In this document: positions 1-64,000 of the stretch, one piece after another
Numbering within the stretch: position 1 is the stretch's first letter
How the letters are laid out: each line of letters begins with the position of its first letter
Source: Caldicellulosiruptor naganoensis
Lineage (GTDB): Bacteria; Bacillota; Thermoanaerobacteria; Caldicellulosiruptorales; Caldicellulosiruptoraceae
NCBI RefSeq assembly: GCF_026914285.1
Contig: NZ_CP113864.1
Location: 1,147,001 to 1,211,000, forward strand
DNA length: 64,000 nt
Reading direction: 5' to 3'
Position numbers and translations under genes: made by a program
Notes under the pieces: model-generated
What the model was told of the DNA's origin: nothing
Databases searched by the model: none
The model's input: the letters and a program-made list of their open reading frames with translations, nothing else

Positions 1-127
1 TTACACAGCCGTGATTTTATTTGAGGAGGTGTGGAAAAATGAAGAGGTTTGAATTTTCAAGAATTTTAAATTTTAACATCGAAGAAAGTCTAACAAAAAT
101 GGATATTTACATTGGAAAAGAACTAAA

Positions 128-238
128 AGAAAAAACAGGTCAAATACTATTTTTCACGCTAATATTGTTTATACCGAGTTTTACCATAAGAGTTATTGGC
201 ATAATACTTCTATGTTCTGCAATGCTTGTAAATGATAT
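128..238. repeat. 111-bp target-site duplication, left copy
   Basis: Bases 128-238 are identical to 2221-2331 (constant offset 2093), and identity ends exactly where the element's inverted repeats begin. It is permease coding sequence present on both sides of the insertion, so it is a target duplication and not part of the element. Its length far exceeds the usual 2-14 bp. Confidence 0.95.
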
Positions 239-254
239 CTTGACTTTGTCAGTT
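239..254 (+). repeat. IS left terminal inverted repeat (16 bp)
   Basis: CTTGACTTTGTCAGTT begins directly after the left target copy and is the exact reverse complement of 2205-2220. Confidence 0.93.
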
Positions 255-378
255 AAGAGGTGTTTTTGAGCTAACAAAAAATAACAAAGTCTTAATTTAT
301 GCGGGTTTCAAGAAGAGAAAAATAAAAAATTTTAAAAAATGTAGGGACAAATTTTAGCTTAATATATACTGAATTTGC

Positions 379-407
379 TTGACTTTTTAAATATTTTGTG
401 GTACAAT
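379..407 (+). promoter_or_regulatory. Transposase promoter
   Basis: TTGACT (379-384), a 17-base spacer and TACAAT (402-407) form a sigma-A-like promoter about 30 bases before the transposase start. Confidence 0.65.
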
Positions 408-436
408 ATAACAAACTATCTTCAAGGAGTTGCCAT

Positions 437-2140
437 ATGTTTGTCAAAATTACTAATGCTGGCGGTTATCAGTATGTTAGGTTAGTCGAAAATTACCGTG
501 AAAATGGTAAAGTAAAGCAAAGAGTACTATTTAACTTTGGTAGACTTGATATTCTCAAAGATGACCCCGCTTTTAAAAACATTGTAAAAAAACTATCTGA
601 TATTGTCGCTGAAACAACTACTGAGAATGCAAAAGCTGTTACTATTGAATCTGAAGAAGATATTTCGGATGCAGTTGTAAAAAACTGGGGATACATTGTA
701 TACAGAAAGTTATGGCAGGAGCTTGAAATTGATAAGTTTTTAAAAGGGAAAGCAGCAAAAGAGAGAAAGATAAAATTTGATGTAGACAAAGTAAGTTTTT
801 TAATGACCATACAGAGATTGATAGAGCCAATGAGCAAACTAAGAACTTATCATCAGAGAAGCAAATATTTTGGATTTGAAGAGGATATAGATTTGAATCA
901 ATTGTACAGGTGTTTAGATTTTCTTGACAGTGTAAAAGAAGATTTAGAGACATACCTGTATCAGAGAAATAAAGACTTATTTAAGATGGTAGTTGATGTA
1001 GTGTTTTATGATGTGACGACAATATACTTTGAGAGTTGTAGAGCGGATGAACTTAAAAATTTTGGGTTTAGCAAAGACAACAAGGTAAATGAAGTGCAAG
1101 TTGTATTAGGGCTTTTGGTGGACAAAGAAGGCAGACCGATAGGGTATGAACTTTTTCCTGGTAATACGATAGATAGCAAGACGATGGTAAAGATACTGAG
1201 GAAGCTGAAGGAAAAATTTAGTATAGATAAGATAATAATAGTAGCAGACAAAGGGCTTAACAGCAGAATAAATTTAAAGATGATAAAAGAAGCTGGGTAC
1301 GACTATATAGTAGCAAGCAGATTAAAGAATGCAAGTAAAGAAATTTTAGATGAAGTTTTTAATGAAGAAGGATATAAAAGACTTGATGGCAAAAGATGTT
1401 TGAATGCTGAAGAAATTTATGGTGATGAATTCAAATATAAGGTATTGGAAAGAACAAATATTGTCAAGGATGAAGAGGGTAAAGAGTTCAAAATAGAAGA
1501 GAATTTGATAATAACGTATTCAAGCAAGAGAGCCAAGAAAGACAAAGAAGACAGAGAGAGATTGGTAAGAAAAGCCAAAGAGCTTTTAGAGAACAAAGGA
1601 AGCATAACAGCCTTAGAAAAGAAAGGTGCAAGGAAATATTTGAAGAAGAAATCAAAATCAGAAGAATATGTATTGGATGAGGAAACGATAAAACGAGATG
1701 AGAAATTTGACGGTTATTATGCAATTCAAACGAGCAAAAAGGATATGGATGTAGAAGAGGTTTTAGGAGCATATCACGATTTATGGAAGATAGAACAGTC
1801 ATTCAGAGTAATGAAAAGCTGTTTAGAAGTGCGACCGATATATCACTTTACAGAAAGCAGAATAAAAGGACATTTTGTGATATGTTTTTTGGCATTTTTA
1901 CTGCAAAGGACATTGGAATATATTTTGAGGAGAAAAGGTAAAGGAATAAGTAGTGAAAGGATAATGGAAGCAATATATTCAATGAACTTTTTTGAAATAG
2001 AGATAAAAGGGAAGAAATATTTGATAAAGCAAAGAATTGAGGGAGGAGCTGGAGATATACTGAATGTAATGAAGATAAAGGGTCCAAAAAACTTCATGAC
2101 ATATGAGGAAGGCTTAGAATTTATTGGTATTAGCAAATGA
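437..2140 (+). CDS. IS1634-family DDE transposase
   Basis: This 567-residue protein should catalyse strand cleavage and transfer for the surrounding element. The ATG at 437 has AAGGAG seven bases upstream; an in-frame GTG at 398 lies inside the -10 region and is rejected. Catalytic candidates are Asp about 192 (FYDVTTIYFES), Asp about 271 (IVADKGLNS) and Glu about 453 (DLWKIEQSFRVMKS), with a large insertion between the second Asp and the Glu, as in long IS4-superfamily transposases. The frame is open throughout and the length is typical for the group. Family placement rests on motif order, length and the long target duplication. No second copy is present in this window. Confidence 0.9.
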   Translation: MFVKITNAGGYQYVRLVENYRENGKVKQRVLFNFGRLDILKDDPAFKNIVKKLSDIVAETTTENAKAVTIESEEDISDAVVKNWGYIVYRKLWQELEIDKFLKGKAAKERKIKFDVDKVSFLMTIQRLIEPMSKLRTYHQRSKYFGFEEDIDLNQLYRCLDFLDSVKEDLETYLYQRNKDLFKMVVDVVFYDVTTIYFESCRADELKNFGFSKDNKVNEVQVVLGLLVDKEGRPIGYELFPGNTIDSKTMVKILRKLKEKFSIDKIIIVADKGLNSRINLKMIKEAGYDYIVASRLKNASKEILDEVFNEEGYKRLDGKRCLNAEEIYGDEFKYKVLERTNIVKDEEGKEFKIEENLIITYSSKRAKKDKEDRERLVRKAKELLENKGSITALEKKGARKYLKKKSKSEEYVLDEETIKRDEKFDGYYAIQTSKKDMDVEEVLGAYHDLWKIEQSFRVMKSCLEVRPIYHFTESRIKGHFVICFLAFLLQRTLEYILRRKGKGISSERIMEAIYSMNFFEIEIKGKKYLIKQRIEGGAGDILNVMKIKGPKNFMTYEEGLEFIGISK

Positions 2141-2204
2141 TGTAGTGACAAAATTGAGGTCCATATTTTGTCAATCCCAGTCCTCCCAAGCTTTTTGAGC
2201 TTCA

Positions 2205-2220
2205 AACTGACAAAGTCAAG
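2205..2220 (-). repeat. IS right terminal inverted repeat (16 bp)
   Basis: AACTGACAAAGTCAAG is the exact reverse complement of 239-254 and abuts the right target copy. Confidence 0.93.
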
Positions 2221-2331
2221 AGAAAAAACAGGTCAAATACTATTTTTCACGCTAATATTGTTTATACCGAGTTTTACCATAAGAGTTATTGGCATAATAC
2301 TTCTATGTTCTGCAATGCTTGTAAATGATAT
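2221..2331. repeat. 111-bp target-site duplication, right copy
   Basis: Identical over its full length to 128-238. It starts immediately after the right inverted repeat, and the permease reading frame continues from it. Confidence 0.95.
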
Positions 2332-2761
2332 TAAGAATAAAAATGTTGAGCTTTTGTATTTTTTGCCGTTCTCAAAAAGAGAGCTTTTCCTATATAATCT
2401 AATGTTTTTAGTTCTTATAATTTCAATAACATCGGCAGCTGATAAAATATACTATAACCTGACCATTTTAGAAGGGTTACTGGTTATTTTAAAAACAATC
2501 ATTGCGCTTTTAGCAATTTACGGGATAAGTATGTTATTCACGACATTAGGACATGATGGTTTTATTTGGAGTATTGTAATAACAATTGCAGATGCTTTGC
2601 TGGGAGATTTAGGCTCAACTAATTTGAATGCAGCTGATTTTAATCCATATAGTTTAATAAGCTTTACAAAGCAGGGAAGCATGATTTTAGCCTTTTTGTA
2701 TGCTGCTCTGATTTGTTTTTTTGCTTATTTTGCATATGTAAAAAAAGGTGGTGAGAACTGA
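2221..2761 (+). pseudogene. ABC-2 type permease, 3' fragment
   Basis: This is the remainder of the permease begun at 39, starting from the duplicated segment (about residue 31 of the intact protein) and running to the stop at 2759-2761. It has several hydrophobic helices and ends in a short basic tail. Joining 39-238 to 2332-2761 would give a protein of about 209 residues. The frame stays open a short way into the IS (a TTG at 2168), but no convincing ribosome binding site precedes it, so this part is probably not translated efficiently. The stop lies one base before the ATG of the ATPase, showing the original translational coupling. Confidence 0.85.
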
Positions 2762-2762
2762 A

Positions 2763-3617
2763 ATGATGGTAGTAGAAGTCAAAAATTTGAGCAAGAGAAT
2801 AGGTGACAAACAAATTTTATCTGATGTGAGTTTTACTGTACAAAAAGGTGAGATATTGGCTCTTGTTGGACCAAATGGGGCTGGTAAAACAACAACTCTA
2901 AAGTGTATAATAAATGCAGCTTCCAGAGATACCGGAGAAGTTTTGATTTTTGGCAAGCCTTTTGAGCCTTCTTTAAAGAAGAACATAGCATTTGTTTCTG
3001 AGCACAGAAAAGTTTTTTCAAGGTTGGCATTAGGTGATTACTATAAGATGTATCAAGCCTTGTATCCAAATTGGGATGATTTATTTTTCAAAAATTTTCT
3101 TTCGCGCTATGGGTTTAGTACAAATCAAGAACTTTCTAAATTTTCAATGGGTCAAAGAACGCTTATCCTTGTTATCTTAGCATTGGCAACAAATGCAGAG
3201 CTGGTGCTTTTAGATGAACCTACTCAAAACCTTGACCCAACTGTAAGATTTGAGTTGATACAACTTATAAAACAATATGTTCAAGAGAAAAATATAGCAG
3301 TTATTGTGTCTTCACACGAGATTTTTGAACTTGAAGAGTATGCAACAAATATTGCGATAATCAAAAATGGCAGAATTTTGTACTGCGATTCAATTGATGA
3401 TGCTAAACAAAAACACAGAATAGTTTCTTCAATGGCAAACTTGAAGGATGCAGAAGTTATAGGTTTGCTTGACGGTGAGGTTTTAGTAAGAACTGAGAAG
3501 GATATGGGAGAATATCCCCGATTAAATCAAATTATAATTGGCTATTTAAGAGGAAAAGAAGGTATGCAGGAAATTAAAAGTGGTTATTGCCAGATAACAG
3601 ATTTGAATTCCATATAA
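2763..3617 (+). CDS. ABC transporter ATP-binding protein
   Basis: This 284-residue cytoplasmic ATPase subunit would power the adjacent permease. Walker A is GPNGAGKTT (about residues 36-44), the signature is a divergent FSMGQ (about 127) in place of LSGGQ, and Walker B is LVLLDEPT. The C-terminal 70 residues are a variable domain. The ATG at 2763 is preferred because GGTGGTGA sits nine bases upstream; the GTG codons at 2748 and 2751 lie in that binding site. With its permease split by the IS, it may have lost its partner. Substrate is unknown; drug, peptide or lantibiotic export are usual roles for such short systems. A terminator follows at 3646. Confidence 0.88.
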   Translation: MMVVEVKNLSKRIGDKQILSDVSFTVQKGEILALVGPNGAGKTTTLKCIINAASRDTGEVLIFGKPFEPSLKKNIAFVSEHRKVFSRLALGDYYKMYQALYPNWDDLFFKNFLSRYGFSTNQELSKFSMGQRTLILVILALATNAELVLLDEPTQNLDPTVRFELIQLIKQYVQEKNIAVIVSSHEIFELEEYATNIAIIKNGRILYCDSIDDAKQKHRIVSSMANLKDAEVIGLLDGEVLVRTEKDMGEYPRLNQIIIGYLRGKEGMQEIKSGYCQITDLNSI

Positions 3618-3645
3618 GTTTGCCTTGAGTTGCCTGAAAAAGTGT

Positions 3646-3697
3646 AGCACCTTTGCCCTTAAAGTTGCGAGCAAAAATGGCGAAGGTGCTTTTTTGT
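3646..3697 (+). terminator. Rho-independent terminator after the ABC genes
   Basis: A 12-bp stem (3646-3657 with 3679-3690, one G-U pair, 21-base loop) is followed directly by TTTTTTGTTGTT. Confidence 0.8.
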
Positions 3698-3716
3698 TGT
3701 TGAACACAAAAAATTT

Positions 3717-3750
3717 TTGACAAAAGATCAGAAGTTTATTATCATATAAT
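3717..3750 (+). promoter_or_regulatory. Promoter of the ylxM-ffh-rpsP operon
   Basis: A perfect TTGACA (3717-3722) is followed at 17 bases by TATCAT (3740-3745); a consensus TATAAT (3745-3750) lies at 22 bases. It lies between the terminator and ylxM, 30-40 bases before the start codon. Confidence 0.6.
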
Positions 3751-3779
3751 AGTGTCAAGTTTTTAAGCTTTACAGAGAG

Positions 3780-4142
3780 ATGAAATTAAAAATGCAGCAA
3801 GAAAATAAGGTATATTTGAGCCTTCTTTACGATTTTTATAAGGACTTTTTGACCGAAAGACAAAAAAAGATTATAGAGCTGTATGTAAATGAAGATTTAA
3901 CCTTGGGAGAGATATCAAAAGAACTTGGCATATCACGGCAGGGTGTTTTTGATGCATTTAGAAAAGCAGAAATAGCCTTAAAAAGGTACGAGGCAAAGCT
4001 CAAGCTGGCAGACAAGTATTATAAAAACAGGAGCATAATTGAAGAGGTTCTACAGAAACTAAGGAGAATATACGAAAGATACAAAGATGAAGAGATTATG
4101 AGTATAATAAATAGTATTCAGGAGTGGCAAGAAGATGTTTAG
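3780..4142 (+). CDS. ylxM: YlxM/UPF0122 signal-recognition-particle-associated protein
   Basis: This 120-residue DNA-binding-like protein is almost always encoded directly before ffh in Bacillota and is thought to modulate SRP. Residues about 15-65 form a sigma-70 region 4-like helix-turn-helix (LGEISKELGISRQGVFDAF), followed by a charged helical tail. It overlaps ffh by eight bases, so the two are translationally coupled. An alternative ATG at 3792 would remove four residues; both starts have only a weak ribosome binding site. Family assignment is firm from sequence and position. Confidence 0.93.
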   Translation: MKLKMQQENKVYLSLLYDFYKDFLTERQKKIIELYVNEDLTLGEISKELGISRQGVFDAFRKAEIALKRYEAKLKLADKYYKNRSIIEEVLQKLRRIYERYKDEEIMSIINSIQEWQEDV

Positions 4143-5466
4143 TAGTCTTTCTGAAAAACTGCAGGATGTATTTAAAAAGCTGAGAGGTAAGGGCAAGCTC
4201 ACAGAAAAGGATATCAAAGACGCTATGAAAGAGGTAAAGCTTGCGCTATTAGAGGCTGATGTAAACTACAAAGTGGTAAAAGATTTTATCAACACTGTGA
4301 CACAAAAGGCTGTGGGAGAAGAAGTTTTAGAAAGCCTTACTCCTGCCCAGCAGGTAATAAAGATTGTATACGACGAGATGGTAAACCTTCTTGGTGGAAG
4401 TGACACAAAACTTACATTTTCACCAAGCGGATTTTCTATCTATATGATGGTAGGGCTTCAAGGTTCTGGTAAGACCACCACAGCTGGAAAGCTTGCCGGG
4501 CTTTTAAAAAAGCAGGGCAAGAACCCTTTGCTTGTTGCCTGTGATATATACAGACCTGCTGCAATAAAACAATTAGAAGTTGTTGCACAAAAGGTTGGAG
4601 TGAAATGTTTTGCAGATTACAACAGCAAAGATGCTGTTAAGATAGCAAAGGAAGGCATTGAGTTTGCAAAGGCAAGCAGGTGCGATGTTGCCATTGTTGA
4701 CACTGCAGGAAGACTTCACATAAATCAAGAGCTTATGGACGAGCTGGTTGCAATCAAAAATGCAATAAAACCGACAGAAATTTTGCTTGTATTAGATGCC
4801 ATGACAGGACAAGATGCTGTGAATGTTGCTGCAGCTTTCAATGAGCAGCTTGGCATAGATGGAATTATTATGACAAAGCTTGACGGTGACACACGAGGCG
4901 GAGCTGCTCTTTCTGTCAAAGCTATAACTGGCAAACCAATAAAGTTTGCCGGTGTTGGCGAGAAGATGGAAGATTTAGAGGCTTTTCATCCCGACAGGAT
5001 GGCTTCCCGAATACTTGGAATGGGAGATATTTTGACTTTAATAGAGAAAGCTCAGGAAGCTATTGACCAGAAAAAGGCTGAGGAGCTTGAAAAAAAACTC
5101 AGAAGTATGCAGTTTACTCTTGAAGATTTTTTAGACCAGCTAAAGCAAATAAAAAAGATGGGACCTTTATCTCAGATTATTTCCATGATACCTGGCGTTA
5201 AATTAAAAGGTGATGTGGATTTTGATGCTGGCGAGAAGGAACTTAAAAAAATAGAAGCAATCATAAATTCCATGACAAAAGAAGAACGCCAAGACCCAAG
5301 CATTATTAATTCCAGCAGAAAAAAAAGAATTGCTATGGGTTCAGGTACCACTGTTCAAGATGTAAACAGACTTTTGAAACAGTTTGAAGACATGAAAAGG
5401 ATGATGAAGCAGTTTTCAAATTCCAGCTTTGCTAAGAAAGGAAAATTTAAATTTCCTTTCATGTAA
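4135..5466 (+). CDS. ffh: Signal recognition particle GTPase Ffh
   Basis: Ffh (443 residues, normal length) binds 4.5S RNA and hydrophobic signal sequences and delivers ribosomes to FtsY at the membrane. The N helical domain (residues 1-90) precedes the G domain with GLQGSGKTTT (about 107-116), DTAGRLH and TKLDGD. The methionine-rich M domain occupies about 300-443 and ends in a basic, Met-rich tail. It heads a run of translation genes (rpsP, khpA, rimM, trmD, rplS). No lesions are seen. Confidence 0.98.
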   Translation: MFSSLSEKLQDVFKKLRGKGKLTEKDIKDAMKEVKLALLEADVNYKVVKDFINTVTQKAVGEEVLESLTPAQQVIKIVYDEMVNLLGGSDTKLTFSPSGFSIYMMVGLQGSGKTTTAGKLAGLLKKQGKNPLLVACDIYRPAAIKQLEVVAQKVGVKCFADYNSKDAVKIAKEGIEFAKASRCDVAIVDTAGRLHINQELMDELVAIKNAIKPTEILLVLDAMTGQDAVNVAAAFNEQLGIDGIIMTKLDGDTRGGAALSVKAITGKPIKFAGVGEKMEDLEAFHPDRMASRILGMGDILTLIEKAQEAIDQKKAEELEKKLRSMQFTLEDFLDQLKQIKKMGPLSQIISMIPGVKLKGDVDFDAGEKELKKIEAIINSMTKEERQDPSIINSSRKKRIAMGSGTTVQDVNRLLKQFEDMKRMMKQFSNSSFAKKGKFKFPFM

Positions 5467-5501
5467 TATATAATAACTTTTGAATAGGGGAGGTGATATG
5501 T

Positions 5502-5747
5502 GTGGCAGTAAGGATTAGACTCAAGAGGATGGGTGCAAAGAACAATCCATTTTATAGAATTGTTGTTGCAGACTCAAGAAGTCCAAGAGACGGGAAGACA
5601 ATTGATGAAATAGGATATTATAATCCTCTCAAAAACCCTGCTGATATCAAAATTGATGTTGAAAAAGCAAGAAAATGGCTTTCACATGGTGCTCAGCCAA
5701 CAGACACTGTAAAGATTTTGCTCAAAAAAGCTCGGGTAATTGAATAA
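5502..5747 (+). CDS. rpsP: 30S ribosomal protein S16
   Basis: This 81-residue small-subunit protein begins [19 protein letters not shown] after a GTG start, the conserved S16 N-terminus. The GTG at 5502 follows GGGGAGGTGA (5487-5496); an upstream in-frame GTG at 5493 lies inside that ribosome binding site and is rejected. It lies 35 bases after ffh in the standard ffh-rpsP-khpA-rimM order. Confidence 0.98.
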
Positions 5748-5776
5748 TCCATTTTTACAAGGAGGGAGAACTTGAC

Positions 5777-6010
5777 ATGCTAAAAGATTTAGTTGAAGTC
5801 ATAGCAAAGTCTCTTGTTGACAACCCAGACCAAGTAAAGGTTAGTGAAATCCATGGTGAGCAATCTGTGATAATAGAATTAAAAGTTGCACCTGAGGACA
5901 TGGGCAAGGTAATTGGCAAGCAAGGTAGAATTGCAAGAGCTATAAGGACAGTTGTCAGAGCTGCAGCAAGCAAGGACAACAAAAGAGTTATTGTTGAGAT
6001 TTTACAATAA
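5777..6010 (+). CDS. khpA: KH-domain RNA-binding protein KhpA
   Basis: This 77-residue protein is a single KH domain with the signature GKVIGKQGRIARAIR (about residues 49-63). KhpA binds RNA, often together with KhpB/Jag, and affects cell elongation and translation in Gram-positive bacteria. The ATG at 5777 follows AAGGAGGGAG. Its stop runs directly into a strong hairpin that separates it from rimM. Confidence 0.95.
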   Translation: MLKDLVEVIAKSLVDNPDQVKVSEIHGEQSVIIELKVAPEDMGKVIGKQGRIARAIRTVVRAAASKDNKRVIVEILQ

Positions 6011-6044
6011 AAGAGTTAGGCAAAAGTTTGCCTAACTCTTTTTT
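6011..6044 (+). terminator. Hairpin with T-run between khpA and rimM (attenuator)
   Basis: AAGAGTTAGGCAAA (6011-6024) pairs perfectly with 6027-6040 and is followed by T residues. It begins one base after the khpA stop, inside an otherwise continuous operon, so partial termination is more likely than a full operon end. Confidence 0.75.
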
Positions 6045-6054
6045 AAAAAGGTGA

Positions 6055-6570
<516 letters not shown>

Positions 6571-6572
6571 AG

Positions 6573-7310
6573 ATGGTATTTAAGGTTTTGACCCTGTTTC
6601 CAGAAGTGATTTTACAAGCAACAAACTTCAGTATTTTGAAAAGGGCACAAGAAAAAGGTTTAATCAAAATTGAGGCAATAAATATAAGGGATTTTACACA
6701 AGATAAACATAAAAGAACAGATGATTATCCTTATGGCGGCGGATATGGAATGGTTATGGCTGCCCAGCCAATAATTGATGCATATGAGAGTATAAAGTCT
6801 GATAAACCTCACAGAGTGATTTATCTTACACCTCAAGGGAAAAAGTATACACAGGATGTTGCAAAGGAGTTTTCAAAAGAAGAGGAGCTTGTCATCATCT
6901 GTGGGCATTATGAGGGGATAGACCAAAGAGTTATTGATTTGATTGTGACAGATGAAATTTCGATAGGAGATTATGTGTTAAGCGGAGGAGAGTATGCAGC
7001 TCTTGTTTTAATTGATTCTATATCAAGGCTTGTTGAAGGTGTTATTGAAAAGAAATCTGTAGAAGAAGAAAGTTTCTCTAATGGTCTTTTGGAATACCCA
7101 CATTACACAAGACCATATGAATTCAGAGGGCTGAAAGTGCCTGAGATTCTTCTTTCTGGGAATCATGAGAAAATAAAAAAGTGGCGAAGGTATCAAAGCC
7201 TTTTAAAGACAATTAAAGCAAGGCCAGATCTTATAAGTGCTGCTAATTTGACAAAGGATGATATAGAATTTTTAATAAAATATTGTGAGGGTCAAAAAAA
7301 TGTGTTATAA
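6573..7310 (+). CDS. trmD: tRNA (guanine-37-N1)-methyltransferase TrmD
   Basis: TrmD (245 residues) methylates G37 next to the anticodon using S-adenosylmethionine, preventing +1 frameshifts. It is a SPOUT (knotted) enzyme: the AdoMet-binding segments YLTPQGK, CGHYEGIDQRV and EISIGDYVLSGGE are present, and the C-terminal domain has the usual LLSGNHEKIKKWRR. It follows rimM by two bases. Its final codons carry a likely promoter for rplS. Confidence 0.98.
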   Translation: MVFKVLTLFPEVILQATNFSILKRAQEKGLIKIEAINIRDFTQDKHKRTDDYPYGGGYGMVMAAQPIIDAYESIKSDKPHRVIYLTPQGKKYTQDVAKEFSKEEELVIICGHYEGIDQRVIDLIVTDEISIGDYVLSGGEYAALVLIDSISRLVEGVIEKKSVEEESFSNGLLEYPHYTRPYEFRGLKVPEILLSGNHEKIKKWRRYQSLLKTIKARPDLISAANLTKDDIEFLIKYCEGQKNVL

Positions 7311-7311
7311 T
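7283..7311 (+). promoter_or_regulatory. Internal promoter for rplS at the end of trmD
   Basis: TTGTGA (7283-7288), a 17-base spacer and TATAAT (7306-7311) lie in the last codons of trmD. Transcription from here would start near 7318, at the edge of the L19 leader. Confidence 0.6.
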
Positions 7312-7400
7312 TACACATGTTCATTTTGGGCTATTTCCCAAATGAAAATAGATGGTCCTCTGCAAACATGGTTTGCAAGAACATTTTTGTGTGGAAGGAG
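7312..7400 (+). ncRNA. Ribosomal protein L19 leader (cis-regulatory RNA)
   Basis: About 100 untranslated bases precede rplS. A long-range stem pairs ACACATGTTC (7313-7322) with GAACA and GTGT (7378-7392, bulge of T residues). It encloses two hairpins: 7323-7344 (TTTTGGG with TCCCAAA) and TGCAAAC/GTTTGCA (7361-7377). This arrangement just before the ribosome binding site matches the known L19 leader of Bacillota, which is thought to mediate feedback by L19. Assignment is by structure read by eye. Confidence 0.7.
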
Positions 7401-7412
7401 GGAAAATAATAG

Positions 7413-7805
7413 ATGGATATTATTAGAGAAATTGAAAGTGAAATGCTGAGAAAAGATATTCCAGATTTTAAACCAGGTGATACAGTAAGGGTATATTTTA
7501 AAGTTATTGAAGGTGGAAGAGAAAGAGTGCAAGCTTTTGAAGGACTTGTCATAAAGAGGAGAGGAAAAGGACTTTCGGAAACTTTCACAGTTAGAAGAAT
7601 TTCATACGGTATTGGTGTTGAAAGAGTATTTCCTCTTCACTCACCAAGGCTCGAGAAGATTGAAGTTATAAGAAGAGGTAAAGTAAGAAGAGCAAAACTT
7701 TATTATATCAGAGAGAAAATTGGTAAAGATGCAAAGATAAAAGAGCTTATTGAAGTACCTCAAAAAGAAAATACTGATAATACTCAGGAAGAGACTAATG
7801 CTTAG
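7413..7805 (+). CDS. rplS: 50S ribosomal protein L19
   Basis: L19 (130 residues) sits at the subunit interface. The conserved [20 protein letters not shown] (residues about 19-38) and [12 protein letters not shown] are present. The protein is about 15 residues longer than most, with an acidic, Asn/Thr-rich tail after residue 112. A strong GGAGGG precedes the ATG. Confidence 0.98.
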
Positions 7806-7861
7806 AGTTAAGCTTAGTCTCTTTTTTATATTTTTATTTACAAAAAGGGAGGCTTTATAAT

Positions 7862-8710
7862 TTGATTGTTCAATGGTACCCGGGGCATATGCAGAAGGCA
7901 AAGAGAGAAATTTCTGAGCTTAACAAGTACGTAGATTTGTATCTCATCTTGCTTGATGCAAGAGCACCTTTAAGCTCACGAAATGAGCAGTTAGAAGCGC
8001 TTATAAAAGACAAACCCAAGATTTACCTTTTAAACAAAGCTGACTTAGCTGATGAGAAGAAAAATAATCAATTTTTGAAGTATTTTGAATCAATCAACCA
8101 AAGAGCACTTTGTGTTGATTCTTTAAAAGGTACAAACGTAAAAAATATATTCAAAATCGCCGAAAATTTATTAAAAGATAAAATTGAAGAGGCAAGGCAA
8201 AAAGGAAGAAGAAAAATAATAAGATTTGGTGTTCTCGGAATTCCAAATGTGGGAAAATCTACACTTATTAACAAAATAACAAACTCCTCTAAGGCAAAAA
8301 CTGGAGACAAACCGGGTGTTACGAAGTCTAAGCAGTGGATAAAGATAAATGACTATTTTGAGATGTTAGATACGCCTGGTATCTTGGTGCCAAAGCTTGA
8401 AGATGATTTGGTTGCTATAAAGCTTTGTGCTATAGGAAGTATCAAGGATGAGCTATATGACAAGGAACTTGTCGCAAAAAAAACTATAGAGATTATCAAA
8501 AAAGATTATTGCGAACTTTTGAATAAAAAATACTCTCTTGACTTTTTGAATATGTCTGAAGATGAGTACCTTACTGAGATTGGTAAAAAAAGAGGCTGTG
8601 TTGTGAAAGAAGGTAGAATTGATACCTTAAAAGCTGCTAGTTTGTTTTTAGAAGATTTGAGGAAGGCTAAAATTGGGAGGATTACGCTTGATGAAATTGG
8701 GGATAGATGA
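7862..8710 (+). CDS. rbgA: Ribosome biogenesis GTPase RbgA (YlqF)
   Basis: RbgA (282 residues) is a circularly permuted GTPase needed for a late step of 50S assembly in Bacillota. The permuted order is visible: NKAD (G4, about residue 58) comes before GIPNVGKST (G1, about 127) and DTPG (G3, about 170). The N-terminus has the conserved WYPGHMQKAKRE. The start is TTG at 7862, with GGGAGGC about eight bases upstream. The end overlaps rnhB. Confidence 0.96.
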   Translation: MIVQWYPGHMQKAKREISELNKYVDLYLILLDARAPLSSRNEQLEALIKDKPKIYLLNKADLADEKKNNQFLKYFESINQRALCVDSLKGTNVKNIFKIAENLLKDKIEEARQKGRRKIIRFGVLGIPNVGKSTLINKITNSSKAKTGDKPGVTKSKQWIKINDYFEMLDTPGILVPKLEDDLVAIKLCAIGSIKDELYDKELVAKKTIEIIKKDYCELLNKKYSLDFLNMSEDEYLTEIGKKRGCVVKEGRIDTLKAASLFLEDLRKAKIGRITLDEIGDR

Positions 8711-9308
8711 AAATTATTTTGAACTTGAAGAGAGCTTGCTAAAAGAAGGGTATAGATTCATCTGTGGAGTTGATGAGGCAGGAAGAGGTCCATTGGCAGG
8801 ACCTGTTTTTGCTGCTGCTGTCATAATGGATAGAAATAGAATAATTGAAGGTGTGAGAGATTCGAAAAAGCTAACTCCTAAAAAAAGAGAAAAGCTTTTT
8901 GAAGAAATTTTGAAAGAGAGTATCACATATTCGGTTGCGATGGTTGACAACAAAACAATTGATGAGATAAATATAAACAACGCAACATTTTTAGCAATGA
9001 AAAACGCAATAGAAGCTTTAGAGGTTGTCCCTGACATAGTTTTGGTTGATGGTTATGAGATTCCTGAGTTAAATCTTCCTCAGAAAGCATTGGTAAAAGG
9101 TGATAGAAGGTCATATTCTATTGCATGTGCATCTATCTTGGCAAAGGTTTCAAGAGACAGGTTTATTACTCAAATTTCTTCTTTGTATCCAATCTACAAG
9201 TTTGAAAAGCACAAAGGATATGGTACAAAAGAGCATGTACAGCTTATTTTAGAATATGGTCCCTGTGAGATTCACAGAAAATCCTTCTTGAAAAATATTC
9301 TCAGGTGA
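8691..9308 (+). CDS. rnhB: Ribonuclease HII
   Basis: RNase HII (205 residues) removes ribonucleotides from DNA and RNA primers. The active-site motif GVDEAGRGPLAGP (about residues 26-38) holds the first catalytic Asp-Glu pair; DGYEIPEL and SYSIACASILAKVSRD follow. The ATG at 8691 is chosen because GGGAGGATT lies nine bases upstream, inside the end of rbgA; an in-frame TTG at 8673 precedes that site. It overlaps rbgA by 20 bases. Confidence 0.97.
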   Translation: MKLGIDENYFELEESLLKEGYRFICGVDEAGRGPLAGPVFAAAVIMDRNRIIEGVRDSKKLTPKKREKLFEEILKESITYSVAMVDNKTIDEININNATFLAMKNAIEALEVVPDIVLVDGYEIPELNLPQKALVKGDRRSYSIACASILAKVSRDRFITQISSLYPIYKFEKHKGYGTKEHVQLILEYGPCEIHRKSFLKNILR

Positions 9309-9314
9309 TTAAAG

Positions 9315-10718
9315 ATGAATGAGATAAATAACTATATAGCACTCTATAGGCAAAATGTTACAAGAGAAATTTTAAATTTTATTGGCAATTCTGAAAGGCA
9401 GATAACTGGTGAGATTGTAAAGGTAAATGGGAAAAATTTGGTTTTGAATATAAACTCTCAAATCGTTATTGCATCAAACAACTCTTCGTTTTCGTTCAAA
9501 GAAGGAGATAGAGTCTATTTAAGCAGTCCTAAGTACCAAGATGGTAAATTGACTTTTAAAGTTGTGAAGTTGATATCTGAAGATACAAAAATTACTTCTA
9601 ATAATATCGACTTTGCAAAATTTCAAAATTCAGAAGTTGAAAGCAGCATTTCAAATAGGATTGAGAATTTAATTAGGTTCATAGAGCCAGAAAACCTCTT
9701 TTATATTAAAGAGGATAAAATTCCAAGACCTTTTTTAGAATTTGCCAAGAGAAATGAAGTATTTTTGGGGATTATTGCGTTGGAAAAGGAAAGTGATTTT
9801 GAAAAATTAATTGTAAAGATTGAAGGACAGACTTTTGAAATAGAGAATGACTTGAATACATTTTATTTACAAAAAGAACTAAAAGAAGGAAAAATTTTTA
9901 GTAGAGATGATAGACTTTTTCTATTCATATATGACAAGGAAAAAGGAGTTATTTTGGTTCCCAAAGAAGTGGTTATAAACAAAGGCTTTAAAAATATTAT
10001 CTCATCCATTATATCAAATAATCAAATTGAGTTAAAAGAAGAGAAGGACTTTTTAGCTGTTTTAAGTCTGATACTTGCAAAAAGGCCAATTACAAAAGAA
10101 GAGTTTACGAAAGAAAGAAGCCAGCTTAGCAAATTTTTGGACAGACTTAATGAGGTATTTGCTAACAAGCATCAGGGTCAGGTTCTGGATAAAGAAAATT
10201 TGATTATAAATCCAAAAGAGGGCTTTTTTTTATTCAAACTTCTAAATAAAGAGGACAAAGCTTTTGAGCAAAAGGTGGTTCAGATATTGAATGACTTGAG
10301 ATTTAATCAGAAAGAAAATATCCAGTTTGATTTTGGCAGCTTTTATTTAAACATTTTTAATTTCAGGCTAAATATGGATAACAATTCTTTTGAACTCCAA
10401 CTTTTTGTTAACAGGAAAAAGGGTATTAATATGAAAGTGAGCTCAGTAATGGTAAGGATCAACACACAAACCTTAGGCTGTATAGGTATTTATGTAAAAA
10501 AGGTTTCACAAAATACCTTCAAAGCGGTAATTGCCTCAGATAGGCTCTTTACTTTGAAGTTAATAAAAAATAAAGAGAGTGAACTCATCGCCGCCTTGAA
10601 AGAAAGAGGATATAAGCTTGAGATTGACTATAAAATGGAAGATACCTCAACGGCAAGTGTAATATTGGACTTTTTAACATTTGAAGCTTCTATTCAAAAA
10701 ATTGATATGAAGGTGTAA
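9315..10718 (+). CDS. YlqG-like protein, possible FliK C-terminal-like domain
   Basis: This 467-residue protein is Asn/Lys-rich and lacks a clear signal peptide or membrane helix. Its place between rnhB and the FlhB-like gene matches ylqG in Bacillus. The last 120 residues, with a Leu/Lys/Glu-rich alpha-beta pattern, resemble the C-terminal domain of flagellar hook-length control proteins, but no catalytic motif is visible. Function is unknown; a link to the FlhB-like neighbour, as FliK has to FlhB, is plausible but unproven. The N-terminal region (ITGEIVKVNGKNLVLNINS) looks like a small beta-barrel. Confidence 0.7.
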   Translation: MNEINNYIALYRQNVTREILNFIGNSERQITGEIVKVNGKNLVLNINSQIVIASNNSSFSFKEGDRVYLSSPKYQDGKLTFKVVKLISEDTKITSNNIDFAKFQNSEVESSISNRIENLIRFIEPENLFYIKEDKIPRPFLEFAKRNEVFLGIIALEKESDFEKLIVKIEGQTFEIENDLNTFYLQKELKEGKIFSRDDRLFLFIYDKEKGVILVPKEVVINKGFKNIISSIISNNQIELKEEKDFLAVLSLILAKRPITKEEFTKERSQLSKFLDRLNEVFANKHQGQVLDKENLIINPKEGFFLFKLLNKEDKAFEQKVVQILNDLRFNQKENIQFDFGSFYLNIFNFRLNMDNNSFELQLFVNRKKGINMKVSSVMVRINTQTLGCIGIYVKKVSQNTFKAVIASDRLFTLKLIKNKESELIAALKERGYKLEIDYKMEDTSTASVILDFLTFEASIQKIDMKV

Positions 10719-10722
10719 AATA

Positions 10723-11007
10723 ATGAATGAGGCGAAAAGAAAAAAAGCGGTTGCTATAAAGTATGATATCAAGGAAATAGCGCCCAAGGTTGTTGCAAAA
10801 GGTCAAGGGCTTGTTGCTGAGAGGATTTTAGAGAAGGCAAAAGAACAAAACATTCCTATCTATCATGACCAGTATGTAACAGAGAAATTATTCAATTTAG
10901 AGCTGCAACAATATATTCCTGAAGACCTATATGAAGTGGTAGCACAAATTTTAGTCTTTATTGGATATTTAGACAAAATAAATCAGAATGGAGACAAAAA
11001 CCAATGA
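10723..11007 (+). CDS. FlhB C-terminal-domain homologue (YlqH-like)
   Basis: This 94-residue soluble protein matches only the cytoplasmic C-terminal domain of the flagellar export switch FlhB: KKAVAIKYDIKEIAPKVVAK is followed by IPEDLYEVVAQILVFI. It lacks the membrane domain and starts too late to include the NPTH autocleavage motif. It lies four bases after the FliK-like gene, so a FliK/FlhB-like soluble pair is preserved. The role outside flagella is unknown. Its stop overlaps the next start. Confidence 0.9.
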   Translation: MNEAKRKKAVAIKYDIKEIAPKVVAKGQGLVAERILEKAKEQNIPIYHDQYVTEKLFNLELQQYIPEDLYEVVAQILVFIGYLDKINQNGDKNQ

Positions 11008-11360
11008 ACAAAAGAGAACTAGGGAATAGTGGTGAAGAAAAAGCATTAGAGTTTTTAAAGAAAATGGGCTATGAAATTTTACATAGGAATTTTCGGTGCA
11101 GATTTGGAGAAGTTGACATTATAGCAAAACATGGCGATGTGATTGTCTTTGTTGAGGTAAAGACAAGAAGAAGTCTAAAATTTGGTTATCCTTCTGAATC
11201 TGTTACTGTGACAAAACAAAGGCATTTAAAAAAAGTTGCTGAGTTTTTTTCTCAAAGAAAAGAGGCCAAGGGTTATATGTTCAGATTCGATGTTGTTGAA
11301 GTATATATGAATGCCAAAAATGAGGTGATAGATATAAACCTTATTCAAGATGCTTTTTAG
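11004..11360 (+). CDS. YraN/UPF0102 family protein (Holliday-junction resolvase-like fold)
   Basis: A 118-residue protein of the restriction-endonuclease-like fold. GEVDIIAKHGDVIVFVEVKT (about residues 34-53) carries the typical Asp...Glu-x-Lys nuclease motif, preceded by GEEKALEFLKKMGYEILHRN. The ATG overlaps the FlhB-like stop by four bases. The cellular role is not settled in the family. It ends the intact part of this operon. Confidence 0.93.
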   Translation: MNKRELGNSGEEKALEFLKKMGYEILHRNFRCRFGEVDIIAKHGDVIVFVEVKTRRSLKFGYPSESVTVTKQRHLKKVAEFFSQRKEAKGYMFRFDVVEVYMNAKNEVIDINLIQDAF

Positions 11361-11381
11361 AAAGAAGAGGAAATTTCACAA

Positions 11382-11814
11382 ATGAAAGTTATAGGAATTA
11401 TCAGCAGTCTACGGAAAGATGGAAATACACAAATCTTAGTCGAGAGTGTGTTAGAAGGATCAAAACAGGCGGGTGCTGAGATTGAAGTTTATAGATTGAA
11501 TGATCTTAAATTTACATGGACTATGTTACAGCTCAAACTAAATTGTTTTTAGACAGGCTATATGCTCTGATGAAAATTGGTGAAGACTGTCGTTTGCCCA
11601 GAGGTAAGAGCTGTGTTCTTGTGTATTCACAAGGTGGTGGAGATAATGGCAAGGCAGTGATGGATAACTTAGCTGGCTTCTTTAGATTTGCTCTTAATAT
11701 AGATGTAATAGATATTATTGGCGATAATATGCTAAATGAACTTGGCGCGGTTAAGAATAGAAGAGAGATTTTGAAGATGGCATTTGAGCTTGGCAAGGAG
11801 ATTGTAAGAGGATA
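11382..11814 (+). pseudogene. NADPH-dependent FMN reductase/flavodoxin-like protein, internally deleted
   Basis: The ATG at 11382 starts MKVIGIISSLRKDGNTQIL, the flavin-phosphate-binding start of iron-sulfur flavoprotein/FMN reductases. After about 45 residues (ending LNDLKFTW) the frame shifts. The sequence jumps to DYVTAQTKLFLDRLY (from 11516), which in the family lies about 50 residues further on. The middle segment with the usual cysteine cluster is missing. The rest is open to 11814 (IVRG). This is best read as an internal deletion with a frame change, so a non-functional gene. Confidence 0.85.
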
Positions 11815-11863
11815 AAGGATAAAGAGAGATGTCGCTACAAAAAAATTGAATATTGAGGGCTAT

Positions 11864-11919
11864 TGCCTCCAGTGTGATTTTCTGAAAAGATTTATGTCAT
11901 CCTGGAGGCATTTTTATTT
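11864..11919 (+). terminator. Rho-independent terminator
   Basis: TGCCTCCAG (11864-11872) pairs with CTGGAGGCA (11902-11910) and is followed by a T-rich run. It separates the flavin-reductase remnant from dpaA. Confidence 0.75.
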
Positions 11920-12007
11920 TTCTTTGATATTTAGACAAGCACCATATTTTAGTAAATGACATAGATTATAATAGCTTTATTTAAGGTGTTTAAGAGGGAA
12001 TAAAGAC

Positions 12008-12902
12008 ATGAAGAAAACTATAGGATTTGTAGGTGGAGACCAGAGAATTTTAAATGTTAGCTGAAATCTTGAGTAAAAAAGGTTTTGATGTTTGGCTGTA
12101 GGCCTCTGATACACACCCTCAAAACCACAAGCTTAACTTGAGGGTTGCAAAAAGTTTGGAAGAGATTGTAGAAAAGTCTGCTGTAATTGTAGGACCTATT
12201 CCATTTTCCCAAGATGGCGAGTATATATTTGCTCCTCTTTCAAAAGAATTTGTCACAATAGAAAAACTAATAAAAACCATTTCTCAAAAAGGAATACCTC
12301 TTGTGGCAAGTGTAGTACCCCAAGCTACAAGACAAATTTGTGAACAAAAGAATGTAAAATACTATGATTTATACGAAAGAGAAGAACTTGCAATCTTAAA
12401 CGCTATTCCCACCGCAGAAGGTGCTGTGGCTATTGCAATTGAGAAGATGCCAATAACTCTTTACTCTTCAAATGTGATGGTATTGGGATATGGAAGAATA
12501 GGAAAAGTACTTTCAAAGATACTAAAGGGATTTGAATGTAATGTATTTGTAGCTGCAAGGAAAGCATCCGATTTGACATGGTGCAGGGCATTTGGATATG
12601 TGCCAGTTGAACTTTCAAAGTTGAAAGAGTACGTTAACAGAATAGATTTAATTGTAAATACTATTCCAGCAAAGGTAATTGGCAGAGAAATTATAGATAA
12701 TATAAGAGAAGATGCTCTTGTCATTGACCTTGCTTCAAAACCAGGAGGGATTGCCTTTGAATATGCAAATCAAAAGGGGATAAATGTGGTCCATGCACTT
12801 TCTCTTCCGGGGAAAGTTTCACCGAAAAAAGCAGCTCAGTATATCGTTGAGGTGCTTGTGAGTTTATTGAAAGAGTTGGAGGGGGATAAAATTGAGTCTT
12901 AA
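12008..12902 (+). pseudogene. dpaA: Dipicolinate synthase subunit A, 5' frameshift and stop
   Basis: DpaA oxidises dihydrodipicolinate to the spore core component dipicolinic acid. Starting at ATG 12008 (after AGAGGGA), the sequence reads KKTIGFVGGDQRIL and then shifts frame near 12052. The continuation LAEILSKKGFDVWL is in another frame and is cut by TAG at 12099-12101. From there the frame is open to 12902, including the NAD-binding VLGYGRIGKVL. A TTG at 12138 could give a 254-residue product without the first 40 or so residues; intact family members have about 297. Two independent lesions make loss of function likely. Confidence 0.88.
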
Positions 12903-13482
12903 TTATGTAAAGATTGGATTTGCTCTTACAGGGTCATTCTGTACGTTTGATAAAGTAATATCTATTATAGAAGAACTTAAGCAACAAGGAGCTTTAATTA
13001 CCCCAATTTTTAGTGAAAAGGTACAGACAATAAACACACGGTTTGGAACAGCAACAGAGATTATGAACAAAATAATAAACATATGTCAAACAAAATCGAT
13101 AACCAATATTGTTGAAGCAGAACCTGTCGGACCTAAACAACTGTTTGATGTTTTAGTGGTTGCACCTGCAACTGGAAATTTCATAGCAAAACTTGCAAAT
13201 GGTATAATAGATGAAACTCCAGTTATGTGTGCAAAGGCTGTTTTGAGAAATCAAAAGCCTGTTGTGATTGCTATATCTACAAATAATGCACTGGGGTTAA
13301 ATTGTAAAAATCTTGCAACTTTAATAAACACCAAAAATATATACTTTGTACCATTTAGACAAGATGACCCTGTTTCAAAACCGAATTCGCTTGTTGCTAA
13401 GTATGACCTTTTAATTCCAACAATTTTAGAGGCACTTTCTGGGAAACAAATCCAACCACTCTTGCTTGGTCCCAGAAGTTAA
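12892..13482 (+). CDS. dpaB: Dipicolinate synthase subunit B (flavoprotein)
   Basis: DpaB is the flavoprotein subunit of dipicolinate synthase. It is 196 residues long and fully open. The N-terminal IGFALTGSFCTFDKVI and VVAPATGNFIAKLANGI are typical of the flavin-mononucleotide-binding flavoprotein fold shared with CoaC. It starts at TTG 12892 with GAGGGGGA upstream and overlaps dpaA by 11 bases. Its partner DpaA is broken, so it is either a survivor of decay or serves another role. Confidence 0.92.
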   Translation: MSLNYVKIGFALTGSFCTFDKVISIIEELKQQGALITPIFSEKVQTINTRFGTATEIMNKIINICQTKSITNIVEAEPVGPKQLFDVLVVAPATGNFIAKLANGIIDETPVMCAKAVLRNQKPVVIAISTNNALGLNCKNLATLINTKNIYFVPFRQDDPVSKPNSLVAKYDLLIPTILEALSGKQIQPLLLGPRS

Positions 13483-13490
13483 AGAGTATA

Positions 13491-13530
13491 TAAAACTCCT
13501 TGCCCCAATTTTAGGGGTTTTATTTTTTTG
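13491..13530 (+). terminator. Terminator after dpaB
   Basis: AAAACTCC pairs with GGGGTTTT (13514-13521) around an A/T loop, followed by a run of T residues to 13529. Confidence 0.65.
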
Positions 13531-13595
13531 GGAAAAGGCTATAATATAGTTAGAAAATTTATTTGGATATCTTTTAAAGGTGAAGTGAGTACTTG

Positions 13596-15770
13596 ATGAA
13601 AGCAAAGATAGCAAATAAAAAAAAGAGATATAGAATTAAGAAAGAAGTTTTTGACAGATTAAATGCTGAGATTGTTGGAACTTTCCTATTTTTTATTTTT
13701 GTCTTTTTAGTTTTTTCCATATTTACGAACAAAGTAGGTATAATCGGTGAATTTATTAAAAAAGTCCTATTAGGATGTTTTGGAGTTGGGGTTTTATTAA
13801 TACTTGCGTTTTTACTATATGTCTCTATTGATTCTATTCTTAAAAGACCCAGAGTATTTTCAAAAACTGATGTTACACTATTTACCTATATACTTCTTAC
13901 GTTTATATTAGGGGCAACTTTTTTCCAGGCATCACTATATACTTCTTCACATTCGTTTGTAAAAGTGATAAAAGACTCATATTTCACAGGGTTAGAGTTC
14001 AAAGGGTTTGGAGTTTTTGGAAGTATACTTACATACCCTTTTATTACTCTGTTTGGCTATACTGGTACACTTATAGTGTGTATTTCAATATTGGTTATTT
14101 TAAGCATGATAGTGTTTAGCTTTTCAATAAGAAACTTTGTAAAAAACAGGAAGGCGAAAGATGTACGTATAAATAACCAAGACAAGAAAGCCGAAGAAGA
14201 TGTCAGACCAAAAATGGAAAGCTTTTATAATTATCAAGAGTATGAAGAAAATCAAGAAAAAAAAAGTAATAAGATAGTTGTAAACCTGCCAAAACTGAGA
14301 AATAATGAGCCTGTAAGTAAGAAGAATAATAAGCTCAAAGAAGGAGAATACATATATCCCCCACTTGAATACCTAAAAAAACCAACTGAAAATCTTTCTG
14401 TTTCTAAAAAGGACATAAATGAGAACGTAAGAAAACTTGAAGAGACGTTAAGGAATTTTGGTATTGAAGCGCAGGTAACAGAGGTAAATGTAGGACCAAC
14501 AATTACAAGATACGAGATTCAGCCTGGACAAGGTGTAAAGGTAAGCAGAATTGTCAGTCTTTCAGATGATATTGCACTGGCTTTGGCAGCACCTTCTGTG
14601 AGGATTGAAGCACCTATTCCAAACAAGTCAGCTATTGGAATAGAAATTCCTAACAGAGAACCCCAACCAGTTTTAATTCGAGAGTTGTTAGAGGATCATT
14701 TGTTTTATACCCCGAGTATAAAGATTCCTTTTGCTATAGGAAAAGATGTTGCAGGTAAGCCTGTAATTGGTGATATTACCAAGATGCCTCATCTTTTGAT
14801 TGCGGGTGCAACTGGTTCTGGTAAGAGTGTATGTATTAACTCACTAATTATCAGTATTTTGTACAGGTGCACCCCTGATGAGGTAAAGCTCATTTTAATC
14901 GACCCGAAAGTAGTAGAGCTTAGTCTCTACAATGGAATTCCTCACCTTTTAATACCTGTTGTCACAGACGCTAAAAAAGCGGCAAATGCCCTTTCGTGGG
15001 CTGTTTCAGAAATGACAAACCGCTACAAGCTCTTTGCTCAGGCAGGTGTGAGAGATATTTCAAGCTACAATAAGTGGTGTGAAGAAAGTAAACAAGAAAA
15101 ACTTCCTTTTATTGTAATTATAATTGATGAACTTGCTGACCTTATGATGGTATCGCCAGCTGAGGTTGAAGATGCAATTTGTAGGCTTGCACAGATGGCA
15201 AGAGCAGCTGGTATGCACTTGGTTGTTGCAACGCAAAGGCCGTCAGTTGACGTTATAACAGGGCTTATAAAGGCTAATATACCTTCAAGGATTGCATTTG
15301 CTGTATCATCGCAGGTAGATTCGCGAACAATACTTGACCAAGCAGGTGCTGAAAAGTTATTGGGAAGAGGAGATATGCTTTATCTTCCAATGGGACTTTC
15401 AAAACCAATGAGAGTGCAAGGTGCATATGTGTCTGAGCTTGAAGTTGAAAAAGTTGTTGAATTTTTAAAACAGAACTTCAAAATTGAATACAACCAAGAA
15501 GTAATTGAGGAGATAAACAATAAAATTTCAAATGTAAAAGAACAAGAGACAGATGAACTGCTAATAAAGGCAATTCAAATTGTAGTTGAATCAAAAAATG
15601 CTTCTACTTCATTTTTACAGCGAAAGCTCAGAATTGGCTATTCACGAGCAGCACGACTACTTGATCAAATGGAAGAAAGAGGAATAGTAAGTAGAATGGA
15701 TAGTAGTGGAAAACGCCAGGTTTTAATCACAAAAGAACAGTTTGACGAGATGCTTATGAATATGGAGTGA
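13596..15770 (+). CDS. ftsK: DNA translocase FtsK/SpoIIIE
   Basis: This 724-residue membrane-anchored motor pumps DNA through closing septa. The N-terminus has four predicted membrane helices (about residues 25-180), then a charged linker, the RecA-like motor with GATGSGKS (about 403-410) and IIIDELADL (about 510), and a C-terminal winged-helix gamma domain (about 655-720) that reads oriented DNA sites. It is the right length for the SpoIIIE/YtpT group. It is intact although sporulation genes nearby are broken, consistent with a vegetative chromosome-segregation role. ATG 13596 is preferred over the TTG just before it. Confidence 0.96.
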   Translation: MKAKIANKKKRYRIKKEVFDRLNAEIVGTFLFFIFVFLVFSIFTNKVGIIGEFIKKVLLGCFGVGVLLILAFLLYVSIDSILKRPRVFSKTDVTLFTYILLTFILGATFFQASLYTSSHSFVKVIKDSYFTGLEFKGFGVFGSILTYPFITLFGYTGTLIVCISILVILSMIVFSFSIRNFVKNRKAKDVRINNQDKKAEEDVRPKMESFYNYQEYEENQEKKSNKIVVNLPKLRNNEPVSKKNNKLKEGEYIYPPLEYLKKPTENLSVSKKDINENVRKLEETLRNFGIEAQVTEVNVGPTITRYEIQPGQGVKVSRIVSLSDDIALALAAPSVRIEAPIPNKSAIGIEIPNREPQPVLIRELLEDHLFYTPSIKIPFAIGKDVAGKPVIGDITKMPHLLIAGATGSGKSVCINSLIISILYRCTPDEVKLILIDPKVVELSLYNGIPHLLIPVVTDAKKAANALSWAVSEMTNRYKLFAQAGVRDISSYNKWCEESKQEKLPFIVIIIDELADLMMVSPAEVEDAICRLAQMARAAGMHLVVATQRPSVDVITGLIKANIPSRIAFAVSSQVDSRTILDQAGAEKLLGRGDMLYLPMGLSKPMRVQGAYVSELEVEKVVEFLKQNFKIEYNQEVIEEINNKISNVKEQETDELLIKAIQIVVESKNASTSFLQRKLRIGYSRAARLLDQMEERGIVSRMDSSGKRQVLITKEQFDEMLMNME

Positions 15771-15779
15771 GAAAATAAA

Positions 15780-17654
15780 ATGGCTTTTTTACCTATTTGC
15801 AGGGAAGACATGAAAAAGCGTGGGTGGGACGAGCTTGATTTTGTATTTGTGTGCGGAGATGCGTATGTTGATCATCCTTCTTTTGGACATGCTATAATTT
15901 CGAGGATTATTGAAGATTTTGGTTTTCGGATAGGAATTATTCCACAGCCTGACTGGAGAGATTCAAAAAGTATAACAGTGTTAGGAAGACCACGTATTGC
16001 TTTTTTGGTATCAAGCGGAAACCTTGACTCAATGGTTGCACATTATACATCGTTCAAAAAACCGCGAAGTCAGGATTATTACTCACCTGGAATGAAGATG
16101 GGTTTGCGCCCGAACAGGGCTACAATTGTATATTGCAATCTCATAAGAAAGGAATATGGCGACATTCCAATTATAATTGGTGGGATAGAAGCATCACTTA
16201 GAAGATTTGCTCACTATGATTATTGGTCTGACAAGGTAAGAGCATCTATTCTGATTGATAGTAGTGCTGACCTTCTAATATATGGTATGGGTGAAAAACC
16301 CCTGTTTGAAATCTTATCAAGACTCAAAAAAGGTGAAGATATAAAAAGCATTAAAGATGTTAAAGGAACCTGTTATGTTGCAAAAGACCTTTCTCATCTT
16401 GAAGGAAGGGATTATATAATCATTGACAGCTATGAAAAGGTAAAAGAGGACAAGGTGGCATACGCAAAAGCATTTGCCATCCAGTACAGGGAACAAAATC
16501 CTTTTACAGGCAGAATAATTGTTCAACCACACAGAAATTTATACGTTATTCAAAACCCTCCCGCAGAACCTCTTACAACAGAAGAGATGGATTATGTATA
16601 TTCTCTGCCATATGAGCGAAATTACCATCCAATATATGAAAAAGATGGTGGAATTAAAGCACTTGAAGAGGTAAAGTTTAGTATTGTTTCACACAGAGGG
16701 TGTTTTGGTGGTTGTAATTTTTGTGCGCTGCATTTTCATCAAGGGAGAATAATTCAAAAAAGAAGCGAAAAATCAATCTTAGAAGAAGTAAAAAAGCTGA
16801 CTCAGCTTCCTGATTTTAAAGGATATATTCACGATGTTGGAGGTCCAACTGCAAACTTCAGAAATCCTGCCTGCTTTAATCAGCTGCAAAGAGGTGCTTG
16901 CAAAGATAGAGGGTGTCTATTTCCGACACCTTGTAAAAATTTGATTGTGGACCATAGGGAGTACTTTGAGCTACTGGAGAAGATAAGAAAAATAAAGGGT
17001 GTAAAGAAAGTGTTCATTCGTTCGGGAATAAGGTATGATTATCTTTTACTTGACAAGGATTATAAAAAATATCTTGAAGAGCTATGTCGCTATTATGTTT
17101 CTGGCCAGTTAAAAATTGCACCTGAACATATTTGCAATAATGTGTTAAAATATATGGGTAAACCACAAAGAGAGGTTTATGAAAAATTTGTAGAAGAATA
17201 TTTTAAAACCAACAAAAAGCTTGGGAAGAAACAGTTTATAATTCCTTATTTGATGTCAGGACATCCGGGATGTACATTAAATGATGCAATTGAACTTGCT
17301 CTTTACTTAAAGAAAAACGGTTTTATACCTGAGCAGGTTCAGGATTTTTATCCAACACCCGGAACAGTTTCAACTACTATGTATTATACAGGTTTAAATC
17401 CTTTTACTTTAGAGAAAGTTTACGTTCCAAAGACGCTAAAAGAAAAAATGATGCAAAGGGCATTGCTTCATTTTCACAATCCTAAAAATTATGACCTTGT
17501 GTATGAAGCATTAAAACTTGCAAATAGGGAAGACTTGATTGGATATGAAAAAAACTGTCTGATTCCACCTAAAAAACACGGCGGAGGTATGAAAAGTGAC
17601 GGCAAATATAATAGACGGCAGAAAAATAGCGCAAATGATAAAAGACGAGGTTAA
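15780..17654 (+). CDS. YgiQ family radical SAM protein
   Basis: A 624-residue radical SAM enzyme of unknown reaction. The cluster-binding motif is CFGGCNFC (about residues 311-318). A cobalamin-like N-terminal domain precedes it, with the family segment [14 protein letters not shown] near the start. The C-terminal part contains a cysteine-rich stretch (about 375-395) and the family's terminal domain. The end is Lys/Arg-rich, and its last 59 bases overlap folD. No lesion is seen. Confidence 0.93.
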
Positions 17655-18465
17655 AATTGAGATAGCAAAACTGAAAGAAAAAGGAATTGAATCAACTTTA
17701 GCTGTTGTAATAGTTGGTGACGACCCGGCTTCACGAAGTTATGTAAATTCTAAGAAAAAGACATGTTCAGAAGTTGGAATAAATTCAATAGAGTATGCAT
17801 TAGACAGTACTACAACGCAGGAAGACCTTGAGAATCTCATTGAAAGACTAAACCAAGATCCGAAGATTAATGGCATTTTAGTACAGCTTCCCTTACCCAA
17901 TGGCTTAGATGAAGCAAGAGTTTGTAAAAAGATTTTGCCTCAAAAAGATGTAGATGGTTTTCATCCCATGAATGTTGGTATGCTTACAACAGGCATAGAT
18001 TTTGAATATAGTATCAAGCCATGTACACCATTTGGTGTGATAGAGCTTTTGAAAAGAGAGAATATAGAAATCAGAGGAAAACACGCTGTTGTAATAGGGC
18101 GAAGCAATATAGTGGGAAAACCTCTGGCACTTTTGCTTCTGAGGGAAAATGCAACTGTTACTATATGCCACTCTCACACTAAGAATTTGAAAGAAATCTG
18201 CAAAACTGCTGATATTTTGGTTGCAGCCGTTGGCAAACCAAAGTTTGTAACAGCTGACATGGTAAAAGAAGGTGCTGTTGTAATTGATGTTGGAATAAAC
18301 AGGGATGAGACTTCAAAAAAGATAGTAGGAGATGTAGATTTTGAAGTTGTTAAAGAGGTTGCCTCTTACATAACACCAGTACCGGGTGGTGTTGGACCAA
18401 TGACAGTTGCAATGCTTATGAAAAACACACTCTTTGCAACACTTCTTCAAAACGGATTGTTATAA
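17596..18465 (+). CDS. folD: Methylenetetrahydrofolate dehydrogenase/cyclohydrolase FolD
   Basis: FolD (289 residues) interconverts methylene-, methenyl- and formyl-tetrahydrofolate. The substrate motif [14 protein letters not shown], the segment [11 protein letters not shown] and the NADP-binding [10 protein letters not shown] are present; it ends [15 protein letters not shown]. The GTG at 17596 follows GGAGG by eight bases and lies inside the 3' end of the radical SAM gene, so translation is coupled. In many Bacillota folD lies between nusB and xseA; here it has moved. Confidence 0.97.
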
Positions 18466-18493
18466 AAGACAGTAAAAGATGGAGGAGTTTGAT

Positions 18494-19816
18494 TTGGTGA
18501 AGGTTGGATTTGTTTCACTTGGGTGCAACAAAAATCTTGTTGACAGCGAAATAATGATGGGTGCTTGTAAAGAGGCAGGTTTTGAAATAACACCAAACGC
18601 AGAGGATGCTGATGTGATTGTTATCAATACTTGCGGATTTATAAATGATGCAAAACAAGAGTCGATTGACACTATATTGGAGATGGCCGAGTACAAAAAC
18701 AAGAAATGCAAATTTTTGATAGTAACAGGATGCTTGACGCAGCGCTATAAAGATGAAATTTTAAAAGAGATGCCAGAAATAGATGCGATCCTTGGTGTTA
18801 AAGAGATGCTAAAACTCCCAGAGGTAATCAAAAAACTCTATGAGGGAGAGGGTAAACTCCAGGTATTTGACAACAAGGCTACATTTGTCTACACAAGTTC
18901 CACACCACGCATTATTGCAACCCCAAAGTATTATGCCTACATAAAAATAGCAGAAGGTTGTAATAACAGATGTTCCTATTGTTCAATTCCATTGATTAGA
19001 GGGGATTACGTAAGTAGATATATGGATGATATAATCAAAGAAGCAGAGAAACTTGCTAAAGGTGGTTATAAAGAGATTGTGCTTACTGCTCAAGATACAA
19101 CAAAATATGGATTAGATATATACAAGAGAAAGATGTTACCAATCTTGCTTCAAAGGTTAAGTGAAATTGATAACATAAAATGGATTAGGTTTTTATATTC
19201 TTATCCAGAAGATATTGACGATGAACTGTTAAATGTTATAAAAGACCTTCCAAAAGTAGTTAAATACTTTGATATACCAATTCAGCATATTAACAACAGA
19301 ATTTTGAAACTGATGAACAGAAGAACTTCATCAGAAAATATTAAAGAGCTGATTAAAAGGATAAGGTCGGCATTTGATGAGGTTGTTATAAGAACAACAG
19401 TTATGGTTGGATTCCCAACAGAGTCAGAAGATGAGTTTGAAGAGCTTTATGAGTTTGTCAAGTGGGCAAAGTTTGATAGACTTGGTGCGTTTATGTACTC
19501 TCAGGAAGAGGGAACACCAGCTGCTTCTTTACCACAAATAGATGATGAGACAAAAGTCGAAAGATATGAAAGAATTTTAAATCTTCAGAGAAAGATCTCA
19601 CTTGAACAAAATAGAAAAAGAATCGGCAAAAAGTATGAGGTTGTAATAGAAGGCAGAGATAAGAATAACTTTTACATTGCAAGAAGCCAGTTTGAAGCTC
19701 CTGAGGTTGACGGCAAAATTATAGCATTCTCTAAGCGAAAGCTTTTGCCAGGAGAGTATGTGACTGTAAAAATCTTGGATGCTTTTGAGTATGATTTAGT
19801 AGGAGAGGTAATTTGA
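18494..19816 (+). CDS. rimO: Ribosomal protein S12 methylthiotransferase RimO
   Basis: RimO (440 residues) adds a methylthio group to the conserved Asp of ribosomal protein S12. The N-terminal MTTase domain has GCNKNLVDSE and INTCGFINDAK; the radical SAM motif is CNNRCSYC; a C-terminal TRAM domain ends the protein. TTG 18494 (or GTG 18497) is preferred because GGAGGAG at 18481-18487 is the ribosome binding site; the ATG at 18479 overlaps it. The stop overlaps the pgsA start. Confidence 0.96.
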   Translation: MVKVGFVSLGCNKNLVDSEIMMGACKEAGFEITPNAEDADVIVINTCGFINDAKQESIDTILEMAEYKNKKCKFLIVTGCLTQRYKDEILKEMPEIDAILGVKEMLKLPEVIKKLYEGEGKLQVFDNKATFVYTSSTPRIIATPKYYAYIKIAEGCNNRCSYCSIPLIRGDYVSRYMDDIIKEAEKLAKGGYKEIVLTAQDTTKYGLDIYKRKMLPILLQRLSEIDNIKWIRFLYSYPEDIDDELLNVIKDLPKVVKYFDIPIQHINNRILKLMNRRTSSENIKELIKRIRSAFDEVVIRTTVMVGFPTESEDEFEELYEFVKWAKFDRLGAFMYSQEEGTPAASLPQIDDETKVERYERILNLQRKISLEQNRKRIGKKYEVVIEGRDKNNFYIARSQFEAPEVDGKIIAFSKRKLLPGEYVTVKILDAFEYDLVGEVI

Positions 19817-20364
19817 TGAACATTGCCAATACGATTACAAGTATAAGAATATTACTCATACCTCTTTTTATGTTTTTCTTACTTGATTGCAGGCTCTCAT
19901 ATTCAAAATTAATAGCTGCAGCCATATTTATTGTTGCTGCTATTACAGACAGCCTTGATGGATACATCGCGCGTTCTAAGAAAATTGTAACTAATTTTGG
20001 AAAGTTCCTTGACCCACTTGCCGACAAGCTATTAATTACAGCAGCTCTTGTTGGGTTAGTTGAGCTCAACAAGATTTCTTCATGGATAGCTATGATAATC
20101 ATCGGACGAGAATTTATTGTAACAGGACTCAGAATGGTTGCTGCTGCAGAAGGTGTGGTAATTTCTGCCAATATTTGGGGAAAGCTAAAGACAATAAGTC
20201 AGATTGTTGCGATAGTATTGCTTTTGGTTGACAACTATCCTTTTGAGTTTTTGAACTTTCCGCTGGACCAAATTGCTCTATGGATTGCTGTAACACTTAC
20301 AATCTATTCAGGATTTGACTATATAAAAGCTAACTGGAAGATAATAGACTTTACCAATAAGTGA
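19816..20364 (+). CDS. pgsA: CDP-diacylglycerol-glycerol-3-phosphate 3-phosphatidyltransferase
   Basis: PgsA (182 residues) makes phosphatidylglycerol phosphate at the membrane. The CDP-alcohol phosphotransferase signature DSLDGYIARS, followed by GKFLDPLADK, is complete, and several hydrophobic helices span the protein. The ATG at 19816 shares its A with the rimO stop. The adjoining cinA and recA genes are a conserved neighbourhood in Bacillota. Confidence 0.96.
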   Translation: MNIANTITSIRILLIPLFMFFLLDCRLSYSKLIAAAIFIVAAITDSLDGYIARSKKIVTNFGKFLDPLADKLLITAALVGLVELNKISSWIAMIIIGREFIVTGLRMVAAAEGVVISANIWGKLKTISQIVAIVLLLVDNYPFEFLNFPLDQIALWIAVTLTIYSGFDYIKANWKIIDFTNK

Positions 20365-20378
20365 GGCGATTTTTAAAA

Positions 20379-21614
20379 ATGGTGGCGGAGATAATCTGTG
20401 TGGGGACAGAACTTCTGCTTGGTCAGATAGTAAACACAAATGCCCAATACCTTTCGCAGAAGCTGGCAAGCTTAGGGATAGACCTGTATTTTCAGACAAC
20501 AGTTGGGGACAATTTGAATAGACTAAAAAGTGCAATTGACATAGCAAGCAAACGAGCAGATATACTTATCTTTACTGGTGGACTTGGTCCTACTTCTGAT
20601 GATATAACAAAAGAAGCTGTATGTGAATATCTTGGGAAAAAGCTTATACTTGACCAAGAAATTTTGAACAAGATTGAGAATTATTTTAAACACCGCGGAG
20701 CAAGGATGCCAGATATTAACAAGAAACAGGCATATGTTCCAGAAGGAGCAATTGTATTGGAAAATAAGTACGGAACAGCGCCAGGGTTCATAATTGAAGA
20801 AAATAACAAAATAGCAATTTTGCTACCCGGTCCACCATTTGAGATGCAGCCTATGTTCGAAGAGTATGTCGTGCCTTATTTAGAAAAATTCTCTAAGGAA
20901 AAGATATATTCAAGAGTTTTAAAATTCATCGGAATTGGTGAATCATCGATTGAAGAAAGATTAAGAGATTTCATACAAAACCAGTCAGATCCAAGTCTTG
21001 CTTTGTATGCAAAACCATTTGAGGTTGAGCTTAGAATCTCAACAAAGAAAAGTAGCGAGCCTTTAGCAAAAGATTTACTTGACCAAATAGAAAGCAAAGT
21101 AAGGTCTTTGCTTGGTGAGTATATATACGGGGTGGATAATCAAACGTTAGAAGAAGTTATAGTTGAGATGCTTTTGCAAAAGGGGCTTAAGGTTTCAGTA
21201 GCAGAGTCGTGCACAGGTGGTCTTATATGCAATAAAATTACAAATGTTCCTGGTGCATCAAATGTCTTTGACAGGGGTTTTATAACATACTCAAATGAAG
21301 CAAAGGTTAAAGAGCTGGGAGTTTCAGAGGAAGCATTGAAGAATTTTGGTGCGGTGAGTCATGAAGTAGCTAAACAGATGGCTCAAGGTGCTCTAAATAA
21401 TTCTTTAGCAGACATTGCAATATCCACAACAGGAATTGCAGGACCAACTGGTGCGACAAAGACAAAACCAGTAGGTCTTGTGTATATTGGAATAGCCACA
21501 AAGAATTATGTTGACAGTTTCGAGTTTAAATTTTCGGGTGATAGACTTAGAATCAAAGAAATTGCTTCAAAGGCTGCTTTAGATGTTCTGAGAAGAACCT
21601 TAATTAGTTATTGA
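20379..21614 (+). CDS. cinA: CinA family competence/damage-inducible protein
   Basis: A 411-residue protein with the N-terminal MoaB/Mog-like domain ([28 protein letters not shown]) and the C-terminal nicotinamide-nucleotide amidohydrolase-like domain ([23 protein letters not shown]). The C-terminal domain recycles NMN in several bacteria. The ATG at 20379 is preferred, with GAGGCGA about nine bases upstream. It directly precedes recA, a frequent pairing. Confidence 0.94.
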
Positions 21615-21639
21615 AAAGTTTGTTTCAAAATTATATAAT
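21611..21639 (+). promoter_or_regulatory. recA promoter
   Basis: TTGAAA (21611-21616), a 17-base spacer and TATAAT (21634-21639). The -35 overlaps the cinA stop. Confidence 0.75.
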
Positions 21640-21644
21640 AATTC

Positions 21645-21658
21645 TAAACATTTGTTCG
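21645..21658. promoter_or_regulatory. LexA-type SOS operator at the recA start site
   Basis: TAAACATTTGTTCG matches 11 of 14 positions of the Gram-positive LexA box CGAACATATGTTCG. It lies six bases after the -10 element, covering the expected transcription start, which is the classical position for repression. Confidence 0.65.
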
Positions 21659-21675
21659 AGGAACGGAGGTTTAAA

Positions 21676-22746
21676 ATGGAAAACTTAGATAAGAAAAAAG
21701 CGTTGGACAGAGTAATTATGGAGATTGAAAAGGCATATGGCAAAGGTGCCATTATGAAACTTGGCGAGATGGCAAAAGAGAACATTGATGTAATTCCAAC
21801 AGGAGCACTTTCTTTAGATATTGCACTTGGTGTTGGAGGAGTTCCACGTGGAAGGATTGTAGAGATATACGGTGCTGAGTCGTCTGGTAAAACAACAATT
21901 GCGCTTCACATAATAGCAGAAGCCCAAAAAATGGGCGGTGAGGCAGCGTTTATTGACGCTGAGCACGCTTTAGACCCATTTTATGCAAAAAGGCTTGGTG
22001 TTGATATAAACAATCTCCTTGTTTCCCAGCCGGACAGTGGTGAGCAGGCGCTTGAGATTGTTGAGACACTTGTGAGGAGCAATGCCATTGATGTAATAGT
22101 TGTTGACTCTGTTGCTGCGCTTGTACCTCAAGCAGAAATTGATGGTGAGATGGGAGAAGCACATGTTGGGCTTCAGGCAAGGCTTATGTCACAAGCATTG
22201 AGAAAACTTGCAGGAATTACCAGTAAGACAAAGACAACTGTTATTTTTATAAATCAGCTAAGAGAAAAAGTTGGTGTTATGTTTGGCAATCCTGAGACAA
22301 CACCTGGTGGAAGGGCTTTGAAATTCTATGCATCGGTCAGACTTGAAGTTAGAAAAGGTGAGATTATAAAACAGCAAGGCCAGCCAATAGGAACAAAGGT
22401 CAAGGTAAAGGTTGTCAAAAACAAGGTCGCTCCTCCATTCAAGGAGGCTGAGTTTGATTTAATATATGGTGAGGGAATTTCAAAAGAAGGAAATGTTTTG
22501 GATGTTGCAGTCAACATTGATGTCATCCAAAAAAGTGGCACATGGTATACTTACAATGGGCAAAAAATAGGGCAAGGCAGAGAAAATGCAAAACAGTTTT
22601 TAAAAGAAAATCCTGACATTATGCAAGAAATAATTGAGAAGATAAAACAGAATGCAAACCTTGCGTTTGAGAAAATCAAGACAACTGCTGAGATACCTGA
22701 AGAAGACCTTATTTTAAGTGGTGAAATAAATGAGGATATTGGATAA
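21676..22746 (+). CDS. recA: Recombinase RecA
   Basis: RecA (356 residues) forms filaments on single-stranded DNA, drives strand exchange and triggers LexA self-cleavage. Walker A is GAESSGKTT (about 66-74); [21 protein letters not shown] and the L2-region sequence [17 protein letters not shown] are conserved. The ATG at 21676 follows CGGAGG; an upstream in-frame TTG (21652) overlaps the operator and is rejected. It is expressed from a promoter with a LexA-type box. Confidence 0.99.
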
Positions 22747-23332
22747 GAAGTTACATGGGGAAAAGTATTTAATAGTTTTTGAAGATGGAAAAGAAGTTGA
22801 AATAGACAAGGACATCTATCTTGAAAAAAAGGTATATGAACTTGAAGATATAGACGAAAAAACTTTAGAACAGCTTGTGTTTGAGAACAAATTAAAAAAG
22901 GCTAAGCAGGCTCTTGTGAGTTATATAACAAGGTATCCAATGAGGTCTGAATTTATGTATTATAAGTATCTTCTTAATAAAGGATATGACTCAGCTACTG
23001 CTTCAGAGGCGGTAGCTTATTTTGTTAAGTTGGGGTACATAGATGAGATTTCTGCGGCAAGAAAACTTGCTTTGAAATATCAAAATTCAAAATCCTCTCT
23101 TGAGATAATAAACCTCCTAAAGAAAAAGGGGTTTAAAAACTCTACAATATCCCAGCTGAATCTCACTAGCGAGAATGACTTAACTTTGCTTGATAAGCTC
23201 CTCCAAAAAAAGTTGAAACATCTTAAACGCTATGATAGCAAAGAGGTTTTAAAAATAATAAAGTGGTTTGTTGCAAGAGGATATGATTACAATGCAATTG
23301 TGGAAAAAATTAAGGAATACTTAGAATATTGA
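22730..23332 (+). CDS. recX: Regulatory protein RecX
   Basis: RecX (200 residues) binds RecA filaments and restrains their activity. Three tandem three-helix repeats are visible, with [20 protein letters not shown] and [20 protein letters not shown]. It is preceded by a 45-residue beta-rich N-terminus common in Bacillota. Its ATG lies 17 bases inside recA, so it is coupled to recA. Confidence 0.93.
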
Positions 23333-23345
23333 AAAATCACTATTG

Positions 23346-23374
23346 TTGACACTCTGTGCAAAAAGTAATAAAAT
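23346..23374 (+). promoter_or_regulatory. rny promoter
   Basis: TTGACA (23346-23351), 17 bases, TAAAAT (23369-23374), about 40 bases before the rny ribosome binding site. Confidence 0.75.
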
Positions 23375-23428
23375 TTAAGTGTAACTTTCTTTTTAACTTT
23401 CAAGCTAAATAAGAAGGAGGTGCAAAAG

Positions 23429-24985
23429 ATTAGTGACACATTGAACTTAGCAATTACGGCAGCAATTAGTATAACTTGTGCAATAGTTGCCTTTTTCCTG
23501 GGCTATTTATATAGAAAAAAGATTGCAGAAAAGACAATAAAAAGTGCTGAACAAGAAGCCCAGAGAATTGTCGAGGAGGCAAAAAAACAAGCCGAGGCAT
23601 ATAAAAAAGAGGCAACGCTTTTAGCAAAAGAGGAAATTCACCGGGCAAGGAGCGAATTTGAAAGGGAAGTTAGAGAAAGGCGTGCGGAGCTTCAAAGATT
23701 TGAGAGAAGATTAATTCAAAAAGAAGAAATGCTTGACAGAAAGATGGCTTCTGTTGAAGAGAAGGAAGAACAGCTAAATCAAAAAATAAAGGATGTAGAA
23801 AAACTTCAAGAAGAAATAGAACTTTTAAAACAAAAACAGCAGGAAGAGCTTCAAAGAATTTCTGGACTTACACAAGAAGAAGCGCGCCAGATTATTCTCA
23901 AGAGTGTTGAACAGGATGTAAAACACGATGTTGCACTTATGATAAAAGAGCTTGAACAACAGGCAAAGGAAGAAGCTGATAAAAAAGCCAGAGAAATCAT
24001 TGCACTTGCTATTCAGCGGTACTCTTCAGACTATGTTGCAGAAAATACAGTATCTGTTGTTACACTGCCAAACGATGAGATGAAGGGTAGAATAATAGGT
24101 AGAGAAGGAAGAAATATTAAGACATTTGAAACTCTCACAGGGATTGACCTAATTATCGATGATACACCGGAGGCTGTAATTCTTTCAGGATTTGATCCAA
24201 TAAGACGAGAGATTGCAAAACTCACTTTAGAAAAGCTCATTTTGGATGGTCGAATCCATCCAGCACGAATCGAAGAGATGTATGAAAAGGCTAAACGTGA
24301 GGTTGAAAACAAGATTCGTGAAGAAGGAGAAAGGGTTGTATTTGAGCTTGGTATCCACAACTTACATCCAGAACTTATAAAGCTTATTGGCAAACTCAGA
24401 TACAGAACAAGTTATGGTCAAAATGTGCTTGCTCACTCTATCGAGGTTGCAAACATTGCAGGTATTATGGCAGCAGAGCTTGGGCTTGACCAGAGCATTG
24501 CAAAACGAGCAGGGCTTTTGCATGACATTGGCAAGGCTGTAGACCATGAGATTGAAGGTTCTCATGCTTTAATTGGTTATGAACTTGCAAAAAGGTATAA
24601 AGAGACAAACCCTGATGTCCTTGAAGCAATTGGTGGACATCACGGTGAGATGGAAACAAGGTCAATCTACAATGTGTTGATTCAAGCTGCTGACTCTGTT
24701 TCAGCAGCACGCCCAGGTGCAAGAAGAGAATCTCTTGAGTCGTATATAAAAAGACTTCAGAAACTTGAAGAGATTGCTAATTCGTTTGAAGGTGTAGAAA
24801 AAGCATATGCTATTCAAGCAGGAAGAGAAATAAGGATTATGGTAAAACCAGACCGTGTGAGTGACGACGATATTGTTATAATGGCAAGAGAAATAGTAAA
24901 GAGGATTGAAAGTGAGCTTGATTACCCTGGACAGATAAAGGTAAATGTCATTCGCGAAGTTAGAGCTGTTGAATATGCAAAGTGA
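23429..24985 (+). CDS. rny: Ribonuclease Y
   Basis: RNase Y (about 518 residues) is the membrane-bound endonuclease that starts mRNA decay in Bacillota. It has an N-terminal membrane helix (about residues 5-28), a long coiled coil (about 30-200), a KH domain ([13 protein letters not shown]) and an HD domain with HDIGKA. The start is unusual: a perfect AAGGAGGTG (23414-23422) is followed six bases later by ATT at 23429. The only upstream candidate, GTG 23420, lies inside that binding site, and the next TTG (23441) is too far away. The rest of the gene is well conserved. Confidence 0.96.
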
Positions 24986-24989
24986 GAAA

Positions 24990-25035
24990 AAAAGCGTGTT
25001 TTGTTCAAAAGCTTGAACAAAGCACGCTTTTTATA
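24990..25035 (+). terminator. Terminator between rny and ymdB
   Basis: AAAGCGTG plus TTTGTTCAA pairs with TTGAACAAA plus CACGCTTT (one mismatch), loop AAGC, followed by TT-rich sequence. Confidence 0.8.
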
Positions 25036-25071
25036 AATTCTTTTTTAGTTTAAAAAGTTTGGAGGTTTGGA

Positions 25072-25851
25072 ATGAGATTTTTAGCAATAGGAGATGTTGT
25101 CGGAAGACCAGGAAGGAATATTCTCAAAAATACTCTCTCAAAAGTCAAGGAAAATTACAAGATAGATGTTGTCATAGCAAATTGTGAAAATGCAGCTGGC
25201 GGTAATGGACTTACAAAAAAGGTCGCTGATGAGCTGTTTAGTATAGGTATTGATGTTATGACAATGGGTAACCATGTGTGGGCTAATAAAGAAATCTTTT
25301 CATTTATTGAAAATGAACCTCGTATAGTAAGACCAGCAAACTATCCTGAACATACAACACCTGGTAGGGGGTACAACATTTTTGAAAAAAATAATGTTAA
25401 ATTTGCAGTGATAAACCTATGTGGCCGGGTATTTATGGAAAACTTTGATTGCCCATTTAGAAAAAGTGATGAGATTTTAGAAAAACTTGACACGAAAATA
25501 GTAATTGTAGATTTTCATGCTGAGGCGACATCTGAAAAGATTGCGTTAGGTTTTTACCTTGATGGACGTGTTTCTTGTGTGTATGGTACACACACACATG
25601 TCCAGACGGCTGATGAAAAGATTCTTCCAAACGGGACAGCGTATATCACAGATATTGGGATGACAGGACCATATGACTCAGTTTTAGGAGTTGATAAAGA
25701 AATTGTAATTCAGAAATTTGTCACTATGCTTCCTGTCAAGTTTGAAGTAGCCAAAGGGAAAGCACAGTTTAATGGAATTGTCTTTGAAATTGATGATGTA
25801 AGCGGCAAAGCCATTTCTATTGATAGGATAAACTTTACTTTAGAAGAGTAA
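25072..25851 (+). CDS. ymdB: YmdB family metallophosphoesterase
   Basis: A 259-residue calcineurin-like phosphoesterase. YmdB of Bacillus hydrolyses 2',3'-cyclic nucleotides and influences biofilm and RNA decay. Metal-binding segments GDVVGRPGRN, ANCENAAGGNG, TMGNHVWANKE, VDFHAEATSEK and GTHTHVQTADE are all present. It follows rny as in Bacillus, with a terminator between them, and GGAGG precedes its ATG. Confidence 0.95.
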   Translation: MRFLAIGDVVGRPGRNILKNTLSKVKENYKIDVVIANCENAAGGNGLTKKVADELFSIGIDVMTMGNHVWANKEIFSFIENEPRIVRPANYPEHTTPGRGYNIFEKNNVKFAVINLCGRVFMENFDCPFRKSDEILEKLDTKIVIVDFHAEATSEKIALGFYLDGRVSCVYGTHTHVQTADEKILPNGTAYITDIGMTGPYDSVLGVDKEIVIQKFVTMLPVKFEVAKGKAQFNGIVFEIDDVSGKAISIDRINFTLEE

Positions 25852-25879
25852 AAGAAGAAAAAATAGGGGATGATGGAAA

Positions 25880-25932
25880 ACAAAGAGGCTGCGAGAGAGT
25901 GAGGTTAAAACGGCAGCCTCTTATCTTTTTTC
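25880..25932 (+). terminator. Terminator after ymdB
   Basis: AGAGGCTGC (25891-25899) pairs with GCAGCCTCT (25912-25920), followed by a T-rich tract. Confidence 0.75.
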
Positions 25933-25997
25933 ATAAAATTGAAGGTAACATAATAATTATTTACTATAAAACAAGATAAGGAAGGATGTGGTGCAAC

Positions 25998-26915
25998 ATT
26001 GTAAAAATCATTGACCATTCTATCTATACCCTTTTAGAAAGACTGCCCATGGAAATTTGTACTACTATTCAAAATTTTTTCTAAATAGAATTTATGAAAT
26101 TAATGAAATAAGAATAAACCTTTTTTGTCCTCTCATTGTGTTAGGAAAAGAAGAACAAATCTTTGAAAGTCTGATAATAACAAAAGATTTGCTTTACTCG
26201 AGCCTTGGAATGCTTACTAACAACTCTCTGTTTAGTTACGAAAGAGAGATACTTCAAGGATACTTCACAATAGAAGGCGGACATAGAGTAGGTGTTGCCG
26301 GAAAGTTTACCTCAGATGGACAAAAAGTGATTTCACTAAACTATATTACTGGTCTTAACATAAGAGTTGCAAAGAGTATTGAGGGTATTGGGCAAAAGGT
26401 AATAGGGCACATTGTAAATTCGCTGAACTCTATCTACAACACACTTATAGTCTCGCCACATGGTTGTGGTAAGACAACCTTGCAGAGATGTTGTGAGGCT
26501 TTTAAGTGACGGTAATAGGGATTTGCCTGGTAGGGGTTTTAGAGTTGTTGTAATTGATGAGAGGTCAAAGCTAAGTATAATTGCCCAAGAACAAAATAAA
26601 CTTGGTAAGAGGACGTTTGTATTAGATGGTGTTGACAAATTAAATGGTGTATTCATGGCAGTCAGAAGTCTGAATCCACAAATAATTGCTATGGATGAAC
26701 TTAGCAGCAACCAAGACTATTTGGCGGTAGCAGAAGCTTCTAAGATGGGCGTTAAAGTCATTGCTACTATGCATGCAGAGAGTTTATATGAACTTCAAAT
26801 GAGAATGTTCTCAAAAAAGATTCTTGAACAAAAAGTTTTCGAAAAGGTGATAGTTTTGAGTTCTAAGGATTGTCCAGGAACAATAAAAGAAATAATAACA
26901 CTGGGTGATAATTAA
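25998..26915 (+). pseudogene. spoIIIAA: Stage III sporulation protein AA, two frameshifts
   Basis: SpoIIIAA is the ATPase of the SpoIIIA-SpoIIQ channel linking mother cell and forespore. The gene begins in one frame (IIDHSIYTLLERLPMEI), shifts by one base near 26055, and continues as YYYSKFFLNRIYEINEIR. It reaches Walker A (SPHGCGKTTL), then shifts again near 26483. The third part reads RDVVRLLSDGNRDLPGRGF and VVIDERSKLS to 26915. All family segments are there, in order, but in three frames, so no functional ATPase can be made. It heads the complete but decayed spoIIIA locus. Confidence 0.9.
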
Positions 26916-26916
26916 A

Positions 26917-27417
26917 ATGATTTTAAAGTTAATTGGTTCGATTCTTATAATCTTCTCTTCGCTCCTCATTGGATACTCTCAAACTTTGAAACTGAAAAAA
27001 CAGCTCAGAATAATAAACATTTTCATAAACTTCTTTAGCTTTGCAAAGGCTGATATTTTGACAACAAGTCTTACACTTTTTGAAATTTTAAATAGATTCA
27101 AATCAAAAGGATTTTCTGGACATGTCAATGTGTTAGAGTATTACTATAAACACATTGGACGAACTTCTTCAGAGGTAAAAAATATCTATCAGCTTGATGA
27201 AGATTTGCACAAACTTGTACTAAGCCTTTTTAACTCAATTGGTTATTCTTCTATCAGCGAAATAAATAAAATAGTAGACGAAGGTATTAGAGAGCTGAGA
27301 GAACATTATGAAAGTGCGCGGGCTAAGTATACCAAAAATTCAAAGATGTTCACATTACTTGGGTTTTTTTGTGGAGTTTCAATTTGCATATTACTTTTAC
27401 AATGTGTTGGGGTGTAG
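26917..27417 (+). CDS. spoIIIAB: Stage III sporulation protein AB
   Basis: SpoIIIAB (166 residues) is a membrane-anchored type II secretion GspF-like component of the SpoIIIA channel. It has an N-terminal membrane helix (about 5-22), a helical cytoplasmic part and a C-terminal membrane helix (GFFCGVSICILLLQ). The frame is intact and the length is normal. ATG 26917 follows the spoIIIAA stop by one base. It is one of two spoIIIA genes without a lesion, yet its partners are broken, so it is unlikely to work in sporulation. Confidence 0.88.
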   Translation: MILKLIGSILIIFSSLLIGYSQTLKLKKQLRIINIFINFFSFAKADILTTSLTLFEILNRFKSKGFSGHVNVLEYYYKHIGRTSSEVKNIYQLDEDLHKLVLSLFNSIGYSSISEINKIVDEGIRELREHYESARAKYTKNSKMFTLLGFFCGVSICILLLQCVGV

Positions 27418-27428
27418 TTTTGAATAAA

Positions 27429-27624
27429 TGGAATAGACTTGATATTTAAAATAGCCATAATTGGGATAGTACTTTACCTTGTAAATCAGGTACTTGTAAA
27501 AGCCGAAAAAGAGGAACTTGCGATGATGACAACTTTGGTGGGCGTGATAATTGTACTTTTTTTGATTATTGTTCTTATCAAGAGGTTCTTTGATACAGTA
27601 AAGTCTGTGTTTAATCTGTTTTAA
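27429..27624 (+). pseudogene. spoIIIAC: Stage III sporulation protein AC, 5' frameshift
   Basis: SpoIIIAC is a 65-residue double-helix membrane protein. The ATG near 27428 reads Met-Glu and then meets TAG. Adding one A to the short A-run (ATGGAATAG to ATGGAAATAG) restores MEIDLIFKIAIIGIVLYLVNQ, the usual family start. Downstream the frame is open to 27624 (KAEKEELAMMTTLVGVII). Initiation at TTG 27439 could still give 61 residues, but no ribosome binding site is seen there. Confidence 0.8.
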
Positions 27625-27638
27625 GCTGAGTGGTAAAG

Positions 27639-28025
27639 ATGGAGATATTTAACATAGTTATACTTTGCGTGGTTTCCTTGTTTATAGTAAGTATTTTGAG
27701 ACCAATCCAAAAAGAAATTGCAATTGCACTAACTGTAATACTTGGTATGATAGTCTTTGGCTTAATTTTTGATAAGCTTTCTTATGTTATAGAAAAGTTA
27801 ACAGAGGTAAGTACAAGAATCTCATTTGCAAATGCATATATAAAGACCTTGCTGAAAATGACAGGAATTGCTTTAATCTCAGAATATATAGCAAGTGTGT
27901 GCAGGGACAGTGGAGAAGAAGCAATTGCTACCAAGGTAGAGTTTGCAGAGAGAATATTAATATTATTTCTTTCTCTTCCTTTAATTTTAAGCCTGCTTGA
28001 TGTGATATCTAAGTTTCTAAAATAA
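27639..28025 (+). CDS. spoIIIAD: Stage III sporulation protein AD
   Basis: A 128-residue membrane protein with four hydrophobic helices, matching SpoIIIAD in order and content (KTLLKMTGIALISEYIASVC followed by DSGEEAIATKVEFAERILI). The frame is intact. ATG 27639 is preferred over the GTG nine bases upstream. It sits between two damaged genes. Confidence 0.87.
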   Translation: MEIFNIVILCVVSLFIVSILRPIQKEIAIALTVILGMIVFGLIFDKLSYVIEKLTEVSTRISFANAYIKTLLKMTGIALISEYIASVCRDSGEEAIATKVEFAERILILFLSLPLILSLLDVISKFLK

Positions 28026-28046
28026 AATTAAAAGGAAAGGCTAAAA

Positions 28047-29158
28047 ATGGATATAAAAAGGATTTTAGCACTTGCATTTTTTGTATTGTTAATTTTGGTA
28101 TGGGAACTTTGTAAGGCTTCAGAAATATCAAAAAGCTTTATTGATAAGGTAAAATTAGCAATAGATAAAACTACTGATAATGATACCAGAGATTACATAT
28201 AATGTATTTTAAATAGAAAGAAAATCACGATTGATACACTTGGAATTATAAAAAACAAGTTTTTTTTTAGAGACCGATGTAACTTTAAAACAGATAACTA
28301 CAATTTTGGTAGTAGCATTGATATACACTCTTTTGTATAGCTTACAAAATAGTTTTAAAAATCAAGGTATTGGGAAAGCAACCTTTTTAGCTTTTTTCCT
28401 TACTTTGTCTGCCTTAGTGCTTCAAAATTTAAGAGATGTCCTATTATATGCAAATGATATTATCCAAAAAGGAAGTAACTTTGCAGAAGCTATTATTTCC
28501 TATACTCCTCTCGACTTTGGCGACAATGGGATATGCTACATATGCAGCTTCTCTTACTCCTAAGATAATTTTTGCATTGGTGTTTTCCACTGAGTTTTTA
28601 AAGAATATTATTTCACCGCTTGTAAATATCTACATTATAATCAGTATTCTCTCAAATATAGATAGTGGGAGATTTAACTTGAGGCGACTTTTAAATTTTC
28701 TAAAAACAATTCTCCTTTGGTCAATTGTAATTGGGCTTGTGATGTTTACTGGCATTGTTTCAATAGAAGGTTTTACTGGAGTTGCAGTGGACAACCTTGT
28801 TGCAAAGTCAATCAAATACACTGTAGGGAATTTTATACCTTTTGTCGGCAAGATTTTATCTGATGCGGCAGATACATTAGCTAGCAGCCTTGGAATTATA
28901 AAAAGCACAATAAGTGTAGTGGGGCTTTTAACGTTGCTATTTGTTGTAGGAATCCCACTTTTCAAGATCCTAATTATTTCGCTTTTATTTAGGCTTGCCG
29001 CAGCTTTTGTTGGAATTATTTCAGATTCGCGTTTTGCCCAGTTTTTGGATGATTATGCTGACAATGTTCTTTTGATTTTTTCAATTGTATTTGTTTCTTT
29101 GTTCATGTTTGTAGTTACATTTTCCACAGTTTTATTCATTGTTCAGGTTGGAAGGTGA
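28047..29158 (+). pseudogene. spoIIIAE: Stage III sporulation protein AE, multiple frameshifts
   Basis: SpoIIIAE is the large multi-span membrane subunit of the channel (about 390 residues when whole). From ATG 28047 the first frame gives a signal-like helix and stops at about 28200. A second part (ETDVTLKQITTILVVALIYT, ending YANDIIQKGSNFAEAIIS near 28500) and a third (PILLSTLATMGYATYAASLT to 29158) are in other frames. At least three indels are needed to join them, and the stretch around 28200-28270 also seems shortened. The C-terminal two thirds remains recognisable. Confidence 0.9.
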
Positions 29159-29159
29159 A

Positions 29160-29680
29160 ATGATGCATGATTTTGAAAATCAAATAGTCTCAAACTTGTT
29201 TTATGTAGTAATAGTGGTTTTAATTCTTAAGATTCTAATTCCATAAAATTACAGAAAATACATTGAAGTTTTTTAGGAATTTGTATAGCCTTGATTATAT
29301 CAATGCCTATTTTAGAAAGATATACAAATTTTAGGTATCAATATATTGAAAGCATAAAGAAACTTGAAGATGAATTTAAGGCAAAAAAGATATATTCAGA
29401 AGACCTATATGAACAGAGTTTGGTAAAAGAATACAGAAACAAGTTAAAAGAAAATATTGAGAAAAAATAAGGGATGAGATTGAGGAAACTGTTGAGATTG
29501 TATCGCTTCAAATCTATGAAGACTTAAAAGTGTCACAATTTGGCAAAATACAAAGAATAAAGGTTAGAGGTAACTACAATGCCTATGTTGTTGACATTTT
29601 AAAAAATCAATATGGCATTAGTAAAGATAAGATACAATTTGAAGAGGTGAAGAAGAAAGATGATAATCAATCCAGATAAG
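29160..29680 (+). pseudogene. spoIIIAF: Stage III sporulation protein AF, nonsense codon and frameshifts
   Basis: The start (MMHDFENQIVSNLFYVVIVV) and the second membrane helix (FLGICIALIISMPILE) match SpoIIIAF. A TAA follows LKILIP at about 29247. The frame must shift near 29272 to reach the second helix, and shift again at the A-run near 29469 to continue as RDEIEETVEIVSLQIYEDLK to the stop at 29680. It overlaps spoIIIAG by about 20 bases, the usual arrangement. Confidence 0.87.
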
Positions 29681-30208
29681 CTTAAATATTTACTGGAAAA
29701 GATTTTGAGGAACAAGGACATATTGATATTCTTAGGCGTTTGTGGGCTTTTGATACTTGTTGTCTCGGCAACATTTTCAGCGTCACCTAAACAGGTAGTA
29801 AAGGAAAGTAACCAGATTCAGCAAGAGCAAATGTATGAGGAGATGGTAGAGAAAAAGCTTGAGAAAATTTTGAAAGAAATTGACCCCACAAAAAATGTCT
29901 CTGTTATGATAACCTTTGATGACTGTTATGAATATATTGTTGCAACAGAGACACGCAAAAATGTTAGAAGTGAAAAACAGGATGGAAATAGAATTTCCAC
30001 AGAAGAAGAGATTGATAGTAAAGTAGTAATAGTACAACAAGGAAATGAGTCGAAACCTTTTATTGTAAAAAAGATTTATCCCAGAGTAAGAGGTGTTGCA
30101 ATTGTCTCTTAAGGGGCGAGGGATAAAAAGGTTTACATAGGACTTATAAAAGCTACATCAGCAGTTCTGGGAATAACGCCTGATAAAGTTGAGGTGTTTG
30201 TAAAGTGA
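29660..30208 (+). pseudogene. spoIIIAG: Stage III sporulation protein AG, in-frame nonsense codon
   Basis: SpoIIIAG forms a large ring in the space between mother cell and forespore. The frame from ATG 29660 is open for 150 residues, with a membrane helix at about 20-40 and the ring-building domain after it. TAA at 30110-30112 then cuts it. Reading straight through this one codon, without any frame change, gives GARDKKVYIGLIKATSAVLG and the normal end at 30208. A single substitution (GAA or CAA to TAA) explains it. The product would lack about 32 C-terminal residues of the ring domain. Confidence 0.88.
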
Positions 30209-30685
30209 AAGGGAAGATCTTTGTAAAAGTTTACAATAAAAGACAAATAGCATTGATTCTGTTTGTTATATTGCTAATCTTTGCTGGTATTGCCAATTCA
30301 AAAATAAATAGAGGTAAGTAAGCAAGTTGATACAGGTGGTGAGAATGTTTTAGATGAGATAAAATTAAGGCGTGAGATTGAGCGTTCAAAAGAAATAAAT
30401 GCCTTAAAAAATCTTCGTGACGAAAAAGCAGATGAGGATAGTCGAAAGCTGATTGACAAGAAAATTTCTGAGATAGTTGATAACACTAATAAAGAGATGA
30501 TTTGTGAAAATGTCTTTAGTTCAAAAGGAATTGGCGACTGTACAGTTCTTTTTTCTGGAGATATTGTCTATGTAATAACGCAGAAAAAGTTATCAAAGCA
30601 ACAGGTAATTCAGATACAAAGCACTGTGATGAATGTGTTTAGAGTAAAAATAGACAGAATCAGAATAACATCTTCCTCTCAATAA
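30205..30685 (+). pseudogene. spoIIIAH: Stage III sporulation protein AH, frameshift
   Basis: SpoIIIAH is the forespore-facing partner of SpoIIQ. The GTG at 30205 starts KGKIFVKVYNKRQIALILFV with the N-terminal membrane helix. Near 30310 the frame changes and the rest reads VSKQVDTGGENVLDEIKLRR, EIERSKEINALKN and the YscJ/FliF-like domain to 30685. The linker after the helix looks shorter than usual. At least one indel and probably a small deletion separate the two parts. Confidence 0.87.
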
Positions 30686-30698
30686 AATTAATAAAACC

Positions 30699-30727
30699 TG
30701 TTAAAATAAAAATTTGTAGGGTATAAT
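30699..30727 (+). promoter_or_regulatory. Likely promoter of the asp23 gene
   Basis: TATAAT (30722-30727) has a weak -35 (TGTTAA, 17 bases upstream). It separates asp23 from the broken spoIIIA genes, and AAGGAGGT follows at 30761. Confidence 0.5.
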
Positions 30728-30778
30728 ATGAATAGTAAAGAAAAACTTCTATTTAAATGTAAGGAGGTATAATTCAAA

Positions 30779-31165
30779 ATGTCAGAAAATGTTATTAATG
30801 AAACAACTGGTGGAGTTGTGAAAATTGCTGAAGAAGTTGTGGCAATTATTGCAGCAGTTGCAGCCTCAGAAGTAAAAGGTGTTGCCTCAATGGTTGGGAC
30901 TTGGACAGGTAATATCACAGAAGCACTTGGAAAAAAGAATTTAGCAAAAGGTGTTAAAGTACAGGTTGGCGAAAAGGAAGCAGCAATTGACATCTACATA
31001 ACTGTAGAGTATGGTGTCAGAATTCCAGAAGTTGCTTGGGAGATACAAGAAAGGGTCAAGAATGCAGTTGAGAGTATGACAGGCCTAAAGGTTGTTGAAG
31101 TAAATATCCACGTTCAAGGAATAAAATTTGAAAAAGAAGAACAAAAAGAAAGTTCAGAAGAGTAA
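30779..31165 (+). CDS. Asp23/Gls24 family envelope stress protein
   Basis: A 128-residue Asp23-domain protein (about residues 10-115: VKIAEEVVAIIAAVAASEVK, followed by a conserved IYITVEYGVRIPEVAWEIQE). In Staphylococcus Asp23 coats the membrane and is held by AmaP. Here the AmaP-like gene and a DUF2273 gene follow, forming the known envelope-stress module. The start follows AAGGAGG; the tail is acidic. The stop is inside the stem of a strong hairpin. Confidence 0.94.
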   Translation: MSENVINETTGGVVKIAEEVVAIIAAVAASEVKGVASMVGTWTGNITEALGKKNLAKGVKVQVGEKEAAIDIYITVEYGVRIPEVAWEIQERVKNAVESMTGLKVVEVNIHVQGIKFEKEEQKESSEE

Positions 31166-31199
31166 ATCTCTGGATTTCCAGAGATTTACTCTCATTTTT
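31160..31199 (+). terminator. Hairpin after asp23 (terminator/attenuator)
   Basis: GAGTAAATCTCTGG (31160-31173) pairs perfectly with 31178-31191 and is followed by TCATTTTT. It includes the asp23 stop and would reduce expression of the downstream genes relative to asp23. Confidence 0.8.
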
Positions 31200-31217
31200 G
31201 TAGGGAGGAGAATACAA

Positions 31218-31757
31218 ATGAAGATTGGGGAGAGAATATTATTAACAATATTTACATTAGTAGTAATTGTAGCTTCTGTTTTTGCTATCCTTTTGCCTCT
31301 CGGTGTGTTTAGCGTCGATAGCGTTCAAAGTGCAGTTTATGAATATGTGAACAACCCTATTTATGGGCTTATACCGCTTTTGATTATAATAATGGGCTTT
31401 GCTGTAATGTTTACTGGAGTTAAGAAGAAAAAAGTAAGGCTTGGTATAATTCACGCAAATGAACTTGGCAATCTTGTCATATCACCAAAGACATTTGAAT
31501 CAGCTGGATATAGCGCTATAAAAGATATAAAAGGAATAAAAGATGCAGTAATTGAAATAGACTTTGATGAAAATGGTGTTGAATACCATATTGATGCCCT
31601 TGTTGTAAGTGATGTAAATATACCTGAGTTGACAAAAGAGGTTCAAAATGCTATAAAGAATCATGTTGAGACTGCGATAGGTATTCCGGTTAAAAGTGTG
31701 AATTTGCATGTAAAAGATATGGTTGCCCCTCAAACTTCAATTACTCATCTGAGGTAG
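31218..31757 (+). CDS. amaP: Alkaline-shock-response membrane anchor protein AmaP
   Basis: A 179-residue protein with two membrane helices (about residues 8-30 and 45-66) followed by an Asp23-like cytoplasmic domain ending AIGIPVKSVNLHVKDM. AmaP tethers Asp23 to the membrane. ATG 31218 follows GGGAGGAG; a longer frame reading back into asp23 is not a real start. Confidence 0.92.
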   Translation: MKIGERILLTIFTLVVIVASVFAILLPLGVFSVDSVQSAVYEYVNNPIYGLIPLLIIIMGFAVMFTGVKKKKVRLGIIHANELGNLVISPKTFESAGYSAIKDIKGIKDAVIEIDFDENGVEYHIDALVVSDVNIPELTKEVQNAIKNHVETAIGIPVKSVNLHVKDMVAPQTSITHLR

Positions 31758-31767
31758 GGGTGTTGAT

Positions 31768-31977
31768 ATGAAATTAATATGGGAATTTGTTTTAAAGCAT
31801 GTAGGTGAGGTAGTTGGGGGAAGTATAGGTCTCATTTTTGCTATATTTGTTTTAATTTTTGGTTTTTGGAGGACATTGTTTATATTCTTATGCATAGCAC
31901 TGGGTGTATTCATTGGTGGTCGCTATTTTGAAAAGAAGAAGTTAATAGAGTTTTTAGACAAACATTTACCATGGTAA
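31768..31977 (+). CDS. DUF2273 small membrane protein
   Basis: A 69-residue protein with two membrane helices connected by a short turn (IGLIFAIFVLIFGFWRTLFI), ending in a Lys-rich cytoplasmic tail. It is regularly found between amaP and nusB or next to asp23 genes. The molecular role is unknown. Confidence 0.9.
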   Translation: MKLIWEFVLKHVGEVVGGSIGLIFAIFVLIFGFWRTLFIFLCIALGVFIGGRYFEKKKLIEFLDKHLPW

Positions 31978-32001
31978 AAAAGGGGATGGAAGAGGAGAAC
32001 A

Positions 32002-32430
32002 ATGCATAAAAGACGAAAAACAAGAGAGCTTTGTATGAAGATATTATATGCATATAGATTTCAAAACAATGAAGGCGATATCATTCAGTTTCTAAACAAA
32101 TTCAAAGAATTAAGCCCAGATGAAAATTTTAAAGAGATAGATGAGGAGTATTTAAAAAGGCTTTTGATAGGAGTTGTTCAAAATCAAACGCTGATAGACA
32201 GTCTTATTGAAAAGTATTCTAAAGATTGGCCTTTGAATAGAATTCCAATGGTGGAACTCGAACTTATGCGAATTGCAGTATATGAGCTTTTGTTTGAAAA
32301 AGAGATTCCAATATCTGTTGCAATAGATGAAGCTGTGGACCTTTCGAGTATCTTTGGTGTAGAAAAAGCACCAAGTTTTGTAAATGGTATCCTTGGTAGT
32401 ATTGCTGCAAATGAGGTGAAAAGAGAGTAA
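32002..32430 (+). CDS. nusB: Transcription antitermination factor NusB
   Basis: NusB (142 residues) binds boxA RNA with S10 in rRNA antitermination. The all-helical fold is evident: RKTRELCMKILYAYRFQNN at the N-terminus, DWPLNRIPMVELELMRIAVY in the middle, and the end KAPSFVNGILGSIA. A stop-start gap of four bases leads into xseA. Confidence 0.97.
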   Translation: MHKRRKTRELCMKILYAYRFQNNEGDIIQFLNKFKELSPDENFKEIDEEYLKRLLIGVVQNQTLIDSLIEKYSKDWPLNRIPMVELELMRIAVYELLFEKEIPISVAIDEAVDLSSIFGVEKAPSFVNGILGSIAANEVKRE

Positions 32431-32434
32431 AAAG

Positions 32435-33793
32435 ATGTTGTTTGATAATATTGTGGCTAAAAAAGAATGGAGTGTCTATGAGCTTACCAGTTATCTGAGA
32501 AAAAAGGTTGAAATGGACGTACTACTTAAGAATATATACCTTAAAGGAGAGGTCATTAAACCTTCTTTATCAGGTGAGCATTTGTATTTTGAACTTAAAG
32601 ATTTAGAATACGATGCAAAAGTAAAGTGTGTATATTTTTGGTTTGACAGAAAGGTTGAGGTAAGACATGGAGCAAAGGTTTTAATCAAGGGTAGTGTCAT
32701 CTTTTATGAGAAAGAGGGAATAATTGAGGTAAAGGTAAGTGAAATTACCGATATTGGTCTTGGTGAGCTGTTTGTAAAACTCAAACAACTTGAGGAAAGA
32801 CTGAGGCAAGAAGGGCTTTTTGACCAAAAACATAAAAAAGAAATTCCTCGATATCCAAAAAAGATAGGCATTGTTACTTCAAAAAATGGTGCAGCTGTAA
32901 GAGATATTCTCAACACTATCTATTCTAAATTTGAAAATATAGAAGTTTATATATTCAACTGTTCGGTGCAAGGCCAAAACGCTCCTTACGAGATATGTGA
33001 GGGAATAGATTATTTTAACACTATCTTGCCAGTAGAAGTTATAATTGTTGGGCGTGGCGGTGGTGCTTTTGAGGATTTAATGGCTTTTAATGATGAGATG
33101 GTAGTAAGAAAGATATTTGAGTCAAAAATACCTGTAATCTCCGCGGTAGGACATGAGAGGGATTATGTCTTGACAGATTTTGTTGCTGACCTTCGTGCTA
33201 TAACTCCGACGAATGCAGGAGAGATTGTTGTCGGGTTTCAAAACAAGGCTATGGAAAAGTTAGATGAATATCAACAAAGGATGAAAAAATCAATTTTAAA
33301 AAAAATAGAGTCAAGTGCAGAAAATTTGAAACTCAAAGTTTATAGACTATATCAAAATTCACCTTCAAATAAAGTTACTAAATTTGCGCAGGATGTAAAT
33401 TTGCTTTCTGGCAAACTTACGTTTTTGCTTAGTAAAAAATTGCACAATGTATCAAGTACTCTAAGAGTTTTAGAAAAGAGATTATCAGACTTGAATCCTT
33501 ATGTTAGATTTACAAATGCCAAAAACCATTATGAAATATTACAAAAAAGGCTAAACGCAGCCTTTGAAAGTTTTTGGAAAACGAAAGAGTTCGAGTTGCA
33601 GCTTAAATTGGAAAAATTGATTGCATTGAATCCACTTAATATTCTAAAGAGAGGGTATTCGGTTACAATACATAATTCAAAAGTAATCACAAGTGTAAAA
33701 CAGATAAATGTAGGTGATGAAATAGTAACGCATATTGCAGACGGGATTATCAAGTCAAGAGTGTTTTGGATTCAAGAAGGAGTGGATGAATAG
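32435..33793 (+). CDS. xseA: Exodeoxyribonuclease VII large subunit
   Basis: XseA (452 residues) with XseB degrades single-stranded DNA. The N-terminal OB-fold (WSVYELTSYLRKKVEMD to ITDIGLGELF) precedes the catalytic domain with IGIVTSKNGAAVRDIL, VIIVGRGGGAFEDLMAFNDE and VGHERDYVLTDFVADLRA, then a long coiled coil. The stop directly abuts the xseB start. Confidence 0.97.
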   Translation: MLFDNIVAKKEWSVYELTSYLRKKVEMDVLLKNIYLKGEVIKPSLSGEHLYFELKDLEYDAKVKCVYFWFDRKVEVRHGAKVLIKGSVIFYEKEGIIEVKVSEITDIGLGELFVKLKQLEERLRQEGLFDQKHKKEIPRYPKKIGIVTSKNGAAVRDILNTIYSKFENIEVYIFNCSVQGQNAPYEICEGIDYFNTILPVEVIIVGRGGGAFEDLMAFNDEMVVRKIFESKIPVISAVGHERDYVLTDFVADLRAITPTNAGEIVVGFQNKAMEKLDEYQQRMKKSILKKIESSAENLKLKVYRLYQNSPSNKVTKFAQDVNLLSGKLTFLLSKKLHNVSSTLRVLEKRLSDLNPYVRFTNAKNHYEILQKRLNAAFESFWKTKEFELQLKLEKLIALNPLNILKRGYSVTIHNSKVITSVKQINVGDEIVTHIADGIIKSRVFWIQEGVDE

Positions 33794-34057
33794 GTGAGTG
33801 CAGATCCAAGAAATGATATAAAATTCGAAGATGCAATGAAACGTTTGGAAGAAATTGTAAAGAGTTTAGAAGAAGGGAATTTATCTTTGGATGAAGCGAT
33901 AGAACTTTATGAGGAAGGTATAAAGCTTTCAAAGTTATGTAATGAAATTCTGCGTTCGGTGGAAAAGAGAGTTGTTCTGATTGAAAAGTTAAACGGTGAG
34001 TATGTTGAAGATGATATAACAAATGATATATATGGAGGCTTAGGACAAAAAGAATGA
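33794..34057 (+). CDS. xseB: Exodeoxyribonuclease VII small subunit
   Basis: XseB (87 residues) is a helical hairpin subunit: FEDAMKRLEEIVKSLEEGNL, then SLDEAIELYEEGIKLSKLC. It starts with GTG immediately after the xseA stop and overlaps the next gene by four bases, showing tight coupling. The C-terminal 20 residues are longer and more acidic than in most homologues. Confidence 0.95.
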   Translation: MSADPRNDIKFEDAMKRLEEIVKSLEEGNLSLDEAIELYEEGIKLSKLCNEILRSVEKRVVLIEKLNGEYVEDDITNDIYGGLGQKE

Positions 34058-34950
34058 ATACTAATAGTTTAATAGAGTATTTGAAATATGCTCAAGAAAA
34101 GGTAGACAAGCATCTTGACAGGCTGCTTGAAAAGAATTCTCCAGAAGTTATATATGAAGCAATGAGATATAGTGTTTTTGCAGGCGGGAAAAGGCTAAGA
34201 CCAATTTTGTGTTTGCTTACTTATGAGATTTTAAGTGGCAAAGAAGTTGATGAGAAGATACTTGACATAGCCTGTGCAATAGAGCTGATTCACACATACT
34301 CTTTGATTCACGATGACCTGCCTGCAATGGATAATGATATTTTGCGCCGAGGAAAGCCAACAAACCATGTTGTGTTTGGTGAAGCAATAGCTATCCTTGC
34401 TGGAGATGCGCTTCTGAACAAGGCAGCAGAGGTTTGCCTTGAGTGGATACTCAAAAACAATGCACATATTAACTTTATCGAGGCGGCGAGATATCTTTTC
34501 AAGGCTTCAGGAACAGAAGGTATGATAGGTGGACAGGTTATAGATGTAATAAACTCTGGTAAAAAAATTGAAGATGAAACCTTGCTTTATGAGATGCATC
34601 TTAAAAAGACTTCTAAGCTAATTCAGGCCTCTTGTGTATGTGGCGCTTATGTTGCAGGAGCACCTCAAGAGGTAATATCAGATTTTGAAGAATATGGGAA
34701 AAACTTAGGTCTTGCCTTTCAGATTAGAGATGATGTCTTAGACTTAATAGGTAATAGTGAGAAAATAGGTAAAAGCACAGGAAAGGACATAATAGAGAAG
34801 AAGAATACGTTTGTGACTTACTATGGTGTTGAAAAAGCTCAAGAATATGTTCAGAGTTTTTCACAAAAAGCTATTAAGATAATAGAGAAATACGATAAAA
34901 CAGGACTTCTAATTGAGCTTACAAATTATTTGGTAAACAGGGAGAAATAG
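34054..34950 (+). CDS. ispA: Farnesyl/geranylgeranyl diphosphate synthase
   Basis: A 298-residue all-helical trans-prenyltransferase making C15 (or C20) diphosphate from isopentenyl and allylic diphosphates. The two Asp-rich motifs DDLPAMDND (about residues 88-96) and DDVLD (about 225) are present, as are GGKRLRP and GGQVIDV. It overlaps xseB in the usual xseAB-ispA order. In many relatives dxs, tlyA, argR, recN, spoIVB and spo0A follow; here RNase P RNA does. Confidence 0.95.
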   Translation: MNTNSLIEYLKYAQEKVDKHLDRLLEKNSPEVIYEAMRYSVFAGGKRLRPILCLLTYEILSGKEVDEKILDIACAIELIHTYSLIHDDLPAMDNDILRRGKPTNHVVFGEAIAILAGDALLNKAAEVCLEWILKNNAHINFIEAARYLFKASGTEGMIGGQVIDVINSGKKIEDETLLYEMHLKKTSKLIQASCVCGAYVAGAPQEVISDFEEYGKNLGLAFQIRDDVLDLIGNSEKIGKSTGKDIIEKKNTFVTYYGVEKAQEYVQSFSQKAIKIIEKYDKTGLLIELTNYLVNREK

Positions 34951-34953
34951 CAG

Positions 34954-34981
34954 TTGACATAAAATGCAGAGAGATTATAAT
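34954..34981 (+). promoter_or_regulatory. rnpB promoter
   Basis: TTGACA (34954-34959), a 16-base spacer and TATAAT (34976-34981), placing the start at the first paired base of the RNA (34990). Confidence 0.8.
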
Positions 34982-34989
34982 AATATACT

Positions 34990-35347
34990 GCGAGCAGGTC
35001 GAACGGCTGCGCAAGGTGAAGATACTTTCACCTTGTGAGGAAAGTCCGAGCTCCACAGGGCAGGGTGCCGGGTAACACCCGGTGGAGGCGACTCCAAGGA
35101 AAGTGCAACAGAAAAGAACCGCCACCTGCTGTTTTGGTGGGTGGTAAGGGTGAAAAGGTGAGGTAAGAGCTCACCAGCAGTTAGGCGACTAACTGGCTGT
35201 GCAAACCCCACCCGGAGCAAGACCAAATAGGGGAACAATGCAGTGGCCCGCTGCGTTCCCGGGTTGGTCGCATGAGGTCTGATGGCAACATCAGACCCAC
35301 AGAGAAATAGCCGTTCTCGACAGAACTCGGCTTACAGACCTGGTCGC
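34990..35347 (+). ncRNA. rnpB: RNase P RNA, bacterial class A
   Basis: The catalytic RNA that trims tRNA 5' ends. The terminal P1 helix pairs GCGAGCAGGTC (34990-35000) with GACCTGGTCGC (35337-35347). The universal P4 strands GAGGAAAGTCCGAGCTCC (35038-35055) and ACAGAGAAATAGCCG (35299-35313) are both present, and GTGCAA (about 35103) marks the core. The length, 358 bases, is normal. The neighbouring small frames inside it are not genes. Confidence 0.97.
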
Positions 35348-35362
35348 ATATTTATACTCCTG

Positions 35363-35409
35363 CAAACAAAGATGCCCAGTTTTAAAAAGTGGGCATCTTT
35401 GTTTGTATT
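35363..35409. terminator. Bidirectional terminator between rnpB and the MFS gene
   Basis: A perfect 16-bp stem (35363-35378 with 35390-35405) has T-rich sequence on its 3' side. It lies between convergent genes, so it probably serves both. Confidence 0.85.
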
Positions 35410-35410
35410 T

Positions 35411-36751
35411 TTAGCTTCTTTTTATCTTGTTGATTATCACATTTTTGAGGCTCTTTGCTCCAGGTTCTTTCACATTCTTTTTCAAGTAAATCACAGCAAA
35501 AAATCTAATTAAGCCTGATAGAAAAAAGGCTATATGATATGAGACGATATTTATTCCTAAATGGTTTTTCAGAAAAACAACTGCAAATGGTGCTATGTTT
35601 TCAATGAGATATCCTCCCAATATAATAGGAATAGCACTTCCAAATATGGCGTTGAACAAATTGATGACAGCAACGTACATGGATGTTTGACTTTGGCCAG
35701 ACAACTTCAAAATGAGATTGTTATTTCCCATGTCAGTTATCGGCCATAAAAGTCCTGCAAATATACTAATAATTGTGACCAAAAACTTGTAATTGTTTAC
35801 ATTAGTAAAACACCATATTATGGGAAGGAAAGATATAAGCCCTGTTGACAAAAGAAGCATAGGCCTATTTCCAATTTTATCGACTATTCTTCCGACGTAT
35901 GGCAAAGTCAAAATTGTAACGACGTTGCTGACAATCTGAGTGAGTAATATTATGTCAAAGTAGCTCATTTTCAGGTCCTTTATCATGTACATGTTAAAAT
36001 AGGGACCTGCAATATTAAGCCCAAAATTCCATATTACAAAGAATACCATGAACTTTCTAAAATAGTTGTTATTGAGTGTAGATAAAAACATCTTTTTTAA
36101 ATCTAATTGAGTTTCTTCATTTTTCATTGGCAGATCCTTTACAAAAAAGAAACAACTAATGTCCAGCATTCCCATTATTGCAGCAAACACAAACACAATC
36201 GAAAAACCCGCTAAAGTGTTATGGGAGTCCAAAAATTTTCCAATTCCAAGACCGCTTAACATTCCAATAATTGTTGATATAGTTGCCCTTCTTGAAAAAA
36301 ACCGTCCCCTAATGTGTTCTGGTATTAAATCATTCATCCAGGACCAAAAAGATACATTAGTAAATGAGTTTGAAATAGAAGAGATTGTCATAAGCCCAAC
36401 CAATAAGAATAGCAATGTATAAGACCCTTTGCCTAAAAAAAGCGGTAAAATTGCTATTAAAGCCCACGGAAGCCTATGTAAAAAACCGCTTATCAGGAAT
36501 ATAGATTTTCTCTTTTTTGATTTTTCTAATATGTATGACGCAAAGACCTGAGCAACTCCTCCTAAAACGGGTAGTGCCAGCATAATCCCATACATTAAAT
36601 CTCCAAAACCAATAACTTTGGCAAAGCCAGCAACTGGTGAACCCATTGTGACATTGAAAAATACAATTCCGAAAGTAATTCCGAGAATGACGAAATTAAG
36701 ACTTCTTTGCAACGACTTGTCTGATGTCAAATCAGAGGTTAATCCAAACAT
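35411..36751 (-). CDS. MFS transporter
   Basis: A 446-residue integral membrane protein of the major facilitator superfamily with about 12 hydrophobic helices. The loop between helices 2 and 3 is YILEKSKKRKSIFLISGF, and the corresponding second-half loop is VGRIVDKIGNRPMLLLS, both resembling the family's GxxxDxxGRR. IPEHIRGRFFSRR follows helix 4. Substrate is unknown. The gene is intact and divergent from nothing nearby; it lies downstream of spoVT on the same strand, separated by a terminator. Confidence 0.88.
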   Translation of the reverse strand: MFGLTSDLTSDKSLQRSLNFVILGITFGIVFFNVTMGSPVAGFAKVIGFGDLMYGIMLALPVLGGVAQVFASYILEKSKKRKSIFLISGFLHRLPWALIAILPLFLGKGSYTLLFLLVGLMTISSISNSFTNVSFWSWMNDLIPEHIRGRFFSRRATISTIIGMLSGLGIGKFLDSHNTLAGFSIVFVFAAIMGMLDISCFFFVKDLPMKNEETQLDLKKMFLSTLNNNYFRKFMVFFVIWNFGLNIAGPYFNMYMIKDLKMSYFDIILLTQIVSNVVTILTLPYVGRIVDKIGNRPMLLLSTGLISFLPIIWCFTNVNNYKFLVTIISIFAGLLWPITDMGNNNLILKLSGQSQTSMYVAVINLFNAIFGSAIPIILGGYLIENIAPFAVVFLKNHLGINIVSYHIAFFLSGLIRFFAVIYLKKNVKEPGAKSLKNVIINKIKRS

Positions 36752-36854
36752 TTAATGACCCCCAACCGATTAATTTATTACCTTTGAAATTCTTAGGATT
36801 TTTTTAAAAACTGATATAAATGCCACATTGTCTATTATACTCTATTATTACATT

Positions 36855-36884
36855 AAAAAAAACTGTAGGCATAAAAACCTACAG
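36855..36884 (-). terminator. Terminator of spoVT (minus strand)
   Basis: On the minus strand CTGTAGG (36884-36878) pairs with CCTACAG (36869-36863) and is followed by eight T residues (36862-36855). Confidence 0.8.
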
Positions 36885-36912
36885 CCAAAAAATAAAAATT
36901 TGTTTAAAACCA

Positions 36913-37464
36913 CTATTGTTCAAGCTGTTTTCCAAAGAATGATGTTGCAGCTTGAACAAGCTTGTATTCTGAATCTCCCATTTTCACATTTGATTCGGTT
37001 GAACACATTATAACACTTCCAATCACAGTGCCTTCAGACAAAATTGGACTTACAATTTGAGCAGTATATCTTGTGTTGTCTCCTTCAACAATAGGCACGC
37101 TACTCATGTCATTTTCAGATTTTACAAACACAATAGTATTTTCCTCCATAATTCTTTCAAGTTCTTGGCTCAATGGTTTTTCCATATAATCTTTTTTTGA
37201 GGCACCTGCCACAGCAATTACTCTATCTCTATCCGTTATAATTACAATGTGTCCACTTACTTGATGGAGAGTTTCTGCATACTCTTTTGCAAATGCTCCC
37301 ATCTCTCCAATTGGTGAGTACTTCTTTAAGATGACCTCACCTTCGTTATCTGTATATATCTCAAGCGGGTCACCTTCTCTAATTTTAAGAGTTCTTCTTA
37401 TTTCTTTTGGAATAACCACTCGACCCAAATCGTCAATGCGTCTTACAATTCCTGTTGCCTTCAT
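36913..37464 (-). CDS. spoVT: Stage V sporulation protein T (AbrB-type regulator)
   Basis: SpoVT (183 residues) is a transcription factor active in the forespore of sporulators. The N-terminal swapped-hairpin AbrB domain is MKATGIVRRIDDLGRVVIPK through about residue 50, followed by a GAF-like domain (about 55-183) with the usual ending. It is fully intact, in contrast to spoIIIA and dpaA, which suggests a vegetative regulatory role here. A strong AAAGGAG precedes the start. A gene for a small coiled-coil protein lies just upstream on the same strand. Confidence 0.95.
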   Translation of the reverse strand: MKATGIVRRIDDLGRVVIPKEIRRTLKIREGDPLEIYTDNEGEVILKKYSPIGEMGAFAKEYAETLHQVSGHIVIITDRDRVIAVAGASKKDYMEKPLSQELERIMEENTIVFVKSENDMSSVPIVEGDNTRYTAQIVSPILSEGTVIGSVIMCSTESNVKMGDSEYKLVQAATSFFGKQLEQ

Positions 37465-37542
37465 TTTACTTTCAACTCCTTTTTAGATTTTCTATGATTA
37501 GTTTTTATAATTCTCTTGGTTGTTATTCTTTAAAAGATCTTT

Positions 37543-37923
37543 TTATTCTTCATCGTCAGCTTTTTTAATTAAATTCTCAAGCTGAATCTTTCTATAATAC
37601 TGACGTCTCAAAATGTTGTTTAAAATATATTTTGGTAGTTTTTCTATATAGTGTTGCAAATATCCTTCAGTGTACAGAAAATTTTTTACAAGATTCCTTA
37701 CTTCGGTTTCTTTATCATGTTCTTTCAAAATTGCTTTTTGAATATTGTTTATTTGTTCCTCTCTTCTTATTTGCTTTTGAATTATTTGTTGAATTTTTTC
37801 AAAAGTCAACAACTCACTGTACTCTTCGAGATGTCGTTGGGTTCTTATATAATTTTCGAGAATATTTCTAAAATGAAAAAACCGGCGTTTATTGAGTTGT
37901 AGCTCCTCTTTCATTTTTTCCAC
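37543..37923 (-). CDS. Hypothetical coiled-coil protein (126 aa)
   Basis: I do not recognise this family. The protein is 126 residues, highly charged, rich in Lys/Glu/Gln/Ile/Leu and probably helical throughout; there is no signal peptide or membrane helix. AAGGTGG precedes the ATG, and the reading frame is intact. It lies 78 bases upstream of spoVT and could be cotranscribed with it. Its promoter seems to share a TTGCAA -35 hexamer (37964-37969, palindromic) with the divergent iorA remnant. Confidence 0.7.
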   Translation of the reverse strand: MEKMKEELQLNKRRFFHFRNILENYIRTQRHLEEYSELLTFEKIQQIIQKQIRREEQINNIQKAILKEHDKETEVRNLVKNFLYTEGYLQHYIEKLPKYILNNILRRQYYRKIQLENLIKKADDEE

Positions 37924-37963
37924 CTTCTTTTATATTCTATTTAATAATATTCAAAAAGACATT

Positions 37964-37991
37964 TTGCAACGCACTAAAATTTCTGTATAAT
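37964..37991 (+). promoter_or_regulatory. Residual iorA promoter
   Basis: TTGCAA (37964-37969), 16 bases, TATAAT (37986-37991), followed by AAAGGTGAT before the broken iorA start. TTGCAA is palindromic and has TATTAA 17 bases away on the other strand. Confidence 0.5.
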
Positions 37992-38032
37992 AAAAAAGAC
38001 AAAAAACATTATCTTTAAAGGTGATAAAAGGT

Positions 38033-39750
38033 ATGAAAAAATCTTAATGGGCAATGAAGCAGTTATAGAAACACTCAAAAACTTTTCAGATAATGATTTT
38101 TTATGTTGGGTGGTCTGTCAATGACAAGGTTGCACTTGAAATTGCAGCGGGTGCAAGTTTGGCTGGAGCAAGAAGTGTTGTGACAATGAAACAGGTGGAG
38201 CTAAATGTTGCCGCAGATCCACTTCTTTCGCTATCAATTATTGGAATAGAAGGTGGGTTTGATTGTATTTGTTGCAGATGACCCGGGTCCTCATCATCTC
38301 AGACAGAACAGGATACCAGAAATTTTGCGAGGTTTTGCAACTTGCCCGTTTTTGACCCTTCATCTCCAAAAGAAGCATTTTTCTTGTAAAAGTGGCATAT
38401 GAAGTTTCAGAAAAGTATAAACTGCCTGTTATCTTTAGAATGACCACACGTGTTTGCCATTCAAACGAGACATTGGAATTTGAATTTAAAAGGGAAAAGA
38501 AAAAGATTTCAGGTTTCAAAAAAAACTCAGTGTGTGATACTTCCCGGACTTTCTTATATAAAACACATTGAACTTGAAGATAAACTCACTAAGATGAAAT
38601 CAGAGTTAGAAGGATTGAATATTGTTGAAGGAGATGGAGAAACAGGAATTGCTAATTCAGAAGTATCATATTTTTACGTGAAAGAAGCAATAAAAAGATT
38701 TGAAGACTTGTTTTCTATTCTAAAAGTAACCTGTGGCACATCCTATGGATGACAAGACAATCTTAGATTTTGCTACACGGAAAAGAATGCCAATATTTAT
38801 AGAAGAACTTGACCCTGTTATTGAAGAGGAGACAAAACTTGGGCTTTTTGAAAATAGAATGTATATTCCTACATATGGCAAGCGAAATGGTTATGTCCCA
38901 TCTGCTGGAGAACCTGATGTTGACAAGGTAAAGAAAATAATTCTCGACATTACAAGAAAAGAAGTTCTTTTAGTGCAAAAAACTCTGTAACAGTACCTGA
39001 CGTACCAAGAAGCCAGTCACAGTTTTGTGCAGGATGTCCTCATAGAAATTCATTTTTGATAGTTAAAAATGCTTGCAAAGGTAAAGATGTGATCTATACA
39101 GGAGATATAGGTTGCTACACCCTTGGTTTTGCTAAGCCGATTTCAGCAATACATACCTGCTTTTGTATGGGTGCAAGTATCACAATAGCACAAGGATTAA
39201 AACTTATAGAGAGCAAAAAGAAAATAATTGCTTTTATCGGAGGCTCCACATTTTTTCACAGTGGCATTACAGGTCTTGTGAATGCATATATAACAAACAC
39301 AACATCACAATTTGTATCTTAGACAATCTAACAACTGGAATGACAGGGTTTCAGCCATATCCCGGTATTGGCCAAAAGGTAACGGGAGAGGATGGTAAGA
39401 AGGTTGGAACAGCTGATTTGGTTAGGGGAATTGGTAAAAAGATGTTTTGGTAATCGATCCTTATGAGAATTTTAATTTGTGTGTTCAAGGAGTTAAGCAG
39501 TTTATAGAAAAAGATGAACTCTCTGTTATTATATTTAGACGAAAATGTGCAGCTTTGGAGAAATATAATTACTACTACAGACTAAATGAGAAATGTATAA
39601 ATTGTAAGGCATGTCTTACGGCTACAGGTTGCCCGGCAATTAGTGAGGATGCAAACCAAAACGTCTTTATAGACAAAACACTTTGCGCTGGATGTGGTCT
39701 TTGTGCAAATTTCTGTCCGAAGAATGTGAAGGAAGAAGAAATTTTGGAGT
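38033..39750 (+). pseudogene. iorA: Indolepyruvate ferredoxin oxidoreductase alpha subunit, heavily decayed
   Basis: IorA oxidatively decarboxylates aryl pyruvates from aromatic amino acids, with thiamine diphosphate and ferredoxin. From ATG 38033 the reading frame is lost after three codons (one A missing from an A-run); the proper frame gives ILMGNEAVIETLKNFS. About 20 residues with the YPGTPS motif are deleted. Fragments in different frames follow: KVALEIAAGASLAGARSVVT, QFCAGCPHRNSF, TGDIGCYTLGF and a C-terminal ferredoxin domain with CINCKACL and CAGCGLCANFCPK (about 39591-39720). At least six frame changes are needed to join them. Confidence 0.9.
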
Positions 39751-39979
39751 TTTTTGAAAAACATTTTAAGCATATATATATCAACTTGATGCACATAATA
39801 TAGCAGTCGAACTGGGTGTACCAAAAGCAGAAAACATTGCAATACTTACTTTGATTTGCAAAAATTTGCTGTTGCCTTTTTAAAAAGAGGAAATTTGGGC
39901 AGCATTGTGTGAACTGTTACCACCAAAAATGGTTGATATGAATAAACTTTTGGTTGAAAAGGTTTATGAAAAATATTAA
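39751..39979 (+). pseudogene. iorB: iorB C-terminal remnant, most of the gene deleted
   Basis: After the iorA ferredoxin domain the sequence passes, with one stop in between, into YQLDAHNIAVELGVPKAENI and PPKMVDMNKLLVEKVYEKY to 39979, which match the extreme C-terminus of IorB. The first 70 percent or so of iorB and the end of iorA are missing, so a deletion fused the two genes. The assignment is by position and by these short matches. Confidence 0.7.
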
Positions 39980-40038
39980 AATAAAAGTAATCCACAAAGA
40001 TGAGAAGAGAGGAGAAGAGATAGATAGAGAAAGTTGAG

Positions 40039-41195
40039 ATGAGAAAGTTAAGAGAAAAACTTTTTTTAAGACAAATCGAAAATGTTTTCAAAAATAGTCA
40101 TTTCTACAAAAGAAAATATGAAGGAGTTGGTATTAATTTAAATGGTATTAAAAGTCTAGATGATATAAAAAAACTTCCTTTCACTACAAAAGAAGAAGTA
40201 AGAGAAGCTTATCCTTTAGGACTTATGTCAACAGATTAAAAAAAGATAATGCGAATTCACTCATCGTCAGGAACAACTTGACTTCCGGTAATAATACCTT
40301 ATACACAAAAAGATGTGGACGACTGGAAAGAGATGATGAAAAGATGTTATCAATTTCGCCGGTGTTACCGAACTTGACAGGGTACAAGTAACACCGAGCT
40401 ATGGGCTTTGGACAGCAGGAATTGGATTTCAGCTCGGGGCTGAGTATTTAGGTGCAATGATAATACCGACTCATACGGTCTTTTGCTTGCAGAAGAAGTA
40501 GTAAAAAGAGGGCTAAAAGATAAAATTCACTTGAGGGTTGAAATATTTGGTTCGGAAAGATGGGGAGAAAAACAAAGAAGAACAATTGAAGAGTATTTAG
40601 GAGTAGAAACGTTTGATATATATGGTCTTACAGAAATTTATGAACCAGGTATTGCCATTGACTGCAAATATCATGAGGGACTTCACTATTTTGAATGACT
40701 ATCTTTACTTTGAAGTGATTGAACCACAAACAGGCCAAGAGGTTCCAGATGGTGAGTTTGTTGAACTTGTTATAACAATCCTGCAAAAAGAAGGTGCTCC
40801 TCTTACAAGGTACAGAACAAGAGATATTACACGCAAGATGACTGGAGTATGCCGAGGTGGCTCTACATATCCGAGAATTGACAGAATAGTTGGCAGAACC
40901 GATGATATGGTTAAGGTAGAAGGTGTTAACATTTTCCTAGCGCAAATAGACACCTTTTTTGAAGGCTATTAAGGGTGTTGGCAGTGAGTATCAGGTTATT
41001 ATTGAAAGAGTGGATTTCCGAGACAAGCTCACATTAAAAGTTGAAGTTGAAGATGAATTTTACACCACTTCAATGAAGGAATTAATTTTTCATGAGTTTA
41101 AGAATAAAATTGGAGTGTCTGCTGAAATAATATTGTGTAGAATGTGTAGAATCGGGAACTTCCACGAAGTGAGAAGAAACGAAACGCATATTTGA
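40039..41195 (+). pseudogene. Phenylacetate-CoA ligase-like enzyme, decayed
   Basis: Members activate aryl acids with ATP and CoA and are often encoded beside iorAB. From 40039 the frame gives FLRQIENVFKNSHFYKRKYE, the family start. In-frame stops then fall at TAA (about 40237, after GLMSTD) and at TGA inside the adenylate-binding motif (RIHSSSGTT then TGA, then LPVIIPYTQ). Frame changes follow near 40350, 40690 and 40970. Later fragments VETFDIYGLTEIYEPGIAID, LTRYRTRDITRKMTG and IDRIVGRTDDMVKVEGVNIF are readily recognised. It is clearly not functional. Confidence 0.88.
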
Positions 41196-41215
41196 TTTGC
41201 GAGGATGATAGAAGA

Positions 41216-42736
41216 ATGGCAAAGATAAAGCTTTTTAGAGGAAGGCGAATGCTTTCCTCTATTTTAATTGTAGTAGCCCTTTACTATTTAGCACCTAATG
41301 TTTTTTCACATGACAGGTTCAGTGCAAATAGACTTTTGAGCTGGCTCTTATCATACCAGATATTTATCTTTCTTTCGTCAGTAATTACAATTTCCTTACT
41401 AATCAGATTTTTGAGCGTTAAATATTCACCAAAGATTTCAAATTACATTTTGAGCCTTTGCTGGAATGATATCTTAGTAGTCTTTTTAGGTGTGTCTTTA
41501 CTTCATACGACCTTTATGCTTGCCTCAGTAAATGTAGTTGATTATTCTTCAGAGTGGATAGTTAAAGGAGTTAATTTTGATATAATTATTTCATTTGTTG
41601 ATATTTTGGTAGTAATCATCTATTTTTGTATCTTTTATACAATAAGTCAACCAAAAAAGCTTTTCATTAGAATGCTAAAGGATTTAAATGGTTTTGCAAA
41701 AGCAGGGGAAGTAGAAAGAGTTAATGAACAATTTTTAATCATAAAAGAATTTATTAGAAAGACAAATCTGTTCTTTGATTCAACACTGCTACTTTCTGTA
41801 CTTGATAATCCAAAATCTTTTCAACTTCTTATTGAGCAAGAAAAAAATAATAGCTATTTAGAGGAAATAATAGGAATATTACTCAAAAATACAGAAAATG
41901 CTCTTCTGTCTGAGAGGACAGAAGAGTTTAAAAAAACAATTGATTTTTTGAGTATATTGCTTGACAAATTTCAAAGCAGCAAAAGTGATATTTTTGAAAC
42001 GCTTATTACAGATTATTTTACCCTCATATCTCATAATATTCAAAGACTGGAAGCTAATCAGGTTTTGTATTTGGTAAAACAGTTGAAAAAAATTTTTGAG
42101 ATGCTTTCAAAAAAACAAATAAAGATAAGTGAGAAATCAAAATCTGATTTGATTGAAATTTTAGATCGACTTTCGTATATCATCCTTAGTGAAAATTCAG
42201 CGGGAATTGGAGAACTGTTTTCAATCTTAGAATTTTATATAAGTCTCTTTGCTTATTTTGAAAAAGATTATGTTTTCTACACTCAGCTTAAAGAAGAATT
42301 TGACACCTTTGTTATTTCTCTGCTGCAAAATATGCATGGTGTTCCTACAAAAGAAATAAAAGAGTACGTTTTAAAAATGATAGAAAAAGCAAAACCATAC
42401 AGAGTTTCTTTTGCTGAAATGGCACTTGTTTACATATTTCTTTTGACCTTAGAATATAAAATGTTAGAGATTGGGTATGTTCTTTTTAATATTATCATAG
42501 ATTCAGCAAAGACAAAGAAACTTATTGAAAAAGGTAATTGTTCCTTTTATCATAACATCAATAGTAGCAAAAAGATGTTTTACCTTTATAAATGTTTATT
42601 AGGAATTAAAAATAAAGTAAAGAATGAAACTTTTAAGAAGAAGATGTATAAAAAATATTTAATCTCAGTAGGTAATTGTAGACCAAAGAAACTATGTAAG
42701 GATGTAATGTTGAAAAACTTGTCTGGAAGAAAATAA
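41216..42736 (+). CDS. Hypothetical membrane protein (506 aa)
   Basis: I do not recognise this family. Four hydrophobic helices lie in the first 155 residues (about 12-28, 40-60, 85-105, 125-150), followed by about 350 residues of helical, Lys/Glu-rich cytoplasmic sequence resembling a helical-repeat solenoid. There are no catalytic motifs. ATG 41216 is preferred over the in-frame TTG at 41192. The frame is open in a zone where both neighbours are broken, suggesting selection. A terminator-like hairpin follows it. Confidence 0.7.
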   Translation: MAKIKLFRGRRMLSSILIVVALYYLAPNVFSHDRFSANRLLSWLLSYQIFIFLSSVITISLLIRFLSVKYSPKISNYILSLCWNDILVVFLGVSLLHTTFMLASVNVVDYSSEWIVKGVNFDIIISFVDILVVIIYFCIFYTISQPKKLFIRMLKDLNGFAKAGEVERVNEQFLIIKEFIRKTNLFFDSTLLLSVLDNPKSFQLLIEQEKNNSYLEEIIGILLKNTENALLSERTEEFKKTIDFLSILLDKFQSSKSDIFETLITDYFTLISHNIQRLEANQVLYLVKQLKKIFEMLSKKQIKISEKSKSDLIEILDRLSYIILSENSAGIGELFSILEFYISLFAYFEKDYVFYTQLKEEFDTFVISLLQNMHGVPTKEIKEYVLKMIEKAKPYRVSFAEMALVYIFLLTLEYKMLEIGYVLFNIIIDSAKTKKLIEKGNCSFYHNINSSKKMFYLYKCLLGIKNKVKNETFKKKMYKKYLISVGNCRPKKLCKDVMLKNLSGRK

Positions 42737-42742
42737 GAATAA

Positions 42743-42802
42743 GTGCCTCATTCTTTGGAAAAATAGTAAATAGAAATACTCCAAAGAAGGGAGCATTTTT
42801 TT
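42743..42802 (+). terminator. Imperfect terminator before the DUF421 gene
   Basis: TGCCTCATTCTTTGGA (42744-42759) pairs imperfectly with TCCAAAGAAGGGAGCA (42780-42795), followed by seven T residues. Confidence 0.6.
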
Positions 42803-43479
42803 GATTATCACAGTATTTATAAGAACACTTATCTTGTATGTCTTGGTTGTGTTAGTGATGAGACTGATGGGAAAACGACAAATGGGTGAACTTCAACCAT
42901 TTGAACTTGTAATTACGATAATGATTTCTGAACTTGCTGCTGTGCCCATGCAAAATACAGGTGTTCCACTTTCTAAATGGAATTATTCCAATTCTGACAC
43001 TACTGTTCTTACAAACCTTGATCACCTTTAGTACATTGAAATCTGACCTTATGAAAAAATTGGTTTGTTGAAGTCCTACAATATTAATTGCTAAAGGGAG
43101 AATACTGGAAGATGCTCTCAGAAAGACACGATACAGTTTGAATGATTTAATGGAACAGCTGAGAATTAAAGGATATTTCAATATTCATGACATTGAGTAT
43201 GCCATATTAGAAACAGATGGAGATATCTCAGTGCTTCCAAAATCACAAAAAAGGCCTGTAACACCTGCAGATTTGTGTATACAAACAAAATACGAGGGAC
43301 TTCCTGTAAGTGTCGTAGTAGATGGAAAAATTAAAGAGGATGTACTAAAATACACAAACCTTAGCAAAGAACAGATAATATCAGAGATTCAGAAAAGAGG
43401 AATTAATAGTATTGATAAAGTATTTTTTGCATGTATCGACCCTGAGGGTAATTGGTTTGTTCAAGAAAAGGAGAGATAG
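42801..43479 (+). pseudogene. DUF421 (YetF-like) membrane protein, frameshift and stop
   Basis: The first part, with VMRLMGKRQMGELQPFELVI and AAVPMQNTGVPL, is the normal DUF421 start with membrane helices. The frame shifts by one near 42972. The shifted frame gives the third helix (IIPILTLLFLQTLITFSTL) but meets TGA after KKLVC (about 43075). From there it is open to 43479, with the soluble domain RYSLNDLMEQLRIKGYFNIH. One indel and one nonsense codon inactivate it. A DUF4363 gene follows, the usual partner. Confidence 0.87.
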
Positions 43480-43485
43480 AATAGA

Positions 43486-43857
43486 ATGAAAGTATGGTAT
43501 ATTATTATAAGCTTTATAGTTTTGATTGTTGTTTTAACAGTTATCTCTACTAACATAATAATTGGAGCTACGAAACAACTTGAAAGTAATTTAACAAGAA
43601 TACATGATTATAACAATTATACACTTGCAAAATCAAGCTTTCGTGATACCATTAGAGAATGGAAGAAGTATAAAAAGCAGTTGGCTGTGTTGATTGAACA
43701 TCAGGAGATAGATAGTATAGAAGAGCAGATAGCAAAAACAAAAGAACTACTTGAACAAGGCAATAAAGATTTACTTTTGTCTGAACTTAGCACTTTGAAG
43801 TTTTATGTTAATCATGTAAAAGACATGGCTTTACTCAAGATCGAAAATATTTTTTAA
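43486..43857 (+). CDS. DUF4363 family protein
   Basis: A 123-residue protein with an N-terminal membrane helix (about 5-27), then a helical extracytoplasmic domain (REWKKYKKQLAVLIEHQEID). It commonly follows a DUF421 gene, as here. The role of the family is unknown. The gene is intact, but its DUF421 partner is broken, so it may be on its way to loss. Confidence 0.83.
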   Translation: MKVWYIIISFIVLIVVLTVISTNIIIGATKQLESNLTRIHDYNNYTLAKSSFRDTIREWKKYKKQLAVLIEHQEIDSIEEQIAKTKELLEQGNKDLLLSELSTLKFYVNHVKDMALLKIENIF

Positions 43858-43933
43858 AAAATTTTTAATACAAATGTGCGTTTGAGTGGTATATAATATA
43901 TAAGAAATGTTTTTTAGATTGGAGGGGAGAGCC

Positions 43934-44578
43934 ATGAAAAGATACGCTGTAATAATGGGCTACTCCTTTGAAGAATACGACATCGAAAATGGAAACGCAG
44001 GTTTTGCCTACTTTTTTGTAGACGATTTAAAGGAGTTAGAAAACGATAAATACACTATTATTCCTTATAAAGATTATAACGAATTTGCAACAAAATTCAA
44101 GGATGCAGCTTTAGCCGAAAAAATGGATGCTTATTTAATTAATAATATCATTGAAGCTTGTGTTGATATTTCCCGGATAATATATCCTTCTGATAGATTC
44201 TTCTCTGTGATTACTTACAATGTCTCTGAAAGTTTTAAAGAACTGATGTTCGAAACAAAAGCAAATGAGTTTAAAATTATAGTTGATAGAAAGGCTAATT
44301 TAGTTGAAATTAGAGGAGAAGGGGTATTGCGTGATCCTGTTGTAGTAAAAGAATATGACATTGTAGATGCAGTAGATGAGTTTTTATTTGAATACAGGAA
44401 GGAAAATGTAAAACAGTTTATGATTAGCTTAAAAAAGATGTACAAAGATAAATATGGCGAAGATTTAAAGATGAGTGTGGTGGGGAACAAGCTTTTAATT
44501 TCAATTGGCAAGGACACCTTCGAATTTGATGATACGCGCTTGGACATAGTATATAACTTTATTATGAGTAGGAAATGA
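43934..44578 (+). CDS. Hypothetical protein (214 aa)
   Basis: I do not recognise this family. It is an acidic, soluble 214-residue protein with mixed alpha-beta character. No signal peptide or membrane helix is seen. ATG 43934 follows GGAGGGG by seven bases; an in-frame ATG at 43907 has no such site. A TATAAT (43892-43897) lies upstream without a clear -35. The reading frame is clean, and the gene ends one base before the next broken gene, so both may have formed a unit. Confidence 0.7.
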   Translation: MKRYAVIMGYSFEEYDIENGNAGFAYFFVDDLKELENDKYTIIPYKDYNEFATKFKDAALAEKMDAYLINNIIEACVDISRIIYPSDRFFSVITYNVSESFKELMFETKANEFKIIVDRKANLVEIRGEGVLRDPVVVKEYDIVDAVDEFLFEYRKENVKQFMISLKKMYKDKYGEDLKMSVVGNKLLISIGKDTFEFDDTRLDIVYNFIMSRK

Positions 44579-44580
44579 GG

Positions 44581-44984
44581 ATGCTGAAGATGGAGCAGGT
44601 AATTGAGAAAGCACTCAAACTTAAAAATTGGGCGGTGGTGGGGCAACCCCAAACAAAGAAAAATATGGTTATTTAGTGTTCAAAAGATTGCTTGAAAAAG
44701 GATATAACGTTTTTGCTGTAAATCCTTTCTATAGTGATATCGAAGGGAACAAGGTTTATAAAAGCCTTGAAGAAGTACCTCACAAAATTGAATGTGTGAG
44801 TATGATTGTCTCACCAAAGAAGGGTGAAAAATATATAAAGGAAGCAGCAAGCATAGGAGTAGAGTATATCTGGTTTCAACCAGGTGCAGATGATGTTAGA
44901 CTTATCAATATGTGCAAAGAACTTGGGATAGTTCCTATTAACGATGCTTGTGTTTTAGTTGCTTTGAACTCATTAAAAAGATAA
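44581..44984 (+). pseudogene. CoA-binding (Rossmann) domain protein, single frameshift
   Basis: The family (YccU-like) is a single CoA-binding Rossmann domain of about 130 residues. From ATG 44581 the frame reads KMEQVIEKALKLKNWAVVG and is then off by one at a run of four G (44638-44642). Restoring one G gives ATPNKEKYGYLVFKRLLEKG and an open frame to 44984, including SMIVSPKKG and YIWFQPGADD. This is the only lesion seen, so a sequencing slip or phase variation cannot be excluded. Confidence 0.78.
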
Positions 44985-45020
44985 CCTGTCAGGTTAATTG
45001 CCAACCTGACAGGTTTTCTT
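44983..45020. terminator. Bidirectional terminator between the CoA-binding gene and tRNA-Thr
   Basis: AACCTGTCAGGTT (44983-44995) pairs with AACCTGACAGGTT (45003-45015), with T residues on the 3' side on both strands (TTCTT plus strand; ATCTTTTT minus strand). Confidence 0.85.
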
Positions 45021-45038
45021 ATGTTTTTAGTTTCATCA

Positions 45039-45113
45039 TGGAGCTCCATGGGGGATTCGAACCCCCGACCAGTCGATTACGAATCGACCGCTCTGCCACT
45101 GAGCTAATGGAGC
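45039..45113 (-). tRNA. tRNA-Thr (anticodon CGU)
   Basis: On the minus strand the acceptor stem pairs GCTCCAT with ATGGAGC (7 bp), the discriminator is T and CCA is encoded. The D-arm is TAGCTCAGTGGCAGAGC. The anticodon stem GTCGA/TCGAC encloses the loop TTCGTAA with anticodon CGT, reading ACG. The T-arm is GGGGGTTCGAATCCCCC. A perfect cloverleaf. Confidence 0.97.
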
Positions 45114-45125
45114 AAGTACAATAAA

Positions 45126-45155
45126 ATTATAATATTCTCCTTGACAATAAATCAA
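45126..45155 (-). promoter_or_regulatory. tRNA-Thr promoter (minus strand)
   Basis: TTGATT (45155-45150), 18 bases, TATAAT (45131-45126), about 13 bases before the tRNA. It overlaps the divergent promoter of the DUF89 gene. Confidence 0.6.
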
Positions 45156-45170
45156 GAGTTATTGTATTAA
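45141..45170 (+). promoter_or_regulatory. DUF89 gene promoter
   Basis: TTGACA (45141-45146), 18 bases, TATTAA (45165-45170). Confidence 0.55.
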
Positions 45171-45230
45171 TTTAAGATGTTAAATATTATTTACGAACAC
45201 GCAGGTTCGAAGAAAGGAGATTATAAACTT

Positions 45231-46115
45231 ATGGAAGCTCTTATAGATTGTATTCACTGTTATTTAAAACAGGCTATTTCATGTATGGAGATGGTAAATA
45301 TACCTGATGAAGAAAAAAGAAAAGTACTGTATGAGCTTATGGATTTTATAAAAACCTTGGACCCTGAAGCATCACCAGCTTATAATTCATCACTTGTTTT
45401 ACTTAAGACGTATGAAATTATAAAAAGCGAAGATCCATACTACTATGCTAAAAAGCAGTCTAATGCCTTGGCACTTGAGCTTTATGAAGATGTAAAGAAA
45501 AGGGTTTTCAATACAGATGATCCTCTTTACAACGCTTTAAAGGCGGCTGTAGCAGGAAATGTAATTGATTTAGGTATAAAAAGAGATTTTGATGTTAAAA
45601 GCGAGCTTTCTCATGCTTTTGAATTTGGTTTTTCAATAGACGACTATCTTTTGTTAAAGAATAAGATTCAAGACGGCAAAGATATTGTAATTGCTGGAGA
45701 CAACGCAGGAGAGATTGTCTTTGACAAGATTTTAGTAGAAGTACTGAACCAAATGGGCAAGAATGTATACTATATAGTAAAGACAAAGCCTATCCTGAAT
45801 GATTCAACATTGGAAGATGCAAAAGAAGTTGGGATGGACAAAATTGCAAATGTTGTTGATACAGGAGTAGGAATTTTGGGTATTCCTAAGGACAAAGTAT
45901 CTTCACAAGTTAAACAATTAATCTTAAGTGCTGATATTATAATCTCAAAAGGTCAAGCAAACTTTGAATCCATAGATGAGTTTGAGGAAATTCAAGGCAA
46001 TGTATTTTATCTTCTCAAGATTAAATGTGAATTCTTGGCTAAAAAACTTGGTTTTAAACTTGGAGATTTAGTGCTGATTAATGGTGAAAACGTAAGAAAA
46101 AGAAAATTAGCATGA
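45231..46115 (+). CDS. DUF89 family damage-control phosphatase
   Basis: A 294-residue metal-dependent phosphatase of the ARMT1-like (DUF89) family, whose members dephosphorylate damaged or excess phosphometabolites such as sugar phosphates and 4'-phosphopantetheine. CIHCYLKQA near the N-terminus and the metal-binding IVIAGDNAGEIVFDKIL (about 163-179) with ISKGQANFES are present. ATG 45231 has AAAGGAG about 12 bases upstream. It is convergent with the deacetylase gene. Confidence 0.88.
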   Translation: MEALIDCIHCYLKQAISCMEMVNIPDEEKRKVLYELMDFIKTLDPEASPAYNSSLVLLKTYEIIKSEDPYYYAKKQSNALALELYEDVKKRVFNTDDPLYNALKAAVAGNVIDLGIKRDFDVKSELSHAFEFGFSIDDYLLLKNKIQDGKDIVIAGDNAGEIVFDKILVEVLNQMGKNVYYIVKTKPILNDSTLEDAKEVGMDKIANVVDTGVGILGIPKDKVSSQVKQLILSADIIISKGQANFESIDEFEEIQGNVFYLLKIKCEFLAKKLGFKLGDLVLINGENVRKRKLA

Positions 46116-46123
46116 ACTAAAAA

Positions 46124-47446
46124 CTATTTTGAATATTCTTTTTTGTGAAATTCAAAGTTTCTTTTATCTTGTAAGATTATGTGAGAAAAACTGCCAATGT
46201 CAGTAGTAGCAAAAAGTTTATATCCCTCATCATAGCACTCATCACAGGCATCATGTGGTATTGTAATCGCAAAGACCCTATAGTTTAAACAATATGATTC
46301 AATAGTTATAAGTCCTGAGCACTTGTTACAAATTTTAATACTCTCAAGCTGCTGTTCTAAAAATCCCATGGTGTCATAGTATATCGATTTTTTCCGTGTA
46401 AAATATTTCTGGTATTTTTTCTTGAGATCATGCTCAGTCTGCTCTTTGTTTTTCCATATAGTGTATACATTTTCACACAATCTTTTAATGTATTCACTTA
46501 TTTTTGTCGATTGCCTTAACTTTTCGTAGTCATAGTCAGGCTCTTTAATATTAGAGTAATCAATACCAGCAAGGGCAAATATTATGCCGAGATTAACATA
46601 AGGTAAAGCACTTTCGACAGAGTAGCCACCTTCTAACACCGAAATATGAGGATTTAATTTTTCGGTGAGTTTAGCATAGCCTTGTGCTGAAAAGTTCATA
46701 TTTGTCAAAGGGTCGGAGTAGTGATTATCTTGTCCAGCTGAATTTATGATAATCTCAGGTTTAAATTCTTCTAAGATAGGGAGGATCAAATTTTCCAAAC
46801 AATACAAAAATCCCTCATCTGAAGTATAAGGTGGCAAAGGCAAATTGAGAGTGTACCCAATTGCAGCTGGGCCGCCTATTTCGTTTGTAAAACCACTTCC
46901 AGGATAAAGTGTTCTTCCATCTTGATGCAGGGATATAAAAAGAACATCTTTGTCGTTCCAGAATATATCCTGTGTTCCGTCGCCGTGATGACAATCTGTA
47001 TCAATGATTGCTATCTTTTTTGTTTTATGCTCTTTCCTTAAATATTCGACCATTATTGCTTCATTGTTTATTATACAAAATCCTCTGTCACCATATGTTA
47101 TTCTGTGAGCATGGTGACCAGGGGGGCGAATCAAAGCAAACCCTTTTGTAACCTCGTTTGACAAAACTTTTTTAGCTATTGTGATGCTACTGCCCGCTGC
47201 TATTTTATGTGAAATGGTTACAATCGAATCAACGTCAGGGATACAAAAGTGTGTAAGGTTTATATATTTGTCGTCAATTACTTCAGGATTGTACACAAAT
47301 ATATTCTCATAGTCAAAAAGACCTTCTTCTTCAATTTGGTCAATGGTATAAAGAAGTCTTTCTTCTCTCTCGGGATGTGTAGGTGTAATTTTCCAGTCAA
47401 AGGCAGGAAAAAGTATCAGTCCAAGTTTGTTTTGTGCTTTTTGCAT
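46124..47446 (-). CDS. Histone-deacetylase-family protein with C-terminal zinc-ribbon-like extension
   Basis: A 440-residue protein. The first 310 residues are a Zn-dependent deacetylase (AcuC/acetylpolyamine amidohydrolase type) with RPPGHHAH, DTDCHHGDGTQDIFW, YPGSGFTNEIGG and VLEGGYS. The last 130 residues form an extension with CNKC and CDEC about 36 residues apart, suggesting a zinc-binding unit. GGAGGGG precedes the ATG. Its start is 17 bases after the stop of the HyuA-like gene on the same strand, so the two are cotranscribed. The substrate is unknown. Confidence 0.88.
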   Translation of the reverse strand: MQKAQNKLGLILFPAFDWKITPTHPEREERLLYTIDQIEEEGLFDYENIFVYNPEVIDDKYINLTHFCIPDVDSIVTISHKIAAGSSITIAKKVLSNEVTKGFALIRPPGHHAHRITYGDRGFCIINNEAIMVEYLRKEHKTKKIAIIDTDCHHGDGTQDIFWNDKDVLFISLHQDGRTLYPGSGFTNEIGGPAAIGYTLNLPLPPYTSDEGFLYCLENLILPILEEFKPEIIINSAGQDNHYSDPLTNMNFSAQGYAKLTEKLNPHISVLEGGYSVESALPYVNLGIIFALAGIDYSNIKEPDYDYEKLRQSTKISEYIKRLCENVYTIWKNKEQTEHDLKKKYQKYFTRKKSIYYDTMGFLEQQLESIKICNKCSGLITIESYCLNYRVFAITIPHDACDECYDEGYKLFATTDIGSFSHIILQDKRNFEFHKKEYSK

Positions 47447-47462
47447 TATTAAACCCCTCCAT

Positions 47463-49103
47463 TTATTTTAATTCTTGCAATTTGGGCTTTAGCTGTGCTT
47501 TAATCTTAATTATCTTTCCACAATACCTAAGGTTTCTAATCATGTTAAATGAATTCTCCTCGATAATTTCTATCTCCTCAGCCGAAAGAGCATCCCCTGC
47601 TTCTATGATCTTATTTATCAGAAAATCCTTTGCTTGGGCAGGAGTAAAATCTATATCAACACTTTCACACTTATTCAGTTCAGGTATATAAACTTTTCCT
47701 TGCTGAGTGTCTGCAATCAAATTATATTCTCTTGAGACTGATCCGAGTGCGCACCCTATTGCGTTTGCCACCATATAATATTGAGGAACTTCTACCCTGA
47801 TTTTTAACTTTTTTTCTAAGTGTTCCCTAATCAAATCAGCAGCCCCACCAATCACAATTGCCTTTTCTGGAGCAAATTTCTCACCGTATAAGAGTTTTTG
47901 GATTGTATATACAGGGGCGGAGTTAATGTACTCAATACCTTCTTTTATTTTCTTGGAGATTGCATTTAAAGCTATTTCTAATACTTCATTACAAAAAAGT
48001 GTAAGGGACATATTCACTTTTTTGGATAAGTTCATAAGTCGAGTTTGAAGCTTATTATCTAAACAAGAAGAGTTTGTTGAGTACAGTAGCACGTCAGAAA
48101 AGGTTACAACGTTTTCCCTATCAGTTGCATAAGATTTTACAGTTTCAGGGCCAACTGAGATAGAATCTTCAACTTTTACAATACTGTCGCCACCAATTCC
48201 CACAGACCTTGAATAAATAGCACGCACTAAAGTAGGATAATTTCCTATTGTTGCTCCATACTGCTCTAAGACAAATTGGCCGTTACATACAAATGAAATA
48301 TCAGTAGTGGTTCCACCAATGTCGATTATAACTGCATTTGAGATGGGTTTTGATAAGATATAACCCCCTTGTGCTGAAGCAGCGGGTCCTGACAGAATCG
48401 AGAAAATAGGAAATTCTTTTAAATTTTCTAAATTGATAATTCCACCATCTGGTTTTTGAATGAACACTATTTCAGTAGGTAAATTCTTTTCTTTCAAGAA
48501 TTCTAAAATAGCACTATAAAGAAGCTTAAAACTGCTATAAACAGCTGAATTTAGATATGTTGAGAATACTCTTCGCGGAAAGTTCAGTTTGCCAGAAATC
48601 CTGTGGCCTAAGGAAATAAACTCAAAACAATGCTTTTTAACAATATCATATATTTCATTCTCGTGTTTTGGATTTCTCACAGAGAACTTACAAGCAATTC
48701 CTACGTTTCTTATTGAGAACTTTTTAAATTCTGAGACTGCTTTTTCTACTGTATGAGGAGAAAAACTTTTAACTTCAATACCTCTGTTGTTTATGTAACC
48801 ATCGACCAAAACATTAGCATCTGCACACATAAGAAAATCTGGATTTGCTCCGATACCGTTTTCGATTATCATTCCAACTTTGTCAAGTTTGTTTTGAACA
48901 ATTGCATTTGTGGTAATTGTAGTACTGAGCACAATACGATTAAGAGTTGAGATATGATCTTTTGTTATAAATTCTTCTAAGCTTGTCAATATAGACGAAA
49001 GAACGTCATGGCCAAGTTCAAATTTTTTATAATCAACAACTTTGTTATTTTCAATTGCAACAATGTCGATATTTGTTCCGCCCACATCAAGACCAATTAT
49101 CAT
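47463..49103 (-). CDS. Hydantoinase/oxoprolinase (HyuA) family protein
   Basis: A 546-residue ATP-dependent ASKHA-fold protein related to hydantoinase A and 5-oxoprolinase. The N-terminus MIIGLDVGGTNIDIVAI and the phosphate-binding VIIDIGGTTTDISFV (about 280) are typical, with VGIGGDSIVKV further on. It is shorter than full HyuA (about 650-700), and no HyuB partner is nearby. It is the first gene of the operon with the deacetylase. Substrate is unknown. Confidence 0.87.
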   Translation of the reverse strand: MIIGLDVGGTNIDIVAIENNKVVDYKKFELGHDVLSSILTSLEEFITKDHISTLNRIVLSTTITTNAIVQNKLDKVGMIIENGIGANPDFLMCADANVLVDGYINNRGIEVKSFSPHTVEKAVSEFKKFSIRNVGIACKFSVRNPKHENEIYDIVKKHCFEFISLGHRISGKLNFPRRVFSTYLNSAVYSSFKLLYSAILEFLKEKNLPTEIVFIQKPDGGIINLENLKEFPIFSILSGPAASAQGGYILSKPISNAVIIDIGGTTTDISFVCNGQFVLEQYGATIGNYPTLVRAIYSRSVGIGGDSIVKVEDSISVGPETVKSYATDRENVVTFSDVLLYSTNSSCLDNKLQTRLMNLSKKVNMSLTLFCNEVLEIALNAISKKIKEGIEYINSAPVYTIQKLLYGEKFAPEKAIVIGGAADLIREHLEKKLKIRVEVPQYYMVANAIGCALGSVSREYNLIADTQQGKVYIPELNKCESVDIDFTPAQAKDFLINKIIEAGDALSAEEIEIIEENSFNMIRNLRYCGKIIKIKAQLKPKLQELK

Positions 49104-49156
49104 TTTAGATTCACCTGCTTTTTAAGATGGTGTACAATTATTATTATAACCCTTTC

Positions 49157-49186
49157 TTGATTTTATGGGTAAAAATACTTTAAAAT
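49157..49186 (+). promoter_or_regulatory. Promoter of the yicC-remA-gmk operon
   Basis: TTGATT (49157-49162), 18 bases, TAAAAT (49181-49186). Confidence 0.55.
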
Positions 49187-49248
49187 AGATAATGCAAAAA
49201 GTTTTTGCACTTTGTCTTAAATATTTTGAAAGGAATGATTCTGCTGCA

Positions 49249-50130
49249 ATGATTAAAAGCATGACAGGTTATGGTGGTTCAAAGCAGATTATAAACCTAA
49301 GAGAGTATTCAGTTGACATAAGGAGTGTAAACCATAGATATTTAGAGATAAACTTGAAAGTACCAAAAGAATTTGTAAAGTTTGAGAGTGAGATAAAAAA
49401 TCTTATCTCAAAATATATTTCGCGAGGAAAAGTTGATGTCTATGTAAGTTTTAAAAGTTTTAGCGAAAAAGATTACAGAATAATACCTAATTTAGGGCTG
49501 CTCAAGCAGTATTTAGAAGCGATAAATGTTGTTAGAGAGAACTTTGCTGAGGTTCAAGATGATTTTAGCTTGTCAACTTTCATAAAGCTTCCGGATGCAC
49601 TTGTCATTGAAAATCAGGAACTTGACAGTGATATAATAAAAAATGAGCTATTAAGTTGTATTGAGGATGCGGTAAAAAGCCTTGATAATATGAGAAAGAC
49701 TGAGGGCGAAAATTTAAAAAAAGACATATTACAAAGAATTGAAAAGATAAAAGAGATAATTCAGACTATAGAGCAATATTCAGCTTCCCTGGTAGAGAAT
49801 TACCGTGAAAAACTTTATAAAAGAATAAGCGAATACTTTGACATAAAAAACATAGACGAGAACAGGCTGATGTTGGAAATAACCCTCTTTGCTGACAAGA
49901 GTGATATCACAGAAGAATTAGTAAGGCTAAAAAGTCATATAAATCAGTTTGTTGGGTGTATAGAAGAAGGTGGAGTTGTTGGTAAAAAGCTTGATTTTAT
50001 TGTCCAGGAGATGAACAGGGAGGCAAATACAATTGGTGCAAAGTCTATAATCTATGAGATTTCAAGTTGTGTTGTTAGCTTAAAAGATGAGCTTGAAAAA
50101 ATCCGTGAACAAGTTCAAAATATTGAGTAG
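49249..50130 (+). CDS. YicC family endoribonuclease
   Basis: A 293-residue YicC/YloC family protein; homologues are endoribonucleases implicated in small-RNA and mRNA turnover. The N-terminus MIKSMTGYGG is the canonical family start, so ATG 49249 is used although the frame is open upstream. RSVNHRYLEINLKVPKEF and the C-terminal KLDFIVQEMNREANTIGAKS are conserved. It is followed by remA and gmk as in many Bacillota. Confidence 0.93.
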   Translation: MIKSMTGYGGSKQIINLREYSVDIRSVNHRYLEINLKVPKEFVKFESEIKNLISKYISRGKVDVYVSFKSFSEKDYRIIPNLGLLKQYLEAINVVRENFAEVQDDFSLSTFIKLPDALVIENQELDSDIIKNELLSCIEDAVKSLDNMRKTEGENLKKDILQRIEKIKEIIQTIEQYSASLVENYREKLYKRISEYFDIKNIDENRLMLEITLFADKSDITEELVRLKSHINQFVGCIEEGGVVGKKLDFIVQEMNREANTIGAKSIIYEISSCVVSLKDELEKIREQVQNIE

Positions 50131-50142
50131 AGGTGAGTTTCT

Positions 50143-50448
50143 TTGAGTAACAGTGGTAATATAAAGCTTATTAACATTGGATTTGGAAATATTGTTTCAG
50201 CAAACAGGCTGATTGCAATTGTCAGTCCTGACTCTGCACCAATAAAGAGAATAATCCAAGAAGCAAGAGAAAGAGGAATGCTAATTGATGCGACATACGG
50301 GAGAAGAACAAGAGCTGTTATTATAACAGATTCTGACCATGTGATATTGTCAGCTGTCCAGCCAGAAACTGTTGCACACAGAGTAATAGAGCCTGAAGAA
50401 GATTTTGAGGAAGATATTGATGTTGATGATGAGGTTGACAAAAAATGA
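50143..50448 (+). CDS. remA: RemA/DUF370 family DNA-binding regulator
   Basis: A 101-residue protein. RemA of Bacillus activates matrix and osmoprotection genes by binding DNA as a ring. The conserved core [20 protein letters not shown] with [20 protein letters not shown] is present, followed by an acidic tail longer than usual. It starts at TTG 50143 after GAGGTGAG and overlaps gmk by four bases. Confidence 0.93.
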
Positions 50449-51044
50449 AAGAAGGGCTTTTAATCGTTATATCAGGTCCAGCAGGTGTTGGAAAAGGTAC
50501 AGTTGTTGGTAGACTTTTAGAGAGAAATCCTAATATTAAACTTTCAATTTCAAAGACCACAAGAAAACCAAGACCTGATGAAAAAGAAGGTATCAGCTAT
50601 TTTTTTGTCTCCAGGGAACAATTTGAAGATGATATAAAAAATGATAATTTGTTAGAATATGCTGAGTATAACAACAATTATTACGGCACACCTAAGGATT
50701 TTGTTTTAGAGACATTGAAGAAAGGTTTTGATGTAATATTGGAGATTGAAACACAGGGTGCGTTGAAAATCAAGTCTAAATTTGAAGATGCAGTACTCAT
50801 ATTCATGCTACCACCGTCTATGCAAGAGTTGTATAACAGGCTCAAGAAAAGAGCAACAGAGACCGAAGAGGAGATCGAGGCAAGAATGAATATTGCAAGA
50901 GGTGAAATCAAGCTTTTGCCAAAGTATGACTATTGTGTTGTAAATGATGATGTTGATAAAGCTGTTGAAGCAATTGAAAAGATTATTGAAGTAGAGAAAC
51001 TTAAAACAAGAAGATTTGACATACAAAGTTTTTTAAAGGAGTGA
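50445..51044 (+). CDS. gmk: Guanylate kinase
   Basis: Gmk (199 residues) phosphorylates GMP to GDP. The P-loop is [12 protein letters not shown] (about 10-21), followed by [28 protein letters not shown] and [10 protein letters not shown]. The lid and C-terminal helix are normal. It is translationally coupled to remA and seven bases before rpoZ. Confidence 0.97.
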
Positions 51045-51050
51045 GATAGG

Positions 51051-51281
51051 ATGTTACTTCGACCTGGGCTTAATGAACTTTTGCAGTATGTAGACAATAA
51101 ATATACACTCTCTGTGCTTGTTGCAAAACGTGCAAGACAGCTTTTAGAACAGGCTCAGAAAAAAATGGATTTAAATTTAAATTCTGACAAATATGTCACA
51201 ATGGCAGTAAATGAAACTGCTTCTGGCAAAATTTCCTACAAGTATATAAAGCCGGTGAAAAAGAATGAGTCTAAAAAATAA
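51051..51281 (+). CDS. rpoZ: RNA polymerase omega subunit
   Basis: Omega (76 residues) helps assemble beta-prime. LLRPGLNELLQYVDNKYTLS, VLVAKRARQL and KYVTMAVNETASGKISY are the family landmarks. It overlaps coaBC by 17 bases. Confidence 0.95.
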   Translation: MLLRPGLNELLQYVDNKYTLSVLVAKRARQLLEQAQKKMDLNLNSDKYVTMAVNETASGKISYKYIKPVKKNESKK

Positions 51282-52476
51282 AAATGTGTTGATTGGAATA
51301 TGTGGTGGTATAGCAGCGTATAAAGTGTGCGAGTTAATCAGGCTTTTGAGAAAACTTGAAGCTAATGTTAAGATAATTATGACTCAAAATGCTCAAAAAT
51401 TTATAACTCCCTTGACTGTGCAAACTCTTTCTCAAAACAGAGTTTATCTTGACACCTTTGAAAGCGAGTATTCCTATGATATAGAGCATATATCTTTGAC
51501 AAACTGGGCAGATATCTTAATTGTAGCACCTGCAACAGCAAATATCATTGGCAAATTTGCAAATGGTATTGCCGATGATCTTTTATCAACCACCTTTTTG
51601 GCTTTCAATAAGCCCATTTTGGTTGTTCCTGCAATGAATTCGAACATGTTTGAAAATAGGATTGTTCAGGCAAATATACAAAAGCTGAAACAGATGGGTA
51701 TAAATGTTTTAGAGCCTGATGCAGGACTTTTAGCCTGTGGAGTGTATGGTAAAGGACGTTATCCTGAAAACCAGAAAATTATAATCGAAATTGAAAGACT
51801 GCTTGAAAAAAAAGATTTAGAAGGCAAAAGCATTCTCATCACAGCAGGGCCAACAAGAGAATACTTAGACCCTGTGAGGTTTATTTCTAACAGGTCGTCA
51901 GGTAAAATGGGGTTTGCGTTAGCAGAAGAAGCCTATAAAAGAGGTGCAAAAGTTACACTAATATCAGGTCCAGTAAACATTCAGACCTATGCAGATATCA
52001 AAATAATCAATGTTGAAACAGCTTCTCAGATGTACGATGAAGTAAAAAAGATGAAAGATGAGCATGATATACTAATATTCTCTGCTGCAGTTGCAGACTT
52101 CAGACCAAAAAACTTTAAAGAGTCAAAGATAAAAAAAGACCAGTGGCAAAATCTTCATATTGAACTTGAAAAAAACCCTGATATTTTAAAATATGCTGGA
52201 GAGACTAAAAAAGATTGGCAAATTGTTGTTGGATTTTCAGCCGAGACAGAAAATGTAGTTGAAAATTCTCAAAAAAAACTTTATGAAAAAAATGCAGATT
52301 TAATTGTTGCCAACAATGTTTTACAAGAAGGTGCTGGATTTGATGTGGATACGAACATAGTGACACTCATATCAAAGGATAAGATTTTGGAATTTTCCAA
52401 ACTTACTAAAAGAGAAGTGGCAAGTAAAATATTTGACTTCATAGTGGATTACCTCTGCAGAAAGGAGCAGAGGTAA
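51265..52476 (+). CDS. coaBC: Bifunctional phosphopantothenoylcysteine decarboxylase/synthetase
   Basis: CoaBC (403 residues) couples cysteine to 4'-phosphopantothenate and then decarboxylates the product in CoA synthesis. The CoaC flavoprotein half (about 1-180) has the catalytic His in YDIEHISLTNWAD, VVPAMNSNMFEN and ACGVYGKGR. The CoaB half (about 190-400) has ITAGPTREYLDPVRFISNRS and FSAAVADFRP. The order rpoZ-coaBC-priA is conserved in Bacillota. Confidence 0.97.
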   Translation: MSLKNKNVLIGICGGIAAYKVCELIRLLRKLEANVKIIMTQNAQKFITPLTVQTLSQNRVYLDTFESEYSYDIEHISLTNWADILIVAPATANIIGKFANGIADDLLSTTFLAFNKPILVVPAMNSNMFENRIVQANIQKLKQMGINVLEPDAGLLACGVYGKGRYPENQKIIIEIERLLEKKDLEGKSILITAGPTREYLDPVRFISNRSSGKMGFALAEEAYKRGAKVTLISGPVNIQTYADIKIINVETASQMYDEVKKMKDEHDILIFSAAVADFRPKNFKESKIKKDQWQNLHIELEKNPDILKYAGETKKDWQIVVGFSAETENVVENSQKKLYEKNADLIVANNVLQEGAGFDVDTNIVTLISKDKILEFSKLTKREVASKIFDFIVDYLCRKEQR

Positions 52477-52502
52477 TACTTTTAATGGGTGGAGTTTTGA
52501 GA

Positions 52503-54671
52503 ATGATTGCTGAGGTGTGTATTAATTATCAAGATGCAAACGTGGATAAGACATTTGACTATTTGGTACCAGAACATCTTGAAGAGCTTGTCGAAGTTGG
52601 TAAAAGGGTGTATGTAAACTTTGGAGTTTCGAACAGGGTTGTAGAAGGACTCATTGTCAATGTAAAAGAAGATACAAATATTGAGAAGGAAAAGCTAAAA
52701 CGCATTTTTAGTGTAATTGACAAAATCCCAGTTGTATCTGAGGAGCAAATAAAGCTTGCGTTTTCTATCCGCGATTATTATGCTCTTAAATTGGGGCAGG
52801 CGTTAGAATTGGTTATTCCACCTTTTATAAGTAATAAAGATATATACCAAATTTCTGCAAAGACTGACCAAGAGATAGATTTAGAGGGCGAATTGAAGGA
52901 GATTTACAAGAAAATTTTAAAAAGACCCATTTCGGCAAATTCAAAATTTGCAAAAGAGAACAAAGAAAAGATTATAAGTCTATTTTTAAAGGGATTACTT
53001 AAATATGAATTAAAGCCTTTAAAAAGTTTAGAAGATAAAAAGGAAAACATGTTGACAGAACCCCAATACGGGTTGACTGATGAGCAAAATAGAGCTCTTG
53101 ATGTGATAAAGACAGCTTTTGATGAAGGAGTATACAAAAACATTCTTTTATTTGGAGTAACTGGAAGTGGAAAAACAGAAGTGTATATTCAAGCAATGAA
53201 GTATGTAATCGAAAAGGGTAAAAGTGTAATCCTGATGGTACCTGAAATTTCTCTTACTCCTCAGATGATTGAAAGTGTTAAAAACAGATTAAACACTACT
53301 GTTGTTGTCTATCACAGTAAGATGAGCAGTTTACAAAGACAGATGGCATGGCTGAAATTAAAAAGCGGAGAGGCAAAGGTGGTAATTGGCCCAAGGTCAG
53401 CAATATTTGCCCCAGCAAAGGAGTTAGGTCTTATAATTGTAGATGAAGAGCATGAACCGAGCTACAAAGCTGAAAAGTCTCCCCGTATAAATGCTGTCGA
53501 GGTTGCTCAGATGAGAGCAAAGATAAATAACATTCCAGTTGTCTTAGGTTCAGCAACTCCAATGGTCGAACACTATTACTGGGCAATTTCAGGAAAGTAT
53601 CTTCTTTGTACCCTGAAGAGCAGAGTAAACATGACAATGCCGGAAGTATTTGTAGTGGATATGAAAAAGGAACTTTTAGAAGGTAACAAATCTATCTTCA
53701 GCAGGTTATTGCTATCTGAGATAGAAAAGAACTTGCAGAAGGGAGAACAGGTTTTACTTTTCTTAAACAGAAGAGGTTATTCACCTGTTGTGATATGCCG
53801 TGAATGTGGTTACGTGTATATGTGTAAAAATTGCAGCATTTCTCTTACCTATCACAAAAGTGGGTATTTGAAATGTCATTATTGTAATTATAAAGAGAAG
53901 TATACAGGTATATGTCCAAAATGTGGTAGTAAATATGTGCGCCAGTATGGAAGTGGTACTCAGAGAATTGAAGATGAGATTAAAATGTATTTCAAAGATG
54001 CTAAGATTTTACGTATGGACAAAGACACCACTACCAGAAAAGACGCTATTGAAGAAATTTTAAACAGGTTCAAGCGTAAAGAGGCTGACATATTGGTTGG
54101 AACCCAAATGATTGCAAAAGGTCTCCACTTTCCTGACTTGACTCTGGTTGGAGTGATAAATGCGGATACTATTTTGAATATGCCGGATTTTAGAAGTAAG
54201 GAAAGAACATTTCAACTTCTTACTCAAGTAGCTGGCAGAGCTGGGAGAGAAAAACAAGGGAGAGTGATAATTCAGACATTCAATCCTGATGATTACAGTA
54301 TTGTTGCAGCATCAAAGCACGACTATGAGAGCTTTTTTAGAGAAGAGATAAAACTGCGAAAAGCAATGGGGTATCCACCCTATGCATACATAGTAAATTT
54401 CGTGGTGGTATCTCAAAACGAGAAGTATGCTCAAAGAGGAATAGAAAATGTATACAGATTGCTTGAGGAATATTCGAAAACAGCAGATGCAAAAATCTAT
54501 GGACCAAGTGAAAGCCCCATTTTCAAAGTTGAGAATCAGTATAGGTATCATATTCTTGTGAAATTTAAAAAGGCTTTGCAGATGATTGATGTAGCAAATA
54601 AGATAAAAGAAAGATATAATTATAATAATGCTGAACTTATAATAGACGTCAACCCTTGGAATACACTGTAA
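52503..54671 (+). CDS. priA: Primosomal protein N' (replication restart helicase PriA)
   Basis: PriA (722 residues) reloads the replisome at stalled forks. It has the N-terminal 3'-end-binding domain, a helicase core with [11 protein letters not shown] (about 217), [18 protein letters not shown] and [11 protein letters not shown], and eight zinc-binding cysteines in [13 protein letters not shown] and [22 protein letters not shown] 52503 is preferred, with GGGTGGAG upstream. The length is normal. Confidence 0.97.
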
Positions 54672-54693
54672 CAGGAGGGTAAAGAAACACAAA

Positions 54694-55194
54694 ATGGCTT
54701 TAAGAAAAATAAGAACATATGAGGATGAAATACTTCGGAAAAAATCTAAAACTGTTGAAAAATTTGATAAAAGGCTCCATGACCTTCTTGACGATATGAA
54801 AGAAACTATGTATGAAGCAAACGGAATAGGACTTGCAGCACCTCAAGTTGGGATATTAAAAAGAGCGATTGTAATTGATATAGGCGATGGAGCAATTGAG
54901 ATTGTAAATCCCATTGTAGAGCATTCTGAAGGAACTCAGATAGATATTGAAGGCTGCCTTTCTGTTCCCAATGTGTGGGGAGAAGTAGAAAGACCTAAAA
55001 AGGTGACCGTAAAGGGGCAGAATAGATACGGTGAAGAGATTGTAATTGAAGCTGAGGATTTGCTTGCACGGGCTTTGTGCCATGAGATTGACCATCTTGA
55101 TGGAGTTTTGTTTATTGACAAGGTGATAAGGTTTGTGACAGAAGAAGAGATTGAAGAAAGACGTTCAAAGGGACAAAAGATGGACTTAGAATAA
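54694..55194 (+). CDS. def: Peptide deformylase
   Basis: Def (166 residues) removes the N-formyl group from new proteins. The three active-site motifs are complete: [17 protein letters not shown] (metal Cys) and HEIDHLDG (two metal His and the catalytic Glu). It precedes fmt, the enzyme that adds the formyl group. Confidence 0.98.
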
Positions 55195-55240
55195 TGGTTC
55201 TAAACACACAACTATTTTCTGAAAGGAGATAGGATAGCCG

Positions 55241-56176
55241 TTGGATATTGTTTTCATGGGAACACCAGAGTTTGCGGTAAATATATTGCAGAAGTTAATT
55301 GAAGATCCTACATTTAACATAAGACTGGTGGTAACTCAGCCGGACAAGCCAGTGGGCAGAAAACAGATTCTAACTCCACCACCGGTCAAAGAGTTTGCAT
55401 TAAAATTTAATCTTAATGTAATTCAACCTGAGAAATTAAAAGGCAACCAAGAGTTTTTTGAAATCTTGAAAAAGATAAATCCAGATGTAATTGTAGTTGT
55501 GGCATATGGCAAAATACTTCCGAAGGAAGTTTTGCACATCCCCAGATATGGATGTATCAATGTTCATGCTTCACTTTTACCTGAATATAGAGGTGCTGCG
55601 CCAATTCAAAGGGCAATTATGGATGGGCAAAATTATACAGGCATTACAATTATGAAGATGGATGAAGAACTTGATACAGGAGATATTCTGCTTCAGGAAA
55701 AAATAGAAATAGAGAAAAATGATGATGTAATAACACTTTCTAACAAGCTTTCTGAGCTTGGTGGGAGACTTTTAATTAAAACTTTAAAAAATATTTCAAA
55801 TATTACACCAATTAAGCAAGACTCGACAAAAGCTACGTATGCTCCTCCAATTGAAAAAAGTGAGGGTCAGATTTCTTGGGATATGACTAATATAGAAATC
55901 TATAATAGATTTAGAGCTCTAAAAGGTTGGCCAGGTATATTTACCGCCTATAAAGGTAAACTCTTAAAAATCCATGACATGGAGATTGTAAATGAAAAGA
56001 AGATAGAAAATGTGCAAAATGGTACAGTTATAGAGATTGACGATAGTGGGATTGTGATCAAGGTGAAAGACGGTGCAATAAAGATAAAAGAACTTCAATT
56101 AGAAGGTGGCAGAAAAATAAGTGCAAAAGATTTTGTCAATGGGTATAAAATAAAAAGAGGTGATATTTTAAGGTAA
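55241..56176 (+). CDS. fmt: Methionyl-tRNA formyltransferase
   Basis: Fmt (311 residues) formylates initiator Met-tRNA. VFMGTPEFAVNILQ at the N-terminus, the catalytic region NVHASLLPEYRGAAPIQRAI and MDEELDTGDIL are typical; a C-terminal OB-fold follows. The start is TTG 55241, after GAAAGGAGAT. It follows def by 46 bases. Confidence 0.97.
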   Translation: MDIVFMGTPEFAVNILQKLIEDPTFNIRLVVTQPDKPVGRKQILTPPPVKEFALKFNLNVIQPEKLKGNQEFFEILKKINPDVIVVVAYGKILPKEVLHIPRYGCINVHASLLPEYRGAAPIQRAIMDGQNYTGITIMKMDEELDTGDILLQEKIEIEKNDDVITLSNKLSELGGRLLIKTLKNISNITPIKQDSTKATYAPPIEKSEGQISWDMTNIEIYNRFRALKGWPGIFTAYKGKLLKIHDMEIVNEKKIENVQNGTVIEIDDSGIVIKVKDGAIKIKELQLEGGRKISAKDFVNGYKIKRGDILR

Positions 56177-56195
56177 AAAGGGAGCGGGTTAGAAT

Positions 56196-56891
56196 ATGTT
56201 TTACTATTTTGACCCTATGTATTTGATTTTTGCAATTCCTGCATTTTTAATTTCAATATTTGCCCAGATAATGGTTCAATCTGCTTTTGCAAGATATTCG
56301 AAGATAAGAAGTTTTTCAGGGCTAACTGGTGCAGAGGTTGCAAAAAGTATTCTTTGGGCAAATGGTATTTATGATGTTAAGGTGGAATATGTTCCTGGTC
56401 TTTTGACAGACCATTATGATCCGCGCTTTAAAGTGCTGAGACTTTCAAGTGGTGTATTTGATTCTAATTCCATTGCGGCATTGGGCGTTGCCGCTCATGA
56501 AGCGGGACACGCTATACAGCACTACGAAAAATATCCATGGTTACGTTTAAGAAGTACGATGGTACCGGTTGTGAACATAGGTTCAAACCTTGCATTTCCG
56601 CTAATATTGATAGGGCTTTTGTTTAAAAATGGGGATATCTTTATAAATCTTGGAATACTTCTATTTTGCCTTTCAGTTTTGTTTACCTTGATTACTTTAC
56701 CAGTTGAGTTAAATGCAAGCAGAAAGGCTATTCAAGCTTTAAAGCTTGCTGGAGTAATTATGCCCTCTGAAGAACAGGGTGTAAAAAAGGTTTTAAATGC
56801 TGCAGCAATGACGTATGTTGCAGCTGTTGCGGTTGCAATACTTCAGCTTTTGTATTATTTAAGTTTAGTTCAAAGAAGAAGGGATGATTAA
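56196..56891 (+). CDS. Zinc metallopeptidase, YugP family
   Basis: A 231-residue membrane protein with the zinc motif AAHEAGHAIQHYEKYP (about 98-113). Hydrophobic helices lie at about 6-24, 127-160 and 200-222, and KVLRLSSGVFDSNSIAALGV precedes the motif. The family is annotated as a membrane-bound neutral zinc peptidase, but natural substrates are unknown. It lies between fmt and rsmB, a frequent location. Confidence 0.9.
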   Translation: MFYYFDPMYLIFAIPAFLISIFAQIMVQSAFARYSKIRSFSGLTGAEVAKSILWANGIYDVKVEYVPGLLTDHYDPRFKVLRLSSGVFDSNSIAALGVAAHEAGHAIQHYEKYPWLRLRSTMVPVVNIGSNLAFPLILIGLLFKNGDIFINLGILLFCLSVLFTLITLPVELNASRKAIQALKLAGVIMPSEEQGVKKVLNAAAMTYVAAVAVAILQLLYYLSLVQRRRDD

Positions 56892-56893
56892 AG

Positions 56894-58195
56894 ATTAATA
56901 CAAGAAAAGCTGCTTTTTTGGTCATTTCTGAAATTGAAAATAAAAAGAACATTAATGCAGATATTTTAATGGAGAAGTACCATCAAAGACTGAAAGACCC
57001 AAAAGACAGAAAACTCTTTGTTGAGCTTGTCCATGGAGTGTTGAGGTTTAAAAACCTTCTTGATTACTATATAAACTTTGTCGCAACAAAAGGCATAAAA
57101 GATAAAAAAATTCTAAACATTTTAAGAGTAGCGACATACGAGCTCATATTTCTTGACAAGATCCCCGAATATGCAACAGTCAGTGAGGCTTGTAATCTTG
57201 CTGAGAGTGTCAACAGACATCAAAAGGGTTTTGTCAATGCGGTTCTCAGAAACATGATTAGAAGAAAGGACGAAATAGAGAAAGCACTTGAGAGGATAAA
57301 GGAGACAAATTTGAAAGATTTTCTTTCTATAAAGCTTTCATATCCGAAGTTTTTGATTGAATATTTAGAACAATCTTATGGACTGGATAAAACTATAAGG
57401 ATTTTAGAATTCTTAAACACAAAACCATTGCAGAGTGTAAAAATAAATACAAAGAAGATAAGCAGAGAAGAATTTTTAAAAAAGCTTGAGGCTTATGGAT
57501 ATGAATATGATTTGCCCGAGCTAAATAGTGAGATTGTTTATATTCTTAGTGGCAATATAAAAGAAAGTGACCTTTACAAAGAAGGCTATTTTTATTTTCA
57601 AGACCTTGCCTCTTCGCTTATTGTAAAATGGAACAGAAACGATTTTGAAAATGCGAAGTCTGTGTTGGACCTCTGTGCAGCTCCAGGTGGAAAAACTTTT
57701 AACTGTGCGGAAGTAACAAAAGGTTTTGTTGTCTCATGTGATGTGAATAGGTCAAAGGTTGACCTTTTGAGAGAGAACTTATTGAGGCTTGGGTTTGACA
57801 ATGTTATACCTGCGGAATGCGATGCTACTGTTTTGAATGAAGATTTTATAGGCAAGTTTGATATCGTAATTGCAGACCTTCCATGTACTGGTTTTGGAAC
57901 AATTAGAAAAAAACCTGATATTAAATGGAATAAGACCCATGAAGATATAGAAAGTCTGCATGAGCTTCAAGTAAGAATGCTTGACAATGCTGCTAAATAT
58001 GTAAAAAACGGTGGTATAATATTTTACAGTACATGTACCCTTGGACATAGAGAAAATGAGGATACTGTATCAAGTTTTGTGGAAAGACATGAAGATTTTT
58101 CGGTGGTATATCAAAAGACTATTTTTCCTGATGAATATCAATGTGATGGATTTTTTATAGCAAAACTCAAGAAAGAGGGCAAGGTAGGAGTATGA
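56894..58195 (+). CDS. rsmB: 16S rRNA (cytosine-967-C5)-methyltransferase RsmB
   Basis: RsmB (about 433 residues) methylates C967 of 16S rRNA. The N-terminal NusB-like domain precedes the AdoMet-binding DLCAAPGGKTFNCAEV, DLPCTGFGTIRKKPDIKW and the catalytic STCTL. The conserved family start (NTRKAAFLVISEIE) lies upstream of the first standard in-frame start, TTG 56918. The frame is open only to 56888, so the natural start may be ATT 56894, preceded by GGGATGAT; this is an inference. It overlaps rlmN by four bases. Confidence 0.93.
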   Translation: MNTRKAAFLVISEIENKKNINADILMEKYHQRLKDPKDRKLFVELVHGVLRFKNLLDYYINFVATKGIKDKKILNILRVATYELIFLDKIPEYATVSEACNLAESVNRHQKGFVNAVLRNMIRRKDEIEKALERIKETNLKDFLSIKLSYPKFLIEYLEQSYGLDKTIRILEFLNTKPLQSVKINTKKISREEFLKKLEAYGYEYDLPELNSEIVYILSGNIKESDLYKEGYFYFQDLASSLIVKWNRNDFENAKSVLDLCAAPGGKTFNCAEVTKGFVVSCDVNRSKVDLLRENLLRLGFDNVIPAECDATVLNEDFIGKFDIVIADLPCTGFGTIRKKPDIKWNKTHEDIESLHELQVRMLDNAAKYVKNGGIIFYSTCTLGHRENEDTVSSFVERHEDFSVVYQKTIFPDEYQCDGFFIAKLKKEGKVGV

Positions 58196-59226
58196 AGAAG
58201 CTCATTAAAGATTTCACCTTAGACGAGCTCAAAAAGTGGGCAGAAGAAGTAGGTGAGAAACCTTTTCGTGCACATCAGCTTTTTGAATGGCTTTACAAGA
58301 AGAATGCAACAGATGTGAATGCTTTTACTAACATTCCGATTGAATTGCGAAAAAGAGTAGGAGAAGAGTTTGTTTTGAATTCTCTGAAGGTTGTAGAATA
58401 CCAAAGTGACGGTGAGAGTATAAAGTTTTTATTTGAGCTTGTTGATAAAAATGCTATTGAGTCTGTATTTTTGCCATATAGTTATGGCAATGCAATATGC
58501 ATTTCGACTCAGGTTGGCTGTAGAATGAACTGTGCGTTTTGTGCTTCGACAATCGGCGGAATGGTAAGAAATCTTTCCGCAGGTGAAATGGTAGACCAAA
58601 TAATCAATGTGGAGAATGTAACAAAAAAAAGAATATCTAATGTGGTTTTAATGGGAAGCGGAGAACCATTTGACAACATTGAAAATGTCTTTAAGTTTAT
58701 AGATATTATAAATACAAAAGAGGGGAAAAATATTGGTGCACGACATATAACAATTTCAACTGTTGGTATCGTAGAAGGAATTTACAGGCTTTCAGAGTAC
58801 CCAAAACAGGTAAACCTTGCAATTTCTCTTCATGCTCCAAACAACCAGCTGCGAGACAAACTTGTTCCAATAAATAGAAAATATCCTATTGAAGAGATAC
58901 TAAAAGCTGTTGACGACTATATAAGAAGGACAAATAGAAGAGTCACATTTGAATATGCCTTAATAGAGGATATAAACGACTCAATCGAATGTGCAAAAGA
59001 ACTTGCAAAAATATTATCAGGAAGGCTTATTCATGTTAATTTAATTCCTATAAATCCGGTATATGGAAAAGAATTTAAAAGACCGTCGCGGGAGAGAATA
59101 AGAGATTTTTATAATACCCTTGAATCAGCTGGTATTCAAGTAACAATCAGAAGAGAATTAGGAAATAGTATTGATGCAGCGTGTGGTCAATTGCGAGCAC
59201 GCCACTACAATATATTTGATAAATAG
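58192..59226 (+). CDS. rlmN: Dual-specificity rRNA/tRNA adenine-C2 methyltransferase RlmN
   Basis: RlmN (344 residues) is a radical SAM enzyme methylating A2503 of 23S rRNA and A37 of some tRNAs. The cluster motif CRMNCAFC (about 112-119) and VLMGSGEPFDN are present, and the C-terminal segment has the conserved Cys (AACGQLRA). The start is four bases inside rsmB, and the stop is followed at once by the prpC binding site. Confidence 0.97.
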   Translation: MKKLIKDFTLDELKKWAEEVGEKPFRAHQLFEWLYKKNATDVNAFTNIPIELRKRVGEEFVLNSLKVVEYQSDGESIKFLFELVDKNAIESVFLPYSYGNAICISTQVGCRMNCAFCASTIGGMVRNLSAGEMVDQIINVENVTKKRISNVVLMGSGEPFDNIENVFKFIDIINTKEGKNIGARHITISTVGIVEGIYRLSEYPKQVNLAISLHAPNNQLRDKLVPINRKYPIEEILKAVDDYIRRTNRRVTFEYALIEDINDSIECAKELAKILSGRLIHVNLIPINPVYGKEFKRPSRERIRDFYNTLESAGIQVTIRRELGNSIDAACGQLRARHYNIFDK

Positions 59227-59238
59227 GAGATGAAGTGC

Positions 59239-59982
59239 GTGAACGTGAAGTACATTGCACTCTCAGAAACGGGAAGCGTAAGAACAAACAATGAGGATTA
59301 CTATTTAGTGTTTAAGACGAAGGATGATAGCTTTACTCTTTTTCTAATTGCAGATGGAATGGGAGGACATAGTGCTGGTGAGATTGCAAGCAGTTTTGCT
59401 TGTAAGTATGTTCTTGAGTATCTGTTAGTGAATCTAAAAAGATTAAATGAAATAGCAGAGCAAGTTATAAGAGAAGCTTATTCTTATGCAAACCAAAAGA
59501 TAGTTGAACTTCAGATGGAAAACCCTCTGTGGTTTGGAATGGGCACTACATTAGCCGGGGTATTTGTTCTAAAAGAGAAGGTAATTATTAGTAATGTAGG
59601 TGATTCAAGGGTTTATTTTATTAATCAAGATAAGATGCTCCAAATCACAGAAGACCATTCCTTAGTTTATGAAATGTACAAAAATGGTAAGATTACAAAA
59701 GAAGAAATTTATACCCATCCACAGAAAAATATAATTACACGGGCAATTGGCATAGGGAAAGAGGTAGATGTAGATGTATATGAACTTAAACCTCAAGAAT
59801 TAGGGGAAAGGTGGTACATTTTGCTCTGTACAGATGGACTTACTAACATGGTTTCAGAGTCCTACATAAAAGAGGCTTTTGAGAAAACTTCATTTGAACA
59901 GATAGGCAAAGTTTTGGTTGAAAAGGCGCTTGAAAATGGTGGGATTGACAATATAACAGTACTTTATTTTACCACCCAGTAA
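59239..59982 (+). CDS. prpC: Stp1/PrpC family PP2C protein phosphatase
   Basis: A 247-residue PP2C-type phosphatase that removes phosphate from targets of the adjacent PASTA kinase. The metal-binding motifs NNEDYYLV, ADGMGGHSAGE, GDSRVYF and GGIDNIT are all there. GTG 59239 is chosen because TAGGAGA lies just before it; an ATG at 59230 is too close to that site. It precedes prkC by about 40 bases. Confidence 0.95.
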   Translation: MNVKYIALSETGSVRTNNEDYYLVFKTKDDSFTLFLIADGMGGHSAGEIASSFACKYVLEYLLVNLKRLNEIAEQVIREAYSYANQKIVELQMENPLWFGMGTTLAGVFVLKEKVIISNVGDSRVYFINQDKMLQITEDHSLVYEMYKNGKITKEEIYTHPQKNIITRAIGIGKEVDVDVYELKPQELGERWYILLCTDGLTNMVSESYIKEAFEKTSFEQIGKVLVEKALENGGIDNITVLYFTTQ

Positions 59983-60024
59983 GAAAGAAGTTTAAAGAAT
60001 TTTTTAAGAAGGTGATGGGTCAAA

Positions 60025-61908
60025 ATGGATGATTTTGTTATAGGCAATAGATACAGTGTCATTGAGAAATTGGGAAGCGGTGGAATGTCTGTTGTATACA
60101 AAGCGAAGGATAAGATTCTCAACAGATATGTTGCTATAAAAGTATTGAGAAGCGAATTTGCAAGTGATGAGGAATTTTTGACAAGGTTTAGAACTGAAGC
60201 TTTAGCTGCTGCTTCGCTTTCACATCCAAACATTGTCTCTATTTATGATGTTGGTGAACAAGAAGGTATGCACTACATAGTAATGGAATATGTAAATGGA
60301 AAGACTCTTAAAGAGTTTATGAAAGAAGTAGGGAGAGTTAGCACAAAAGATGCAGTGACAATTGCAATACAGGTTTTAAGAGCGCTTGACCATGCACACA
60401 AAAAAGGAATTGTCCACAGAGATATAAAGCCACAAAATATTCTAATTGACGAAAATGGGATAGTTAAAGTAACAGATTTTGGTATAGCGCGTGCTGTTTC
60501 AACTGGTACAATCATAAATACAAACTTGACAATTGGCTCTGTACACTATTTTTCACCAGAGCAAGCAAGAGGTGGGTATGTAGACAATAGGTCTGATTTG
60601 TATTCACTTGGAGTTGTATTGTATGAGATGGTAACAGGTGTTTTACCATTTGATGGTGACACACCTATATCAATTGCTCTAAAACACTTACAAGAGCAGC
60701 CAATTCGTCCAACACTTTATAATCCAGATATTCCCCGAAGTTTAGAGGCAATTATCTTAAAGGCTCTGCAAAAGGATGTGCTTTTAAGATACCAATCTGC
60801 TATGGAGATGATACAAGACTTAAAAAATTCATTAATTGATCCTGAGGGTGATTTTGTAAAGATTGAGACTCATGAAAATGCTGCAACAAAGCAATTTCAG
60901 TTTGAACAATTAAAAACTAAGGATTTGATGAAAGAGCCTGAGAAAAAACAAAAAGCAACCAAAAAAGATTGGATATATGTTGTAGCTGGTATTTTAACTG
61001 CTTTAGTTATTGTTGCAATTGGCTGGCTTGTATTTTATAATGCTATTGGAAAGAGCTTAACACCTCCAGAAGACGACATTACCATACCGGACCTTGTAGG
61101 TTATTCAGTAGAAGATGCAAAAAGCAAATTAGATGAGCTTGGACTAAAGTTTACAATAGTTGAGCAAAATGACCAATCTGAAAAGGGCACAGTTATAAAC
61201 CAAGAACCAGCTGCAGGTATCAAAGTCAAGAAAGATACAACTGTAAAACTTATAGTTAGCAAAGGACCAGAAATGGTCCGTGTACCAGATGTTGTTGGAC
61301 AGAATGTGAAAGATGCAGAGATTGATTTGAACAATGTGGGACTTAATGTAGAGATAAAAAGAGATTATTCTGATAAACCTGTTGACACTGTTATCTCTCA
61401 ACAGCCTGCTGCAAATGAGTTTATTGAAAAAAATGGGACAGTAGTGCTAACAGTAAGCATAGGACCTAAAATTGAGAAAGTACCTGTACCTGATATTACT
61501 AATATGGATATAGCTTCGGCAAAAGAACTTTTACAGAAAGCAGGTTTAAATGTGGGGAATATCACGTATAAAGAGGTAACTGACAAGGAATCTGGAGTTG
61601 TTTTAGATCAGTTGCCTGCTGCAAATACTGTTGTTGAGAAAGGTAGCAGCGTTGATTTAATAGTTGCCAAAAAGGTTGAACTAAAAAACACTGCCAAGAT
61701 TGTTATTAAAACAGTCATCCTGCCTTCTGATTTGAGTGAAGCGAATGTAAAAATTGTTGTTGTTTCGAACAACAATGAGAGTATTGTATTTGATAGAGTT
61801 GTTAGAAGAGAAGAAACTCCTCTACAGGTGAAAGTGCCAATAACAGGTCCTTCAACTATTAGAATGTATATCAATGATCAACTTTCATCGGAGGAGATGG
61901 TAGAATAG
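60025..61908 (+). CDS. prkC: Serine/threonine protein kinase PrkC with PASTA domains
   Basis: PrkC (627 residues) is a membrane kinase sensing cell-wall fragments. The kinase domain (about 10-270) has GSGGMSVVYKA, VAIKVL, IVHRDIKPQNIL and DFGIARA. A membrane helix (about 313-335) follows, then three PASTA domains (IPDLVGYSVEDAKSKL, VPDVVGQNVKDAEIDL and VPDITNMDIASAKELL) and a short C-terminal domain. The prpC-prkC-rsgA-rpe order is conserved. In sporulators PrkC also promotes germination; here a wall-signalling role is more likely. Confidence 0.97.
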   Translation: MDDFVIGNRYSVIEKLGSGGMSVVYKAKDKILNRYVAIKVLRSEFASDEEFLTRFRTEALAAASLSHPNIVSIYDVGEQEGMHYIVMEYVNGKTLKEFMKEVGRVSTKDAVTIAIQVLRALDHAHKKGIVHRDIKPQNILIDENGIVKVTDFGIARAVSTGTIINTNLTIGSVHYFSPEQARGGYVDNRSDLYSLGVVLYEMVTGVLPFDGDTPISIALKHLQEQPIRPTLYNPDIPRSLEAIILKALQKDVLLRYQSAMEMIQDLKNSLIDPEGDFVKIETHENAATKQFQFEQLKTKDLMKEPEKKQKATKKDWIYVVAGILTALVIVAIGWLVFYNAIGKSLTPPEDDITIPDLVGYSVEDAKSKLDELGLKFTIVEQNDQSEKGTVINQEPAAGIKVKKDTTVKLIVSKGPEMVRVPDVVGQNVKDAEIDLNNVGLNVEIKRDYSDKPVDTVISQQPAANEFIEKNGTVVLTVSIGPKIEKVPVPDITNMDIASAKELLQKAGLNVGNITYKEVTDKESGVVLDQLPAANTVVEKGSSVDLIVAKKVELKNTAKIVIKTVILPSDLSEANVKIVVVSNNNESIVFDRVVRREETPLQVKVPITGPSTIRMYINDQLSSEEMVE

Positions 61909-61910
61909 CC

Positions 61911-62783
61911 ATGGAGATAAGTGGTGTGATTGTAAAGGCAATTGCTGGTTTTTACTATGTATATGACCATAATGGGAATATTTACGAATGCAGAGCACGA
62001 GGAGTATTTAGGAAAGAAGAGATAACACCACTTGTTGGTGACCATGTAACAATCGTAGAAAAAGCAAAAGGTGCTTATGTTATAGATAAAATTCATCCAC
62101 GGAGAAACCAGCTTATAAGACCGCCGATTGCAAATGTGGATATTGCAATTGTGGTAGTAGCTTCAGTTTCCCCTGAGGTTTCGTTCATTGCACTTGACAA
62201 ATTACTTGTAAATGTTTTAAAAGAAAAAGTAAAACCTCTTATCTGTGTTAATAAGATTGACCTTGACAATGGCAAAACATTTGAAATTATAAAAAACCAA
62301 TATAGTGTATTTGACGTAATAGGAGTGTCTGCAAAAACAGGAGAGGGTATTGAAGAGTTGAAACAGTATATCAAAGGTAAGATATCAGTTTTTGCTGGAC
62401 AGTCAGGCGTAGGAAAGACCTCTATCTTGAACTGCCTAATACCAGGTTTGAATCTTAAAGTTGGAGAGATCTCCAAAAAGATTGAAAGAGGAAGACATAC
62501 AACAAGGGTTGTTGAGCTTTTGCGAGCAGCCGAAGACACATATATAGCGGACACACCAGGCTTTAGTTCAATTGAGATTATAGGAATGCTCAGAGATGAA
62601 CTAAAATACTACTATCCGGAGTTCTATGATTATGAAAACTGTAAGTTTCCGGGGTGTAATCATATCTTTGAGCCAGAATGCGGAGTAAAGGCAGCTGTAA
62701 ATGAAAAAAAGATAAATTTTGAAAGATATGAGCGCTACAAGGAAATATTTATGCAACTTCCCGCACAAAAAGAGTATGATTAA
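61911..62783 (+). CDS. rsgA: Ribosome small-subunit-dependent GTPase A
   Basis: RsgA (290 residues) is a circularly permuted GTPase that checks late 30S maturation. An N-terminal OB-fold (1-70) is followed by CVNKIDL (G4), GQSGVGKTSILN (G1) and DTPGFSS (G3) in permuted order. The C-terminal zinc motif is CKFPGCNHIFEPEC. It starts two bases after the prkC stop. Confidence 0.97.
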   Translation: MEISGVIVKAIAGFYYVYDHNGNIYECRARGVFRKEEITPLVGDHVTIVEKAKGAYVIDKIHPRRNQLIRPPIANVDIAIVVVASVSPEVSFIALDKLLVNVLKEKVKPLICVNKIDLDNGKTFEIIKNQYSVFDVIGVSAKTGEGIEELKQYIKGKISVFAGQSGVGKTSILNCLIPGLNLKVGEISKKIERGRHTTRVVELLRAAEDTYIADTPGFSSIEIIGMLRDELKYYYPEFYDYENCKFPGCNHIFEPECGVKAAVNEKKINFERYERYKEIFMQLPAQKEYD

Positions 62784-62828
62784 AAACTCAGAAGCAATAC
62801 ATTGGATTTAAAAGGGAGGATTTTTAAA

Positions 62829-63497
62829 TTGTTCATAAAACTTGCACCATCAATTTTGTCGGCTGATTTTTCGGATTTGAAGAATGAGGTCAAAAAACTT
62901 GAAAAAAGTGGAGCTGATTTAGTACACATAGATGTTATGGACGGGTGTTTTGTTGAAAATATCACAATTGGTGCTCCGGTTATAAAGTCTTTACGGAAGA
63001 ACACTAATCTTTTTTTTGACGTTCATTTGATGGTAATAAATCCTGAGAAACACATTGAGAAGTTTATAGAAAGTGGAGCAGATAATATTACAGTCCATGC
63101 AGAAACCACATATCACTTGGATGCTTTATTGAATAGGATTAAGAGCTTTGGCAAGAAAGCAAGTGTTGCAATAAATCCTGCAACACCAATTTGTCTTATA
63201 GAAAATGTGCTTGGGGTAGTTGATATGGTCTTAGTTATGACTGTAAATCCCGGCTGGGGTGGACAGAAGTTTATTCACTATACTTTAGAAAAGATTCGGA
63301 ATTTGTCTGAGTTGAGAACAAAGAAAGGTTATGATTTTGAGATAGAAGTTGATGGTGGTATAAATGAGCAAACAGTTATAGAATGTGTCAAGGCGGGAGC
63401 AAATGTAATTGTTGCTGGATCGTATGTATTTGAAAATGAAGATATAGAAAGAGCGATAAAAAAATTAAAGGAATCAGTCGAAAAATTGAACAAATAA
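62829..63497 (+). CDS. rpe: Ribulose-phosphate 3-epimerase
   Basis: Rpe (222 residues) interconverts ribulose 5-phosphate and xylulose 5-phosphate in the pentose phosphate pathway. The TIM-barrel start LAPSILSADFSDLKNEVKKL, the metal site HIDVMDG, and VNPGWGGQKF and EVDGGIN are conserved. TTG 62829 follows GGGAGGA; a longer frame from 62802 contains that binding site. It ends the prpC-prkC-rsgA-rpe unit. Confidence 0.95.
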   Translation: MFIKLAPSILSADFSDLKNEVKKLEKSGADLVHIDVMDGCFVENITIGAPVIKSLRKNTNLFFDVHLMVINPEKHIEKFIESGADNITVHAETTYHLDALLNRIKSFGKKASVAINPATPICLIENVLGVVDMVLVMTVNPGWGGQKFIHYTLEKIRNLSELRTKKGYDFEIEVDGGINEQTVIECVKAGANVIVAGSYVFENEDIERAIKKLKESVEKLNK

Positions 63498-63510
63498 TTT
63501 TTTATGGTTC

Positions 63511-63539
63511 TTGTTAAAATAGATTTAAAATGGTATAAT
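63511..63539 (+). promoter_or_regulatory. Promoter upstream of rimP
   Basis: TTGTTA (63511-63516), 17 bases, TATAAT (63534-63539). Confidence 0.65.
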
Positions 63540-63577
63540 ATATGTAATCAATTTTGTTGACATAAAGTGAATGAGCA

Positions 63578-63602
63578 AAAGAGTGGGTGTCCCCCACTCT
63601 TT
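63578..63602 (+). other. Hairpin in the rimP leader
   Basis: AAAGAGTGGG (63578-63587) pairs perfectly with CCCACTCTTT (63593-63602). It lies between the promoter and the rimP start; no long T-run follows, so an RNA structure or weak attenuator is more likely than a full terminator. Confidence 0.6.
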
Positions 63603-63648
63603 AATGTTGTTAAGAGAAAAATTTTTCATGTGAAAGGAATGATTAAGT

Positions 63649-64000
63649 GTGTCAAAGATAGTTAAAAGAGTAGAAGAACTTGTAAAGCCTATTTTGGAGA
63701 AATATGGTTTTGACTTGGTAGATATTGAATTTAAAAAAGAAGGTAAAAGTTATTTTTTGAGAGTTTATATAGACAAGCCTGGTGGAATTACAATTGACGA
63801 TTGTCAGCTTGTAAGCGAAGAATTGTCTAATAAATTAGATATTGTTGATCCTATTCCTTTTAGTTATTATTTAGAAGTTTCATCACCAGGAGTTGACAGA
63901 CCACTTGTAAATGAAAAAGATTTTATAAGGAATAAAGGGAGATTAGTTGATGTTTTTCTTAAACAGCCTTTTATGAAGACTACCAAGCTCACAGGAGAGC
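63649..64000 (+). CDS. rimP: Ribosome maturation factor RimP, partial at window end
   Basis: RimP assists 30S assembly. The first 117 residues are present: ILEKYGFDLVDIEFKKEGKS, YFLRVYIDKPGGITIDDCQL, VSEELSNKLD and EVSSPGVDRPL are family landmarks. It starts at GTG 63649 after GAAAGGAAT. It is cut by the end of the window; the usual neighbour nusA would follow. Confidence 0.95.
   Translation, partial: MSKIVKRVEELVKPILEKYGFDLVDIEFKKEGKSYFLRVYIDKPGGITIDDCQLVSEELSNKLDIVDPIPFSYYLEVSSPGVDRPLVNEKDFIRNKGRLVDVFLKQPFMKTTKLTGE

Follow-up and report, generated by a model that had tools for sequence, protein, structure and literature searches.

Decay of two indolepyruvate oxidoreductase and PaaK-like ligase operons in Caldicellulosiruptor naganoensis

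In the genome of the hot-spring bacterium Caldicellulosiruptor naganoensis (G000 in our numbering, in which the other G-numbers denote related family genomes and L-numbers extracted loci), positions 38033-41195 of the window, that is, of the whole 64,000-nucleotide stretch of DNA analysed, probably hold a genuine pseudogene cluster. Judged from its lesions and from the pattern of substitutions, it would be the remnant of an ancestral working operon that decayed without selection in one lineage. The loss of the pathway is wider than a preliminary description of this DNA reported, since it reaches a second, paralogous operon as well: in C. naganoensis every one of the seven enzyme genes that they contain is damaged, and raised ratios of replacement to silent changes show that both operons have lost selection.

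Operon A and its lesions

The cluster, here called operon A, carries on the + strand the remains of iorA, iorB and paaK, in that order, and the gene identities, order and coordinates first assigned to it were correct. Its features, in window coordinates, are as follows.

37964-37991, + strand: sigma-70-like promoter, TTGCAA-16-TATAAT, 5′ of iorA, recognized by eye
38017-38024, + strand: ribosome-binding-site-like AAAGGTGA, 5′ of the iorA ATG at 38033, recognized by eye in an aligned region
38033-39721, + strand: iorA pseudogene (indolepyruvate ferredoxin oxidoreductase alpha), with nine indels of 1-2 nt and a 69-nt deletion
39722-39726, no strand: site of a deletion of about 330 nt that removed the iorA end and about the first 100 iorB codons (338 nt in G008 against 5 nt here)
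39727-39980, + strand: 3′ part of iorB, a pseudogene remnant that carries one in-frame stop and one 2-nt indel
40039-41195, + strand: paaK-like aryl-CoA ligase pseudogene, interrupted by two in-frame stops and by six indels that shift the frame, among them a deletion of about 73 nt

Lesions were scored against the intact genes of G008, and on this count operon A holds 14 indels of 1-2 nt and an 8-nt insertion, three in-frame stops (none in iorA, one in iorB and two in paaK) and three larger deletions, one in iorA (69 nt), one across the iorA/iorB junction (about 330 nt) and one in paaK (about 73 nt). Apart from the first of these, large deletions were sized in a separate comparison with G008, and terminal 'indels' were not counted as lesions where the aligner had misplaced gene ends (the iorA start, the paaK starts and the iorB starts). 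The preliminary description held that all the genes are present as fragments, which is right for iorA and paaK but not for the roughly 100 iorB codons that are deleted outright. It also took the promoter and ribosome-binding site before iorA to be intact; both can indeed be recognized by eye, and the -10 box is kept in all six aligned genomes, but the frame that opens at the ATG at 38033 closes after four codons.

On one side operon A has spoVT and a divergent 126-aa gene as neighbours, on the other an open 514-aa gene. The 514-aa neighbour (41192-42736) gave no Pfam or NCBIfam match, and its counterpart in G009 is a protein of only 325 aa, apparently without a middle part. In G008 (L038, 4790-6643) the start of spoVT is swapped for about 1.85 kb of other sequence, and that locus holds no intact spoVT.

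A second operon, intact relatives and lost selection

The genome contains a second ior operon, operon B, with the order paaK1-iorA-iorB-paaK2-ACT, between clpB and miaB.

L028 6998-11822 (contig about 1232000-1236820): operon B, about 44 kb downstream of operon A

The search for a functional ior gene elsewhere in the genome thus turned up a second operon, yet one that is broken in all four of its enzyme genes, and a working second ior operon in C. naganoensis is rejected. In operon B, iorA is disrupted by two in-frame stops and three one-base indels; a stretch of about 600 nt, covering the end of iorA (the ferredoxin-like part) and the start of iorB, has been lost, and stops occur in iorB (one) and paaK2 (two). 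The paaK1 gene is open apart from an extra base at about codon 14 and an insertion of 10 nt close to its end; the first in-frame ATG, GTG or TTG after the frameshift, at 7314, lies well inside the gene, and from its reading frame paaK1 may keep some residual function. The tandem ACT-domain gene is open and free of lesions. In a profile search of the assembly, no IorA scored over the curated TIGR03336 cut-off of 650.9 bits, the best fragment reaching 291.6 bits, and the other 2-oxoacid oxidoreductase genes of the genome, at about 1728424 and 1809894 of the contig, gave weak IorA matches only (93.3 and 40.9 bits).

The relatives are different in this respect. With the same IorA model, two matches over the cut-off were found in 11 of the 12 genus genomes, the exception being C. 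naganoensis with none, and in 12 of 13 when one further family member is included, so that each of the 12 other family genomes has two iorA genes (24 in all). The proposed loss of the pathway in C. naganoensis is accordingly supported by the intact orthologues sought, and found, in these 12 genomes. The five fully examined relatives (G002, G003, G008, G009 and G011) have the gene order of operon A intact and in the same place, and in all five iorB is open at both loci, against a remnant only in C. naganoensis. The PaaK C-terminal domain occurs three times per genome in all 12 genus genomes, always within a few kb of the iorA genes, the operon A representative of C. naganoensis being a scrap of 40.4 bits. 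In G009, both IorB copies contain the POR domain, one of them passing an NCBIfam IorB cut-off (230.8 against 230) and the other falling below every IorB cut-off, and the ligases have AMP-binding and AMP-binding_C_2 Pfam domains over cut-off, while the intact proteins score 605.8 and 431.3, below the 646.3 cut-off of the NCBIfam PaaK model TIGR02155. By their profile scores the ligases are to be called PaaK-like only, and because these proteins and one IorB score below the family cut-offs, the substrates of both the ligases and the oxidoreductases are uncertain.

Selection on the C. naganoensis lineage was assessed from branch counts in an unrooted three-way comparison of G000, G008 and the G003/G011 pair, in which sites differing between G003 and G011 were skipped. 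G008 is the sister of C. naganoensis in the control-gene tree, although identities to G008 and to G003 are mixed along the window, and nine of ten control genes were used, spoVT having been dropped for want of an intact G008 copy in the locus. On the C. naganoensis branch, replacement and silent changes number 117 and 91 in operon A (ratio 1.29) and 99 and 101 in iorA, iorB and paaK2 of operon B together (0.98), compared with 70 and 290 in the nine control genes (0.24); paaK1 of operon B has 24 and 53. The other two branches show 181 and 347 in operon A, 83 and 252 in iorA, iorB and paaK2 of operon B, and 11 and 116 in paaK1. Fisher tests against the control genes give p values of 5.5e-19 for operon A, 2.6e-13 for operon B and 0.032 for paaK1. 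Taken gene by gene, the rise relative to the G008 branch is significant for iorA and paaK in both operons (p 0.0001, 0.046, 2.3e-5, 7.2e-5 and 3.6e-6), whereas the two iorB remnants, which are short, do not reach significance (p 0.12 and 0.29). The ACT gene has two replacement and 18 silent changes and no sign of relaxation; as it belongs to the nine controls, it is not independent of the set with which it is compared.

Decay appears to be of similar age in the two operons, in keeping with the loss of one pathway. The replacement and silent counts of operons A and B do not differ (p 0.20), and the estimated share of the branch spent without selection is 0.47 (0.27-0.70) for operon A, 0.34 (0.18-0.53) for operon B and 0.21 (0.08-0.38) for paaK1. 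Because operon B decayed over a similar period, what was lost would be the whole reaction and not a spare copy. One could instead suppose separate losses, at different times and with different causes; operon A, for example, might have gone first, as a spare, and operon B later. Operon A has more small indels and the larger unselected estimate, and with only about 43% identity between them the two kinds of IorA may have had different substrates. We regard separate losses as unlikely, given the overlapping intervals, the like ratios and the absence, among the 12 other family genomes, of any that lacks a single copy. Since the intervals overlap, it is simpler, although not proved, to suppose that both operons ceased to be needed together, and one cause might then lie behind the breakage and the raised replacement rates seen in both operons.

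Direction of the lost pathway

The function lost is, in the reading that we favour from gene content, a redundant route for the salvage of aryl acids. In the intact operons, an AMP-forming ligase would convert an aryl acid to its aryl-CoA at the expense of ATP, IOR would then fix CO2 with reduced ferredoxin to give the arylpyruvate, and transamination would yield Phe, Tyr or Trp. Such salvage could be dispensable where aryl acids are scarce or amino acids sufficient, the markers of the standard route still being present: aroB, a prephenate dehydratase domain and trpB were found over cut-off in all 12 genus genomes, C. naganoensis included. The preliminary description had read the damage as a loss of aromatic amino acid fermentation, which is unsupported, as the ligase is of the AMP-forming, ATP-spending type and no ADP-forming ligase domain is found in the genus (PF13607 in none of the 12 genus genomes, the same search being positive in 11 of 14 control genomes).

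It may nevertheless be asked whether the operons served fermentation, from arylpyruvate to aryl-CoA and reduced ferredoxin and on to the aryl acid, before they were lost. Passages of PMC13285125 tie IOR to amino acid fermentation in Pyrococcus furiosus and cite IOR-dependent phenylacetate formation for Bacteroides thetaiotaomicron, a member of a genus in which IOR and an AMP-forming ligase occur as a pair, so that both directions have to be considered. The same passages place many IOR/VOR-like genes near a phosphate acyltransferase and a kinase, or near an ADP-forming ligase. In addition to the missing ADP-forming domain, each of the 12 genus genomes has one acetate-kinase-family gene, the operons themselves encode AMP-forming ligase domains, and among the best 80 of 593 outside iorA loci a PaaK-like gene is likewise present at 62, the other 18 having none in the fetched stretch, some of these being short contigs. 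For these reasons we consider a fermentative role improbable. An ACT gene of the operon B kind was found at 45 of the same best 80 of 593 loci.

Regulatory RNA leaders were also searched for. No T-box or other regulatory leader reached the Rfam gathering scores in the window, and none did so in eight genus loci, seven of them intact (eight of 11 loci were searched, L031, L033 and L034 having been left out for size). Of the 80 outside iorA loci, 35 were searched, some of these 35 holding little upstream sequence, and a T-box was found at one of them. This locus (L103, 5272-8319, from an Oscillospiraceae MAG) has a T-box leader followed by a yerC/trpR-like gene and then iorA-iorB; the specifier of the leader we read as a Phe codon, whichever register is taken. 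No literature was found that joins a T-box with indolepyruvate and phenylalanine.

A paper of 2026 argues, in passages resting on gene context, that where IOR is paired with an AMP-forming ligase the reaction probably proceeds in the direction of amino-acid synthesis (PMC13285125), and in Methanococcus maripaludis an aryl-acid route by which aromatic amino acids are made has been described, as cited in parts of PMC4162585 and PMC3462420. The C. naganoensis operons resemble the M. maripaludis route in the IorA-IorB pair and, in the favoured reading, in the use of aryl acids as precursors, but they differ in that the copies are pseudogenes, the ligase gene lies inside the operon and the direction is one that we infer. 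With Bacteroides, as described in parts of PMC13285125, where the pair is read as possibly biosynthetic, they share an IOR gene adjoining the gene of an AMP-forming arylacetate-CoA ligase, whereas that phylum is another one, its genes are intact, and it is the Caldicellulosiruptor family that has two paralogous operons. Salvage is thus favoured because of the AMP-forming domains, the absence of PF13607, the argument of PMC13285125, the M. maripaludis route and the T-box leader. Against it stand the lack of such a leader in the window and in the eight genus loci, its presence at just one of the 35 outside loci, and the profile scores below cut-off that leave the substrates uncertain.

Sequence quality, other broken genes and significance

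Nanopore sequencing is prone to indels, and the assembly was built on nanopore long reads. That the genes are in fact intact, and seem damaged through faults of sequencing or assembly, is nevertheless exceedingly improbable and is rejected: of the 19 one- or two-base indels in both operons (one of these 19, in iorB of operon B, may result from misalignment next to a deletion), two do sit in runs of 6 and 8 bases, but the remaining 17 are in runs of at most three identical bases, deletions extend from about 70 to 600 nt, stops arise by base change, the replacement rate is raised while the control neighbours are open, and the assembly was polished with Illumina reads. Read error is unlikely also because the genome of C. 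naganoensis DSM 8991 (NA10) is described in PMC10019236 as closed and as Illumina-polished from nanopore reads.

To place the damage against a background, 53 genes conserved between G003 and G008 and having a window counterpart were taken as a reference set. For eight of these, no single window frame covered as much as 90% of the gene, three of them the ior/paaK genes and the other five comprising one shadow frame over the RNase P RNA, two likely start choices and two apparent frameshifts. The ior/paaK genes are the only heavily damaged ones among the 53, and two others have an apparent single frameshift. A SpoIIIAH-like gene (30214-30682) is split over two frames, and in a gene for a CoA-binding-domain protein (44590-44981) the frame is apparently shifted within a G-rich stretch close to the start. 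A DUF421/YetF-like gene (42801-43479), which lies a short way downstream of operon A, has a frameshift and a stop; it is open in G009 and was not aligned in G008, and so stands outside the 53-gene set. Other pseudogenes do occur in the genome, and none in the 53-gene sample comes near the ior genes in damage.

Lineage-specific decay of a dispensable bacterial pathway is a known kind of event, and the present case resembles it in its scattered frameshifts, stops and deletions, its relaxed replacement rate and its intact neighbours. It is unlike the usual case in that two separate paralogous operons are gone in one species while the 12 relatives searched keep both. The kind of event is common, but what makes this case noteworthy and of mild interest is that one of the 13 family genomes has lost both paralogues and that its ACT gene survives. 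Among the matches listed, the titles and abstract starts of the Caldicellulosiruptor literature do not report loss of an ior operon.

A further suggestion, which we make only tentatively and hold to be possible, is that the two IOR-ligase operons formed one system for salvaging aryl acids into amino acids, which was shed whole during a single period of relaxed selection, the ACT gene having been kept under selection. If so, the ACT protein would sense amino acids for something beyond the operon. Whether an IOR with an AMP-forming ligase serves breakdown or salvage has been argued from gene context in PMC13285125, and a species without an intact copy, set against close relatives with two, is a natural knockout with which to ask what this anaerobic pathway does. 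When the species is compared with such a relative, the incorporation of labelled phenylacetate into amino acids and the production of aryl acids from amino acids would be expected to show one pattern of difference under salvage and the opposite pattern under fermentation.
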